Position numbers and translations under genes: made by a program
Shown here: positions 1-64,000 of the stretch, piece after piece
How positions within the stretch are numbered: the first letter of the stretch is position 1
Layout: each line of letters begins with the position of its first letter
NCBI GenBank assembly: GCA_902588925.1
Contig: CACIRB010000001.1
Span: forward strand, 84,218 to 148,217
Origin: an uncultured Pelagibacteraceae bacterium
Lineage (GTDB): Bacteria > Pseudomonadota > Alphaproteobacteria > Pelagibacterales > Pelagibacteraceae
Length of the DNA: 64,000 nucleotides
Direction of reading: 5' to 3'
The notes under the pieces: model-generated
What the model saw: the letters and a program-made list of their open reading frames with translations, nothing else
What the model was told of the DNA's origin: nothing
Databases searched by the model: none

Positions 1-962
1 CTTCTCATGAAAGGCATACCTTTACCTTTTAGTCTGAACTGCTTACCATTTTGAGTACCATCAGGAATTTTTATTTTTGCTTTTCCACCGTCAATTGTTG
101 GTATTTCAATCGTAGTTCCAAGAGCTGCATCCGCAAGGGATAGAGGAAATTCAAAAAATAAGTTTTCATCAGATCTTTTAAATAGTTGGTGAGAATGAAC
201 ATTTATAAATAAATATAAATCACCTGTGGCACCACCTCTACTACCAGCTTCACCTTTTCCAGCTAGCCTAATTCTTGTTCCATCATCTACACCTTTAGGA
301 ATTGTAACAGAAATTTTCTTAGATGTTTGTTTTTTACCCTGACCATTACAATCATTACATGGATTAGTAATTTCTTCACCATTACCATTACATTGAGGAC
401 ATGTTTGCTGAACTGTAAAGAAACCCTGGTTGGATCTTATTCTTCCATTTCCTCCACAATAAGAACACCTGTCTGGAGAATAACCTGGTTCTGAACCATT
501 ACCTTTGCAAGTTCCACATTGTTCAGTAGTTGCAAATTTTATATCTTGCTTTTTTCCATTATAAGCCTCTTCTAATGAAATAGATAAATCGTATCTTAAA
601 TCTGATCCTCTATTATTTGACCTTCTATTTCTTGATCTTCCACCACCACCAAAGTCTCCAAAAAAATCTTCAAAGATGTCTGAAAAGTCTGCTCCACTAA
701 AGCCACCAAAACCACCACCTGGTCTACCACCACCATTTTCAAAAGCGGCGTGTCCAAAGTTATCATAATTTTGTTTTTTCTCTTTGTCTGAAAGTATTCC
801 GTAAGCTTCACTAGCTTCTTTAAACTTTTCTTCAGCTTTTGAGTCGCCCGGATTTTTATCTGGATGATATTTAACTGCTAGTTTTCTATATGCAGATTTT
901 AATTCTTCAGGACTTGCGCTCTTGTTAACGCCTAGGACATCATAATAGTCTCTTTTAGCCAT
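1..962 (-). CDS. dnaJ: Chaperone DnaJ, truncated by left window edge
   Basis: Reverse translation from 962 gives [41 protein letters not shown] (J-domain with HPD), a Gly-rich linker and four CxxCxGxG-type zinc motifs; open at the left edge so absent from the ORF track. Confidence 0.97.
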
Positions 963-991
963 CAAATTACCCCAGACAATTAAATGTCAGT

Positions 992-2917
992 TTATGCGCT
1001 TTTTTCTTTGTTCTCGTCTTTTACTTCTTCGAAATCAGCATCAACAACATTCTCGTCTTTTTTACCTGTATCATCTCCACCACCATCTTTTCCTGATTCA
1101 GGTTTTGCACCTTGTTGCGATTTATAAATTGCTTCACCAAGTTTCATAGAAGCTTGAACTAAAGCTTCTGTTTTCTTCTTGATATCCTCAATATCTTCAC
1201 CTTTTAATGACTCTTTTACAGCAGATGATGCATCTTCAATTGCTTTTTTCTCAGCATCTGAAATTTTTGACCCATGCTCTTTTAAGTTTTTCTCTGTAGA
1301 ATGAATCAAAGTGTCTGCTTGGTTTCTAACATCAACTGACTCTCTTTTCTTTTTGTCAGCTTCCTTATTAGCTTCAGCATCTTTGACCATTTTTTCAATT
1401 TCTTCATCGCTTAAGCCACCAGATGCTTGAATTTGTATTTTTTGCTCTTTACCAGTTCCTTTATCTTTTGCAGAAACATTTACGATGCCGTTAGCGTCAA
1501 TATCAAATGTAACTTCAATTTGAGGAACTCCTCTTGCAGCTGGAGCAATACCTACCAATTCAAAATTACCTAATAACTTGTTATCAGTAGCCATCTCTCT
1601 TTCACCTTGTAAAACTCTAATAGAAACAGCAGGCTGATTATCTTCAGCGGTTGAGAAAACTTGGCTTTTTTTAGTTGGTATTGTTGTGTTTTTATCAATT
1701 AGTTTTGTTGAAACTCCACCAAGCGTTTCGATACCTAATGATAACGGTGTAACGTCTAATAAAAGAACATCTTTAACATCTCCTTGTAACACACCTGCTT
1801 GAATAGCAGCACCCATTGCAACTACTTCATCTGGGTTTACACTCTTATTAGGGTCTTTGCCAAAAAAGTTTTTAACTTCCGCTATAACTTTTGGCATTCT
1901 AGTCATACCACCAACCATAACCACTTCATCTATTTCACTTGCAGTAATTCCTGCATCTTTTAAAGCAGTCTTGCATGGAGGTATTGTTCTAGCAATTAAG
2001 TCTTCAACTAAAGCCTCAAGTTTTGCTCTAGTCATCTTTAAATTAATGTGTTTTGGACCAGTTTTATCTGCAGTTATAAATGGTAAGTTTATATCTGTTT
2101 GTTCTGCAGAAGATAATTCTATTTTTGCTTTTTCAGCTGCTTCTTTTAATCTCTGTAAAGCAAGCTTATCTGATTTAAGATCAATTCCATTATCTTTCTT
2201 AAATTCAGAAATTAAATAATCAACGATAGCATTATCAAAATCTTCACCACCTAAAAAAGTATCACCATTAGTTGATTTAACTTCAAATACACCATCACCT
2301 AACTCAAGTATTGAAACATCAAATGTTCCACCACCTAAATCGTATACAGCAATTTTTTTGTTTTGTTTTTTATCTAAACCATAAGCAAGTGATGCAGCAG
2401 TTGGTTCATTTATAATTCTTAAAACTTCAAGTCCTGCAATTTTACCTGCGTCTTTTGTTGCTTGTCTTTGTGCATCGTTAAAATATGCTGGTACTGTTAT
2501 TACAGCTTTTGTTACTTCTGATCCTAAATATTTTTCTGCTGTCTCTTTCATTTTTTGTAAAATGAAAGCAGAGATTTGAGATGGAGAATATTTTTCTCCT
2601 TTTGCTTCAATCCAGGCATCACCTTTTTCAGAATTAATAATTTTAAATGGTGCAGCCTCAACATCTTTTTTTACTGTTGGATCATCAAAATTTCTACCAA
2701 TTAATCTTTTAACTGCAAATATTGTGTTTTCAGGATTTGTTACTGCCTGTCTTTTAGCAGGTTGACCTATTAATTTTTCATTTTCATCAGTAAATGCAAC
2801 TACCGAAGGAGTTGTTCTTGCTCCCTCTGCATTTTCTAAAACTTTAGCTTGTGTACCTTCCATAACAGCAACACAAGAGTTGGTTGTTCCTAAGTCTATT
2901 CCAATTATTTTACTCAT
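992..2917 (-). CDS. dnaK: Molecular chaperone DnaK (Hsp70)
   Basis: [21 protein letters not shown]..., full-length Hsp70 with acidic C-terminus. Confidence 0.99.
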
Positions 2918-2940
2918 AATATTAATGTCTCTCTTTCGTC

Positions 2941-2968
2941 ATATAGGGTTTAAATTTGAAACTACAAG
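2941..2968 (-). promoter_or_regulatory. Candidate RpoH (sigma-32) heat-shock promoter for dnaK
   Basis: Minus strand reads CTTG-N17-CCTATAT (CTTGTAGTTTCAAATTTAAACCCTATAT), matching the alphaproteobacterial RpoH consensus CTTG-N17/18-CYTATNT, about 25 nt upstream of the dnaK ATG. Confidence 0.7.
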
Positions 2969-2980
2969 TTGATCTCATTA

Positions 2981-3631
2981 TTATTTATCTCCTGAATTTT
3001 CTTGATTTTGTTCAGTTTTTTCTTCTTTTTTAGTAACTTTTTTTGAGACACCAACTAATGAAGGTCTTAGAAGTCTATCTTTAATGGTGAAGCCTTTTTG
3101 AATTTCTTGTACAATTGTTCCAGCTTCTTTAGCGTCATCTTCAATTTCCATCATTGCTTGATGAAAGTTAGGATCTAGTTTTTTGTTAAGACAATCAATT
3201 GGTTTAATATTGTTTTTTTCAAAAATAGAAATTAAATCTTTCTTTATTATTTCTAAATGCTCCATTGTCTTCTTTAAAGCGTCTGTTTCTTTTAACTTGT
3301 CATCGCTTTCTAAAACATGTTTAGAACGATCTAGATTATCAATTAAATTTAATGCTTCTTTAGCAAAGCTAAAACCACCGTACTCAAAGGCATCTTCTTT
3401 TTCTTTTTCAAACCTTCTTCTTTGATTTTCCATTTCAGCAAAAGTTCGTGCCAGTTTATCTTCTAGTTCAGTAATTTTTTCCTCTGGAGTTGGCTCTTTA
3501 AACTCTTCTGTAGCTTCTTGAGTTTCTTGTTTATTTTCTTCTGGTAAGCTTTCCTCAGGTTTTTTTGTTTCTTTTTCTAAATTCTGATTTTCGTCTGTTG
3601 GAGTAATATTTTGGTTTTCTTCTTTTTCCAT
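2981..3631 (-). CDS. grpE: Nucleotide exchange factor GrpE
   Basis: GrpE core (NQRRRFEKEKEDAFEYGGFSFAKEALNLIDNLDRS...); start moved to internal ATG at 3629-3631 (MEKEENQN) because the ORF-track start overlaps rdgB. Confidence 0.95.
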   Translation of the reverse strand: MEKEENQNITPTDENQNLEKETKKPEESLPEENKQETQEATEEFKEPTPEEKITELEDKLARTFAEMENQRRRFEKEKEDAFEYGGFSFAKEALNLIDNLDRSKHVLESDDKLKETDALKKTMEHLEIIKKDLISIFEKNNIKPIDCLNKKLDPNFHQAMMEIEDDAKEAGTIVQEIQKGFTIKDRLLRPSLVGVSKKVTKKEEKTEQNQENSGDK

Positions 3632-3667
3632 AGTCTCATATATGGTAAGGATTTTAATTATTTCTAG

Positions 3668-4270
3668 ATGATTAAGCAAAAAATTAAAGAATTAGTTATT
3701 GGTACTAACAACAAGGGTAAATTAAGAGAAATTAAGAGTTTATTACCAAATTATATCAAAATTTACTCTGTTTCTAACTTTAAACTTAAAAGTCCTGTTG
3801 AAAATGGAAAAACTTTTGTGGAAAACTCTTTAATCAAATCAAAATATTTCTCTAGAAAAACTGGTTTGATATGTTTGGCTGATGACTCTGGTTTGGAGAT
3901 AGATCATTTAGATAAAAGACCCGGAATTTATTCTGCACGATGGGGAGGAAAATCTGGGGATTTTAATAAAGCTATTAAAAAAGTATTTAAAGAGTTAGAT
4001 AAAAAAGATAAGAATTGGAAAAATAAAAAAATTAAAGCGAGATTTGTTTGTGCTCTATCAATCTCGTATCTAAATAAAAAAATTGCCTGTGTAGTTGGCA
4101 GAGTTGAGGGTCGAATATCAAATGAGCCAAAGGGGAAAAATGGATTTGGTTATGATCCAATTTTTATTCCACTAAAAAAATCTAAAACATTCGGTGAAAT
4201 GAAACCATCTCAAAAATATAGAATGGACCATCGTTATCAAGCTTTCAAAAAGATCAAAAAATTTCTATAA
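3668..4270 (+). CDS. rdgB: Non-canonical purine NTP pyrophosphatase (RdgB/HAM1 family)
   Basis: IGTNNKGKLREIKSLL ... ADDSGLEIDHLDKRPGIYSARWGG family motifs. Confidence 0.93.
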   Translation: MIKQKIKELVIGTNNKGKLREIKSLLPNYIKIYSVSNFKLKSPVENGKTFVENSLIKSKYFSRKTGLICLADDSGLEIDHLDKRPGIYSARWGGKSGDFNKAIKKVFKELDKKDKNWKNKKIKARFVCALSISYLNKKIACVVGRVEGRISNEPKGKNGFGYDPIFIPLKKSKTFGEMKPSQKYRMDHRYQAFKKIKKFL

Positions 4271-5408
4271 GTTTTTTATCTTCTATCTTATAAAAATTTA
4301 ATCTGTGATTAATTTTGTTTTCTTTAATATCAAAAATCCCAATTTTTCCTTTAAATGAATTTTTTTTCTCAAATACCTTGTTCAATTCTGAGAGGTTTGA
4401 TTTTAAGGAGAGATAATATATCAAACCAACTAAATCATAACTCAACAATGAAAGATGGGATGGATTTTCATTGAAAGCATTAAAATATTTAATTTTATAA
4501 TTATCAAAATTTTCTTTGTTTATTGAAGGATAATAAATTGGTTGAATATTTGTTTCTTCCACTAAGCTCTCATCAAACCATTGGTTTAAAGTTATAAAGT
4601 ATTTATTTTTTGGAGACACATCAGTGTAAAGTAAAGATGTTGCAACACTTTTAAGACTTTCATCAAAATCAGATATAACAACTGCATCAAAATTTACATT
4701 TCCAATTGTATATTTTTTTTCTAAGTTTTTTATTTTTTTTTCTTTATTTGGTTCATTTGACTCTTGAATTCTTCTTATTTCATTCGCTAGATTTTGTTTT
4801 CTAATTTTATATTTAGTTATTTCCTCAATTTGTTTTGTAAGTTTTGTTGGTTCAGTATTATATTCAAAATTTTTAAAAACTCTTATTTTAGAGTTTCTTA
4901 AACCATTCTTAACTTCAAACTCAAAATTCTGGATTGGTGTTAAAAAAAGAGTTTTTTGTAAATTATTATTATCTAAAAATTTTTTTATAGTATTAAACTG
5001 TGAAGTAGAATTTATTCCAGCAGAAATTACATTTTCAGGTAAATCTAAAGTTTTATTTGTTAATGATAAAAAAGTTAAGTCTTTCATCTCATCTAAATAA
5101 GTTAAACTTTCATGAAATATTGGTCCAACAACAATTTTTATTCCCATTTGTTTTAATTCAAAAGCAGACTTAAGAGTTTGGTTAGCTCTTGTTGCGGTAT
5201 CTTTTGGATAAATTTCAATTAAATCATCATTAATATCTTTGACAGCTAAACTTACAGCCTTAATAATAGATGAACCTAGATCTTTATTTTCTCCAGTCAT
5301 CGGAATTAATAGTCCAATTTTTATTTTTTCATTGGCATAAACTAAATTTAAGAAGTTTAAGAATAATAGAAGCAAAGAAATAGAAATAATTTTGATAATC
5401 TTTTTCAT
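4254..5408 (-). CDS. Penicillin-binding protein activator, LpoA/LppC-like periplasmic-binding fold protein
   Basis: Signal peptide plus type I periplasmic-binding fold (KIKIGLLIPMTGENKDLGSSI); divergent from rsmI, the usual neighbour of LpoA homologues. Confidence 0.75.
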   Translation of the reverse strand: MKKIIKIISISLLLLFLNFLNLVYANEKIKIGLLIPMTGENKDLGSSIIKAVSLAVKDINDDLIEIYPKDTATRANQTLKSAFELKQMGIKIVVGPIFHESLTYLDEMKDLTFLSLTNKTLDLPENVISAGINSTSQFNTIKKFLDNNNLQKTLFLTPIQNFEFEVKNGLRNSKIRVFKNFEYNTEPTKLTKQIEEITKYKIRKQNLANEIRRIQESNEPNKEKKIKNLEKKYTIGNVNFDAVVISDFDESLKSVATSLLYTDVSPKNKYFITLNQWFDESLVEETNIQPIYYPSINKENFDNYKIKYFNAFNENPSHLSLLSYDLVGLIYYLSLKSNLSELNKVFEKKNSFKGKIGIFDIKENKINHRLNFYKIEDKKLIEIF

Positions 5409-5441
5409 TTTGATGTTATTATATAATTTTTAAGCTGAATT

Positions 5442-6302
5442 ATGATCACAAAACCACAATTTAAATCAAATGATTATAAAAATGGGCTTTATTTAGTAGC
5501 AACACCAATAGGTAATTTAAAAGATATATCATTTAGATCATTAGAAGTTTTAGAAAAATCAGATTATATACTTTGTGAGGATACTCGCGTTTCTAAAAAT
5601 TTATTAGATAAGTATAAAATTAAATCAAAATTGATTTCAAATCATAAATTTAATGAAAAAAAAAATACATTACAAATAGTTGAATATTTAAAATCAGGTA
5701 AATTAATTTCACTTATATCTGATGCAGGAACGCCAAGTATTTCAGATCCAGGTTTGGTGTTAGTAAATGAATGTATAAAAAATAATCTTAATATATTTTC
5801 AATACCGGGACCATCCGCAGTAACAACTGCTGTTGCGGCAAGTGGATTTTCTGATAAATTTTTATTTTATGGTTTTTTACCAGAAAAAAAAAACCAAATT
5901 GAAAACGAATTAAGAAAACTCTCAAATTTTAATTGCAGTTTAGTTTTTTTTTCATCATCTAAAAAAATCAATAAGATTATCCCAGGATTTAAAAAATATT
6001 TTGCTGGTAGAAAAATAGTATTTTGTAGAGAAATTTCTAAATTGTATGAAGAGTATATTAGAAGGAATATTGATGAATTAGAAACATTTAAAAATGAACT
6101 AAAAGGTGAATTGACAATAGTTATTTCTGAAAAAAAAGAAGAAAATACTTCACAAAAGCTAAGTGAATCAGATATTAACTTGATTAAGAAAATGATTAAT
6201 AAACTAAGCACAAAAGAAATTACAGATTTAATAAGTAGTAATAAAAATATTTCAAAAAAAGTAATTTATAATTTTTGTTTAAAACTAAAAAATGAGAATT
6301 AA
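5442..6302 (+). CDS. rsmI: 16S rRNA (cytidine1402-2'-O)-methyltransferase
   Basis: GLYLVATPIGNLKDISFRSLEVL ... CEDTRVS ... SDAGTPSISDPG motifs. Confidence 0.95.
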   Translation: MITKPQFKSNDYKNGLYLVATPIGNLKDISFRSLEVLEKSDYILCEDTRVSKNLLDKYKIKSKLISNHKFNEKKNTLQIVEYLKSGKLISLISDAGTPSISDPGLVLVNECIKNNLNIFSIPGPSAVTTAVAASGFSDKFLFYGFLPEKKNQIENELRKLSNFNCSLVFFSSSKKINKIIPGFKKYFAGRKIVFCREISKLYEEYIRRNIDELETFKNELKGELTIVISEKKEENTSQKLSESDINLIKKMINKLSTKEITDLISSNKNISKKVIYNFCLKLKNEN

Positions 6303-6888
6303 ATTTTTTATAATTATTATTTTGTCTATTATTTTAACCAGTTGTGCTGCAGGAGTGGGCTCATCTGGTTTATTTGGTACTGGAGTATCAGTTGCAATGG
6401 ATCCAAGAACTGTTGGAACACAAATAGATGACTCGATTATGCAGAAAACTATTTCTACAAAAATACTTGCTATGGACAAAAAACATTTCTTAAAGGTTAA
6501 GACAAAAGTTTTAGATGGACGAATTTTTATAACTGGAAAAGTAGATGAACCAGAAGAAAAATTAAAAATTACTAAAGTTGCTTGGGAAACAAAAGGTGCA
6601 AGATCTGTAAGAAATGACATTAAAATAAAACAGGAATTTAACTTTAAGCAATCAGCAAAAGATTTACTTATTACTTCTCAATTAAGAACATCCTTAATAG
6701 TAAATAAGAATATTAAAGCAACAAATTATCAAATAGATACCTATAAAAAGAAAATTTATATTTATGGAATAGCTTTAACAGATGAAGAAAAAGAAATGGT
6801 TATAAGCGAAGCAAAAGAAATTCTAGATGTTGAAGATGTCGTTGCAAGTATTTTGTTACTTGAAGATCTGAGAATTCAAAAAAACTAA
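6292..6888 (+). CDS. BON-domain outer-membrane lipoprotein (DolP/OsmY-like)
   Basis: Lipobox LTSCAAG, two BON-like repeats; rsmI neighbourhood. Confidence 0.8.
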   Translation: MRIKFFIIIILSIILTSCAAGVGSSGLFGTGVSVAMDPRTVGTQIDDSIMQKTISTKILAMDKKHFLKVKTKVLDGRIFITGKVDEPEEKLKITKVAWETKGARSVRNDIKIKQEFNFKQSAKDLLITSQLRTSLIVNKNIKATNYQIDTYKKKIYIYGIALTDEEKEMVISEAKEILDVEDVVASILLLEDLRIQKN

Positions 6889-9173
6889 TTAACTTTATAA
6901 TCAATAACCTCAGATGAATAAGCTGCTATAGAGGCTAAATTAATAATTTCTGATGTTGAAGATCTTAGAGGAGCAATTTCAATTGGTAAGCCAAGTCCAA
7001 TTAGTAAAGGACCTATGACTTTTGTATCTCCTAAAGTCTTCATAAGTTTATAAGATATTGCTGCACTGTGTTGTCCAGGCATTATCAAAATATTTGCTTT
7101 ACCTACTATTTTTGCAAAAGGATAGAGTTCTTCATAATCTGAATTTAATGCAACATCAGGCTGCATATCTCCATCAAATTCAAAATTAACTTCTTTCTCT
7201 TTTAAAATCTCCACTGCTGTACGTATATGTTTTGTCCTACTTGTTAATGGTTGTCCAAATGTAGAGTGTGAAACAAATGCAATTTTTGGATTAATTCCAA
7301 AAAGTCTTACTACTCTTGCGGCTGAAATTGCTATCTCAGCCATTTCTTCTGAAGATGGATATTCATGAACACTAGTGTCCGCAATAAAAATTGTTTTTCC
7401 TTTATTAACAACCATGTTTAGCCCAAACATGATCTCACCTTTTCTAACATCTGCAACTTGTTTTATTTTTTCAAGAGATGCTCCAAAACGCCTAGTATTT
7501 CCTGTGACTGCACCATCCGCATCCCCACATGCAACCATACTTGTAGCCCAAACAACTCTATCATTTCTCACCATTCGATCGCAATCACGTTCTAATAAAC
7601 CTTGTTCTCTTTGAAGTTTTTTGAATAGATGATTTACGTATTTTTTTCTTTTTTCTTCGTCTTTTGAATTAGTAATTTCAATATCAAAATCTTCGCTATA
7701 GCCAATATTTTTAATCTGTTCTTTAATTTTGCTTTCTTTACCAACTAAAATTGGAATACCAAGTTTAGAATTTTTAAATGCTATTGCAGCTTTTAATGTA
7801 TTTTCATCTTCACCATCAGCAAAAACGATTCTTTTTTGATTTTTTTTAATGAAAGAGTTTATACCTTGCATAATTGTAACTGTTGGATCTAATCGTTGTT
7901 TAAGTTGCTCTTTATAGTTCTCAAAATTATCAATTTTTTTTCTTGCGACCCCACTTTCTATTGCTGCCTTAGCTACAGCAGCAGGAATAACACTAATTAA
8001 TCTTGGATCAAAAGTTGATGGGATTATATAATCTTTACCATAATGGGGTCTTTCCCCACCCATAGCTGCCACAACTTCATCTGGCACATCTTCTCTAGTA
8101 AGTTTTGCTATAGCTTCAGCAGCAGCGACTTTCATTTCTTCATTAATTGTTTTTGATCTTACATCTAGCGCACCTCTGAATATGTAAGGAAATCCAATTA
8201 AATTATTTACTTGATTAGGATAATCTGATCTTCCAGTTGCAATAATTGCATCATTTCTCACTTCATTTATTTCTTCCGGTGTAATTTCTGGATCAGGATT
8301 TGCACATGCAAATATAACTGGATTTTTAGACATGCTTTTAACCATTTCTTTTTTCAAAACACCTTTTGAGGACAATCCTAAAAAAACATCAGCTCCTTTA
8401 ATTGCGTCACTCAAAGTTCTTAAATTTGTATTAATTGCAAATCTTGATTTCCATTGATCTATACCCTCCGCCCTTCCTTTATAAATCACACCTTTCCGAT
8501 CTAGCATTATTACATTTTCAGAATTAACACCTGAGTTAATAAATAACTCTGTACATGCCTGAGCGGAAGCGCCAGCACCATTTACAACAACTTTTATATC
8601 TTTTATTGATTTTCCATTTATGTCTAGTGCATTCAGCAAAGCAGCTGTCGTTATAATTGCTGTTCCATGTTGATCATCATGGAAAACTGGAATATCTAAT
8701 ATTTCTTTCAGTTTTTGCTCAATGATAAAACAGTCTGGAGCAGCTATATCTTCTAAATTTATTCCTCCAAAACTTGGAGCAAAGTTTTTAATCGAATTGA
8801 TAATTTCATCAGTATCTTTACAATCTATTTCCAAGTCAATTGAATCTATATCTGCAAATCTTTTAAATAAAACTGCTTTTCCCTCCATTACTGGTTTTGA
8901 AGCTAATGCGCCTAAGTTACCCAATCCTAAAATTGCAGAACCATTACTAATTACTGCTACTAAATTTCCTTTACTTGTATAATCATACGCTGCTTCTGGA
9001 TCCTCACTGATTTTTTTAACAGGGGCAGCAACTCCAGGAGAATAAGCAAGTGCAAGGTCTCTTTTGGTAGTCATGTTTTTTGAAGAGATTATTTCTATCT
9101 TGCCAGGTTTTTTATCTTTATGGAAATCTAAAGCTTCTTTATCTGTGTAATGGTCAATCTTTGCTTTTTTCAT
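6885..9173 (-). CDS. maeB: NADP-dependent malic enzyme with C-terminal phosphotransacetylase domain
   Basis: Malic domain (DLALAYSPGVAAPVKKI, FHDDQHGTAI) fused to a Pta-like domain; 762 aa. Confidence 0.95.
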   Translation of the reverse strand: MKKAKIDHYTDKEALDFHKDKKPGKIEIISSKNMTTKRDLALAYSPGVAAPVKKISEDPEAAYDYTSKGNLVAVISNGSAILGLGNLGALASKPVMEGKAVLFKRFADIDSIDLEIDCKDTDEIINSIKNFAPSFGGINLEDIAAPDCFIIEQKLKEILDIPVFHDDQHGTAIITTAALLNALDINGKSIKDIKVVVNGAGASAQACTELFINSGVNSENVIMLDRKGVIYKGRAEGIDQWKSRFAINTNLRTLSDAIKGADVFLGLSSKGVLKKEMVKSMSKNPVIFACANPDPEITPEEINEVRNDAIIATGRSDYPNQVNNLIGFPYIFRGALDVRSKTINEEMKVAAAEAIAKLTREDVPDEVVAAMGGERPHYGKDYIIPSTFDPRLISVIPAAVAKAAIESGVARKKIDNFENYKEQLKQRLDPTVTIMQGINSFIKKNQKRIVFADGEDENTLKAAIAFKNSKLGIPILVGKESKIKEQIKNIGYSEDFDIEITNSKDEEKRKKYVNHLFKKLQREQGLLERDCDRMVRNDRVVWATSMVACGDADGAVTGNTRRFGASLEKIKQVADVRKGEIMFGLNMVVNKGKTIFIADTSVHEYPSSEEMAEIAISAARVVRLFGINPKIAFVSHSTFGQPLTSRTKHIRTAVEILKEKEVNFEFDGDMQPDVALNSDYEELYPFAKIVGKANILIMPGQHSAAISYKLMKTLGDTKVIGPLLIGLGLPIEIAPLRSSTSEIINLASIAAYSSEVIDYKVN

Positions 9174-9300
9174 TTTTATTTAATTATCTAAACTTAATTC
9201 TATTTGTGTTTTTTTAAAAATTTTTATTAATCTCAATATTTTATCTATATATTCTTACAATAAGCTTACAATTAGGGTAAAATTTAGACTAATATGATTT

Positions 9301-10830
9301 ATGAACTTACTTAAGTCAACAGGCACATTTGGCTTTTATACTATCATCAGCAGATTGCTTGGATATATCAGAGATATATTAATAGCAATATTTCTTGGAA
9401 CAGGTTTATTGGCAGATGCCTTTTTTGTTGCTTTTAGAATTCCAAATACATTCAGAAGATTATTTTCAGAAGGAACTTTCAATGCAGCTTTTGTGCCTAG
9501 CTATACATCTGAAATGAATAAGGGGGAAAAATCAGCAAACGAATTTGCAAATAATATATTTAATCTTTTATTTTTAGGTCTCTTAATTTTAACAATAGTT
9601 GTTCAAATTTTTATGCCTGGATTTGTATCAATTATTGCTCCAGGTTTTGTAAATGATCTAGAAAAAATGGATTTAGCCATTAGTTTAACGAGGATTACTT
9701 TTCCTTTTTTACTATTTATTAGTTTAGCATCTTTTTTTTCTGCAATATTAAATTCTCATAATAAATTTGCTGCAGCTTCAGCAGCACCAATTCTATTAAA
9801 TGTTATTTTAATTATTGTTTTAATATTTTCTAAAGCTTTAGGAGATGAGCTTGTATACTATTTATCTTATGGTGTATCTTTAGCAGGATTCTTACAGTTA
9901 ATTTTTTTATATTATTTTGTTAAAAAATTTTTTTCATTAGAATTTAATTTTAATTTAAGAACTGATGAAAAAGTAAAGTTTTTTTTTAAAAAGCTTTTAC
10001 CGAGTATTTTTTCATCTGGTGTAACCCAAATCAATATTTTGGTTGGAACAATTATTGCCTCGTTTCAAGCTAGTGCAGTCTCATATCTTTATTATGCAGA
10101 CAGAGTTTATCAAATTAACCTAGCGATAGCTGGCATTGCCATTGGAGTTGTGATTCTTCCACAACTTTCAAGGTTTGTAGACTCTAAAAGTAAAGAAAAA
10201 ATTTCTCTTATTCAAAACAAAGCTTTAGAGTTAAGTTTATTTTTGAGTATTCCAGCAACAATAGCTTTAGTGATTGGTTCAGAGGAAATAATATCAGCGT
10301 TGTTTGGTTATGGTAATTTTAATAAAGAATCTGTTGATAACTCAAGTCTTTCTTTGTTTTATTTTGCTTTAGGTTTACCTGCTTTTGCTTTGATAAAAGT
10401 TTTTTCAAGTTTTTTATTTGCCAATCATAACACAAAAATACCATTTTATATTTCGCTAATTTCGGTCCTTTTAAATATTTTGATCAGTATTTATTATTTT
10501 AACAAAATAGGTTTTATTATAATTCCCATCGCAACTTCAATTTCATCATGGTTTAATGCTATAGTACTTTTTATATATTTGAAAAATGAAAATTTGTTCT
10601 ATTTTAAAAATAATTTTATTTTAAATTTATTTAAAATAATTTTTGCATCAATTTTAATGGGATTATTCTTTAACTTTTTATTAAACTTTTTTGAAAATCA
10701 ACTTTCATTTTATTATAGCTTTAAATCAATTTATTTAATCTTAAGTGTATTATTTGCACTATTCTTTTACATATTTATTTGTTATTTCATCAAAGCTTTT
10801 AAAATTAGTGATATTAAATTAAACTATTAA
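9301..10830 (+). CDS. murJ: Lipid II flippase MurJ (MviN family)
   Basis: [56 protein letters not shown] signature; polytopic. Confidence 0.96.
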
Positions 10831-10834
10831 ATAT

Positions 10835-11836
10835 ATGGGTAAAAAAATTTTTTCTGGTGTTCAACCAACTGGTAACCTTCATTTAGGTAATTACTTAGGT
10901 GCAATCAAAAACTTTGTAGATTTAAACAATGACGCTGAGAATGATTGTATATTCTGCGTTGTTGATCTGCACGCAATTACAGTTAAACAAGACCCAAAAG
11001 AGCTAAAAAATAATATTCGAGAGACCGTAGCTACTTTTATAGCAAGTGGAATTGATCCTAAAAAAAGCATTATTTTTAATCAATCTGGTGTAGCAGCTCA
11101 TTCAGAGGGAGCTTGGATTTTGAGCTGTGTTGCTCGAATGGGTTGGTTAAATAGAATGACACAATTCAAGGAAAAAGCAGGTAAAGATAAAGAAAAAGCA
11201 AGCGTTGGATTGTACTCATATCCTGTTTTAATGGCAGCAGATATTCTCTTGTACGATGCGACTCATGTCCCTGTTGGTGATGATCAAAAACAACATCTTG
11301 AGCTATGTAGAGATATTGCTCAAAAGTTTAATAATGATTTTTATCAAGATAACTTTTTGCAAGTACCTGAACCTTTAATTCAAAAAGAATTTTCCAGAAT
11401 TATGAGTTTAAAAGATGGATCAAAAAAGATGAGTAAATCTGAATTATCAGATTTAAGCAGAATTAATTTAACAGATGACAGAGATGCAATTGTAAATAAA
11501 ATAAAAAAAGCAAAAACTGATCCGTTACCAATGCCAAGTAGTATCGAAGAATTAAATGAGAGGTTAGAAGCAAGAAACCTTCTTGGTATATATTCTAGCT
11601 TGAATAATTCAACTTTACAAAATACAGTCGAAAATTTTTCAGGTAAAAATTTTTCTGAATTTAAAAATCAACTTTCTGATTTATTGGTCAAAAAGATTGA
11701 ACCTATATCTCTGGAAATAAAAAAACTTTTAAATGATCAACCTTATTTAGATAAAATCCTTCTAGAAGGAGTTGAAAAAGCAAACTCAATTGCATCAAAA
11801 AAGATAGATAGAATTAAAGAAATACTAGGATTTTAA
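10835..11836 (+). CDS. trpS: Tryptophanyl-tRNA synthetase
   Basis: [18 protein letters not shown] and KMSKS-type motif (GSKKMSKSE). Confidence 0.98.
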
Positions 11837-11892
11837 TATAATTTAAATATCAAGTTTAAATTTTAGAAATAAGCTCTATATATAATTACAAC

Positions 11893-12432
11893 ATGTTTGT
11901 ACAAACTGAAATAACACCAAATCCTAATTCTTTGAAATTTCTTCCCGGGAAGAAAGTATCAAATAGTGGTCCTTATGAAATCACAAATAAAGATCAAATA
12001 AATAATGATTTGGTCAGAAATATCTTATCAGTCAATGGGGTTGAGGGTATTTTTTTAGGACAGGATTTTATTTCAGTTAACAAAAATGACCAAATTAAAT
12101 GGGACGAAATTAAACATATTGTTATTTCATTAATAAACGATTTTTATTTAGATGGTAAAGAATACGTCATTGATGAAAATGAAGAGGAAAAAAATAACAA
12201 TTTGAGTGAAATTGAGGAAAAAATTGTAAAAATTTTAGACCAAAAAATTAGACCTGCAGTTGCAAGAGATGGTGGTGATATAAAATTTAAAGAATTTAAA
12301 GATGGAATAGTAAAAGTACAATTACAAGGAAGTTGTTCAGGCTGTCCAAGCTCGACAATGACTTTAAAGCAAGGAGTACAAAATCTTCTATGTCACTATC
12401 TTCCAGAGGTAAAAGAAGTTGTTGCAATATAA
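11893..12432 (+). CDS. NifU-like Fe-S scaffold/carrier (Nfu1/NfuA-type)
   Basis: N-terminal Nfu domain (FVQTEITPNPNSLKFLPG) and C-terminal NifU domain with CSGCPSS. Confidence 0.92.
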   Translation: MFVQTEITPNPNSLKFLPGKKVSNSGPYEITNKDQINNDLVRNILSVNGVEGIFLGQDFISVNKNDQIKWDEIKHIVISLINDFYLDGKEYVIDENEEEKNNNLSEIEEKIVKILDQKIRPAVARDGGDIKFKEFKDGIVKVQLQGSCSGCPSSTMTLKQGVQNLLCHYLPEVKEVVAI

Positions 12433-12438
12433 AAGTTT

Positions 12439-13506
12439 ATGAAAAAAAATTTAATCAAATTTCAATTTAGTAAAAATAAAAGTATTAATTCTATTTCTAG
12501 ATTTATGTTAAGTGGGATTTTTTTAATCTCATTTTTTTATGTAACACCGATTTTTATTAACTTTGCTGAAAAAAATTTTAATCATAAAGAATTTACAAAT
12601 AATTCTAAAAATCTTTTATTAAAAAAACTTAATACAAATAGATTAATTGAAGAAGATGTCTCAGGTGAAGTAGATGAGATGGATTTACTTTATGATATTT
12701 TAGAGGAAAATAATTCAGAAATTAATTTAGTCAGGTATACAACCTCAGAAATTAATTCATTATTTAAAGAGGTAAACTATAACTTAAAAGATGTGAGGGA
12801 AAATAAACTTGTAAAGCCTATCGATATAGGACTTCTTCCAAACGAAATAAATGACATCTCTAGTTCAAAGAAAAAAAAAGAGATGTTTATTAAAATAATC
12901 CTCCCGTTGATTGTTAAAGAAAACACTAAAATTAGAATAGATAGAAAAAGACTCTTTACGATTTTAAATAAAAGTAGCAATACCGAAATCGAAAAAAAAT
13001 GGCTTGAAAAAAAATTTAAGCAATATGGTGTTAGGCAAAATGATTTTTCATCATTAAAGGTAAGAATGGATGAAATTCCAGCTTCGTTAGCAATTGCACA
13101 AGCAGCAAAAGAAACAGGTTGGGGAACTTCAAGATTTGCAAGAAAAGGAAATGCTTTATTTGGTCAATGGACTTGGTCAGGTGAAGGTTTAAAGCCCAAA
13201 GAAGCTGAGAAAGGCGAAACTCATAAAGTAATGAAATTTAATAGTTTACAATTATCTGTAAGAGCATACTTAAGAAATTTAAATACTCATAAATCCTACA
13301 TAAATCTGAGAAAAGCTAGAAGTGAATTGAGAAGTGATGATAAACCACTTGATAGTTTGATTTTATCTAAACATTTAGATAAATATGCAGAAACTGGAAG
13401 TCAGTACATTGAAGTATTACAAAAAATAATCAGTCAAAATAAATTGAAAGATTTTGATGAGGCAAGATTATTGCCATCTAGTAAGGATTTAGAAAGTTTG
13501 ATTTAA
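12439..13506 (+). CDS. Glucosaminidase-domain protein (Bax/FlgJ-type peptidoglycan hydrolase)
   Basis: IPASLAIAQAAKETGWGTSRFARKGNALFGQWTW motif; N-terminal TM. Confidence 0.85.
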   Translation: MKKNLIKFQFSKNKSINSISRFMLSGIFLISFFYVTPIFINFAEKNFNHKEFTNNSKNLLLKKLNTNRLIEEDVSGEVDEMDLLYDILEENNSEINLVRYTTSEINSLFKEVNYNLKDVRENKLVKPIDIGLLPNEINDISSSKKKKEMFIKIILPLIVKENTKIRIDRKRLFTILNKSSNTEIEKKWLEKKFKQYGVRQNDFSSLKVRMDEIPASLAIAQAAKETGWGTSRFARKGNALFGQWTWSGEGLKPKEAEKGETHKVMKFNSLQLSVRAYLRNLNTHKSYINLRKARSELRSDDKPLDSLILSKHLDKYAETGSQYIEVLQKIISQNKLKDFDEARLLPSSKDLESLI

Positions 13507-14564
13507 TTTTTTTTGATAGGAAATTGAACTCCAAACCATCTCCATTTACCGTTATCGTTTAAAGAACAGTTTATCCTACCTCTTCTAGGTTTAAAAGGTT
13601 CTCTAAATTCAATAGTTAAGATTTGATTAGATAAATTAGTTCTAGATTTATCCCACTTGTCTCCTTCGTTGGAATAACATGTGATATTGGTTAAATTTTT
13701 TTGTTCTTTAAAAAATTCAACTTTAAAATTTGGTGGATTATTATTAATTGTAAGCTGTTTTTCATTTGGAGATAAACTTTTATATTCTAAAGGATAATAA
13801 TTAATTATAGATTTAAATCTTTTAAGCTCTCCATATTTTTCATTTATCGGAAATCTTGGCAATTCAAATTTATTTTTATTAAGATCAATAACCCCCGAAT
13901 GTTGGCCAAATGCGTATTTAAAGTTTTGAGAAATATAATCTCTCATAAATTTAGAATATTCACCAAATGGATAAGAGAATAGATCAGGAATATAATTAAG
14001 TTCGTGTTTAAAAATTTTGTTTGCAGTTTCAATATCTAAAATGAAATTTTCTTCAGTTTCTTCTATTAGGTATTCGTGGCTGTGTGAATGGTGCCCAATT
14101 AAAGAAAAATCTACTGAATCAATTTCTCTAATTTGATCCCAGGTCATATAACCCTTGTTTCCAACTGGTTCTGTTGAAACAAAAAGTATAAATGGAATTT
14201 TGTTATCTCTTAAATGTGGCCAAGCTTCATTGTAAAATGATTCAAATGCATCATCAATTGTTATCAAAACTTCTTTTTCTGATTTTGAAGTTTTAAATTT
14301 TGAATCAAATTCATTAGGATTAAGAAAATTGTATTTAGAATTTTTAACAAATTCTAAGTGCTTCTTAAATACCTCCATATTAATATTAGTTGACGGGTAT
14401 TTATGTTCATTAAAGCGATGATACATTATTGATAAAATCCCATTATCTTCTGAATAAAATTTGATATTATTTTCATCTGATTTAGAACTAAAACTAAAAA
14501 ATAAAGATAAAATGAATAAACTTATAATTGATGTAGCTGGAGATAAAATTTTTTTAATGATCAT
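13503..14564 (-). CDS. Polysaccharide deacetylase family protein (secreted)
   Basis: NodB-like core (GILSIMYHRFNEHKYPSTNI..., ITIDDAFESFYNEAWPHL, GHHSHSH); ORF-track start at 14570 is TTG, first ATG is at 14562-14564. Confidence 0.85.
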   Translation of the reverse strand: MIIKKILSPATSIISLFILSLFFSFSSKSDENNIKFYSEDNGILSIMYHRFNEHKYPSTNINMEVFKKHLEFVKNSKYNFLNPNEFDSKFKTSKSEKEVLITIDDAFESFYNEAWPHLRDNKIPFILFVSTEPVGNKGYMTWDQIREIDSVDFSLIGHHSHSHEYLIEETEENFILDIETANKIFKHELNYIPDLFSYPFGEYSKFMRDYISQNFKYAFGQHSGVIDLNKNKFELPRFPINEKYGELKRFKSIINYYPLEYKSLSPNEKQLTINNNPPNFKVEFFKEQKNLTNITCYSNEGDKWDKSRTNLSNQILTIEFREPFKPRRGRINCSLNDNGKWRWFGVQFPIKKN

Positions 14565-14898
14565 AGCCAATGATCATATTTACAATATTACTCATGAGAA
14601 TACTAAAATAAATTATGAAAAATTAACTTTGATAATAAAAGAATTTTTAGAATTGAATAAATTTGAATTGAAGGATATTAACAATATATACATTAACAGA
14701 GGCCCAGGAAGTTTTGCAGGGATTAGAAATTCTATTTCTGTTGTGAAGGCTCTCAAATTAGCGAAAAATATTGATTATTATTGCTACAGCTTAGAGGATT
14801 TTAAAGGTGAAAAAGATGTAAGATATGAAAATGTCCCTTATTTGTGCAATAAATTTAAAATTAAAAAAAATTTGATTAACCCTATTTATATAAGTTAA
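14512..14898 (+). CDS. tsaB: Short TsaB-like tRNA threonylcarbamoyladenosine biosynthesis protein (N-terminal lobe only)
   Basis: MNKLIIDVAGDKIFLMII ... INRGPGSFAGIRNSISVVKALKLA signature; only about 128 aa from the ATG at 14512. Confidence 0.75.
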   Translation: MNKLIIDVAGDKIFLMIIANDHIYNITHENTKINYEKLTLIIKEFLELNKFELKDINNIYINRGPGSFAGIRNSISVVKALKLAKNIDYYCYSLEDFKGEKDVRYENVPYLCNKFKIKKNLINPIYIS

Positions 14899-14907
14899 AA
14901 TTAAATT

Positions 14908-15318
14908 ATGTCTGAAACAATTGAACAAAAATGTTTAGCAAAAGGTGTGAAATTGACGGATCAGAGAAAAATAATTGCGCAGGTCATGTCTGAGTCTACC
15001 GATCATCCCAATGTTGATGAACTTTACAATAGAGTTTCAAAGATTGATAATAAAATAAGTATTGCTACCGTCTACAGAACAGTAAAATTATTTGAAGAAT
15101 CTGGAATACTTACAAAGCATGAGTTTAAAGGTGGAAAAGCAAGATATGAAGAGCTTAATGAAGGACATCATGATCATTTAATAGATGTGAAGTCAGGTGA
15201 AATAATAGAATTTGTTGATGAAGAAATCGAAAAACTTCAAAAAAAGGTAGCAGATAAATATGGTTACACTTTAGTTGATCACAAGCTTGAACTTTATGGG
15301 ATAAAAAAAAAATCCTAA
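14908..15318 (+). CDS. fur: Fur-family transcriptional regulator
   Basis: GVKLTDQRKIIAQVM...ISIATVYRTVKLFEESGILTKHEF, HHDHLID metal site. Confidence 0.9.
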   Translation: MSETIEQKCLAKGVKLTDQRKIIAQVMSESTDHPNVDELYNRVSKIDNKISIATVYRTVKLFEESGILTKHEFKGGKARYEELNEGHHDHLIDVKSGEIIEFVDEEIEKLQKKVADKYGYTLVDHKLELYGIKKKS

Positions 15319-15324
15319 ACTAGA

Positions 15325-16650
15325 ATGCAAAAAATTTTTATAAAAACATTAGGTTGTCAAATGAATGAATATGATTCAAATAGAATTTTTGATTCAGTAA
15401 AGAAAATTGGTTATCAAAAAAGTGAAAATTTAGAAGAAGCTGACTGTTACTTATTAAACACTTGTCACATTAGAGATAAAGCAAAAGAAAAAGTTTATTC
15501 TGAAATAGGAAGGGTTAAAAAAAACTTTAGAGCCAAAAAAAAACCACTAGTAATAATAGCAGGGTGTGTTGCTCAAGCAGAAAACCAAGAGATGCTTAAA
15601 CGTGAGCCTTATATAGATTTAGTAATTGGCCCTCAAGCCTATCATAAGATTAACGAAACAATTCTGGATCATATTGGAAAAAGAAAAAAAATTGAACAAA
15701 CAGATTTTGATGCTGTTTCAAAATTTAAATATTTTAGCAAAATAAAGAATGAGGCAGGTAAGGTTTCGTCTTTTTTAACTATACAAGAAGGATGTGATAA
15801 GTTTTGTCATTTTTGTGTGGTTCCATATACTCGTGGACCAGAATATTCTAGACCATTCAATCAAATAATTGAGGAGGCAAATTATTTGTCAGATAATGGA
15901 GCAAAAGAAATCATACTTTTGGGACAAAATGTAAATGCTTACAATGATAATAGTAAAAGACTATCTGATTTAATTTTAGAAACTGAAAAGATTAAAAATA
16001 TAAAAAGAATTAGATACACAACTTCGCATCCAAAAGATATGACCGATGATTTAATTGAAGTATATAAAGTCTCTAAAAAGTTAATGCCTTTAGTCCATCT
16101 TCCAGTTCAGAGTGGATCCGATAGGATTTTAAAGTTGATGAATAGAAAACATAAAATAGATCATTATTTAAAAGTTTATGACGAATTGAAAAAAATTAAT
16201 CAATCAATTGAATTTTCAAGTGATTTTATTATTGGTTATCCTGGTGAAACTGAAGAAGACTTCCAAAGTACAGTCGATTTAATTAAAAAAGTTAATTTTA
16301 TAAATTCTTACTCATTTATTTTTAGTCCAAGGCCTGGGACAAAGGCAGAAGGTTTAGATTTAATTGATAAAAAAATTTCAATGAAAAGGTTAGAATCTAT
16401 TCAAAATTTATTATCTGAAAATCAAACTCAAATGAACAAAAAATTAGAAAATAGAACAATCGATGTTTTGGCTGAAAATTTAACTGAAGATAAATCCAAA
16501 GCTTTTGGCAGAACTGAATATATGACATCAGTAATTTTTAATGGTAAAAGAGAACATATTGGAAAAATTGTGAAAGTGAAAATTACAAATAGTAATAGAA
16601 CTACATTGTTTGGAGAATTGTTAAGCAACCAAGATCAAAAGGTGGCATAA
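15325..16650 (+). CDS. miaB: tRNA-2-methylthio-N6-dimethylallyladenosine synthase
   Basis: KTLGCQMNEYDS; radical SAM CDKFCHFCVVPYTRGPE; TRAM domain. Confidence 0.97.
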   Translation: MQKIFIKTLGCQMNEYDSNRIFDSVKKIGYQKSENLEEADCYLLNTCHIRDKAKEKVYSEIGRVKKNFRAKKKPLVIIAGCVAQAENQEMLKREPYIDLVIGPQAYHKINETILDHIGKRKKIEQTDFDAVSKFKYFSKIKNEAGKVSSFLTIQEGCDKFCHFCVVPYTRGPEYSRPFNQIIEEANYLSDNGAKEIILLGQNVNAYNDNSKRLSDLILETEKIKNIKRIRYTTSHPKDMTDDLIEVYKVSKKLMPLVHLPVQSGSDRILKLMNRKHKIDHYLKVYDELKKINQSIEFSSDFIIGYPGETEEDFQSTVDLIKKVNFINSYSFIFSPRPGTKAEGLDLIDKKISMKRLESIQNLLSENQTQMNKKLENRTIDVLAENLTEDKSKAFGRTEYMTSVIFNGKREHIGKIVKVKITNSNRTTLFGELLSNQDQKVA

Positions 16651-16653
16651 TCT

Positions 16654-17649
16654 TTGAATAATACAAATAAAAAAAAAATCGATACCACTCTAAAATTTGT
16701 TTACTCAGACAACAATTCATTAAGTGTAATATTTCACAACAATGAATTACTCATGGGTGTTGCAGGAGAATTTAATAAAAATTTAAAAGAATTAGAAAAG
16801 ATGACTAATTCTAGTTTGTATTCTAGGGGAAATTCAATAATGATAAAATCAGATCCACAAAAAAATGAGTTAATAAAAAATGCAATTCAATTTTTAACTA
16901 ATCAATTTATAAATAATGGTTCAATCGAAAATAAAGATCTTATATCATCAGTTGATCAATTTATGATTAAAGAGAAGGTTAAAAATAATAATGTAACTGA
17001 CATTATAAAAACACCAAAAAAATCAATTATTCCTAGATCCGAAAAACAAAAAAGCTATGTCAGAGCTCTAAGACAAAGTGATATTGTAATCTCAGCAGGT
17101 CCAGCTGGAACAGGAAAAACTTTTTTATCTGTAGCAGTTGGTTTGACTATGTTGTTAGAAAAAAAAATAGAAAGAATTATTCTATCTAGGCCTGCTGTTG
17201 AAGCAGGAGAGAGACTTGGCTTTTTACCCGGAGATATGAAAGAAAAAGTAGATCCGTATTTAAGACCTTTATATGACTCTTTGTACGACTTATTCGATTT
17301 TGAAAAAATACAAAGAATGATCGAAATTGGTGATATCGAAATCGCTCCTTTGGCATTTATGAGAGGTAGAACACTAAAAAATTCTTTTGCTATATTAGAT
17401 GAAGCGCAAAATGCAACAGATACACAAATAAAAATGTTTTTAACAAGGATCGGTGAAAATTCAAAAATTGTAGTCAATGGAGATCCTACTCAGATAGATC
17501 TACCTAACAAAAGTATGTCAGGATTAGTACGATCAAAAGAATTATTGGGGCATCTAAATGAAATTTCAGTTGTAGACTTTGATCATTCAGATGTAGTTAG
17601 ACATCCACTGGTTTCTAAAATTGTAAAAGCCTACTCTAAAAATGATTAA
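16654..17649 (+). CDS. phoH: PhoH-like ATPase (TTG start)
   Basis: AGPAGTGKTFLSVAVG Walker A, ILDEAQNAT, KIVVNGDPTQIDLP. Confidence 0.93.
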   Translation: MNNTNKKKIDTTLKFVYSDNNSLSVIFHNNELLMGVAGEFNKNLKELEKMTNSSLYSRGNSIMIKSDPQKNELIKNAIQFLTNQFINNGSIENKDLISSVDQFMIKEKVKNNNVTDIIKTPKKSIIPRSEKQKSYVRALRQSDIVISAGPAGTGKTFLSVAVGLTMLLEKKIERIILSRPAVEAGERLGFLPGDMKEKVDPYLRPLYDSLYDLFDFEKIQRMIEIGDIEIAPLAFMRGRTLKNSFAILDEAQNATDTQIKMFLTRIGENSKIVVNGDPTQIDLPNKSMSGLVRSKELLGHLNEISVVDFDHSDVVRHPLVSKIVKAYSKND

Positions 17650-18103
17650 TTTAAACGTCTTCTCAGAAGAGAAGGCTTGGTCTAAAAAACTTAAAAAAAA
17701 AGATTTTTTTTTTAAAAGTATTTGTGATGCTTTTCCAAAAAAATATAAATTTTTAAATAAAAAAATAAGTTTATCTTTACTTCTTTCAAATAATAAAAAA
17801 ATAAAAATTTTAAATAAAAAATTTAGAAATAAAAATAAATCTACTGATATTTTATCTTTTCCATATAGCAAAATATTAAAAATATCAAAGCAAACTTACT
17901 TGGGAGATATAATTATTAGTTTTAATTTTATGAATAAACCAAAATCACAAACAAATAGAAAATTTAAAGAAAAAATAATTAAAACATTTATTCATGGTTT
18001 TTTACACTTGTTAGGATTTGATCATGTAAAAAATAAAGATTATTTAAAAATGTTAAAAGAAGAAGAAAAAATATTTAAATCAGTTATCTCAAAAATTAAG
18101 TAA
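17642..18103 (+). CDS. ybeY: Endoribonuclease YbeY
   Basis: TDILSFPYS and zinc motif HGFLHLLGFDH; 8-nt overlap with phoH. Confidence 0.93.
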   Translation: MINLNVFSEEKAWSKKLKKKDFFFKSICDAFPKKYKFLNKKISLSLLLSNNKKIKILNKKFRNKNKSTDILSFPYSKILKISKQTYLGDIIISFNFMNKPKSQTNRKFKEKIIKTFIHGFLHLLGFDHVKNKDYLKMLKEEEKIFKSVISKIK

Positions 18104-18104
18104 A

Positions 18105-19643
18105 TTGAAAAAAAATTTATATATTGATATAGTTTATTTATTGTTTCTTGGAGCGGTAACTTCATTAAGTTTACCACCTTTCAATTTGTTAATAATTAAT
18201 TTTCTATCCTTTAGCTTATTCTTTATTTTTTTAATTAAAAAAAAAGAGAGTAAACATAAATTATTTTTTTTCTATGGCTGGTTATTTGGATTTGGGTATT
18301 TTCTAACAAATATATATTGGATCTCTATTTCATTAACATTTGATGAAAATTTTAAATTTTTAATTCCATTTGCTCTAATTTTAGTTCCTTCTTTTATTGC
18401 GTTATTTTACGGTTTTGTTTGTTATTTGTTTATTTTCTTTAAACCAAATAAAATTTTGAGTTCAATTTTATTATTTTCTGTAATCTTTGGTTTTCTAGAA
18501 TTCATTAGAGGTTCGATTTTATCAGGTTTTCCTTGGAACTTAATTGCATATAGTTTTTCAAATCATATACAAATTCTTAGCATAACATCTTTAATAGGCA
18601 CATATTCTTTCAACTTATTTTGTATAACTTTGTTTCTAAGTCCTGCACTCTTCATTTTACGGAACGACAAAAATGATTTAATTTTTTGCTTAATTTTACC
18701 TTTAATATTTTTATTATTTTATTTCTTTGGATATTCAAATAAGCAGGATTTTTACAATAGTGATGTTGAAAAACTTGATTATAAAATAAGATTAGTTGGT
18801 ACTGATATTTCTTTAGATAGGTTTTATTCAGGAGAGGGGCCTTTATCAACTATAGAAGATCTTATAAATATTAGTTCACCAAATAAGAAAGAGAAAACAA
18901 TTTTCATTTGGCCAGAGGGTATATTGCCTGGAATTTCTCAGGATCAAATTCAAAGTTATGATTATTTATTTAATGAAAGTTTTAACGAAAATCACTTACT
19001 CATTTTAGGCATCAACAACAAATCAAAAGTTAATGATCAAGTTAAGTATTACAATTCTTTATCTGTTTATGACCATAATCTTAATTTATTAAATTATTAT
19101 AATAAAATAAATCTTGTACCGTTTGGCGAATTTTTACCTATGGAAAATTTATTAAAAAATGTAGGTCTCAAATCTTTAACTAACAATTATCAATCCTACT
19201 CAAAAGGTCAAAAAAGGGAAATTATAGAGTTAAATCAAAATAATTTTTCTTTAAAATTTTTACCATTAATTTGTTATGAGATAATTTATTCTGGAAAATT
19301 ATATAAAAATCATGACTTTGATATAATAGTAAATATTTCAGAGGATGGATGGTTTGGCCAATCAATAGGACCAAAACAACACTTTGTTCACAGTATATTT
19401 CGAGCTATCGAAAGTGGAAAATATGTAATTAGATCAGCTAATAACGGAATAGCTGCGATATTAAATCCTCTCGGTATCGTTGAGGAAAAAATTAACTTAA
19501 ATGAAGTTGGATATATTGATTTTACGAAAATGAGAAAAATTCAACCAACAGTTTTTTCTAAATATGGAAATAAAATTTTTGGTTTAATAATTTTATTGTA
19601 TATTTTTTTAATATTTTCATTTAATAGAATTAAAAATGAGTAA
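18105..19643 (+). CDS. lnt: Apolipoprotein N-acyltransferase (TTG start)
   Basis: Polytopic N-terminus plus nitrilase domain ([20 protein letters not shown]). Confidence 0.94.
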
Positions 19644-20805
19644 TTTAAAAAATTTCCTATTTACAAGCGAATCAGTTTCAGAGGGACATCCAGATAAAGT
19701 ATCAGATAGAATTTCTGATATGGTTGTTGATAGTTACATTTCTGTAGATCCTTATTCAAGAGTTGCTTGTGAAACTTTAACGACAACAAACAAAGTTGTG
19801 CTTGCAGGTGAAGTAAGAGGACCTGAGATTAAAAAAGATGATTTAATCGAAAAAGTAAGGAATTGCATAAAAGATATTGGATATGATCAGGAAGGATTTA
19901 CCTGGAAAGAAGCAACAAAAATAGAAAGTCATTTGCATTCTCAATCTGCTGATATTGCAATTGGTGTGGACTCATCTGGAAATAAAGATGAGGGTGCAGG
20001 AGATCAAGGTATAATGTTTGGTTATGCATGTAATGAAACAGATGTATTTATGCCTGCACCAATTCATTACTCGCATAAAATTTTAAGACTTATGGCCGAG
20101 GATAGAAAATCTGGTAAATTAAAAAATATTGAACCTGACTCAAAAAGCCAAGTTACATTCGAATATGTTGATGGTAAACCGACTAAAGTAAAATCTGTTG
20201 TTATATCATCTCAACATTCTTCTGGTGTTAATCAAGCCCAGGTAAGAGAATTATTAAGACCCTATATGTTAAAATCAATTCCAGAAAAATTTCTTAAAGA
20301 CTTTAATGAGGAAGAGTTTTATGTAAACCCAACTGGTAATTTTGTAATAGGTGGTCCAGATGGGGACTGTGGTTTAACAGGAAGAAAAATTATTGTGGAT
20401 ACCTATGGTGGAGCAGCACCCCATGGAGGAGGAGCATTTTCAGGTAAGGATCCTACAAAAGTAGATAGATCTGCTGCTTATGCAGCAAGACATATTGCTA
20501 AAAATGTTGTTGCTTCAAAAATAGCAGACAAATGTTTGATACAATTAGCTTACGCAATAGGAGTTTCAAAACCTTTGTCAATTTATGTTGATTTGTTTGA
20601 TAATGATTTAGACAAAAATAAATTTGTTGTTGATAAGATTAATGAAAATTTTGATCTCAGTCCTAGAGGGATTAGAGAGATGCTAAACCTTAATAGACCT
20701 ATATATGAAAAAACAGCAGCTTACGGTCACTTTGGTAGAACCTCAGAAGATGATGGATCATTTTCGTGGGAAAAAACTGATAAAATCAACGTTTTTTCTA
20801 AATAG
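19636..20805 (+). CDS. metK: S-adenosylmethionine synthetase
   Basis: [54 protein letters not shown]. Confidence 0.99.
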
Positions 20806-20811
20806 TTTCAG

Positions 20812-20839
20812 TTGAATTAAAAAAAAACTTTACTATATT
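20812..20839 (+). promoter_or_regulatory. Candidate sigma-70-type promoter for the nusA operon
   Basis: TTGAAT (20812-20817)-N16-TATATT (20834-20839), upstream of the nusA leader hairpin. Confidence 0.45.
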
Positions 20840-20861
20840 GCCCTTACATTGTTGAATTATC

Positions 20862-20888
20862 AAAATGGGCTTTGGCCCATTTTTTTTT
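20862..20888 (+). terminator. Intrinsic terminator/attenuator in metK-nusA gap
   Basis: AAAATGGGC-TTTG-GCCCATTTT 9-bp stem followed by an uninterrupted T run; nusA SD (GGAG) abuts the T run. Confidence 0.85.
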
Positions 20889-20902
20889 GGAGCACTTAAA
20901 AA

Positions 20903-22456
20903 ATGTTAAATAAAAGAGCAGATAAATTAGAATTATTAAGAATTGCCGAAGCTGTAGCTTTAGAAAAATCGATAGATAAAGAACTTATAATTAGTTCTAT
21001 GGAAACAGGAATAGCTAAAGCAGCTAGATCTAAGTTTGGTCAAGAAAATGAAATTAAAGTTTCAATTAATAGAGATAATGGAGACATAGAATTGTTCAGA
21101 AAACTTGTTATTTCAGAAAATCCTGAAAATGCAAATACAGAAATAAAATTGGAAGATGCGATAAGTCTTAATGAAAACAATAAAGACAAGTCAATCGGTG
21201 ATGAGGTTCTTCAACCATTACCATCTATTGATTTTGGTAGAATAGCTGCTCAAACTGCAAAACAAGTTATAAGCTTTAACGTTAGAGAAGCAGAGAGAGA
21301 AAGACAATTTAATGACTTCATTGATAAAAAAGATACAATTTTAAGTGGTATTGTTAAGAGATTAGAATTTGGAAGTGTTATTGTTGATTTAGGTAGAACA
21401 GAAGCAATCATTCAAAAAAATGAATTAATTCCTAGAGAAAATATCAAAGCTGGTGATAGAGTAAAGGCTTATTGCTATGACGTAAGAAGAGAGCCAAGAG
21501 GTCAACAAATTTTCTTATCTAGAGCTCACCCAAAATTTATGGAGAAACTCTTTGTTCAAGAGGTTCCCGAAATATATGATGGACTAATCGAAATTAAATC
21601 TTCATCCAGAGATCCTGGAAGTAGAGCAAAAATTTGTGTTAAAGCAGTTGATACTTCATTAGATCCAGTCGGAGCTTGTGTAGGTATGAGAGGCTCTAGA
21701 GTTCAGGCTGTTGTAAATGAACTTCAAGGAGAAAAAATTGATATTGTGAATTGGTCAGAGGATGCTGCAATATTAGTATCAAATGCGTTATCACCCGCAG
21801 AAGTTCAAAGAGTGAATGTTGATGCAGAAAGAAAAAGACTTGATGTAATCTTAACAGAAGAAAATTTGAGTAAAGCAATTGGTCGAAGGGGTCAAAATGT
21901 GAGATTGGCAACTAAATTGTTAAATTATGAAATAAATATTATGACTGATGCAGAAGACTCTGAGAGAAGACAATTAGAGTTTAAAGAAAAGACAGATAAC
22001 TTTGTTAAAAATTTAGAATTAGACGAAACGTTAGGTCAGTTATTAGTTGCCGAAGGTTTTTCAACAATTGATGATATTAAAGATAGCTTGCCAGAAAATT
22101 TAACTAAAATAGAAGGAATTGAGCAAGAAACAGCTATTGCGTTAATTGAAAGAGCAAAAGAATTTTATCAAAAAGATCAAGAAGATATATCGGAAAGAAT
22201 CAAAGAGTTAGGTCTACAAGATGATCTTATCAACCATAAAGGTCTTACACCAGGAATGCTACTTACACTGGGTGAACAAAAAATATTAAAATTAGAAGAT
22301 TTTGCAGATCTTGCATCTGATGAACTTACTGGTGGCTACGATGTAGTTAAAGGAGAGAGAGTTAAAATTCAGGGTTATCTAGAGGATTTTGCTTTATCTA
22401 AAGAAGAGGCAGATGAATTAATTATGTCTGCTAGAAATATAATTTATAAAGATTGA
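20903..22456 (+). CDS. nusA: Transcription termination/antitermination protein NusA
   Basis: S1/KH domains (GACVGMRGSRVQAVVNELQGEKIDIVNW) and C-terminal acidic repeats. Confidence 0.98.
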   Translation: MLNKRADKLELLRIAEAVALEKSIDKELIISSMETGIAKAARSKFGQENEIKVSINRDNGDIELFRKLVISENPENANTEIKLEDAISLNENNKDKSIGDEVLQPLPSIDFGRIAAQTAKQVISFNVREAERERQFNDFIDKKDTILSGIVKRLEFGSVIVDLGRTEAIIQKNELIPRENIKAGDRVKAYCYDVRREPRGQQIFLSRAHPKFMEKLFVQEVPEIYDGLIEIKSSSRDPGSRAKICVKAVDTSLDPVGACVGMRGSRVQAVVNELQGEKIDIVNWSEDAAILVSNALSPAEVQRVNVDAERKRLDVILTEENLSKAIGRRGQNVRLATKLLNYEINIMTDAEDSERRQLEFKEKTDNFVKNLELDETLGQLLVAEGFSTIDDIKDSLPENLTKIEGIEQETAIALIERAKEFYQKDQEDISERIKELGLQDDLINHKGLTPGMLLTLGEQKILKLEDFADLASDELTGGYDVVKGERVKIQGYLEDFALSKEEADELIMSARNIIYKD

Positions 22457-22466
22457 GAGATGAGTA

Positions 22467-24686
22467 ATGGAGAAAAAAACAAAATTAACAATATCCGGCT
22501 CTGCAAAGAAATCTATAAGAAATATTGAGATAGCTAAAACTCAAGGAAAAAATTCTAGAGTAATTGAAAAACAAGGTGGTAAATTTACTAATAGAGGTGG
22601 ATCGTTTAGACCTGGTGCAGGAAAACAAAAATCTACTACTTCATTTAATAGAGGTGCACCATTAAAACCTTCATTTGCATCAAAGTCTCCTCCAATTACA
22701 AGTGACTTTGAAAGAAGAAAACTGGCAGAGCAAAGAGCTACCAAAAGATTTAAGGGAGATAGTGAAAAAGATAAAAAAACATTAAAAGCAGGAACAAAAA
22801 AAAGAGAATTAAAATTAACTGTTTCAAGAGCATTAAGTGATGAAATAGAAGCAAGGGAAAGAAGTTTAGCATCAGTTAAAAGAGCTAGACAAAAAGAAAT
22901 GAAAAACTCTTCAAAAGAAGAGGCGCAAGAAAATTCAAAACCAGTAAAAAGAGACATCAATATTCCAGAGGCAATAACTGTTAGAGAGCTAGCCAATAGA
23001 ATGGCGGAGCAGTCTAGCAATGTAATTAAATATTTATTTGGAATGGGAGTAACTGTAACAATTAATCAAACTTTAGCTGCTGACACAGCTGAATTTTTAG
23101 TTAAGGAATTTGGACATAATCCAATAAGAGAAGAAAAAGTAGAAGAAATTATTCAAAAAATCAAGGCCACTAGAGTAGAAAATTTAAAAAATAGACCACC
23201 TATTGTTACTGTTATGGGTCATGTTGATCATGGTAAAACTTCTGTTTTAGATGTTTTAAGAAGTGCAAATGTAGTTTCAGGAGAGTTCGGTGGAATTACT
23301 CAGCATATAGGAGCATACCAAATTGAAAGTCAAAAAAATAAATTAACTTTTATAGACACTCCAGGTCACGCAGCTTTTACTGAAATGAGAGCTAGAGGAT
23401 CAAAATTAACAGATGTGGTTGTTTTGGTTGTTGCAGCTGATGATGGAGTAAAGCCACAAACAGTCGAGTCTATAAAACATGCAAAAGCCGCGAATGTTCC
23501 AATCGTAGTTGCAATAAATAAGTGTGATCTTCTTGAAGCTGATCCACAGAAAATTAAAAATCAATTACTTGAACATGAGTTAATAGCAGAAGATTTATCT
23601 GGAGATACCTTGATGGTTGAGGTTTCTACAAAAACTAAACAAAATCTAGATAAGTTAGTTGAGTCTATAATTTTACAAGCTGAAATTTTAGATCTTAAGA
23701 CTGATTATGAATCCAAAGCTACAGGAATCGTATTAGAATCAAAAATAGATGTTGGGAGGGGACCGGTTGCAAATATTATTGTAACAACAGGTACTCTTAA
23801 AAAGGGTGACTTTTTTGTATGTGGTTTAAAATGGGGAAAAGTTAGAGCAATAATTAATGATAAAGGTCAAAATATTAGCGAGGCTCCACCTTCAACTCCA
23901 ATAGAAGTTTTGGGTATAAATGGTGCTGCTAAAGCTGGAGATGATTTTATTGTTTTAGACACTGAAAAAGAGGCTAAAACTTTGAGTGAGAACAGAGCTC
24001 AAGAGAGCAAAGATGGAAAAAACCCTTTAACCTTTGCAACACAAGATTCTGCTTTTTCAGATAAGTCTTCTTCTGAGGAATTAAATTTAATTATTAAATC
24101 CGATGTACAAGGATCATCAGAGGCTATCAAAAATGCAATTGCTCAGATTAAACATGAAGAAGTTAAACCAAAAATAATTTTAGCAGATATTGGAATGGTA
24201 ACCGAAACGGATGTTACATTGGCCAAAGCATCTAATGCTGTTCTAATTGCCTTTAATGTTAAACCAAGCAAAGAAGCTAAAAAACTTGCTGAAAATGAAA
24301 AAATAAAAATTTCTTCTTATAATATAATTTATGAGGTGTTGGACTATGTTAAGCAAAAAATGTCTGGACTATTATCTCCAGATGTCCAAGAAACAATAAC
24401 TGGAACAGCACAAATTCTAGAGATATTTAAAGTTTCAGGTGCTGGAAAAGTTGCAGGCTTAAAAATTACAGAAGGCGAAATAAATAGTAATTCTGATGTA
24501 AGAATTATTAGAGATGGTGCAATTATTTACACAGGAAAAGTTTCAACAATTTTCAGAGAAAAAAACCAAGTAAAACAAGTTAGTGATGGTCAAGAATGTG
24601 GAATTACAGTTAAAGATTATATGGATTTCCAAAAAAACGACACAATAGAGGCATTTAGTGTTACATCTACAGAGAGATCAATTTAA
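22467..24686 (+). CDS. infB: Translation initiation factor IF-2
   Basis: PPIVTVMGHVDHGKTSVLDVLR, DTPGHAAFTEMRARG, NKCD. Confidence 0.99.
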   Translation: MEKKTKLTISGSAKKSIRNIEIAKTQGKNSRVIEKQGGKFTNRGGSFRPGAGKQKSTTSFNRGAPLKPSFASKSPPITSDFERRKLAEQRATKRFKGDSEKDKKTLKAGTKKRELKLTVSRALSDEIEARERSLASVKRARQKEMKNSSKEEAQENSKPVKRDINIPEAITVRELANRMAEQSSNVIKYLFGMGVTVTINQTLAADTAEFLVKEFGHNPIREEKVEEIIQKIKATRVENLKNRPPIVTVMGHVDHGKTSVLDVLRSANVVSGEFGGITQHIGAYQIESQKNKLTFIDTPGHAAFTEMRARGSKLTDVVVLVVAADDGVKPQTVESIKHAKAANVPIVVAINKCDLLEADPQKIKNQLLEHELIAEDLSGDTLMVEVSTKTKQNLDKLVESIILQAEILDLKTDYESKATGIVLESKIDVGRGPVANIIVTTGTLKKGDFFVCGLKWGKVRAIINDKGQNISEAPPSTPIEVLGINGAAKAGDDFIVLDTEKEAKTLSENRAQESKDGKNPLTFATQDSAFSDKSSSEELNLIIKSDVQGSSEAIKNAIAQIKHEEVKPKIILADIGMVTETDVTLAKASNAVLIAFNVKPSKEAKKLAENEKIKISSYNIIYEVLDYVKQKMSGLLSPDVQETITGTAQILEIFKVSGAGKVAGLKITEGEINSNSDVRIIRDGAIIYTGKVSTIFREKNQVKQVSDGQECGITVKDYMDFQKNDTIEAFSVTSTERSI

Positions 24687-25054
24687 TGGCTGATAGAATA
24701 GGAAAACCAGTATCACAAAGGCAGCTTAGAGTTGGAGAGATGATTAAGCAGTCTTTAAGCATGATTTTTATAAGAAATGAGGCTAAGGTGCCGAACTTAG
24801 AAACAAATACTATAACAGTTACTGAGGTTAGAATGAGTCCTGATTTAAAAATTGCTAAAGCATATGTTCTTCCATTAGGAGGAAAAGATGCTGAAGAAAC
24901 GATTAATGTTTTGAAGGAATACTCATTTTTAATAAGAAAAATATTATCACAAAAAGTGGTTATGAAATTTTTACCAAAATTACTTTTTAGAAAAGATGAG
25001 TCTTTTGAGTACGCGGAAAAAATAGAAAACTTAATAAAACAAACAAATAAATAG
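24686..25054 (+). CDS. rbfA: Ribosome-binding factor A
   Basis: RQLRVGEMIKQSLSMIF...TITVTEVRMSPDLKIAKAYVLPLGG; 1-nt overlap with infB. Confidence 0.94.
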   Translation: MADRIGKPVSQRQLRVGEMIKQSLSMIFIRNEAKVPNLETNTITVTEVRMSPDLKIAKAYVLPLGGKDAEETINVLKEYSFLIRKILSQKVVMKFLPKLLFRKDESFEYAEKIENLIKQTNK

Positions 25055-25066
25055 GAAGAAAGAGGC

Positions 25067-25315
25067 ATGAACAAAAAGGCACAAGAATTAGCAACGCATG
25101 ATAAAGATACTGGATCTTCAGAAATCCAAATTGCTTTGCTAACAGAGAAAATTGAAACTCTCTCAAAGCATATTAAACAATTTAAGAAGGATAAACATTC
25201 ATCTGTAGGATTGTTGAGAGCGGTAAATAGAAGAAAGAAATTGTTAGAATACCTGAAGAAAAACAAAATGGATTCTTACAAAAATGTACTGTCGAAATTG
25301 AATTTAAGAAAATAG
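25067..25315 (+). CDS. rpsO: 30S ribosomal protein S15
   Basis: DTGSSEIQIALLTEKIETLSKHIKQFKKDKHSSVGLLRAVNRRKKLLEYL. Confidence 0.98.
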   Translation: MNKKAQELATHDKDTGSSEIQIALLTEKIETLSKHIKQFKKDKHSSVGLLRAVNRRKKLLEYLKKNKMDSYKNVLSKLNLRK

Positions 25316-25372
25316 AAGTCAAGATAGATAGAACGGAATGGAACAAAACGAAAGAAACGAAATGGAAATGAA

Positions 25373-27445
25373 ATGTTTAAAGTATATAAGAAGGAAATTG
25401 AAGTAGCAGGAAAGAAGATAAGTTTAGAAACAGGTAAAGTAGCAAGACAGGCAGACGGTGCAATAATCGCAACATGTGGAGAGACAGTCGTACTAGCAAC
25501 AGTAGTGGGGGCAAAAAAAGTAAATCCTGATATGGATTACTTTCCATTATCTGTAAATTATCAAGAGAAATATTATGCAGCTGGAAAAATTCCAGGTGGA
25601 TATTTTAAAAGAGAAGCAAGACCAACTGAGAGCGAAACATTAATCTCTAGATTAATTGATAGACCAATCAGACCTTTGTTTCCTGATGAATTTAAAAATG
25701 AAGTACAGTTATTACCAACTGTAATTTCATACGACAAGGAAAACGAACCAGATATTTTATCAATCACTGCTTCATCGGCAGCATTAGCTATTTCAGGAAT
25801 GCCATTTATGGGACCTGTAGGAGCCTCAAGGGTTGGATTTATTGATGGAAAATATGTCTTAAACCCGTCCAAAGCAGAGTTAGAAAAATCGAAATTAGAT
25901 TTAGTTGTAGCAGGTACAAAAGATGCTGTGCTTATGGTTGAGTCAGAAGCAAGTGGTTTAACTGAGGAAGAAATGTTAAACGCAGTTAAATTTGGTCATG
26001 AAAGCTTTGTTCCAGTGATTGAAATGATTGAAGAGCTTGCAAAAGAATGTAGAAAACCTGAATGGACAGTTGAGAAAAAAGATTTATCTGAAGTTAAGAA
26101 GAAACTTGAGGAAACTTTTACTGAGGATCTTAAGAAAGCTTTTGCTACAAGAGATAAACAAGATAGATCAAATCAAATTTCAGAGATTACTGATAAAGCT
26201 AAAAAACTTTATGAGGAAGATGAAAACTACACAGATCTTGATGTTAACAGTCAGCTAAAAAATCTCGAAAAATCAATTGTTAGAACTGATATTCTAAAAA
26301 ATAAAAATAGAATTGATGGAAGAGGTTTATCTGATGTAAGACCTATCGAGTGTGAAGTCGGTATTTTACCTAGAGCTCATGGTTCTGCATTATTTACTAG
26401 AGGTGAGACTCAGGCAATTGTCGTTGCAACTCTAGGAACTTCAGATGACGAGCAAAGAATTGAAAGTTTAGATGGGCTTCAGAGAGAACGATTTATGCTT
26501 CACTATAATTTTCCTCCTTTTTCAGTTGGAGAAACTGGGAGAATTGGAACTGGTAGAAGAGAAATCGGACATGGTAAATTAGCTTGGAGAGCAATTAACT
26601 CTTCATTACCTACAAAAGAAGCATTCCCATATACTTTTAGAGTAGTTTCAGAGATTACAGAGTCCAATGGATCTTCATCAATGGCTACTGTTTGTGGAAC
26701 TTCTTTAGCATTAATGGATGCTGGAGTACCAATAAAAGAGCCAGTTGCAGGTATTGCAATGGGATTAATTAAAGAAGGTGATGATTTTAGTGTTCTATCA
26801 GATATTTTAGGTGATGAAGATCACCTTGGTGACATGGACTTTAAAGTTGCTGGAACTAAAGATGGAATTACCTCTCTTCAAATGGATATCAAAATTACAG
26901 GTATTACATTTGAAATTATGGAGCAGGCGTTAAGCCAAGCTAAAGATGGAAGGGTTCATATCTTGGGAGAAATGAATAAAGCATTATCAGCTTCAAGATC
27001 TGATGTTGGAAAACATACTCCAAAAATGGAACAAGTTAATGTAGATAAAAAAGACATTGCTGCTGTGATTGGAAAAGGTGGTGCAACTATCAGAGAAATA
27101 GTTGAAAAATCAGGTGCTAAAGTAGATGTAAATGATGAAGGTGTAGTAACAGTTGCTGCTCCTGATGAAGAGTCTAGAAACATCGCAATGCAAATGATTA
27201 AAGACATCACTGCAAAAGCTGAATTAAATAAAATTTATTCAGGCAAAGTAATGAAGATTATGGAGTTTGGTGCATTTGTTAATTTCTTAGGAAAACAAGA
27301 TGGACTAGTTCATATCTCGGAACTTGCAGATAAAAGAGTTGCTAAAGTTACTGACGTTGTCAAAGAAGGTGACGAAGTTAAAGTTAAAGTGATTGGTTTC
27401 GATAGAGGTAAAGTTAAACTTTCTATGAAACAAGCTGCTGAATAA
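25373..27445 (+). CDS. pnp: Polynucleotide phosphorylase
   Basis: Two RNase PH domains, KH and S1 domains; 690 aa. Confidence 0.99.
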
Positions 27446-27468
27446 TCTATAACTTAAATTAAAATTTT

Positions 27469-27501
27469 AAACCCCTGGAATGAGAGTTCTAGGGGTTTTT
27501 T
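27469..27501 (+). terminator. Terminator after pnp
   Basis: AACCCCTGGAA-TGAGAG-TTCTAGGGGTT 11-bp stem plus T run; also abuts the stop of the convergent DUF1737 gene. Confidence 0.85.
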
Positions 27502-27706
27502 ATATTGAAGATAAATTTATTTTTTTTGAGTATTTTTTATTTGGAACATTTTTTATAACTGCTTGGCCACAACGCATTATTCCTCGTTTTTTATCAAATG
27601 TCATTTTGGGTTCACCATATAATTTCCATCCATTTGATAATGCCTCAGTTACTCGATTACAAAATCTTGCTGTATCATCATCAGTAATAAATCTGTATCC
27701 CTTCAT
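27500..27706 (-). CDS. DUF1737-like small protein
   Basis: MKGYRFITDDDTARFCNRVTEALSNGWKLYGEPKMTFD; convergent with pnp. Confidence 0.75.
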   Translation of the reverse strand: MKGYRFITDDDTARFCNRVTEALSNGWKLYGEPKMTFDKKRGIMRCGQAVIKNVPNKKYSKKINLSSI

Positions 27707-27733
27707 ATATTTTTAACTAAATTAAACTAAATT

Positions 27734-28519
27734 TTAGGTTATATTTTTAGGATCTGGCATTCCTACCTTATTATATCCAGCATCTACGTAGTGAATTTCA
27801 CCAGTAACTCCGTTTGCAAGGTCACTTAGTAGGTATAATGCTGAATTTCCAACATCATGGATATCTACATTTCTCTTAAGAAAAGAATGGTCTTCATTCC
27901 ATTTATATAGGAATTTTGCGTCTCCAATTGCAGAGGCAGCCAATGTCTTGATAGGTCCTGCACTTATAGCATTTACTCTTATGTCTTTAGCACCTAAATC
28001 TCTAGCTAAATATTTAACACTGGCCTCTAAGGCTGATTTACAAACACCCATTACGTTATAATTTGGAATTGCTTTAGTAGACTCGTAAGTTAAAGTTAAT
28101 AAACTTCCACCTTGTTTCATTACTTTTGAAGCTTCTTTTGCTACTTCAGTAAATGAAAAACAAGAAATTAACATACTTCTTAAAAAATTTTCTCTTGTCG
28201 TATTTAGATACTCACCTGATAACTCTGATTTATCTGAAAAAGCAACTGCATGAACTACAAAATCGATTTCACCCCATTGGGATTTGATATCATCAAATAA
28301 TTGAACTACTTCCTCTTTTTTTTCAACATCACAACTAAATGTAACATTTGAATTTAATTTTTCTGCTAAAGGAACAACTCTTTTTTTTAGAGCATCACCT
28401 AAATAAGTAAATGCTAATTCAGCTCCAGCCTCTGCAAGTTTTTGAGATATACCCCAGGCAATTGATCTTTCATTGGCTACACCCATGATTAATCCTTTTT
28501 TACCTTTCATCAAACTCAT
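27734..28519 (-). CDS. fabI: Enoyl-ACP reductase (NADH), FabI
   Basis: KGKKGLIMGVANERSIAWGISQKLAEAGAELAFTY; SDR fold, fab cluster. Confidence 0.96.
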   Translation of the reverse strand: MSLMKGKKGLIMGVANERSIAWGISQKLAEAGAELAFTYLGDALKKRVVPLAEKLNSNVTFSCDVEKKEEVVQLFDDIKSQWGEIDFVVHAVAFSDKSELSGEYLNTTRENFLRSMLISCFSFTEVAKEASKVMKQGGSLLTLTYESTKAIPNYNVMGVCKSALEASVKYLARDLGAKDIRVNAISAGPIKTLAASAIGDAKFLYKWNEDHSFLKRNVDIHDVGNSALYLLSDLANGVTGEIHYVDAGYNKVGMPDPKNIT

Positions 28520-28522
28520 AAA

Positions 28523-29734
28523 CTAAACCTTTTCAAAAATTAAAGCTGCATTAGTTCCACCAAAACCAAAGCTATTTGACATTACTGTATTTAAAGTTGC
28601 TCCCGTTTCAGTTTTTGAAACTATAGGAAATTTTTTAGCATCATCATCCATATCAGTAATATTTGCAGAACCTGTAATGAAATTATTCTTCATCATTATT
28701 AAACAATAAATTGCTTCATGAACTGAAGCAGCTCCTAATGGATGACCTGATAAAGATTTAGTTGAACTTATTTTTGGAATGTCCTCTCCAAAAGTTTCTT
28801 TAATAGCATTAAGCTCAGTTATATCTCCAACTGGGGTAGATGTTCCATGAGTATTAATGTAATCAATATTATTTTTAGCTGTTGCCATTGCCATTTTCAT
28901 ACATCTAACAGCTCCTTCACCCGACGGTGCTACCATGTCGTATCCATCTGAAGTTGCTCCATAACCAGTTAATTCTGCGTATATTTTAGCCCCTCTTGCT
29001 TTAGCATGTTCGTATTCTTCAAGTACTAATACGCCTGCACCTCCAGCGATTACAAATCCATCTCTAGTCTTGTCATAAGCTCTAGACGCAGATTGTGGAG
29101 TGTCATTATATTTTGATGATAAAGCTGTCATAGCATCAAACATTGCTGTCATCGCCCAATGAATTTCTTCACTTCCACCTGCAAAAACTACATCCTGTTT
29201 ACCCATTTGAATTAATTCCATAGAATTTCCTATGCAGTGTCCACTAGTTGCACATGCAGAACTCATTGTGTAGTTAGTTCCTTTAATTTTAAATGGTACT
29301 GCAAGGGTTGCAGAAGCAGTACTTGCCATTGTTCTTGGAACAATAAATGGCCCCATTAGTTTTGGAGTTTTAGCTCTAGTTTTATCTGCTGCAAGTATTA
29401 CGTTTTCAATTGATGGGCCACCGGAACCCATTACAATCCCAGTTTTAAAATTGCTCACTTCACTTTCTTCTAATCCAGAGTCCTCAATTGCCTCTTTCAT
29501 AGCAATATAATTGTAAGCTGAGCCTGAACCCATAAATCTAATTGTTTTTCTATCTATGTGGTCTTCAAGTTTTATATTTGGTTTCCCATGAACATGGCTT
29601 TTTAAATTATGTTCTTTATAATCTTCAGCATAAGAAATTCCTGATTTTGAATTTAATAAAGATTGATGAACTTCTTCTTGATTATTTCCTAAACAAGAAA
29701 CAACTCCTAAACCTGTAATAACTACTCTTCTCAT
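28523..29734 (-). CDS. fabB: Beta-ketoacyl-ACP synthase I
   Basis: [30 protein letters not shown]; fabA-fabB-fabI cluster. Confidence 0.96.
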
Positions 29735-30234
29735 TATCTAAACAACCCTACTTTTAAACTTTCTGCTGAATATATTTTTTTATTATCTGCAAGAACAATT
29801 CCATTTGCAAGCCCAACAGTTGTTCCTCCAGGAGACATAATTTTTTTCATTTCTATTTCATATCTTACATTTTTTACGCTCTGTAATACTTCGCCTGTAA
29901 ATTTCACAGTACCCACTCCTAGAGCTCTTCCTTTTCCAGGGTTTCCTAGCCAACCTAGAAAAAAACCTACCAGTTGCCACATAGCATCTAAACCTAGGCA
30001 CCCTGGCATAACTGGATCTTTTTTAAAATGACAATCAAAAAACCAAAGATCATCCTTAATATCTAATTCAGCCTTTAAAGAGCCTTTTTTGAATGTACCA
30101 TTATTTTCATTGATTTCAGTTATTCTGTCAAACATAAGCATTGGTGGAAGAGGTAATTTTGCATTTCCAGGTCCAAAAAGATCACCATTTCCACAAGTTA
30201 TTAGGTCATCATAGGAGTATGAGTTTTTTTTCAT
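29734..30234 (-). CDS. fabA: 3-hydroxydecanoyl-ACP dehydratase/isomerase
   Basis: [49 protein letters not shown]; start set to ATG at 30232-30234. Confidence 0.95.
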
Positions 30235-30327
30235 AATTTTGAGCTCCCTTAATACTTGATTTAATCCTAATATAATATAATAAAACGTTATATTTTTATT
30301 CATACTTTAGAATAATTATAAAAAACA

Positions 30328-30756
30328 ATGCCAAAAAACTGCAATTTTATTGAAAAATTAAGAGATATCGGGCTAAGACCTACTAAGCAAAGAGTTAAAA
30401 TGTGTGAAGTTTTATTCAATAGAGAAAAAACTTTTCATTTTACAATTAATGATCTTGTAAAAAAGATTTCTGATGAGATGAATGAAACAATATCTCTAGC
30501 AACGGTTTATAATACTGTTCATGCATTTCAAAAAAAAGGATACTTAAAAGAAATTTCTATTAACAGTGATAAAAGTTATTTTGATACAAACACATCTGCT
30601 CATCATCATTTTTACGATGAAGATACTCATCAATTAATAGATTGTGATGAAAATGATATTGATCCAGTTAATATAAAAAAAAATATTACAGGAAAAAAAA
30701 TAAGTTCAGTGGAAGTTTTAGTTAGAGTTGCGAGTGATAATCAAACTCAAAAATAA
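30328..30756 (+). CDS. irr: Fur-superfamily iron response regulator (Irr-like)
   Basis: LRDIGLRPTKQRVKMCEVLF ... SLATVYNTVHAFQKKGYLKEI ... AHHHFYDEDT; divergent from fabA as Irr genes are in other alphaproteobacteria. Confidence 0.8.
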   Translation: MPKNCNFIEKLRDIGLRPTKQRVKMCEVLFNREKTFHFTINDLVKKISDEMNETISLATVYNTVHAFQKKGYLKEISINSDKSYFDTNTSAHHHFYDEDTHQLIDCDENDIDPVNIKKNITGKKISSVEVLVRVASDNQTQK

Positions 30757-30805
30757 TTAAATTAAATCAATTACTTAAAATCTACATTATAACAATTCTA
30801 AACTG

Positions 30806-30833
30806 TTGACATATTTCATATAACTATTATATG
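30806..30833 (+). promoter_or_regulatory. Candidate rubrerythrin promoter
   Basis: TTGACA (30806-30811)-N16-TATATG (30828-30833), followed by AAAGGAG SD. Confidence 0.5.
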
Positions 30834-30860
30834 GTGAGTAACATTTAAAAGGAGAAAACA

Positions 30861-31277
30861 ATGTCTTTAAAAGGAAGTAAAACAGAAGAAAATTTAAAAG
30901 AAGCGTTTGCTGGTGAAAGTCAAGCAAACAGAAGATATCTTTATTTTGCACAAAAAGCTGACATAGAAGGTTACAATGATGTAGCTGCAGTTTTTAGATC
31001 AACAGCAGAAGGTGAAACTGGTCACGCGCATGGTCATCTGGAGTATCTAGAAGAAGTTGGAGATCCAGGAACTGGTATGCCAATTGGCGAAACAAAAGCT
31101 AACCTGGCTTCTGCAGTACAAGGTGAAACTCATGAGTACACTGATATGTACCCTGGTATGGCCAAAACAGCTAGAGAAGAAGGCTTTGAAGAAATTGCTG
31201 ACTGGTTTGAAACTTTAGCTAAAGCCGAAAAATCACACGCTGGTAAATTCCAAAAAACTTTAGAGTCTATTAGCTAA
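30861..31277 (+). CDS. Rubrerythrin family diiron protein
   Basis: [46 protein letters not shown]; no rubredoxin domain. Confidence 0.95.
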
Positions 31278-31286
31278 TCAAATTTC

Positions 31287-31311
31287 TTAGTGGGCGCTAG
31301 TCGCCCACTAA
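31287..31311 (+). other. Perfect inverted repeat/hairpin downstream of rubrerythrin
   Basis: TTAGTGGGCG-CTAGT-CGCCCACTAA, 10-bp perfect stem, no following T run. Confidence 0.85.
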
Positions 31312-31342
31312 AAACAATTCAAATTTAAAATAACTTAATTAT

Positions 31343-32674
31343 ATGAGCAAAGAAGGCAGCTTAAGTGCACCTATAAGACATCCAATAGATTTTGAGCATC
31401 CTGATTTTTTAAATCCTGAAAAGTTAGACGCTGAAATGAGAAGAGTGTTTGATATTTGTCATGGATGTCGAAGATGTTTTAATCTTTGCGACTCATTTCC
31501 AAAGCTATTTGACATGATTGATGAATCTAAAAATGAAGATGTTGAAAGCTTAACTAGCGATCAATTTGACCCTGTCGTTGATGCATGTACATTATGTGAT
31601 ATGTGTTTTATGACTAAATGCCCATATGTTCCACCTCATGATTTTGATTTAGATTTTCCACATTTAATGCTGCGATATAGAACAGCTCAAAAAAAATTAG
31701 GTAAATTACCAAGCGTACCAACACAATTAGCCCAAATAGACCGAAACGCTAAAATTGGTGTCATGTTCTCTAAAATAGTTAACTGGGCATCAAATATAAA
31801 AAATAAATTAATTAGAAAAATCTTAGAATTAATTACTGGAATAGATAAAAGAGTTCAGTTACCAAAATATAACTCAGAAACTTTTTCTAATTTCTTCAAA
31901 AAAAACAGAGATAAGATAAATTATCAAACATCTTCTAAAGATAGAAAAGTAGTTATTTATTCAACTTGTTTTGTAAATTTTAATAAAAAAAATACAGGTG
32001 TTGCCGCTTTAAAAGTTTTGAAAAAAAATGGTGTAGAAGTTCAGGAAGCTTATCCTGGTTGTTGTGGGATGCCATTTCTAGAGCAAGCTGACCTGTCAAA
32101 AGTTGTTGAACAAGCGAAAAAAGTTTCTAAGGATTTAATCGAATGGATTGATAAAGGATATAAAGTAGTAACCTTAACAGCTAGCTGTGGGTTGATGTTA
32201 AAATTTGAATGGCCGTTGTTATTACCAAACGAGGAAAAAATAAAAAAATTATCTGCAAATGTTATGGATATTGATGAGTATGTTGTGGATATTGCAAACA
32301 ATGAGGGATTAGCAAAAGGATTAAATGAAATTGACGGAGGAGTAACTGTGCATCATGCTTGTCATGCTAGGGCACAGAACATGGGTATCAAAGCGAGAGA
32401 TATGTTAAAATTGATACCAAACATTAAAATTGATGTGGTTGAAAGATGTGCAGGTCATGGAGGAACTTTTGGAGTAATGAAAGAAACTCATGATTTAGCA
32501 AACAAAGTCGGAAGACCTACAGCTAGACAAATAAAAAATAAAAATAATAAGTATATGGCTTCTGATTGCCCTTTAGCTGGTAAACATTTAAAACAGCTAG
32601 AAGTTGATACAAATATATCTAATGATGAGGCACTACATCCTATCGAATTAATGGCAAAAAGTTATAACCTATGA
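31343..32674 (+). CDS. Fe-S oxidoreductase (GlpC/heterodisulfide reductase CCG-domain family)
   Basis: Two 4Fe-4S motifs (CHGCRRCFNLCDSFP; CTLCDMCFMTKCPYVPP) and CCG domains (YPGCCGMPFLEQ). Confidence 0.9.
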   Translation: MSKEGSLSAPIRHPIDFEHPDFLNPEKLDAEMRRVFDICHGCRRCFNLCDSFPKLFDMIDESKNEDVESLTSDQFDPVVDACTLCDMCFMTKCPYVPPHDFDLDFPHLMLRYRTAQKKLGKLPSVPTQLAQIDRNAKIGVMFSKIVNWASNIKNKLIRKILELITGIDKRVQLPKYNSETFSNFFKKNRDKINYQTSSKDRKVVIYSTCFVNFNKKNTGVAALKVLKKNGVEVQEAYPGCCGMPFLEQADLSKVVEQAKKVSKDLIEWIDKGYKVVTLTASCGLMLKFEWPLLLPNEEKIKKLSANVMDIDEYVVDIANNEGLAKGLNEIDGGVTVHHACHARAQNMGIKARDMLKLIPNIKIDVVERCAGHGGTFGVMKETHDLANKVGRPTARQIKNKNNKYMASDCPLAGKHLKQLEVDTNISNDEALHPIELMAKSYNL

Positions 32675-33270
32675 TTATGCCTAGGGAAAAAAGAGAAATC
32701 CAAAAACAAGATATCATGCCATTAGATGTCTACATAAAAAACAGAGGAGAATTAAGAAAAAGTATTGTTGATTTTAAAAAAAATAGAAGAATTGCTTTAG
32801 GACCTTATGCAACATTTTACTTTGAAAGTTACGAGACAATGTTAGCTCAAGTTCAAGAAATGCTATATATTGAAAAAGGTGGAGATGAACAACTTGAAGA
32901 CGAGCTGTCAGCATACAACCCTTTAATACCTAATGGTAAAGAATTAACGGCTACATTAATGTTTGAAATAGATAACCCTATATCACGTGCGGCTTTCCTA
33001 GGAAAAGTAGGCGGAATAGAAGAAACAGTGTTTATGAAAATTAATGGAGAAAAAATAAAAGCTATACCAGAGGAAGATGTTGATAGAACATCAACTGAAG
33101 GAAAAGCTTCTTCAGTTCAATTTATTCATTTTAATTTTACAGACGACCAAATAGCTAAATTTAAGTCTGAGGAAATAGAAGTTGAAATAGGAATTGATCA
33201 TAAAGAATATTCACATACTACTAAGTTGTCTGTAGAGAACAAAAAGTCACTTTCAGCTGATTTTAGTTAA
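32671..33270 (+). CDS. DUF3501 family protein
   Basis: 4-nt overlap with the Fe-S protein; REIQKQDIMPLDVYIKNRGELRKSIVDFKKNRRIALGPYATFYFESYETM, typical of the rubrerythrin/Fe-S/DUF3501 neighbourhood. Confidence 0.8.
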   Translation: MIMPREKREIQKQDIMPLDVYIKNRGELRKSIVDFKKNRRIALGPYATFYFESYETMLAQVQEMLYIEKGGDEQLEDELSAYNPLIPNGKELTATLMFEIDNPISRAAFLGKVGGIEETVFMKINGEKIKAIPEEDVDRTSTEGKASSVQFIHFNFTDDQIAKFKSEEIEVEIGIDHKEYSHTTKLSVENKKSLSADFS

Positions 33271-33707
33271 TTAAATCCCCAAATATTGTCTGTTTTAATC
33301 CAACCTTGAAATTCTCCAGAGGTTATTTCACACCATTTTTGCTCACACTTTTCTAATATTAATAACCTACCTTCCTTAATAAGAGCAATTGGTTTTGCAA
33401 AAGATGTAGGGTTTTTAAATAAAATTTTATCCTTGGTTGCTATTGCAGAATTATTTTTTTTTAACTGAGATATATGTATCCACCCACCATTATTTTTAAA
33501 GTCTATAATCCTTCTAAAGTTTTCTTTTTTATCTATTTGCTTTAAAGGAAGATTAATTTTTTTATAAACAAATTTAACATCAGAGTCAAAACTTGGACCA
33601 TATCTAACGTTTACTTTATTTTTTTTTAAAGAAACAAACATCTCATTTGCAGAGCTTATTGATATTAATAAAATAAAAATCAAAATTGTTCTTATAATTA
33701 ATTGCAT
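33267..33707 (-). CDS. Secreted bacterial SH3-domain protein
   Basis: Signal peptide; KKNKVNVRYGPSFDSDVKFVYKKINLPLKQI; GEFQGWIKTDNIWG. Confidence 0.82.
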   Translation of the reverse strand: MQLIIRTILIFILLISISSANEMFVSLKKNKVNVRYGPSFDSDVKFVYKKINLPLKQIDKKENFRRIIDFKNNGGWIHISQLKKNNSAIATKDKILFKNPTSFAKPIALIKEGRLLILEKCEQKWCEITSGEFQGWIKTDNIWGFN

Positions 33708-34453
33708 AGACAGTTTTTTCTTTTTTTAATTTTTGCTTTTCTAAAATTTAAATTTAATAAATCAATTATTAAAATATAATTATTTATACTTTGACCTATA
33801 TTTAAAATATTTTTTAAAATCTCATTAGCTTGCATCGTACCAACAATTCCAGCAACAGTTCCTAAGATTCCCTCATATTCACAATTGAGTATTTCATCAG
33901 ATATTTTTTCTTCTTGATAAAAACATCGAAGGCATGGCTCTTTTTTATTTTTGAAATTAAATGTAAAGATATGACCATCAAATTTACTTATTGCACCAGT
34001 TACTAAAAATTTTTTATACTTTAAACTTAAGTCATTAATTATAAATTTACTTTCAAAATTATCAGTTCCATCAACAATATAATCATAATCTTTAATAATT
34101 TTTTGAAATTTAGACTTATTTAATTTGTAATTAAAAATTTTTATTTTTGTTAAAGAATTAATTTTGTTTAATTTTTTTTTAGCAATTTTAACTTTCGGCT
34201 TATTTAAATCTTTTTCATTGAATAAACTTTGCCTATGAATATTTGAAAGGCTTATTTTATCATGATCTACAATTCCTAATGAACCAATCCCTGACCTAGT
34301 TAGGAATTCTGCTACTGGACATCCAAGACCACCCATACCTATTATTAATACTTTTGAATTTGTGATTTTATTTTGACCTAAAATACCAATATTTTTTAAT
34401 ATGATTTGTCTTGAAAAACGCTCGATTTGATTTTTGTTTAACTTTTTGCTCAT
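33698..34453 (-). CDS. ThiF/MoeB-family E1-like adenylyltransferase
   Basis: RFSRQIILKNIGILGQNKITNSKVLIIGMGGLGCPVAEFLTRSGIG; CxxC pairs. Confidence 0.9.
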   Translation of the reverse strand: MSKKLNKNQIERFSRQIILKNIGILGQNKITNSKVLIIGMGGLGCPVAEFLTRSGIGSLGIVDHDKISLSNIHRQSLFNEKDLNKPKVKIAKKKLNKINSLTKIKIFNYKLNKSKFQKIIKDYDYIVDGTDNFESKFIINDLSLKYKKFLVTGAISKFDGHIFTFNFKNKKEPCLRCFYQEEKISDEILNCEYEGILGTVAGIVGTMQANEILKNILNIGQSINNYILIIDLLNLNFRKAKIKKRKNCLCN

Positions 34454-34887
34454 TTTCCTGTTGAGCCAAACCCGCCTTCGCCTCTCATTGTTTCTGGAAG
34501 TTCTTCTGTTTCTTCAAAATTTATTTTTATCACTGGTGTAAGAACCATTTGAGCTATTCTGTCTTTATTGTTTATTAAAAAATCTTCTTTTCCGTGATTG
34601 TAAAGTATTACTTTTATCTCACCCCTGTAATCACTATCTATTGTTCCTGGCGTATTTAAAACACTAATATTATTTTTTGCGGCCAAACCTGATCTAGGTC
34701 GTATTTGAATTTCAAATTCATTTGAAAAAGCAACAGCAATTCCAGTTGGAACTAAACAAGAATTTTTAGATTTAAGTACAATTGGTTCCTTTATAAATGC
34801 CATGAGATCCATTCCAGAAGCCCCTTCTGTTTTATAGGTGGGTAACTCTATTGAAGGATCTAATTTTTTAACAAGGATTTTTGCCAT
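34450..34887 (-). CDS. dut: dUTP diphosphatase
   Basis: EGASGMDLMA; RPRSGLAAKNNISVLNTPGTIDSDYRGEIKV; RGEGGFGSTGK. Confidence 0.97.
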   Translation of the reverse strand: MAKILVKKLDPSIELPTYKTEGASGMDLMAFIKEPIVLKSKNSCLVPTGIAVAFSNEFEIQIRPRSGLAAKNNISVLNTPGTIDSDYRGEIKVILYNHGKEDFLINNKDRIAQMVLTPVIKINFEETEELPETMRGEGGFGSTGK

Positions 34888-36092
34888 TAATTTAATTGAT
34901 CAATTATTCTATCAACTATTTCTTCAGAAATTTCAGATTTTCTCTTATATGTTAGGACTTCACTTTTTAAAGATTTATTTTTGTAGTGGATCGTAACTTC
35001 ATTATAATCAGAGTTAAATCCAATATTTTTTTTAGAAACATCGTTAGAAATTATCCAGTCACAATTTTTTTTATTTAATTTTTCTTCTGCATTTTTTAAA
35101 ACTTCGTTTGTTTCTGCTGCAAAACCAATCACAATTTCAGGCCTCATAGAATTATGATTCGATATGTAATTTAAAATATCAATATTTTTTTCTAAATTTA
35201 AATTTAATGCTTCTTCTTTTTTTATTTTTGTTTTAGATTTATTTTTTACTTTAAAGTCTGATACTGCTGCTGAAAAAATTGCTATATCTACAGGTAAATT
35301 CTTTTGTGTAGCAGCAAACATTTCATCTGCTGTTTCAACCTTAATGAGTTTAATATCTTTTTCTACTTCTAGATTAGTTGGTCCTGAAATCAGTGTTGTA
35401 TCAAAACCTTTTTTTGATAGACATTTAGCTAGTTCGTATCCCTGTTTGCCACTTGATTTATTAGTTATAAAACGAACAGGGTCGATATACTCATTAGTTG
35501 GTCCAGCGGTAACTAAAGCTTTAAATTTTTTATTTTGGATTTGGTTTAAAAAAAATTGATTTAATTCATCCGCAATTTTTAACGGTTCAGACATCTTACC
35601 TTCGCCATATTCTCCACACGCCATATCTCCTATCTCAGGACCAATAAATTTATAACCAAAATCTTTTAATTTTTTTAAATTAATTTTTGTAGATTTATGT
35701 TCCCACATTCTAATATTCATGGCTGGTGCTAAATAAATTTGTTTATTTGAAGCAAGTATTACAGTCGAAGCTAAATCATCTGTAGCACCTTGTGCTAATT
35801 TCGAAATGGTATTTGCTGTTATTGGGGCAACGACAACTACGTCTGCCCATCTAGAAAGTGAAATATGATCCATTTCAGTTTCATTTTCTAAGCTAAACAA
35901 ATCACTATAAACTTTACCTTGAGACAATGATGCTACAGATAATGGAGTTACAAATTCTTTAGCGCTAGAAGTAAGTATAGTTTTTATTTCTGCACCATTT
36001 TTTTTTAATAATCTTATAGTTTCAAGACTTTTGTAAGCTGAAATACCTCCACAAATAATAAACAGGATTTTTTTGTTATTAAGATTTTTCAT
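34887..36092 (-). CDS. coaBC: Bifunctional phosphopantothenoylcysteine decarboxylase/synthase
   Basis: ILFIICGGISAYKSLETIRLLKK; APAMNIRMW; TAGPTNEYIDPVRFITNKSSGKQGYELAK. Confidence 0.96.
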   Translation of the reverse strand: MKNLNNKKILFIICGGISAYKSLETIRLLKKNGAEIKTILTSSAKEFVTPLSVASLSQGKVYSDLFSLENETEMDHISLSRWADVVVVAPITANTISKLAQGATDDLASTVILASNKQIYLAPAMNIRMWEHKSTKINLKKLKDFGYKFIGPEIGDMACGEYGEGKMSEPLKIADELNQFFLNQIQNKKFKALVTAGPTNEYIDPVRFITNKSSGKQGYELAKCLSKKGFDTTLISGPTNLEVEKDIKLIKVETADEMFAATQKNLPVDIAIFSAAVSDFKVKNKSKTKIKKEEALNLNLEKNIDILNYISNHNSMRPEIVIGFAAETNEVLKNAEEKLNKKNCDWIISNDVSKKNIGFNSDYNEVTIHYKNKSLKSEVLTYKRKSEISEEIVDRIIDQLN

Positions 36093-36100
36093 TTGCAGAA

Positions 36101-37681
36101 TTAAAATACTATAAGACCAAAAATTACAAGAAGTAATAAGCCAATAATAGATTGGTTTCTAAATGCCACCATTTCAGATTTTTTATCGTTTAAAGCTGTA
36201 TAAGAATTTGAGTTTTCTGGAATTTGTCCACTAGCTAAATACGTCAGAGCTTGATTTGCTTTGTCCATGATCTCAGGTAACTCAGGTAATCTTTTAATTA
36301 CTTCAGTACTATTTTTAAGTGTTTCATTAAAATTATTTATAGGGTCTTTTGTTTCTCTTAACCAATTTTCAAGAACTGGTCTAGAAGTTGTCCAAATATT
36401 AGTGTTAGGATTTAATTTTCTAGCCACTCCTTCAACTACGACCATTGTTTTTTGTAACATTAATAATTGAGGTTGAGTTTGCATATTAAATTTTTCTGTA
36501 ACATCAAAAAGCTGTTTTAATAATTTTCCACCTGAAATATCTTTAACCTCTTGACCAAATATAGGTTCCCCTATCGACCTTAATGCTTGGGCAAGATCAT
36601 CTATTGGTACATTTTTAGGGACCAATCCTGCAACCAAGTGAACTTCAGCAACTTTTTTATAATCTCTTTGAATAAATCCAAATAAAATTTCAGCTAAAAA
36701 ACGTTTACTCATTTTGTCTAATCTACCCATTATGCCAAAATCTATGGGAGCTATTTGACCGCTCTCATCAATAAATATATTTCCTTGGTGCATATCAGCA
36801 TGAAAAAAACCATCTCTTACAGCATGTCTTAAAAAATGCTGGATAATATCTTCAGCAATTTTATTAGTGTTTAGATTTCTTTTTTTTAGCTCTTCTGTTT
36901 CACGAATAGATACACCGTCTATCCAATCTAATGTCATTACATTTTCACTAGTAAAGTTCCAATATATTTCAGGAACTTTAAATCCAGCATCATTTTTTGT
37001 ATTTTCTGCATATTCATTTGCAGCAGCTGCCTCAAACCTTAAATCCATTTCTAGGTTGGTTATTTCTTTCAATAAAAAAACAACTTCTACAAGTTTTAAT
37101 CTTTTAGTTTTTTTTAAGAAAGACTCAACAATAAAAGCAAATAGCATCATCGCATCAATTTCTTCATTAAATATTTTTTTGATGTTGGGTCTAATAATTT
37201 TTATAGCTACATCTTTAATCGTACCATTATCATTTATTTTAGCTTTATGAACTTGTGCTATTGATGCAGCCGCAACTGGTTCACTCAAATCAATAATTGA
37301 ATTATAAGCATCATTGCCCAAATCAGTTTTAATTATTTCTTTTGCCTGATTAATAGAAAATGGTGGTAAACGATCTTGTAATTTTTCTAGTTTTGTAGAA
37401 AGTTCTTCTCCTATAATATCAGGTCTAGTAGCTAAAAATTGACCTAATTTTATAAAAGTTGTACCCATCGACTCCAATGATTTTGAAAGCCTTTCTCCAT
37501 CATCCTGCACATGTTGATTTAATTCTTTTTTTTCAAAAGAGATTGCTAAAAGTTGGAATAAAAACGTGATTGCTACCGGCGGTTTTTTAAATTTAGATGC
37601 AATATCTAAAATATCAGATTTTGCAATTTTTCTTCCTAATTTAAATAAAGTAATTATTTTTTTTAGCATTATATTTTCCAA
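36101..37681 (-). CDS. ubiB: Ubiquinone biosynthesis kinase-like protein UbiB
   Basis: SMGTTFIKLGQFLATRPDIIGEEL; ABC1-family kinase motifs; adjacent to ubiE. Confidence 0.95.
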   Translation of the reverse strand: MENIMLKKIITLFKLGRKIAKSDILDIASKFKKPPVAITFLFQLLAISFEKKELNQHVQDDGERLSKSLESMGTTFIKLGQFLATRPDIIGEELSTKLEKLQDRLPPFSINQAKEIIKTDLGNDAYNSIIDLSEPVAAASIAQVHKAKINDNGTIKDVAIKIIRPNIKKIFNEEIDAMMLFAFIVESFLKKTKRLKLVEVVFLLKEITNLEMDLRFEAAAANEYAENTKNDAGFKVPEIYWNFTSENVMTLDWIDGVSIRETEELKKRNLNTNKIAEDIIQHFLRHAVRDGFFHADMHQGNIFIDESGQIAPIDFGIMGRLDKMSKRFLAEILFGFIQRDYKKVAEVHLVAGLVPKNVPIDDLAQALRSIGEPIFGQEVKDISGGKLLKQLFDVTEKFNMQTQPQLLMLQKTMVVVEGVARKLNPNTNIWTTSRPVLENWLRETKDPINNFNETLKNSTEVIKRLPELPEIMDKANQALTYLASGQIPENSNSYTALNDKKSEMVAFRNQSIIGLLLLVIFGLIVF

Positions 37682-38373
37682 CCACTATGGATAGAGACTA
37701 TACCACCTGAAAAGTTCCTATAATTACATTTCGTAAAATTATGCTTTTTCATTAAGTCAATCAATTCTTCTTGATTAATAAATTCTTCAATACTTTTTAC
37801 CAAATATTCATATGGTTTTTTATCGCCGACAATAAATTGACCAATATGAGGAATTATTTTTGAATAGTTTTTATAAACAAAATCTAAGTTAGAGTTTTGA
37901 ATTTTTGAAAATTCTAAACATAGAAATCTTCCACCTGGTTTTAATACCCTATACGCTTCAGATATAGCTTTGTCTAAATTCTTTGTATTTCTGAGTCCAA
38001 AACTTATTGTGTAATAATCAAACTCGTTGTCTTGAAATGGAAGTCTCTCAGCAGCTGCATTAATCCATTTTATATTTTTATATTTAGATAATTTTTGCTT
38101 ACCTTGACTAATCATACCTTTATTTGGATCTACACAAGTCACTTCTGACATTTGATTTGTATTATTCAAAAATAATTTACCAATATCACCAGTTCCACAA
38201 GCAACATCTATTAATTTTTTATTTGGAGACGGCTTCATAATATTGATTAGATTTTTTTTCCAAAATCTATGAATGCCCAGTGACATGAAATCATTCATCA
38301 AGTCGTATTTATTATAAACTTGATCAAAAACACCCTCTACAAGGCCTTTTTTATTTTGAAGATATTGTTGCAT
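37669..38373 (-). CDS. ubiE: Ubiquinone/menaquinone C-methyltransferase
   Basis: VFDQVYNKYDLMNDFMSLGIHRFWKKNLI; DVACGTGDIG; YTISFGLRN. Confidence 0.96.
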   Translation of the reverse strand: MQQYLQNKKGLVEGVFDQVYNKYDLMNDFMSLGIHRFWKKNLINIMKPSPNKKLIDVACGTGDIGKLFLNNTNQMSEVTCVDPNKGMISQGKQKLSKYKNIKWINAAAERLPFQDNEFDYYTISFGLRNTKNLDKAISEAYRVLKPGGRFLCLEFSKIQNSNLDFVYKNYSKIIPHIGQFIVGDKKPYEYLVKSIEEFINQEELIDLMKKHNFTKCNYRNFSGGIVSIHSGWKI

Positions 38374-38402
38374 AAAAAAATATATATTGAATATAGTGAG
38401 AA

Positions 38403-39266
38403 ATGCCAGAATTACCAGAAGTAGAAATTGTTAGACAATCTTTGCATAAAAAAATTAAACAAAAAAGTATTAAAAAAGTAATTATTAGAAATAAAAATCT
38501 TAGATTTCCAGTTCCAAAAAATTTTAGTTCTTTTTTAAAGAATAAAAAAATTAAGAAAGTAGATAGATTTTCTAAGTATTTAATATTGAATTTTAAAAGT
38601 GGTGATTTTTGTTTGATACATTTAGGAATGTCTGGAACAATCCACATCATTGATAATAAAAAAAAATTAAAATTTACTAATGCTAGTTTTTATCATTCTC
38701 CTATATTGCCAAAAAAACATAATCATATTGAGTTAATATTTAATTCTTTGAAAGTAATTTATAATGATCCAAGAAGATTTGGGTTTTTTGAGTTAGTAGA
38801 AAATAAAAAAAAATTAGAAAATAGATTTCAAAATTTAGGACCAGAACCATTCAATTTAAATTTTGATTTGAATTACGTTTTTAATTACTTCAAAGGAAAG
38901 AATAAAAATATCAAAACTTTTCTATTAGACCAAAAATTTGTTTCTGGAATTGGAAATATTTACGCAAGTGAAATTTTATTTCTAAGTAAAGTTTATCCAT
39001 TTAAAAAAGCAAGTTTGTTATCTACAGAAGATTGTAAAAAAATTATTTATAATTCAAAAAAAATTTTATTAAGAGCAATTAAAAGAGGTGGTTCAAGTAT
39101 TAGGGATTTTAAAGATACATTAGGATCTTCTGGTAACTACCAAAAAGAATTTAAAGTATATCAGCAAGAAGGATTAAGATGCAAAACTAAAGGATGCACA
39201 GATACTATACAAAAAAAAATTGTATCAAATAGATCCACTTTCTTTTGTAATTCCTGTCAAAATTAG
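38403..39266 (+). CDS. mutM: Formamidopyrimidine-DNA glycosylase
   Basis: MPELPEVEIVRQSL N-terminus, C-terminal zinc finger. Confidence 0.98.
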   Translation: MPELPEVEIVRQSLHKKIKQKSIKKVIIRNKNLRFPVPKNFSSFLKNKKIKKVDRFSKYLILNFKSGDFCLIHLGMSGTIHIIDNKKKLKFTNASFYHSPILPKKHNHIELIFNSLKVIYNDPRRFGFFELVENKKKLENRFQNLGPEPFNLNFDLNYVFNYFKGKNKNIKTFLLDQKFVSGIGNIYASEILFLSKVYPFKKASLLSTEDCKKIIYNSKKILLRAIKRGGSSIRDFKDTLGSSGNYQKEFKVYQQEGLRCKTKGCTDTIQKKIVSNRSTFFCNSCQN

Positions 39267-39314
39267 ATAAATATTTAGTTGACCGTTTTCAGTTCTCAAG
39301 CTATACCCCTGCGC

Positions 39315-39575
39315 ATGGCAAATACAAAATCAGCTATTAAACGTATAAGACGAATTTCTAAGCAAACAGCAGTTAATAAAGCTAGAAAAAGTAGATTTAG
39401 AAATGCATTAAAGAAAATGAACGCTTTAATTGATAATAAAAAGAAAGATGAAGCATTAAAATTCTTACCTAAACTAAACTCTGAGTTGATGAAGATTGCA
39501 AAAACTGGTGTGATTAAAAAACAAAATGCATCAAGAAACGTATCAAGAGTAACAAAAAAGATTGCAGCAATTTAG
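39315..39575 (+). CDS. rpsT: 30S ribosomal protein S20
   Basis: MANTKSAIKRIRRISKQTAVNKARKSRFRNALKKM; start set to ATG at 39315. Confidence 0.96.
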   Translation: MANTKSAIKRIRRISKQTAVNKARKSRFRNALKKMNALIDNKKKDEALKFLPKLNSELMKIAKTGVIKKQNASRNVSRVTKKIAAI

Positions 39576-39891
39576 CAACATCAAGTTTTTTTCTAAAATA
39601 AATTTTAATAACACATAATATAAGAATTTAACATTTTTAAATTACTACATTTAGATTTAGTAAATTTTTGATCAGATGCAATGCAATTAATCATTGATTC
39701 AATCTATATTTGATTCAATCAAAAATTTTAATTTTACAAATATATTTTTTAATCAATCTACAATTTAAATTTATTTAAAAAATCTTATGACAAAGAATCT
39801 ACAATTGCAGATTTAATTTTTTTTTAATTTTGAATTCAATACTTGTTGCAAAATTTTTTAAATCGTTCTAACTGAGGGTCTTCCTTAAGTT
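39576..39891. promoter_or_regulatory. Repeat-bearing AT-rich intergenic region upstream of dnaA (candidate dnaA control/oriC-like region)
   Basis: 316 nt, longest clear non-coding gap I noticed; TTGATTCAATC x2 (39694-39704, 39710-39720) and AATCTACAATT x2 (39755-39765, 39796-39806). Confidence 0.4.
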
Positions 39892-41310
39892 ATGAATAAA
39901 TCTTATATAAATAAAAACATAAATAATTTTGCTTCAGAAGAGCTTAACTGGCAACAAATTCAATCTGAAATGAAGAATAAATTAGGTTTAGAAATTTATG
40001 AAAGTTGGTTAAAAAAAATATCATTTCTTGAGGAACATAATAATTATATACTTTTATCTGTTCCAACCAGATTTATTAGAGACTGGATAACTTCAAGGTA
40101 TTTAGACCAAATTCTGAAAATAATTAAATTGTATAAAAAAGATATAATTAGAATTGAATTTAAAATTATTGATCAAAAAGTAGATAAGGAGTTGAAAGAC
40201 TCAACAAATATTGAAAGTAACCAAAATGAAAAAGTTTCATTTATAAAAGATTCTTATCTTCAGTATAACCGAATAGATCCAAACAAACGATTTGATAACT
40301 TTATAACTGGATCAAGCAATAAACTTGCATTTGAAGCTTCTTTAAAAGTTACTGAAAATATTTCTCATTATAATCCACTCTATATTTATGGTGGTGTTGG
40401 AATGGGGAAAACTCACTTATTAAATTCAATTGGTTTTGAGATGAAGAAAAAAAGTAAAGTGATGTTCATTTCAGCTGAGCGTTTTATGTATCAGTTTGTA
40501 AAATCAATTAAATTAAATGATATGGTCAAGTTTAAAGAATATTTTAGAAATACTGACATTTTACTAATAGATGATATCCAGTTTATTAGTGGTAAAGAAG
40601 CGATGCAGGAAGAATTTTTTCATACATTCAATGCTTTGTTAGATAAAGGATCACAAATTATCGTATCTGCTGATAGAGCTCCTAATAAATTAATGCGTAT
40701 TCAAGAGAGAATTAAATCTAGGTTTTCAGGTGGATTAGTTGTTGATATTCAAAAACCTGATTTAGAATTACGAAAAAAAATAGTTCAAAAAAAAACAGAA
40801 GAATTAAACAATTTATATTCAGATCAGCTTCAAGTATCAAAAGAAATACAAGATTTTATCAGTAACGAGATTTCTGGAAGTGTTAGAGAATTAGTTGGAG
40901 CAGTTAATCGAATAGTATCCTTTTCAAGAATTTATAACAAAATTCCAAATTTATCTGAAATCAAAGTGGTATTAAAAGATCTTTTGAATATCTCAGAAAA
41001 CAAAGTAACGATTGACTTGATACAGACTATTGTGTGTAAGTTTTTCAAGATAAGCAAAAATGAAATGCTTTCTTCAAGACGATCAAGATACCTTGTAAGA
41101 CCTCGACAGACAGCAATTTACTTAACTAAAATTCTAACTTCAAAATCCTTACCAGAAATAGGTAGAGAATTCTCGAATAGAGACCACACAACAATTATCC
41201 ACTCTGTTAAAACAATAGAGAAAATCAAAGAAAAAGATCCAGAAATGGTAGATAATATTAATAAACTAAAAAATCAGATTTTATACAATAACAAAGAAAA
41301 TGAAATTTAA
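39892..41310 (+). CDS. dnaA: Chromosomal replication initiator DnaA
   Basis: NPLYIYGGVGMGKTHLLNSIG; LLIDDIQFISGKEAMQEEFFHTFN; REFSNRDHTTIIHSV. Confidence 0.99.
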   Translation: MNKSYINKNINNFASEELNWQQIQSEMKNKLGLEIYESWLKKISFLEEHNNYILLSVPTRFIRDWITSRYLDQILKIIKLYKKDIIRIEFKIIDQKVDKELKDSTNIESNQNEKVSFIKDSYLQYNRIDPNKRFDNFITGSSNKLAFEASLKVTENISHYNPLYIYGGVGMGKTHLLNSIGFEMKKKSKVMFISAERFMYQFVKSIKLNDMVKFKEYFRNTDILLIDDIQFISGKEAMQEEFFHTFNALLDKGSQIIVSADRAPNKLMRIQERIKSRFSGGLVVDIQKPDLELRKKIVQKKTEELNNLYSDQLQVSKEIQDFISNEISGSVRELVGAVNRIVSFSRIYNKIPNLSEIKVVLKDLLNISENKVTIDLIQTIVCKFFKISKNEMLSSRRSRYLVRPRQTAIYLTKILTSKSLPEIGREFSNRDHTTIIHSVKTIEKIKEKDPEMVDNINKLKNQILYNNKENEI

Positions 41311-42412
41311 CGTCAATCAACAAGATCTTCAGCAAGCACTAAATTATTGTCAGGGTGTAATTGAAAAGAGAAGCACGTTACCAATTTTATCTAATATTCT
41401 ATTAGATGCTAGTAATTCTAAATTAACAATTACTGCTACAGATCTTGATTTGATTTTTATACATCAGCTTAGCAATGTTGAAATTTTAGATGAGGGAAAA
41501 ACAACAACAACTTCTTCAATTATGTATGACATAATCAGAAAATTAACATCAGGAAAAAAAATTAACCTTACTCTTACCGATGTAAGTAAATTACAAGTAG
41601 AGTCAGAAAAATCAATTTTTAATTTAAATTGTATTAGTGCTACAGAGTTTCCATTAACTGATGAGAATTTTAATGAAAATGAATTTATTATAAAATCAAA
41701 ACAATTATTAAAGCTTCTAAATAAATGTAAGTTTTCTGTTTCAAATGATGAAACTCGACATTACTTAAGTGGTATCTATTTTCACCAAACCGAGGTTGAG
41801 GATAAAAATTATTTAACGGCTGTTGCTACCGATAGTCATAGAATGTCGATTTCAAAAATCAGGCTAGACGAAAAAATTGAATTTGATCCTATTATACTTC
41901 CTAAAAAAACAATTTTTCAACTTTGTTCACTGTTAGATAGTTATGATGGTGATGTAAAAGTATCAAATCTAAAGTCAAAAATTAAGTTTGAGCTAAATAA
42001 TAGTATTTTAATTTCAAAACTTATCGATGGAAAATTCCCGAATTACATTCAGGTAATCCCTAAAAATAATCAAAAAAAATTAGAAATTGATTTAAAACTT
42101 TTCTTAAACTCAGTTGATAGAGTGGCTTCTGTATCTCTGGATAAGAAAGATGGTGTAAAATTTAATTTATCAAATGATACTCTTAATCTTTCGGTAAATA
42201 ATACTAATAGTGGAGACGGAAAAGAAACATTAAATGTTAAATTTGATCACGACTTAGAAATAAGTTTTAACTCCAGATATTTGATTGATGTAGCTTCGCA
42301 ATTAGACGGAGATAGAGTTGAAATTTTCTTTAATGATACTGGTTCACCAGCTTTAATAAAAGACCCAGGTGATTTTGATAGTATTTATGTTGTGATGCCA
42401 ATGAAGGGTTAG
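41300..42412 (+). CDS. dnaN: DNA polymerase III beta subunit (sliding clamp)
   Basis: LPILSNILLDAS; TAVATDSHRMS; C-terminal YVVMPM. Confidence 0.98.
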   Translation: MKFNVNQQDLQQALNYCQGVIEKRSTLPILSNILLDASNSKLTITATDLDLIFIHQLSNVEILDEGKTTTTSSIMYDIIRKLTSGKKINLTLTDVSKLQVESEKSIFNLNCISATEFPLTDENFNENEFIIKSKQLLKLLNKCKFSVSNDETRHYLSGIYFHQTEVEDKNYLTAVATDSHRMSISKIRLDEKIEFDPIILPKKTIFQLCSLLDSYDGDVKVSNLKSKIKFELNNSILISKLIDGKFPNYIQVIPKNNQKKLEIDLKLFLNSVDRVASVSLDKKDGVKFNLSNDTLNLSVNNTNSGDGKETLNVKFDHDLEISFNSRYLIDVASQLDGDRVEIFFNDTGSPALIKDPGDFDSIYVVMPMKG

Positions 42413-43110
42413 TTTATTAAATCTAATTCTTGATAAATATTTTTTTCTAGGGTTTTTAAAAATTCATTTTTTTCTAGGCCAGCAGAAATAGGTTTTAATA
42501 TTGATACAGTAATTGTTCTATTACTATTTTTACTACCATTTTTTGGCCATACGTACCCAGAATTTATAGCAACTGGCAAACAATTTATCTTTAATTCTTC
42601 ATATATTCTTGAGGCTCCTTTTTTAAATGGAGTTCTATCGTCAGGCAAAACCCTTGTACCTTGAGGAAAAATAATTAATGGACGATTTGATAGTGATATT
42701 GTTTTTGAAATATCATTAAAAAAACTTAAATTATCTTTTGTTGTTTTATTTCTATTTATTGAAATTGATCCTATTTTTTTTAAATACCAACCAAATATTG
42801 GAATTTTTAGAAGTTCTTTCTTTAAAATAAAAACTGGTGAATTAAAAATAGTTTGTAAATAAAAGGTCTCAAACATTGATTGATGAGATGCAGCAATAAA
42901 AAATTTATCCTCTTTCATTATATTTTCTTCACCTTTGATATGGATTTTTACTGAAAGGATAAACCTTAAGCAAATACCAGTCCAATAGCCCATTAATTTG
43001 CCACCTATTAAAACAATTTTTCTTGGTAGAAAAAAAGAAGGTAAAAAAATTATAGAAATAAAAATAATTCCAGTAAAAAAAATTATTGAAAATAAAATGT
43101 TTCTTATCAT
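42409..43110 (-). CDS. plsC: 1-acyl-sn-glycerol-3-phosphate acyltransferase
   Basis: AASHQSMFETFYLQ (HX4D-like) and IFPQGTR. Confidence 0.9.
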   Translation of the reverse strand: MIRNILFSIIFFTGIIFISIIFLPSFFLPRKIVLIGGKLMGYWTGICLRFILSVKIHIKGEENIMKEDKFFIAASHQSMFETFYLQTIFNSPVFILKKELLKIPIFGWYLKKIGSISINRNKTTKDNLSFFNDISKTISLSNRPLIIFPQGTRVLPDDRTPFKKGASRIYEELKINCLPVAINSGYVWPKNGSKNSNRTITVSILKPISAGLEKNEFLKTLEKNIYQELDLIN

Positions 43111-43121
43111 TGTTTCAAAAG

Positions 43122-44336
43122 CTAAATTAAATCTTTATGCTTTTGTCTTTTTCTAATTATTTTTATTTTGTTGTTTTTAATTAATATTTCTGATGGTTTT
43201 GTTCTTAAATTATAATTTGAACTTAGTGACATCCCGTATGCACCAACATCACATATTGCAATATAGTCCTTTTCTTGAAGTTCCTGAAAGTTTTTAATAG
43301 TTACAAACTTGTCTGTACTTTCACATATAGGTCCTACAAATTCATAAGTTTTTTTGGAAACTTTTCGAGATTTAATAACTGGTAAAGTTTTATGAATTGC
43401 ACCATATAATGCTGGTCTCATTAAATCATTCATTGCCGCATCTAATATAATGAATTTTTTACTTTCACTGTCTTTTATATAAATAACTTTTGTAATTAAT
43501 GTTCCAGCATTTCCTATTATAGACCGCCCAGGTTCAAATATTATTTTACATTTTTTATTTTTTAAAAATTTCTTAATGGCTAAATTATATTTTTTATAAT
43601 TAAGTTTTTTATTATCATCTGTGTATTTAATTCCCATACCACCGCCTAAATCGATATATTCAAATTTATGAGATGTTTTTTTCAGAAAATTATCAACCAC
43701 TTTAAGCATTTTTTCATATGGTTTATGATCTAAAATTTGGCTTCCAATATGAACACTTAAACAATTAAGATCAATATTTTTTGAATTTTTACAATAATCA
43801 ATAATCTCATGAAATGTTTTTTCATTTACACCAAATTTATTTTCCTTCTTGCCAGTTGAAATTTGGCTTAATGTTTTGGCATCAGTATTAGGATTTAATC
43901 TTAGACCAATTTTTACAATTTTATTTTTAATTTTAGCAACCTTGTTTATTTCTTTTATTTCACTTTTAGATTCTGCATTTATTAATAAAATTTTTTTGTC
44001 TATTGCATATTTTATTTCATCTGTAGTTTTACCTACCCCCGAAAAAACAATTTTTTTTGGATCAACACCTGCTTTAAGAGCCATCATCATTTCACCAATA
44101 GAAACAACATCAGCTCCTAAACCAAATTTTGCTATTTCATGTATTAAATTTACATTAGTATTTGATTTAACCGCAAAACATATCAATGGTGATATTGATT
44201 TAAAATTTTTTTTGAAATTTAATATATTTTCTCTTAATCTTGAATATGAGTAACAATAAGTTGGAGTATTGTACTTTTGAGCAATATCTTGGAAATAATG
44301 TTTTTCAATTGAAAGTTTTTTATTAATATATTTCAT
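43122..44336 (-). CDS. lysA: Diaminopimelate decarboxylase
   Basis: PLP-dependent alanine-racemase-fold decarboxylase; YCYSYSRLRENI, CFAVKSNTN, HIGSQI, CESTDKF. Confidence 0.95.
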   Translation of the reverse strand: MKYINKKLSIEKHYFQDIAQKYNTPTYCYSYSRLRENILNFKKNFKSISPLICFAVKSNTNVNLIHEIAKFGLGADVVSIGEMMMALKAGVDPKKIVFSGVGKTTDEIKYAIDKKILLINAESKSEIKEINKVAKIKNKIVKIGLRLNPNTDAKTLSQISTGKKENKFGVNEKTFHEIIDYCKNSKNIDLNCLSVHIGSQILDHKPYEKMLKVVDNFLKKTSHKFEYIDLGGGMGIKYTDDNKKLNYKKYNLAIKKFLKNKKCKIIFEPGRSIIGNAGTLITKVIYIKDSESKKFIILDAAMNDLMRPALYGAIHKTLPVIKSRKVSKKTYEFVGPICESTDKFVTIKNFQELQEKDYIAICDVGAYGMSLSSNYNLRTKPSEILIKNNKIKIIRKRQKHKDLI

Positions 44337-44458
44337 TTTGTTTTAAATAGAGGATCACATTTCTCTTCTTCTGAACCTGTATAAGTTGGACAATTTTTCT
44401 TACCACAAGATACCAGCATAAATGAAATTAAAATTAAAAGTGATATTTTTTTAATCAT
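44333..44458 (-). CDS. 41-aa LptM/YifL-like small lipoprotein (not in ORF track)
   Basis: Minus-strand translation MIKKISLLILISFMLVSCGKKNCPTYTGSEEEKCDPLFKTK; lipobox LVSCG; ATGA overlaps with argH stop and lysA start; LptM genes lie next to lysA. Confidence 0.8.
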   Translation of the reverse strand: MIKKISLLILISFMLVSCGKKNCPTYTGSEEEKCDPLFKTK

Positions 44459-45846
44459 TTTGTTTTCTTATATTTTATTATCATTTTTCTTATATTATCA
44501 AAAGATGTTCCTCCAAAAGATTTTTTTGAATTAATAGAATTTTTTAATTCAAAAATATTTAAAACTTCCTCTGTGAGTTTTGGTTCAATTTTTTTTAGTT
44601 CATGTAAAGTTAACTCGTTTAAATTTTTCTTTCTTTTTTCTGCCATGTTCACAATAGTAGCTGTTTTTTGATATGCCTTTCTAAATGACATGTTATGTTC
44701 TCTAACTAAATAATCAGCTAGATCTGTTGCCGTAATATGACCTGTATTTGCAAGTTCAAGCATTTTCTTTTTATTCGCACTGCAATTTTTTAAAACTTCA
44801 TCAAATATTTTTAAGCAATTTATGAGAGTGTCATTAGAATTAAAAACTAATTCCTTATCATCCTGTAAATCTTTAAAATAGGATAGTGGCAAGCCCTTTA
44901 GTATAGTTAGCATAGAAAAAAAATTTCCATAAGAAGCACCAGTTTTTCCTCTTAGATATTCCAGAAGATCAGGGTTCTTTTTTTGAGGCATAATCGAAGA
45001 GCCTGTAACAACTTTATCTGATAAGTTAACTAAGTTAAATCCATCTGAATTCCATATAATTAATTCCTCTGCAATTCTAGAAATATGCATTGAACATACT
45101 GAAACAGCATAAAGAAAATCCAGCACAAAGTCTCTATCTGAAACTGTATCTACTGAATTATTGGTTGGTCTTTTAAATCCAAGTTTTTTAGATGTAAAAT
45201 TTCTATCTATATTAAATGAAGTGCCTGATAGAGCCGCTACACCCAACGGACTTTCATCTAAATTATCTAAATTGTATAAAAATCTTTTTTTATCTCTGGT
45301 AAACATTTCCACATAAGCCATTAAATAATGGCCAAATGATATAGCTTGAGCATTTTTAAGATGAGTGAATCCTGGCATAATAGTCTCAATATTTTTTTCA
45401 GCCAGTTTAATTGTACTTTTGATTACTTTATCTATATTATAATTAATATCTTTTGTTGCGGTTTTAATCCAAATTTTAAAATCAGTTATTACCTGATCAT
45501 TTCTTGATCTAGCCGTATGAATGTATCCAGCTTCATCACCAATTATTTGAAATAATCTTTTCTCTATATTCATATGAATATCTTCATACTTTTTGTTAAA
45601 TTCAAATTTTTTGTAAGTTATTTCTTTATAAATTTTATTAAGACCATAAATAATTTTATTTTTTATTTTAAAGGAAATTATCTTTTGTCTAAAAAGCATT
45701 TCAACGTGTGCAATAGATCCTTGTATGTCTTCTTTGTAAAGTCTCTTGTCTATATCAATAGAATTACCAACTTTTTGAAATAAGTTTGACGCTTCCTTTT
45801 GTATTCGCGTGTTCCATATTGCTTGGTTGTTTTTATTTTTTGCCAT
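44455..45846 (-). CDS. argH: Argininosuccinate lyase
   Basis: HTARSRNDQV; GSSIMPQKKNPD signature. Confidence 0.98.
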   Translation of the reverse strand: MAKNKNNQAIWNTRIQKEASNLFQKVGNSIDIDKRLYKEDIQGSIAHVEMLFRQKIISFKIKNKIIYGLNKIYKEITYKKFEFNKKYEDIHMNIEKRLFQIIGDEAGYIHTARSRNDQVITDFKIWIKTATKDINYNIDKVIKSTIKLAEKNIETIMPGFTHLKNAQAISFGHYLMAYVEMFTRDKKRFLYNLDNLDESPLGVAALSGTSFNIDRNFTSKKLGFKRPTNNSVDTVSDRDFVLDFLYAVSVCSMHISRIAEELIIWNSDGFNLVNLSDKVVTGSSIMPQKKNPDLLEYLRGKTGASYGNFFSMLTILKGLPLSYFKDLQDDKELVFNSNDTLINCLKIFDEVLKNCSANKKKMLELANTGHITATDLADYLVREHNMSFRKAYQKTATIVNMAEKRKKNLNELTLHELKKIEPKLTEEVLNIFELKNSINSKKSFGGTSFDNIRKMIIKYKKTK

Positions 45847-45870
45847 GATATTTAGTTATACCTAATTAAT

Positions 45871-46380
45871 ATGAGAATTTTAGCATTATTTATTTTTTTA
45901 ATTACAACTGTAGAAGCTAGTGATTTACCGAACATTAAAAATATTGTTATTCATAAAGTTCCAAAAACGTATGAAAATGTATTTTTTTTAAATAAGAAAA
46001 ATGAAAAAATTAAAATTAATGATTTCAAAGGAAAATTGTTAGTTTTAAATTTTTGGGCTACTTGGTGTCCTCCGTGCAAAGAAGAGATGCCTTCATTAGA
46101 CAATATGCAAGCAAATTCATCACTTAATAATTTAAAAGTTTTTCCTATTAATATTGGGAAAGAAAAACTAAATAAAGTTGAAGAATTTTTTGTAAAATTA
46201 AACTTAAAAAATTTGGAACCTTTTTTTGATCCAGAAGTAACTTTAGCTAAAACTTTTTCTCTAAGAGGAGTTCCAACATCAATATTTATAAATAAAGAAG
46301 GTGAAGAATTTGCAAGGGTTCTTGGTGACATAGACTTTAATGACAAAGATTTTTTAAACTGGATTGAGAAATATAATTAG
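45871..46380 (+). CDS. TlpA-like thiol:disulfide oxidoreductase
   Basis: LVLNFWATWCPPCKEEMPSLD; signal peptide. Confidence 0.92.
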   Translation: MRILALFIFLITTVEASDLPNIKNIVIHKVPKTYENVFFLNKKNEKIKINDFKGKLLVLNFWATWCPPCKEEMPSLDNMQANSSLNNLKVFPINIGKEKLNKVEEFFVKLNLKNLEPFFDPEVTLAKTFSLRGVPTSIFINKEGEEFARVLGDIDFNDKDFLNWIEKYN

Positions 46381-46580
46381 TTTTTAAAAAAATATGCGAA
46401 AGCTACCAAAACAAGTATAGCCGCAAATTGCAACAGAACTCTAAGCTGCATTAGTTTATTTGAATATTTTTTACTTGTTTCTCCACCTTTAAATAAAGTT
46501 CCAATACCCAAAACCAAAACTATTCCAACAGCTATTAAAAGAGCGATAGATAAAATTTTAACTATTATTCCAGAAAACAT
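46377..46580 (-). CDS. HIG1-domain twin-TM protein
   Basis: ATG at 46578-46580: MFSGIIVKILSIALLIAVGIVLVLGIGTLFKGGETSKKYSNKLMQLRVLLQFAAILVLVAFAYFFKN. Confidence 0.85.
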   Translation of the reverse strand: MFSGIIVKILSIALLIAVGIVLVLGIGTLFKGGETSKKYSNKLMQLRVLLQFAAILVLVAFAYFFKN

Positions 46581-46629
46581 ATTTTTATTGTAGTGTGTTT
46601 TTAAAAATAAAAAACATAATAAATCATCT

Positions 46630-47280
46630 ATGACATTTTGCCTTAACTCAATCATCATCAAACCAGATGAAGGAACAGAAATTAAGAATGCGATAGTTTT
46701 ACTTCATGGGTATGGTGGAGATGGAAAAGACATAAGTATGTTAACTTTAAATTGGAAAAGACATCTGCCAAATACTATTTTTATTTGTCCTAATGGACAT
46801 GAAAAGTGTGCAATTAATCCATCAGGATATCAATGGTTTGATTTAACCAAAGAAGATCCATCCTATATCCTTACAGAGTCAATTAAAGCTGAGAATGTTA
46901 TCAAAAAATTTATTGAGGAAGTTAAAACAGAATACAACTTATCAAATCAACAAATTTGTTTATCAGGCTTTAGCCAGGGTTGCATGATGTCTTTGAATGT
47001 TGGTCTTACCTCAAATGAAAAATTTTTATGTGTTGTAGGATTTTCAGGGAAAATAATAGATCAAATTAATTTGAAAGACAGAATCAAAAATAGCACAGAT
47101 ACATTACTAATACATGGTGATGTCGACCAAATTGTTCCATCAACACATTTACTTGAAGCTAAAGATTTTTTAATTCGAAATAATATTCCTGTTGAAACGT
47201 TATTAATAAAAAATTGTGATCATCACATTCCTATCGAGGCATCAAGTACAGCATTAAATTATATTTTAAAAAAAATTTAA
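46630..47280 (+). CDS. Phospholipase/carboxylesterase family hydrolase
   Basis: VLLHGYGGDGKDI; LSGFSQGCMMSL; HGDVDQIVP. Confidence 0.9.
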   Translation: MTFCLNSIIIKPDEGTEIKNAIVLLHGYGGDGKDISMLTLNWKRHLPNTIFICPNGHEKCAINPSGYQWFDLTKEDPSYILTESIKAENVIKKFIEEVKTEYNLSNQQICLSGFSQGCMMSLNVGLTSNEKFLCVVGFSGKIIDQINLKDRIKNSTDTLLIHGDVDQIVPSTHLLEAKDFLIRNNIPVETLLIKNCDHHIPIEASSTALNYILKKI

Positions 47281-47327
47281 CATCTGATCATATTGATTAT
47301 GATGCTAAACTAAGTTAATGTTTTAAT

Positions 47328-47897
47328 GTGAACAACTTTATTGAACAAGATGTATCATTAGAAAAATGTCCTGCATTAGTTCTCAATGCTGATTACAGAC
47401 CTCTAAGTTATTACCCACTATCATTATGGTCATGGCAAGACACTGTGAAATCAGTTTTTCTTGATAGGGTTATAATTGTAAGTCATTACGATAGAACTAT
47501 CAGAAGCCCTTCATTTAATATGAAGCTACCAAGTGTTATTGCTTTAAAAGACTATATTGTTCCTCAAACGAAACCAAGTTTTACTAGATTTAACGTTTTT
47601 TTAAGAGATAAATTCTCTTGTCAATATTGTGGAAGTAATGAGGAACTTACTTTTGATCATTTGCTTCCAAGATCCAAAGGTGGAGAAACAAATTGGGACA
47701 ATGTAGTTACAGCTTGTTCAGCTTGTAATGTAAAAAAAGGTGGAAAATTATTAAAACATTCAGGAATGAAATTAAATCAATATCCATTCAGACCTTCAAC
47801 AGAAGATTTACATAAAAATGGTAAGAACTTTCCTCCTAACTTTTTACACAAAAGTTGGATGGATTATTTGTATTGGGATGTTGAATTAGAAACTTAA
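47328..47897 (+). CDS. HNH endonuclease domain protein (GTG start)
   Basis: FSCQYCGSNEELTFDHLLPRSKGGETNWDNVVTACSACNVKKG. Confidence 0.9.
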   Translation: MNNFIEQDVSLEKCPALVLNADYRPLSYYPLSLWSWQDTVKSVFLDRVIIVSHYDRTIRSPSFNMKLPSVIALKDYIVPQTKPSFTRFNVFLRDKFSCQYCGSNEELTFDHLLPRSKGGETNWDNVVTACSACNVKKGGKLLKHSGMKLNQYPFRPSTEDLHKNGKNFPPNFLHKSWMDYLYWDVELET

Positions 47898-48427
47898 ATT
47901 TTTTCAGAAATATTAATTGCAATTTTAGAACCAGTTTTAATTATTTTATCTAAAATACTATAAGGTCCTTTTTTAGTTGCACCTTTTTCATAAGCGATAT
48001 CTTTATGATTAAGCTCATCTTTTCTAAATTTTGTAATTTTGTTTTTGAGAAATTTTTCATCTTCATCTAATTGATTAATTTGATTTAAGTAGTGTTCATC
48101 AATTACTTCCTCTACAGATGCTGTGCATAGCATGGCTGCTTTTTTCCCTAATAAAGTAGAACCAAATCCTAAACCAACACCTAGTAAATCCCACAGTGGT
48201 AAAAGTTTTGTAGGAGCAATGTTTCTTTTTTTAATTTCATTTTCAAAGAATTCACTATGTTCCTTTTCATGAATTTTCATATCTTCTATGATTTTTTTCA
48301 AATTTTCATCTTTGACAAATGTATTTAAAGCTAATAATTGACCTTCATATATTTTAACTGCTCCACGCTCACCAGCATGATCTACCCTTATAAATTCTTC
48401 AATTTTTTTTTTACTTACTTTTGCCAT
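47894..48427 (-). CDS. coq7: Demethoxyubiquinone hydroxylase Coq7
   Basis: IRVDHAGERGAVKIYEGQL; EKEHSEFFE diiron motifs. Confidence 0.95.
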   Translation of the reverse strand: MAKVSKKKIEEFIRVDHAGERGAVKIYEGQLLALNTFVKDENLKKIIEDMKIHEKEHSEFFENEIKKRNIAPTKLLPLWDLLGVGLGFGSTLLGKKAAMLCTASVEEVIDEHYLNQINQLDEDEKFLKNKITKFRKDELNHKDIAYEKGATKKGPYSILDKIIKTGSKIAINISEKI

Positions 48428-48893
48428 AGTTTAAATAAATTTTTAATGCATTGATTGTAATTAGTATAGAAATTACAATATTGTAAGTTGTAAGTGATAA
48501 TCCAAATATTTTAAATGTTACATCTTTGCAGCTCACTTTTTTTTCCTGCAATTGTTTTAAAATTTCTTCTTTGGAAGTTGCCTCAGAGCCATTTTTTAAG
48601 TCACAAACTAAAGATTCCTCGATAAATCCGTGCTCAATACCAAAATGATAAACTGATAAGATAGTAGCTGTTAAAAAAACTATTACCAATAAAACCAAAA
48701 ATATTTTTTCAAACTGAGAAAATTTATAATTCAAGAGTATAATTACTATTGCAATTACATATGGAATTCTTTCTAAGATACAAAGATTGCATGGTTGATG
48801 ACCCAAAACATATTCAATAAAGAACGCTGAAATTAAAGCAACGAAACTGACAAATAAAATTAGGTTAAGAAACAATGATTTGTTATTAAGCAT
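48411..48893 (-). CDS. dsbB: Disulfide bond formation protein DsbB
   Basis: Four-TM protein with HQPCNLCILERIPY. Confidence 0.92.
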   Translation of the reverse strand: MLNNKSLFLNLILFVSFVALISAFFIEYVLGHQPCNLCILERIPYVIAIVIILLNYKFSQFEKIFLVLLVIVFLTATILSVYHFGIEHGFIEESLVCDLKNGSEATSKEEILKQLQEKKVSCKDVTFKIFGLSLTTYNIVISILITINALKIYLNYGKSK

Positions 48894-49491
48894 TAAATTT
48901 AAAAATTAAAAATATAATTCCTAATACTATAACTAGTAAAATTCCAATTATAGTGAACCATTTTGAACCATGCTTTCCCATGAATTCAGTAAATAAGTCA
49001 CCAAATTTATAAGATAAATAAGCAACAATAAAAAATCTAAAACTTCTCGAGATTAAACTTACAACAATAAACACAGGTAAACTAAAACCAACAACACCGC
49101 TAGCAATAGTGAATGCTTTATAGGGAAGTGGGGTAAATCCTGCTAGAAAAAGAATACTTAGCCAGGCAAGAAAACCTGATCCTTGAGACAAACTTGTCTT
49201 CAAATTCTCTACTTTATTTTCATAACCATAAAATTCAATTACATGAATAGCCAAATCATAAAACAAATAACCTAGTAAATATCCAAAAATTCCGCCTAAA
49301 ACTGAAAATATAGATGCGATTAAAAATATTTTAAAATATTCTTTTTTTTTAGCAATCACCATAGGAATAATCATTACATCTGGAGGTATAGGAAAAAATG
49401 AACTTTCAGTGAAGGAAACAATTCCTAAGTATAAATTTGAACTTTTGTGAGCAGCTAAATTTAAACAATATTTATAAAGACTTTGTAACAT
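48886..49491 (-). CDS. DedA/YqaA family inner-membrane protein
   Basis: ESSFFPIPPDVMIIPMV; GGIFGYLLGY; FTPLPYKAFTIASG. Confidence 0.88.
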   Translation of the reverse strand: MLQSLYKYCLNLAAHKSSNLYLGIVSFTESSFFPIPPDVMIIPMVIAKKKEYFKIFLIASIFSVLGGIFGYLLGYLFYDLAIHVIEFYGYENKVENLKTSLSQGSGFLAWLSILFLAGFTPLPYKAFTIASGVVGFSLPVFIVVSLISRSFRFFIVAYLSYKFGDLFTEFMGKHGSKWFTIIGILLVIVLGIIFLIFKFNA

Positions 49492-49548
49492 TTTTTAGTT
49501 TTAATATAATTTTAGTTCTTATACTATTTAATTATAATTTAATATAAT

Positions 49549-49633
49549 GGGCGAATGGCGGAACTGGTAGACGCGCACGACTCAAAATCGTGTTTCGCAA
49601 GAAGTGAGAGTTCGATTCTCTCTTCGCCCACCA
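49549..49633 (+). tRNA. tRNA-Leu (anticodon CAA)
   Basis: GGGCGAA...TTCGCCC acceptor stem, anticodon stem-loop CACGA-CTCAAAA-TCGTG, class II variable arm, GTTCGATTC T-loop, encoded CCA. Confidence 0.96.
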
Positions 49634-49639
49634 AAGTTT

Positions 49640-51337
49640 ATGAATATAAAAAACTATAATAATCTTTTAGAACTATTTTATAATCAGTATACTAAAGAAA
49701 AAGCAGATCAAATTTTTCTAAAATCCTTAAAAAATCCAAATGATAAATTTTCTTGGAGAGATACTTATTTAAATATTTTAAAATTAAGCAATGAGCTTAA
49801 ATCTTTAATTCAAAAAAAAGATAGATGTTTATTAATTTCAGAAAATAGACCTGAATGGATGATATCTGATTTAGCGATAATGTTAGCAGGTGGAATTACT
49901 GTGCCAGCCTATACTACTTACACCGAAAGAGATTATGAATATTTAATTGATGATTGTAATCCGTCGGTAATAGTTGTCTCAGATCAAGTTCAATATAATA
50001 AAATTAAAAATATAATTCCTACAAAGCCATTTATAAAAAAGGTTATCACCTTTGATCAAATTGATAGTCAATTAAATACTATATGTGTAAAAGATATTTT
50101 TTTGAAGAACGATTGTGAAGAGATCGATTTTTTAAAATTAGAAATTTCAAGAAAAGACGTAGCTTGTATTATTTATACATCAGGAACCCAAGGTAACCCC
50201 AAGGGAGTAATGCTCAGCCATGGAGGGATTTTAAATAATTGTGAAGGTTCTATTTCACTTTTAAAAGAGATAATATCTTACAAACCTAAATTCCTAACTT
50301 GGTTACCATTATCGCATTCTTATGAACATACCGTTCAGTTTGTCCAAATAGCAATAGGTGCCGAAGTTTATTATGCAGAAAGTATAGATAAATTAATTAA
50401 AAATATGGGAGAATGTAATCCTGATATTATGACAGCTGTTCCAAGATTTTATCAGAATCTGTATCAAAAAATTAATTCAACTTTTAATAAAGCTACTGGT
50501 TTTAAAAAATCTCTTATAAACAAAATGCTTTATCTTGGTGAAAAAGTACTAACAAATCAAAAACTTACTTTTTTTGAAAAAGTGCAAAATACAATTTGTG
50601 AAAAAATAGTTAGAAAGAAAATAAAAGCTCAATTTGGAGGTTCTTTAAAAGCATTTATTTCTGGAGGAGGTGCGCTAGACAAAGAAGTGGGTGTTTTTTT
50701 AAATTCGATAGGTTTACCGACTTTACAAGGGTATGGTTTAACAGAAACTTCTCCAGTTGTAAGTTGTAACCCAATAAAAGATATAAGGATAGATACAGTA
50801 GGTCCTGCTTTTAGTGGAAATGAAGTGCAAATTGCTGACGATGGTGAAATTCTGGTTAAAGGTGAAAATGTCATGTTGGGCTATTGGAATAAAAAGGAGG
50901 AGACTGAAAAAGTTTTAAAGGATGGCTGGTTATATACTGGAGATATAGGACATTTTGAAAATGGTTACTTAAAAATCACTGATAGAAAAAAAGATATTTT
51001 AATTACACCAGGTGGTGACAATATTTCTCCTGTGAAAATTGAAAATGACTTACTCAAGATTGAATTTGTAGAGCAAGCATTAGTTTATGGAGATAACAAA
51101 CCTTATTTAATAGCTATTTTAGTTCTAAATAATAATGAAAGTAATGTGTCAGATGAAAATATTTCAAAAGAAATAGAAACAATTAATAAAAACTTATCTA
51201 AGATAGAAAAAATTAAAAAGTTTTTTGTAATTAAAGATCAATTTACAATTGAAAATGGATTAATGACACCAACTTTAAAGTTAAAAAGATACAAAATTAT
51301 TGAAAAGTATAAAAGTGAAATAGAAAAACTTTATTAA
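49640..51337 (+). CDS. Long-chain acyl-CoA synthetase (AMP-binding)
   Basis: CIIYTSGTQGNPKGVMLSHGG; GYGLTETSPVVSCNP; start corrected to ATG 49640, since the ORF-track start lies in the tRNA. Confidence 0.93.
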   Translation: MNIKNYNNLLELFYNQYTKEKADQIFLKSLKNPNDKFSWRDTYLNILKLSNELKSLIQKKDRCLLISENRPEWMISDLAIMLAGGITVPAYTTYTERDYEYLIDDCNPSVIVVSDQVQYNKIKNIIPTKPFIKKVITFDQIDSQLNTICVKDIFLKNDCEEIDFLKLEISRKDVACIIYTSGTQGNPKGVMLSHGGILNNCEGSISLLKEIISYKPKFLTWLPLSHSYEHTVQFVQIAIGAEVYYAESIDKLIKNMGECNPDIMTAVPRFYQNLYQKINSTFNKATGFKKSLINKMLYLGEKVLTNQKLTFFEKVQNTICEKIVRKKIKAQFGGSLKAFISGGGALDKEVGVFLNSIGLPTLQGYGLTETSPVVSCNPIKDIRIDTVGPAFSGNEVQIADDGEILVKGENVMLGYWNKKEETEKVLKDGWLYTGDIGHFENGYLKITDRKKDILITPGGDNISPVKIENDLLKIEFVEQALVYGDNKPYLIAILVLNNNESNVSDENISKEIETINKNLSKIEKIKKFFVIKDQFTIENGLMTPTLKLKRYKIIEKYKSEIEKLY

Positions 51338-51496
51338 ATTTATTTAAATTAAGAGTTTATTTACCGCATAAACATTAACTAAATTAATAAAAAATTTTTT
51401 TATAAAAAATAAAAAATAAAAAATAATTTTTTTAAAATTCGCTTTTAATTAATGATTTGACATAAGTTGTATAAAAAAATAAAAATAAGTTAACAG

Positions 51497-51513
51497 CGAA
51501 TCAATTTGATTCG
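51497..51513. repeat. Inverted repeat CGAATCAA-T-TTGATTCG upstream of the K/A peptide gene
   Basis: Perfect 8-bp arms with 1-nt centre, 24 nt upstream of the ATG. Confidence 0.8.
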
Positions 51514-51536
51514 TTAAACTAAAAAGGGAGCTAAAG

Positions 51537-51635
51537 ATGCCTAAGAAAAGAAAAAAAGCGGCAAAGAAAACTAAGAAAAAAGCTAAGAAAAAAGCTAAGA
51601 AAAAAGCAAAAAAGGCTAAGAAAAGAAGAAAATAA
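51537..51635 (+). CDS. 32-aa lysine/alanine-repeat (histone H1-like) basic peptide (not in ORF track)
   Basis: ATG...TAA translates to MPKKRKKAAKKTKKKAKKKAKKKAKKAKKRRK; good SD (AAGGGAG), own candidate promoter region and downstream terminator. Confidence 0.8.
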   Translation: MPKKRKKAAKKTKKKAKKKAKKKAKKAKKRRK

Positions 51636-51653
51636 TAACTTAGTATTCTTTAC

Positions 51654-51698
51654 AAAAAACGCTTCTCATAACTTTTTGTGTGAGAGGCGTTTTTTTTT
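51654..51698 (+). terminator. Terminator between K/A peptide and carD (probably bidirectional)
   Basis: ACGCTTCTCA...TGAGAGGCGT stem, A run on the 5' side and T run on the 3' side. Confidence 0.88.
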
Positions 51699-52538
51699 AT
51701 TCGTCTAAAGGTTCGTCAGTTTCAGAAATAGGTTCTTCGACAGGTAAGTCAGCAGTTGGAGTTTTAGGAGTAGCGCTAATCGCTTGTGTTTGTCCACCAA
51801 CATTTCTCTTTAATGCTTTATCTAATTTTTTTTGAGTGTCTTCAGGTGATAAACTTAAAATTATCTGAAATTCTGACTGCATTCTTTCATAAGCTTTTTC
51901 AAAAAGTTGTCTTTCACTATAAGATTGATCAACCATAAGATCATCACCTTTGTTTAGATCTCTTACAACTTCAGCTAATTCATAAATTTTACCTGATGAA
52001 ATTTTTGCTTCATATTCTTGTGCTCTTCTACTCCACATTGATCTTTTGATTTTTGGTTTACTTTTTAATATAGAAATACATTTGTTTACTTGATTAATTG
52101 TTGCTAAAGGTCTTAGGTTAGATTGTTTGTTAACGGGTACCATACCATTAGCTTTATCTTTTTCAAATTTGATAACGTATGTTTCAACATCAATACCACC
52201 GATATTTATTTTTTTAAATTCTGTAATTTGACCAACGCCATGTTTTGGATAAACAACATAATCTTTAATCTTAAATTCTCTTTTTTCGGTTTCTTGTTTT
52301 TTAACTTTTTTAATCTCGGGTTTAACCTCGTTGGTTTTTGATATTCTTAAATTATCTACTTTCGGTTCATTTTGCGTTTCAGTAGTTTTTGAAACTTTTT
52401 TTATTTTAGGTGATTTATTTAGAATTTTTTTTGAAACTTTTTTGATTTTTTTTGCTACAACTTTTTTGACTTTTTTGGTTTTCGGTTTTGTAACTTTTTA
52501 ACTTTGGTTACTTTTTTCTTTTTACCTTTTTTTGCCAT
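51697..52538 (-). CDS. carD: CarD-family transcription factor with Lys-rich N-terminal tail; apparent 1-nt frameshift near 52494-52499
   Basis: Core FKIKDYVVYPKHGVGQITEFKKINIGGIDVETYVIKFEKDKANGMVPVNKQ...RMWSRRAQEYEAKI-type sequence reads open across the ORF-track start at 52143 up to a TAA at about 52491-52499; the MAKKGKKKKVTKVKK start (ATG 52536-52538) is in the other frame. Confidence 0.82.
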
Positions 52539-52557
52539 TTCTTTTTCTGATTTGCCT

Positions 52558-52884
52558 TTAAAGATTTTCTTTAAAATACTTTTCGTACTTATTTTGCTCA
52601 TTTTTAAATTTTTCATGATCCGTAGGAGGATCCTTTTTCTCACTTATGTTTGGCCAGATTTCTGAAAACTTTTTATTAATTTCTAACCATTTTTCGCTTC
52701 CAGGTTCAGTATCAGCTTTTATAGCATCAACTGGGCACTCTGGCTCACAAACGCCACAATCTATACACTCATCCGGTTTAATTACAAGCATATTTTTACC
52801 TTCATAAAAACAATCAACCGGACAAACATCTACACAATCGGTAAGTTTACACTTAATACAATTATCGTTTACAATATAAGTCAC
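52558..52884 (-). CDS. fdxA: 7Fe/8Fe ferredoxin (FdxA-type)
   Basis: [22 protein letters not shown]...[16 protein letters not shown]. Confidence 0.95.
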
Positions 52885-53297
52885 TCTTTACTTTCCTCTT
52901 TTACTCTATGCTTAATATCTCCCATAGTTTTACTGTCAATGTACAAAAGTCCCGCTAATCTCCTCATAAGATTTGTTTCGTACATATCGGCATCTTTATT
53001 AGAGTAAATAATTGACCAAAGAGCCTCTACTATTTTAATTTTATCTTTTTCAGGTAAATTTTTAATTTCCCTTGTGAAATCTAGAATTTGATTTGAATTT
53101 TCCTCAATAATTTTTGCACCTTGGATAGTTTTTGTAATTTTTTCATTTTCTACACCCAACTCTAGAAGTGTTTTTTTAATTATTTCCTCTTCTTTGTCAG
53201 TGTAACTTTCATCTATTTTTGCAGCATGGATCAATAAGGCACAAACTTTCACTATAAAATTATTCTCTTCTTTTTTATCTGTCTTTTTGAAAAACAT
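52881..53297 (-). CDS. TerB-like (tellurite resistance TerB family) protein
   Basis: [58 protein letters not shown]. Confidence 0.82.
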
Positions 53298-53301
53298 TAA
53301 A

Positions 53302-55779
53302 TTAGCCTAACTTGAGATTTTTAAGAACTTTAAATGGATTTTCATTTGAAACTTTTTTGCTCTGTGTCTTTTTAAATTTTTTAACAGGATTATATTTAAA
53401 AAACATATCTTGTTCTTTATCATAAGTTTTATAACCCATTTTTTGTAATAATTTTTTAAAGTTCTCTTTGCTACAACCTAAAAGATTTAACATTTCAGGT
53501 ATCATTTTTATTTCATTACTTTCTTTTGAAGTAGTATTAATTATTTGTACAAAGAGTCTTTCAAGAATATCTATTCTTACAAAAAGATTATCAAATTTTT
53601 CAAATCCACAGAGCAGCATAAAGTTTTTATTTTGAGAATCTTTATCTTCTAAAAAATTTAATCCAAAAGTTGGTGGTTTTAAATTATAGAATTTTTGATG
53701 AAAATTTTTCCACAATAAAGTTCTTAAAGATACAGCATCTGGTTTTATAAGTTGATAAAGGAATACATGGTATCTTCCAAATTTCACACCCAATTCTCTA
53801 AGTACTTTTCTATCTATTTGATCAAGATTTTTTAAATAATTAGAAACTTGTTCTCTTTTTAATACACCATTATTTTCATAAAGCTGATAAGCTAAAGCTT
53901 TAATCGATGATTTATCCACCTGTATATTTTTTAAATCAATTAAACTTTTCAAGACATTGATTATTTTTGAGTTTAGCCATTTTTGAATGAAATCATTTAG
54001 TTTTTGTTTTGGATTTTGTTCAATAATGTCATCAACAACTAATGTAAAATTAGGACTTAAATAATCATCCCCTGGTAACAGCCTAGCAATTGGAAATTCA
54101 TTCCAATATATTTTAAAATCTTCCTTTAAATCAATTAATCCTGTGTCTATAATTGATTGAATTCTTTTATCAAATTCAGGTCCAATTGACTGTCTAGCAG
54201 CTTTTTTTAGTGACTTGATATCAGTTTCAAGAGAGCCTTTTTTTAAATCTAATTCTAATTTCAAACCTTTGATCTTACCGATAAACTGATCATCTATTTT
54301 AACGTCATTGTTCTGTAATATTTCAGTTTTGAATTCCATGTCTTGTTTTAAACCTCTTGCAAGTATACTTGCTCTTTTGTCGATAAAAGTCTTGGTGAGT
54401 TCTTCATGAAGTCTGTCAGAAAGTCTATCTTCTAAATGTTTTGTTTTTTCTATCCAATAATTTTGATTTTCTACCCAATTATTTTTATTTGAAACATAAG
54501 ACCAAGTTCTTACATTTGCAATTCTATTTGACAAAGAATCTACATTTCCCTCTAATTTATCAAGTTTCATGAGCTGTAATCTCATGTAATCTTCTGAAAT
54601 AAGACCTTTTTCACTGTTTAAAAATTTAAAAACATTTCTGATCACTTCATAATGATTGCCGTAGGTTTTTTTAACAAAATCAGGTATCTGACAACATTCC
54701 CATAATAATTTAAGAGTTCTTTCGTTAAATTCTAGATTATTTTTTTCATCTTTTATAAAATATTTTAGTGCTCTTTCATCCTCACATTCATGAACTTTTC
54801 TTAACCATTCCATTTGAGGTCTTTCCTCAAGACTTTTAATTAGTGAATTTGGGTTGTTAAAATTAAGATCAGAATTTCTCCAGTATAAAGTTCTTATTTC
54901 TTCAAATTTATGTCCTTCAATTAATTCTACTTCTTCAGGAGAAATTTCTTTGCAATCACCAGTTATTCCAAAACCACCATCATTTAAATATCTTCCAGCT
55001 CTTCCTGCTATTTGACCTATTTCAGATAAATTTAATTTTCTTAATTTTTTTCCATCAAATTTTTTAAGGTTTGAAAAATATACGTAATCTAGATCCATAT
55101 TTATTCCCATTCCAATAGCGTCAGTGGCTACTAAAAAATCGACATCTCCAGATTGATAAAGCTCTACTTGAGCATTTCTCGTTTTAGGACTTAATGAACC
55201 CATAACGATAGCTGCCCCACCCTTTTGTCTTCTTATTAATTCTGCTATTGCATAAACTTCCTCCGCTGAAAAAGCTATAATTGCAGTTTTTCTATTTATT
55301 CTTGATATTTTTTTATGTCCAGCATAAGTGAGTTTTGACAATCTATCTCTATTAATAAATTCTATATCCTCGTTTAATTTAGATATGATGTTTTTAATAG
55401 TGCTAGAACCCATTAACATCGTAAGTTTTTCACCTCTTAAATTTAATAGTCTATCTGTGAATATGTGACCTCTTTCATGATCTGCACACATTTGGATTTC
55501 ATCTATACCCACAAATTCTAAATGTTTTTCAATGGGCATTGATTCGACTGTGCACAAATAATATTTTGCGTTTGTAGGAATTATTTTTTCTTCACCAGTT
55601 ATTAAAGCAACTTTGTCTATACTTATTTTTTTTATTACTTTATCGTAAACCTCTCTTGCTAATAATCTTAATGGGAAACCAATCATTCCGCTTTCAAAAG
55701 ATAGCATTGTGTCAATTGCAAGATGAGTTTTACCTGTGTTTGTTGGACCAAGAACAGCTGTAATTTTATTTTTAGGCAT
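53302..55779 (-). CDS. SUV3/MgpS-like superfamily 2 RNA helicase
   Basis: AVLGPTNTGKTHLAIDTML Walker A; VGIDEIQMCADHERGHIFTDRLLNLRG; ATDAIGMGINMDL; GQIAGRAGRY. Confidence 0.92.
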   Translation of the reverse strand: MPKNKITAVLGPTNTGKTHLAIDTMLSFESGMIGFPLRLLAREVYDKVIKKISIDKVALITGEEKIIPTNAKYYLCTVESMPIEKHLEFVGIDEIQMCADHERGHIFTDRLLNLRGEKLTMLMGSSTIKNIISKLNEDIEFINRDRLSKLTYAGHKKISRINRKTAIIAFSAEEVYAIAELIRRQKGGAAIVMGSLSPKTRNAQVELYQSGDVDFLVATDAIGMGINMDLDYVYFSNLKKFDGKKLRKLNLSEIGQIAGRAGRYLNDGGFGITGDCKEISPEEVELIEGHKFEEIRTLYWRNSDLNFNNPNSLIKSLEERPQMEWLRKVHECEDERALKYFIKDEKNNLEFNERTLKLLWECCQIPDFVKKTYGNHYEVIRNVFKFLNSEKGLISEDYMRLQLMKLDKLEGNVDSLSNRIANVRTWSYVSNKNNWVENQNYWIEKTKHLEDRLSDRLHEELTKTFIDKRASILARGLKQDMEFKTEILQNNDVKIDDQFIGKIKGLKLELDLKKGSLETDIKSLKKAARQSIGPEFDKRIQSIIDTGLIDLKEDFKIYWNEFPIARLLPGDDYLSPNFTLVVDDIIEQNPKQKLNDFIQKWLNSKIINVLKSLIDLKNIQVDKSSIKALAYQLYENNGVLKREQVSNYLKNLDQIDRKVLRELGVKFGRYHVFLYQLIKPDAVSLRTLLWKNFHQKFYNLKPPTFGLNFLEDKDSQNKNFMLLCGFEKFDNLFVRIDILERLFVQIINTTSKESNEIKMIPEMLNLLGCSKENFKKLLQKMGYKTYDKEQDMFFKYNPVKKFKKTQSKKVSNENPFKVLKNLKLG

Positions 55780-55953
55780 TTCTATCTTTGGTGTATATTT
55801 TTTTTTACCTACCAGATATTGTTAGTGCTAAAGAACAAAAATAGACTAAAACATGACCGAATCGGAGGGTAAAAAGTTCTCATTTTTATATTAATATTAA
55901 AGAGAATATCATAATTGAGATTAATTCTATAATAGTAATTTAATAAAATAAAA

Positions 55954-57915
55954 ATGACCAATAAACTTTGGGAAGCATCTTTAAAAGAGAAAAAAAATTC
56001 AAATCTTTATGCTTTTGAGAAATTTATTTCAAAAAAAATCAAAAAAAAATTTAATTTAAATTATAAAACTTTTTTAAATTGGACTGTTAAAAATTCACCT
56101 CTGTTTTGGAATTATTTCTGGGAATTTTCAGAAATTAAAGGATTGAAAAGTAAAAAAAAAATTAAAAAATCTAAAATATTTTATAAAAATTTATTTTTAC
56201 CAGGTAGCAAATTAAATTTTGGTGAGAATTTATTATCAAAAAATAATAATGACAAGGCAATCACTTTTATAAGTGAAAATAGCTTTAGAGAACAAAAATC
56301 TTGGAGAGAATTAAATTTAACCACAGGCAAAATTGTAAAGTTTTTAAAACAAATTAAAATTAAAAAAGGAGACAGAGTTGCAGCTTATATGCCTAATACT
56401 ATTGAGACAGTTGAAGCTTTTATAGCAGCAACTGCTATAGGAAGTATCTGGTCATCATGTAGTCCTGACTTTGGTATTAAAGGTGTTGTTGAAAGATTTT
56501 CTCAAATCAATCCGAGAGTTTTGTTCATTACAGATCAGTATTTTTATAATGGTAAAAAAATTAATGTTTTAGAGAGATTATCTGAAATTTTAAAATCTAT
56601 TCCATCAATCAGAAATGTTGTGATTGTTAATTACCCTGGAAAAAAATATGTCACTAATCATAGTAAATATAAGAAAATAAAATTAATTAAATGGCGTGAG
56701 ATTATTAAAAATCGATCTGAAAAAATAAATTTTAAAAAGTATGATTTTGAAAATGAGTTGGCTATTTTATATTCAAGTGGAACAACTGGAAAACCAAAAT
56801 GTATTTGTCACAGAACTGGCGGAGTTCTTCTTCAGCATAAGAAAGAACACCAATTACATTGTGATATAAAAGAAAATGATAATGTGTTTTATTTTAGCAC
56901 TTGTGGTTGGATGATGTGGAATTGGTTAGTTAGCTCGTTAGCTTCAAAAGCATCAATAGTCCTTTTTGATGGCTCTCCAATGTATAAAACAAGTGACTTA
57001 CTTTTAAAAATAGCACAAAGAGAAAAAATTACTCTGTTTGGAATTAGTGCTAAATATATTGATGCTTTAAGGAAATTAGAACCTAATCTTAAATTTAAAT
57101 ATAAACTTCAAAAACTAAAAACAATATGTTCAACAGGTTCTCCTTTATCAAAAGAAGGTTTTAAATATGTTTATAAAAATATTAAAAAGAAAGTTCATCT
57201 CTCATCTATTTCAGGAGGTACAGATATTGTATCGTGTTTTGTTTTAGGAAATATATATCAGCCAGTAAATATTGGTGAAATACAAAATTCAGGTTTAGGT
57301 TTAGATGTTGATGTCTTTAACGATAGAGGCAAATCTTTAAAAAATTCTAAAGGTGAACTTGTTTGTAAAAATCCATTTCCATCAATGCCTCTTAAATTTT
57401 GGAATGATAGAAATGACGTAAAATTTAAAAAAGCTTACTTCAATAGATATAAAAATACTTGGCATCATGGTGATTATGCTGAAAGAAAAAATACTGACGG
57501 TTTTATTATACATGGAAGATCTGATACTACCCTTAATCCAGGAGGTGTAAGGTTAGGTACAGCTGAAATATATTCAGAGGTAGAAAAGTTTGAAGAAATT
57601 AAAGAAGCACTCGTAGTTGGTCAATCTTGGGATAACGATATAAGAATAATTCTTTTCGTTGTAATGACTAATGGATACGCACTTAATGATACTTTACTAA
57701 ATAGAATACAAACTCAAATAAAAACAAATGCCTCACCTCGGCATGTCCCTAGTAAAGTAATTGTTGTAAAAGATATTCCAAGAACTAAAAGTGGTAAAAT
57801 TGTTGAGCTTGCAGTTAAAAGTACTATAGAAGGAAGCATTGTTAAAAACAAAGAGGCCTTAGCAAATCCAGAAGTTTTAAAACAATACAAAAATTTGAAA
57901 CAGTTAAGTTATTAA
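55954..57915 (+). CDS. Acetoacetate-CoA ligase
   Basis: AILYSSGTTGKPKCICHRTGGVLLQHKKEHQLHCDIKENDNVFYFSTCGWMMWNWL; 653 aa, ACS-family. Confidence 0.9.
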   Translation: MTNKLWEASLKEKKNSNLYAFEKFISKKIKKKFNLNYKTFLNWTVKNSPLFWNYFWEFSEIKGLKSKKKIKKSKIFYKNLFLPGSKLNFGENLLSKNNNDKAITFISENSFREQKSWRELNLTTGKIVKFLKQIKIKKGDRVAAYMPNTIETVEAFIAATAIGSIWSSCSPDFGIKGVVERFSQINPRVLFITDQYFYNGKKINVLERLSEILKSIPSIRNVVIVNYPGKKYVTNHSKYKKIKLIKWREIIKNRSEKINFKKYDFENELAILYSSGTTGKPKCICHRTGGVLLQHKKEHQLHCDIKENDNVFYFSTCGWMMWNWLVSSLASKASIVLFDGSPMYKTSDLLLKIAQREKITLFGISAKYIDALRKLEPNLKFKYKLQKLKTICSTGSPLSKEGFKYVYKNIKKKVHLSSISGGTDIVSCFVLGNIYQPVNIGEIQNSGLGLDVDVFNDRGKSLKNSKGELVCKNPFPSMPLKFWNDRNDVKFKKAYFNRYKNTWHHGDYAERKNTDGFIIHGRSDTTLNPGGVRLGTAEIYSEVEKFEEIKEALVVGQSWDNDIRIILFVVMTNGYALNDTLLNRIQTQIKTNASPRHVPSKVIVVKDIPRTKSGKIVELAVKSTIEGSIVKNKEALANPEVLKQYKNLKQLSY

Positions 57916-59142
57916 ATGTTAAAAAATATAGTTAAAGATTTAAAACCATCTTCTACACTAGCAATCAATGAAGTTTCAAAAAAACTTGAAGATGAAGGAA
58001 AAAAAATATTTAAATTTGGTTTTGGGCAATCACCTTTTAAAGTTCCACAAGATGTTGTAGAGGAGCTTAAAAATAATGCATATCAAAATAAATATTTACC
58101 CATGCAGGGTCTTTTCGATCTAAGACAGTCTGTTGCAAAATACACATCAAAGAAAAAAAATTATCAATATAATTCTGAAAATGTCATCATAGGACCAGGC
58201 TCTAAAGAGTTGATGTTTTTACTTCATGTAATATTCGATGGTGAAATTATTTTACCTGCACCTAGTTGGGTTTCTTACGCCCCACAAGCAATATTAGGAA
58301 GAAACAAAATTAAAATATTACAAACAAAAAGAGAAAATAATTGGTTCCCTACAGCTCAAGAAATAGAGGAAGTAATATTAAAAGATAAAAATAAAAATTA
58401 TTTATTATTTTTAAATTCCCCCAATAATCCTTCAGGGCAAGTTTGTGAAAATTTGGAAGAAATTTCTAATGTTGCAAATAAATATAATCTTATAATTTTA
58501 TCTGATGAAATATATTCAGAATTAACTTTTATAAACAATTACAAGTCTATTTCAAACTTTTGCCCTGAAAAAACAATTATCAGCACTGGTCTAAGTAAGT
58601 GGTGTGGAGCTGGTGGTTGGAGATTAGGGTATTTTATTGTTCCAGAGGGTTTAAATAATTTAAAAAAAATGATTAATGTTTTGGCTAGTGAAACTTTTTC
58701 AGCAGTAAGTGCGCCTATTCAATATGCTGCAATAAAAGCTTATGAAAACAATCATAGTAAATACATTAATAAATCTAAAAATATTTTAAAGGCTGTTGGC
58801 AATTATGTTTATTTAAATTTAAAATCAAACAAAATTTTAATTAATGAACCTCAAGGAGGTTTCTACTTAATGCCTGAATTTTTAAATTCTAAATTTAAAA
58901 CTTCATCAGAAATGTGTGAAAATATTTTAAATGAAACAGGTGTTGCATTATTACCTGGATCTGATTTTGGATTTTATGAAAGTAAAATGTTAACAAGATT
59001 AAGCTTTACTGATTTTGATGGAGAAAAGTTTATGAATAGTATTGAAGAAGATCAGTCTATTGATTTTGATATAATTAAAAAGTTAGCACCAAAGATTATA
59101 GAAGGTGTTGATAATTTAAAAAAATGGTCAGAAAATCTTTAA
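57916..59142 (+). CDS. Pyridoxal phosphate aminotransferase, class I/II
   Basis: FGFGQSPFKVPQDV; NSPNNPSGQV; STGLSKWCGAGGWRLGYF (PLP-Lys). Confidence 0.92.
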   Translation: MLKNIVKDLKPSSTLAINEVSKKLEDEGKKIFKFGFGQSPFKVPQDVVEELKNNAYQNKYLPMQGLFDLRQSVAKYTSKKKNYQYNSENVIIGPGSKELMFLLHVIFDGEIILPAPSWVSYAPQAILGRNKIKILQTKRENNWFPTAQEIEEVILKDKNKNYLLFLNSPNNPSGQVCENLEEISNVANKYNLIILSDEIYSELTFINNYKSISNFCPEKTIISTGLSKWCGAGGWRLGYFIVPEGLNNLKKMINVLASETFSAVSAPIQYAAIKAYENNHSKYINKSKNILKAVGNYVYLNLKSNKILINEPQGGFYLMPEFLNSKFKTSSEMCENILNETGVALLPGSDFGFYESKMLTRLSFTDFDGEKFMNSIEEDQSIDFDIIKKLAPKIIEGVDNLKKWSENL

Positions 59143-59225
59143 AATCACCCTGTACATCCATTATAATTTTTTGGTAAGATTAATTTATAAAAATAACGAC
59201 ATACAATTATAGAGAGGGGAAAATA

Positions 59226-60230
59226 ATGAAAAAAATAATTACATCTCTATCAAGTGCTTTACTGATTTTATTTGCATCACTGTCATTAACTACAGTTGCT
59301 AAATCAGCCGAGTTCTTTACGATAGGAACTGGTGGACCTACTGGAGTATATTTCCAAACAGGTAACGCTATATGTAAAATGCTTCACAAATCAGCAATTA
59401 GTGCTGAGCATGGAAGAAAAAAAGGTACAGCTAAAGCATATAGATGTACAGCTCCATCAACAGGTGGTTCAAACTATAATATTGGACAAATAGCAGCTGG
59501 AGAATTTCAGTTTGGCGTAGCTCAATCTGACTGGCAATATCACGCAGTGAATGGTTCAAGCAAATGGGAAGGAAAACAGTTTAGTGATTTGAGAGCTGTG
59601 TTTTCAGTTCACAACGAACCTTTTCAAATTTGGGCCAGAAAAAAAGCAAGAATTAAAGATTTTGCTGACTTAGAAGGCAAAGTAGTTAACATTGGTAACC
59701 CTGGTTCTGGTCAGAGAGGAACTATGGAAGAATTAATGAAAGCTATGGGTGTTGATAATAGTTTCTTTAAATCAACTACAGAGCTAACTTCTTCAGAGCA
59801 AGTGAAAGCTTTATGCGATGGTAAAATCGATGCATTTGGTTATTCGGTTGGATTTCCAAATGGTGCAATGGAACAAGCAGCAACTTGTGCCGCTAAAGCA
59901 TCTCCGATCAATTTGACCGGACCAGAAGTCCAAGGTTTAATTGATGGTGCTGATTATTATGCACAAGCTGTAATTCCTAAAGGCACTTATACTAAACAGA
60001 AAAAAGATGCTACTACATTTGGTGTTAAAGCAACAGTCGTAACTTCGGCAGATGTTTCTGAAGAATTAGTATACTTAGTTACAAAAGCAGTTTTTGAAAA
60101 CTTTGATGATTTCAAAAAACAACATCCAGCATTTGGATTTTTGGAAAAGAAAAACATGATTAAAGACGGTTTATCTGCTCCATTACATCCTGGTGCAATT
60201 AAATATTACAAAGAAGCTGGATTAATGTAA
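59226..60230 (+). CDS. TAXI-family TRAP transporter solute-binding protein
   Basis: Signal peptide; FFTIGTGGPTGVYFQTGNAICKML; KAYRCTAPSTGGSNYNI. Confidence 0.94.
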   Translation: MKKIITSLSSALLILFASLSLTTVAKSAEFFTIGTGGPTGVYFQTGNAICKMLHKSAISAEHGRKKGTAKAYRCTAPSTGGSNYNIGQIAAGEFQFGVAQSDWQYHAVNGSSKWEGKQFSDLRAVFSVHNEPFQIWARKKARIKDFADLEGKVVNIGNPGSGQRGTMEELMKAMGVDNSFFKSTTELTSSEQVKALCDGKIDAFGYSVGFPNGAMEQAATCAAKASPINLTGPEVQGLIDGADYYAQAVIPKGTYTKQKKDATTFGVKATVVTSADVSEELVYLVTKAVFENFDDFKKQHPAFGFLEKKNMIKDGLSAPLHPGAIKYYKEAGLM

Positions 60231-60250
60231 TCCAAGTTTTTTACTTTTTG

Positions 60251-60284
60251 AAAGGCCTGGTAATTTTTACCGGGCCTTTTTTTT
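60251..60284 (+). terminator. Terminator/attenuator between TAXI binding protein and TRAP permease
   Basis: AAAGGCCTGGTAA-TTT-TTACCGGGCCTTT stem followed by T run. Confidence 0.88.
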
Positions 60285-60302
60285 ATGGTATGAATATTTC
60301 TT

Positions 60303-62624
60303 ATGAGTGACTCAATTAGCGCCAATATAAAAAATAAAATAAGCGAAGATTTATCACCAACTAGAAACATTACTGGATTTCATTTAAAGATCGTTTCTGC
60401 AATAGCCATCATTTGGTCCTTATTTCAACTTTGGTATGCATCACCATTTCCATTTATGTTGAATTTTGGAATGTTCAAAGGTTTACCTGCTAGAGCAATA
60501 CATTTAGGATTTGCGTTAACTTTAGCATTTTTAATTTACCCAGTAGCAAAAGGAAAAAAGATTTCATTTTTTGACGTTATAATAAGTTTTGTGGGTGCTT
60601 TTTCTTGTCTCTATATTTATTTTTTTTATGATCAATTAGTAGAGAGGGGCGGTGTCCTTCTAAGTTTGAAAATCACTGATACATTTAATTTACCAGTAGA
60701 ATTAATTTTGGGAGGATGTGGTATTTTAATCCTTCTAGAAGCCACAAGAAGAGCAATTGGATTACCTTTAGTTATAATTGCAACTTGTTTTTTATTATTT
60801 TCATATTTTGGAAGATATGCACCAGATATAATCTCTCATGGAGGTTTGTCTCTAAATAGATTGGTAGGATTTCAATGGTTGGATCAAGAGGCAATATTTG
60901 GAATCCCTATTGGAGTTTCTGTAGATTTTATTTTTCTATTCGTTTTATTTGGTGCCTTACTTGAAACAGCAGGTGGTGGTAAATATTTTTTAGACTTAGC
61001 TTTTGCAATGGTTGGTAAAATGAGAGGAGGACCAGCTAAAGCTGCAATTCTAGGTTCAGGAATGACTGGTTTAATTTCAGGATCATCAATTGCTAATACT
61101 GTAACCACTGGAACATTTACTATTCCAATAATGAAAAAAACAGGTTTCTCTAAAGAAAAGGCAGGCGCAATCGAGGTTTCATCATCTGTAAATGGACAAA
61201 TAATGCCTCCTGTAATGGGTGCTGCAGCATTTGTGATGGCAAGTTTTATTGGAGTTACTTATTTTGAAATAGTTAAACATGCTTTTTTACCTGCAATTAT
61301 TTCTTATATCGCTTTATTTTATATATCTCACTTAGAAGCTCTAAAATTAAATCTGAAAGGAATGAACGATGCTGATGTTCCTAATTTGAGAAAAACGTTT
61401 TTATCTGGAATTCACTTTTTAATTCCTATTTTTGTTTTAATTTATACTCTTGTTTATTTAAGGTTTACTGCTTCGTATTCAATTTTTTATGCAACAATTA
61501 CTTTAATTTTAGTCAATCTAATTAATTTAATAATTAAAAATAATTATTCCAAAGACTCTTTTAAAGAATGGTTTAATCAAACAATCGTTGGTTTTGAAAA
61601 AGGAGCATTAAATATGGTAGCAGTTGGTATTGCAATTGCTACAGCTGGCATCATCGTAGGTGCAGTTGGCTCAACAGGCTTAAGTACAAACTTAATTATT
61701 GTTATCGAGTCTATTGCTAAAGATAACGTCACAATATTGTTATTTTTAACAATAATTTTATGTTTATTATTAGGAATGGGTTTACCAACTACAGCAAACT
61801 ATGTTGTGGTTGCATCTTTGATGGCAACCGTTTTAGTTGATGTTGGTAATGCATCTGGATTTATTTTTCCACTGATAGCAGTTCATTTATTTGTTTTTTA
61901 CTTTGGACTGATGGCAGATGTAACACCACCAGTAGGATTAGCGTCTTATGCAGCAGCGGGAATATCCGGAGGAGATCCATTAAGAACTGGAGTTCAAGCT
62001 TTTTGGTATAGTTTAAGAACAGGAATATTACCAATAGTCTTTTTGTTTAATCACGAACTTTTACTTATTGGTATTGAGAATATCTGGCATGGGCTTGTTG
62101 TTATTATAACATCATTAATCGGAATTTTAGTTTTTACATCAGCAACTCAAGGTTGGTTTATAAATAGACTTAAATGGTATGAGATAATTATTTTTTTAAT
62201 CATTTCTATTTCTTTATTGTCTCCAGATTTTATTTTAAATAAATTTTATCCAAAATATAATTATGAAGAAATTAGTAAAATAAACTCATTAAAATTAGAT
62301 TCAAAAAAAGAAATTCAAATTAAAGTAACAAGACCTAGTTTGTATGGAGAAAGGTATAAACTTTTTGTAATATCAAAAAATACTTTTGAAGATCATTTTA
62401 CTCTTGAGGATTATGGGATTACTTTATTAGCACAGGATGAAAAAATAATAGTTGATAATTTAAAATGGAATGGAGAAGCAAAAAAAAATGGTTTTGAAAT
62501 GGGAGACTTTATCAGTGAATTCAAAATTGAAAATTCTGCTAGACCATCAAAAAATATAGTTTATCCAATTGCTTTAATTGTGCTGGTAATTTGTGGATAT
62601 TTTAATATCAGAAGAAAAGAATAA
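60303..62624 (+). CDS. Fused TRAP transporter permease (4TM/12TM, TAXI-type) with C-terminal DUF3394/PDZ-like extension
   Basis: Polytopic; GSGMTGLISGSSIANTVTTGTFTIPIMKK; LGMGLPTTANYVV; LMADVTPPVGLASYAAAGISGGDP; soluble C-terminal segment. Confidence 0.93.
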   Translation: MSDSISANIKNKISEDLSPTRNITGFHLKIVSAIAIIWSLFQLWYASPFPFMLNFGMFKGLPARAIHLGFALTLAFLIYPVAKGKKISFFDVIISFVGAFSCLYIYFFYDQLVERGGVLLSLKITDTFNLPVELILGGCGILILLEATRRAIGLPLVIIATCFLLFSYFGRYAPDIISHGGLSLNRLVGFQWLDQEAIFGIPIGVSVDFIFLFVLFGALLETAGGGKYFLDLAFAMVGKMRGGPAKAAILGSGMTGLISGSSIANTVTTGTFTIPIMKKTGFSKEKAGAIEVSSSVNGQIMPPVMGAAAFVMASFIGVTYFEIVKHAFLPAIISYIALFYISHLEALKLNLKGMNDADVPNLRKTFLSGIHFLIPIFVLIYTLVYLRFTASYSIFYATITLILVNLINLIIKNNYSKDSFKEWFNQTIVGFEKGALNMVAVGIAIATAGIIVGAVGSTGLSTNLIIVIESIAKDNVTILLFLTIILCLLLGMGLPTTANYVVVASLMATVLVDVGNASGFIFPLIAVHLFVFYFGLMADVTPPVGLASYAAAGISGGDPLRTGVQAFWYSLRTGILPIVFLFNHELLLIGIENIWHGLVVIITSLIGILVFTSATQGWFINRLKWYEIIIFLIISISLLSPDFILNKFYPKYNYEEISKINSLKLDSKKEIQIKVTRPSLYGERYKLFVISKNTFEDHFTLEDYGITLLAQDEKIIVDNLKWNGEAKKNGFEMGDFISEFKIENSARPSKNIVYPIALIVLVICGYFNIRRKE

Positions 62625-62625
62625 A

Positions 62626-63051
62626 TTAACCGCCTGGACCAAAATTTGAGGGTTTGACTTTTAAAATTTTCCAAACTCCTGTTGCTGATGTTATAATTTT
62701 GTTGTTACATCTAAGCTCACAAAATAAAAATATCAATGTGTTGGTTTTTTTTAATATTTTTGTGTGACCAATAATTTCATCACCAACTTTTGAAGCGCCA
62801 ATAAATTTAATATCTAACGAAATAGTTACACATGGAGCATTATCAGCAGATCTGTGAGCTGCAGTTCCAGCACCAGCATCTATTAATGCTGACAGATAAC
62901 CCCCATGAGTTATTCCGGCAGCATTTAAGTGATTTTCATTTATGGTAGATTTGAATTCATATTCAGTTTCAGAAATGTTTCTAAACAAAACACCTCCATT
63001 GTGTCTCATGAACCCAGGGGTTAAACTTATTTGTTCAAATTCATTACTCAT
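62626..63051 (-). CDS. PaaI-like hotdog-fold thioesterase
   Basis: NHLNAAGITHGGYLSALIDAGAGTAAHRS. Confidence 0.9.
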   Translation of the reverse strand: MSNEFEQISLTPGFMRHNGGVLFRNISETEYEFKSTINENHLNAAGITHGGYLSALIDAGAGTAAHRSADNAPCVTISLDIKFIGASKVGDEIIGHTKILKKTNTLIFLFCELRCNNKIITSATGVWKILKVKPSNFGPGG

Positions 63052-63056
63052 AAAAT

Positions 63057-63155
63057 TTATAATACAATTGTTAATAGCAATATTATTAATGCAACCATTA
63101 TAAAAAAGTAAATTACTGATTTTTGTAAAGAAATTTTTTTTATATGATCAAACAT
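63057..63155 (-). CDS. Putative 32-aa single-TM peptide (not in ORF track)
   Basis: Minus-strand ORF MFDHIKKISLQKSVIYFFIMVALIILLLTIVL; 5 nt upstream of the thioesterase, basic N-terminus then a hydrophobic helix. Confidence 0.45.
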   Translation of the reverse strand: MFDHIKKISLQKSVIYFFIMVALIILLLTIVL

Positions 63156-63167
63156 CTCAATTTATAA

Positions 63168-63920
63168 TTATGTAATATTCTTATGAGTACTAAATTTAAT
63201 AAAAATTTTTAAGATCTTATTCATTAATTTGTATATATATATACGAAATAAGAAAACTTGATTCAATCTGTTATCTCTTGGGATTGCAGACTCAAATCTT
63301 GCTTTATCTTGTTTTAATAAAAAAGGATTCAATCCAGTGATTTTGATGCCACAATAAATTTTAAATGCTAAAAAATTGTCAGGCATTGTCTTAACAGGAT
63401 AATTAAAGGCAATTAAAGATTTCGCAGCCTCCCTATTGATAAAATATGCATGCGTAAGCACTGCATTTCTAACATTAACTATCTCATATCTGTCTTCCTT
63501 ATCTAAAGGTTTTTTATAAAATTGCCATAATTCGCTTAATAAAATTATCTGTTTTTTAAATTTAAAATTTTTAATAATAAATTTTTTTAATTGTTCTGAA
63601 AATTTGTTTAAAAAAACTGCATCATCTTCAAAAATTAATGCATATTCTTCGTTTGTTTCTATAAATTTCTTATATACTTTTATATGACTTAATGAACAAC
63701 AAATTTCAGCTGCATTCATATTAGTATTAATTGGATTAATAAATTTATTATCTTTAGATATCAAAAGATCTAGCTCGTTTTTTTTAATTTCCATCCCATC
63801 AACTGCGTCTACTATTTCAAAATTTTGTATGTTTTGTTTTTTAAGCTCTTTAACGATATTCTCTCTTCTTTCTGTTTCTCTTTTTAAATTAACTACGTAA
63901 ATTTTAAATTTATCTAACAC
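63168..63920 (-). CDS. Glycosyltransferase family 25 (LPS biosynthesis type; GTG start)
   Basis: YVVNLKRETERRENIVKELKKQNI; CSLSHIKVYKKFIETNEEYALIFEDDAVF. Confidence 0.9.
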   Translation of the reverse strand: MLDKFKIYVVNLKRETERRENIVKELKKQNIQNFEIVDAVDGMEIKKNELDLLISKDNKFINPINTNMNAAEICCSLSHIKVYKKFIETNEEYALIFEDDAVFLNKFSEQLKKFIIKNFKFKKQIILLSELWQFYKKPLDKEDRYEIVNVRNAVLTHAYFINREAAKSLIAFNYPVKTMPDNFLAFKIYCGIKITGLNPFLLKQDKARFESAIPRDNRLNQVFLFRIYIYKLMNKILKIFIKFSTHKNIT

Positions 63921-63935
63921 AGACTTATCCTTTTT

Positions 63936-64000
63936 TGGTGGACCGCCCAGAACTCGAATCTGGAATCTCCCGGTTCGTAGCCGAGCGCCTTATCCAATTT
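63936..64000 (-). tRNA. tRNA-Arg (anticodon ACG), truncated by right window edge
   Basis: Reverse complement ...CTCGG-CTACGAA-CCGGG anticodon arm, GTTCGAGTTC-like T-arm (TTCGAGTTCTGG), encoded CCA; 5' end outside the window. Confidence 0.9.

Follow-up and report, generated by a model that had tools for sequence, protein, structure and literature searches.

Pelagibacterales bacteria carry a bona fide, monocistronic gene for a small Lys/Arg/Ala peptide, which is kept across the whole order, convergent with a carD-like transcription factor gene. We analyzed it in a 64,000-nucleotide stretch of DNA from an uncultured Pelagibacteraceae bacterium (the window), where it occupies positions 51537 to 51635 of the forward strand and encodes the 32-aa product MPKKRKKAAKKTKKKAKKKAKKKAKKAKKRRK, as traced by open reading frame (ORF) reading, protein searching, and carD-anchored synteny. 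SAR11 genomes rank among the most streamlined known, and SAR11 bacteria are among the most abundant in the ocean. That a tiny gene is kept at one place in every readable locus of such a streamlined order points to strong selection.

The peptide gene and its expression signals

The ORF had been predicted from the sequence of the window, and its translation was confirmed letter for letter. Lysine and arginine make up 23 of the 32 residues (0.72), and no other ATG-started ORF of at least 20 aa in the 64-kb window reaches 50% K+R. Dinucleotide shuffling of the 64 kb (100 shuffles) produced no ORF with 60% K+R or more.

The gene is most likely transcribed from its own promoter, which would be of the sigma-70 type. 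The -35 element TTGACA of the window lies at 51457 to 51462 (+; score of 10/12 with an 18-nt spacer), where the original prediction had placed it, and is identical at all 21 Pelagibacter loci. It was found in almost every readable leader of the order, with TTGACT in some genomes of genera g5 and g12. The -10 region, TAAAAATAA (51480 to 51488, +), has a weak consensus (TAAAAA/AAAAAT) within a highly conserved block, AAAAAAATAAAAATA, which was unchanged in 21 of 21 aligned Pelagibacter relatives. The predicted Shine-Dalgarno (SD) sequence also proved to be in place: the ribosome-binding region AAGGGAGCTAAAG (51524 to 51536, +) includes GGGAG at 51526 to 51530, with the ATG 6 nt further on, and GGGAGCTAAAG before the ATG showed no variation among Pelagibacter loci with MPK-type peptides.

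Downstream lies an intrinsic terminator (51654 to 51700) with a 17-pair hairpin (51654 to 51695) flanked by A and T runs; one such terminator-like hairpin was observed versus 0.2 expected. The terminator had been described as dedicated to the peptide gene. However, it also ends the convergent carD gene (stop codon at 51697 to 51699) and is probably bidirectional. A hairpin is present between the peptide and carD stops in nearly all loci, with a sequence that differs from genus to genus. We rejected an attenuator leader peptide as an explanation for the ORF: there is no codirectional gene downstream, and carD is convergent, with its stop codon abutting the terminator.

Conservation and length of the peptide across Pelagibacterales

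By protein search, the gene was detected in 21 of 297 genomes of the family, all in one genus, a count restricted by the composition filters of such searching. When the 21 loci were aligned, the region from TTGACA through codon 10 was near-identical, with in-frame variation after it. We also searched a public genome collection with a leader/start pattern (hairpin, GGGAG, and ATGCC), which gave at least 118 stretches; among the 80 matches listed, all belonged to Pelagibacteraceae/Pelagibacterales. Viral contigs did not contain the exact SD-start pattern. A pattern tally of 252 out of 397 genomes is not usable as a gene count, because the pattern also matches a second genomic place (the rhtB element; see below). 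Pooling the protein search and the leader pattern gave 140 loci, in which the same genome may have been counted twice, and 137 of these, from Pelagibacter, had an MPK... ORF of the peptide kind. The other three were a read-through to 114 aa, an ORF ending with the stored stretch, and an unrelated chance match.

The 50 distinct Pelagibacter coding sequences encode 23 to 35 aa and differ by indels that are exclusively multiples of 3, a pattern supporting the reading of the ORF as coding. An arginine-rich C-terminal cluster is retained although the length varies. Synonymous changes accounted for 34 of 68 codon variants when summed over groups, versus 18.5% expected for random single changes.

Searching the whole class with an 85-aa relative as the query returned no match. 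Composition correction penalizes such sequences and robs this empty result of information, so we turned to carD-anchored synteny. In this order-wide test, which is independent of the peptide sequence, carD served as the anchor, and the region convergent with it was read. The data set comprised 71 carD loci from nine genera of the Pelagibacter family (Pelagibacter, g2 to g7, g9, and g12, as sampled) and four genera of the sister family (g15 to g18). All 71 had a lysine-rich ORF convergent with carD: 68 were complete, one was frame changed at its end (L184), and two were cut at contig ends with the lysine-rich end of the ORF still visible. In complete loci, 34 to 70 nt separate the peptide stop from the carD stop. 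The original expectation that Lys/Ala-repeat ORFs would be conserved at this SAR11 locus thus holds throughout the order. Outside the order, 30 alphaproteobacterial carD loci were read, and none had such a gene convergent with carD; the single lysine-rich ORF flagged among them (L260) has the orientation of carD and is located upstream of it. With 71 of 71 loci inside the order and 0 of 30 outside, the gene at the carD locus is a Pelagibacterales feature as sampled.

Two loci deviate in detail. The peptide gene of L228 (genome G028) begins with GTG instead of ATG. In L184 (G006), a poly-A run close to the C terminus takes the ORF out of frame, giving a 47-aa product; this is either a sequencing error or a slippage site.

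The carD-like gene of the window (51697 to 52560, -; PF21095 CarD_C, E value of 1.2e-19) lies outside the peptide gene and is its one constant neighbor. It is frame-shifted near 52500 at a T run (52455 to 52605, -), which places the lysine-rich N terminus and the CarD body in separate frames. The relatives have open carD frames of up to about 280 to 314 aa. The break is probably an assembly error of an incomplete genome and possibly a real lesion. Pelagibacterales CarD proteins have a long, lysine-rich, H1-like N-terminal tail (e.g., at L196, L198, L199, and L201), so both convergent neighbors encode H1-tail-like sequence. The upstream neighbor is inconstant, being an AMP-ligase gene in the window and, in the sister family, a gene for what we take to be a CsaA-like protein.

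Peptide length varies widely between genera. Pelagibacter (g1) and g2 to g4 have 20 to 35 aa (e.g., MAKRRKKAKKKTKKKAKKRRRRR), and the outer genera of the Pelagibacter family have 31 to 58 aa overall: 31 to 38 aa in g5, g7, and g9 and 34 to 58 aa in g12, with motifs such as AAKKRKPAKKK. The sister family has 40 to 99 aa (e.g., MEELKVIFAKARKKAKKKAAPKKKRKAAKRKPAKKKAAPKKKK... and MEELKVIFAKARKKAKKKAAPKKKRKAAKRKPAKKK...), with AAPKKKRKAAKRKPAKKK repeats and the makeup of H1 tails and of AlgP/Hc2-type bacterial proteins. The K+R fraction of the longer relatives with AAPKKK/KPAKKK repeats is 0.56 to 0.61. Net charge ranges from +12 to +24 in most of the Pelagibacter family, reaching +35 in g12, and from +21 to +53 in the sister family. 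What is preserved is a dense array of positive charges set apart by small spacers; length, order, and sequence drift. Such retention of charge density rather than of sequence or length is the hallmark of a protein that binds polyanions electrostatically, as H1 tails and protamines do. In the CarD tree, g1 and g2 to g4 form a supported crown group within the family, and g5 and g7/g9/g12 branch outside this group. This topology suggests that the peptide was shortened towards the crown group, and the root between the two families is compatible with contraction in the Pelagibacter family as well as with expansion in the sister family.

A conserved hairpin in the 5' leader

The original prediction had overlooked a leader hairpin, AGCGAATCA-ATT-TGATTCGTT, at 51495 to 51515 (+; predicted at -10.5 kcal/mol, z score of -2.9), which is conserved throughout the order with compensatory changes. 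In its RNA form, AGCGAAUCA-AUU-UGAUUCGUU, it starts no more than a few nucleotides from where transcription is expected to begin. Of 144 distinct leaders, 143 are predicted to form a hairpin on the CGAAUC(A) arm. Across the order, the 5' arm CGAAUCA hardly changes, and the loop length and the stem extension vary. In the g5/g7/g9/g12 helix, six cells had changed on both sides, and 98.8% of the cells were paired, versus 26 to 48% when the arms were slid. Both the compensatory changes in the stems and the variable spacing between the arms (4 to 8 nt among leaders) favor an RNA hairpin, making a DNA operator at 51495 to 51515 less likely. In Pelagibacter, whose stem core is invariant, an operator is more readily conceivable. 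The palindrome is single copy in the genome assembly (one mismatch allowed; assembly about 62% complete) and therefore gives no obvious sign of being an operator shared by a regulon.

A second complementarity (CUCC/GGAG or CCC/GGG), present in the sister family and in g7, g9, and g12, would mask the SD sequence (e.g., in leaders L187, L190, L193, and L196). The exchange of CCC/GGG for CGC/GCG in the sister genus g17 is consistent with such a helix. These pairings suggest control at the level of translation, possibly exerted by the peptide. The complementarity is absent from g5 and from the crown group, and Pelagibacter and its crown relatives seem to have lost this putative SD-masking translational autoregulation.

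Rfam gave no match at the gathering threshold at the locus, the best local matches being under the family thresholds; a SAM riboswitch was rejected at 11.3 bits versus a threshold of 36. The Rfam rhtB element (RF01814, on the opposite strand; L171 and L172, from G035 and G003, respectively) shares GGGAGCTAAAGATGgCTAAGA (19 to 21 nt) with the start of the peptide gene at window positions 51526 to 51545. The element differs in place, strand, and structure, and the match is lost in other genera; we treat it as a coincidence or as unexplained.

Proposed function and comparison with known systems

We think it fairly probable, judging from composition and conservation, that the product is a nucleoid-associated, sequence-nonspecific polyanion-binding peptide that would first of all coat or condense DNA. 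Nucleic acid binding, DNA as the main target, and the role of the leader are inferred from the features described above. A disordered, highly basic peptide could act like the C-terminal tail of H1 or a protamine, its Lys/Arg side chains neutralizing phosphate backbones without sequence specificity and its alanines, at about every fourth residue, permitting helix formation once bound. It would then condense or bridge chromosomal DNA beside HU as a minor nucleoid-associated protein. HU-family genes (PF00216) occur alongside the peptide gene in these genomes, so the peptide would be an accessory component. Its output may be tuned posttranscriptionally via the leader hairpin, and in Pelagibacter, a streamlined branch, the protein may have been trimmed to about its charge-bearing minimum. 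The syntenic sister-family gene, with its 40 to 99 aa of repeats, lends strong, if indirect, weight to the H1-like reading. More tentatively, the gene might represent a universal protamine-sized nucleoid peptide, streamlined from an H1-like protein and autoregulated by its hairpin, that serves as a core architectural or charge-neutralizing component; we regard this fuller version as possible rather than probable.

A polycation of 20 to 35 residues would bind RNA, ribosomes, or polyphosphate in addition to DNA. The peptide could be a tiny accessory ribosomal protein or an RNA chaperone, with the hairpin as the means of regulating its own translation. A strongly structured leader, such as the one kept across the order, is also what genes of self-regulated RNA-binding proteins typically have, the SD-masking complementarity in g7, g9, g12, and the sister family resembles the leaders of self-regulated ribosomal proteins, and the expression signals are strong and conserved. 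However, a range of 20 to 99 aa with gain and loss of repeats would hardly be tolerable at a fixed rRNA site, Pfam and NCBIfam gave no ribosomal-protein match, and the locus is isolated outside ribosomal operons. We therefore consider an RNA- or ribosome-associated factor rather unlikely. Less probable still is a condenser of polyphosphate or another polyanion, in the manner of a granule organizer such as AlgP, with DNA binding as a secondary activity. The chemistry suits it equally well, and AlgP, a bacterial H1-like protein, sits on polyphosphate granules and is required for their even spacing (PMC9239181), but the peptide lacks AlgP's separate N-terminal helical domain, and we saw no phosphate metabolism genes nearby, the constant neighbor being the transcription factor gene carD.

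It is very improbable that the locus is a structured small RNA or leader with an incidental peptide. The leader and the first codons are indeed conserved at the nucleotide level, yet the coding sequences show in-frame indels only and an excess of synonymous changes, the K/R/A composition is kept while the ORF nucleotides differ between genera, the sister-family ORF is much longer, there is no same-strand downstream gene to regulate, and no Rfam family matched above its threshold. Finally, A-rich DNA favors lysine codons, but a chance ORF in AT-rich DNA, which the original prediction had rightly held to be unlikely, is refuted by the 0 of 100 shuffles with an equally basic ORF and, above all, by same-locus conservation in 71 of 71 relatives.

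If the peptide is a DNA-condensing, nucleoid-associated protein, the natural series from 99 to 20 residues would be a means of asking how little of an H1 tail suffices for function, and the peptide would offer a simple route into chromosome packing in small, DNA-crowded cells. By our own reasoning, a peptide of such extreme lysine content practically escapes tryptic proteomics, and annotation may easily miss so small a gene. Searches of open-access papers for SAR11 together with nucleoid, lysine-rich, or H1 proteins turned up no description of it, and Meyer et al. 2009 (PMC2704228) list no region recognizable as this one in their GC-ranked intergenic table, which excluded regions of <26% GC.

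The proposed likeness to histone H1 stands for composition, most clearly in the 40- to 99-aa proteins of the sister family. Pfam and NCBIfam contain no family for the 32-aa peptide or its long relatives, in a kind of test that low-complexity sequence weakens. The Hc1/HC2 Pfam models did not match the 32-aa peptide or the 58- to 99-aa proteins at E values of up to 1 to 5, in a comparison that HMMER's composition correction penalizes and that was run without a positive control. A winged-helix domain of linker histone H1 is likewise absent, the whole protein being of low complexity and without a Pfam match. The H1 comparison, as far as the sequences go, holds by composition rather than by demonstrated homology. 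Like bacterial H1-like proteins, the peptides consist of basic Lys/Ala(/Pro)-rich low-complexity repeats and gain or lose repeats in frame (20 to 99 aa across the order).

Eukaryotic H1 C-terminal tails and protamines have a similar charge density, and protamines, at about 30 residues, are also similar in size. Eukaryotic H1, however, has a globular winged-helix domain that the SAR11 peptide lacks, and we saw no sign of common descent with the bacterial peptide. HU-family proteins (PF00216) have a presumed nucleoid role in common with the peptide but are folded dimers of about 90 residues per chain, whereas the peptide is of low complexity. Chlamydial Hc2 (HctB), which binds DNA through lysine-rich repeats of variable number (PMC2848022), and Bordetella BpH1 are alike in their lysine-rich repeats, H1-tail composition, and in-frame length variation. 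They are longer (165 to 237 aa for Hc2 in Chlamydia and 182 to 206 aa for BpH1 in Bordetella pertussis, versus 20 to 58 aa and 40 to 99 aa in the two families studied here) and belong to another locus and another lineage, with no detectable profile match. The C-terminal domains of Pseudomonas AlgP and PhaF are alike in their disordered K/P/A repeats; AlgP has a 154-aa KPAA region, and KPAA-repeat peptides bind DNA in vitro (PMC9239181). In AlgP and PhaF, the repeats are a tail behind an N-terminal helical domain, whereas the SAR11 peptide is essentially all basic tail. Judged by these likenesses in composition, we would call it a minimal, protamine-sized, order-specific H1-tail-like protein with its own leader element.
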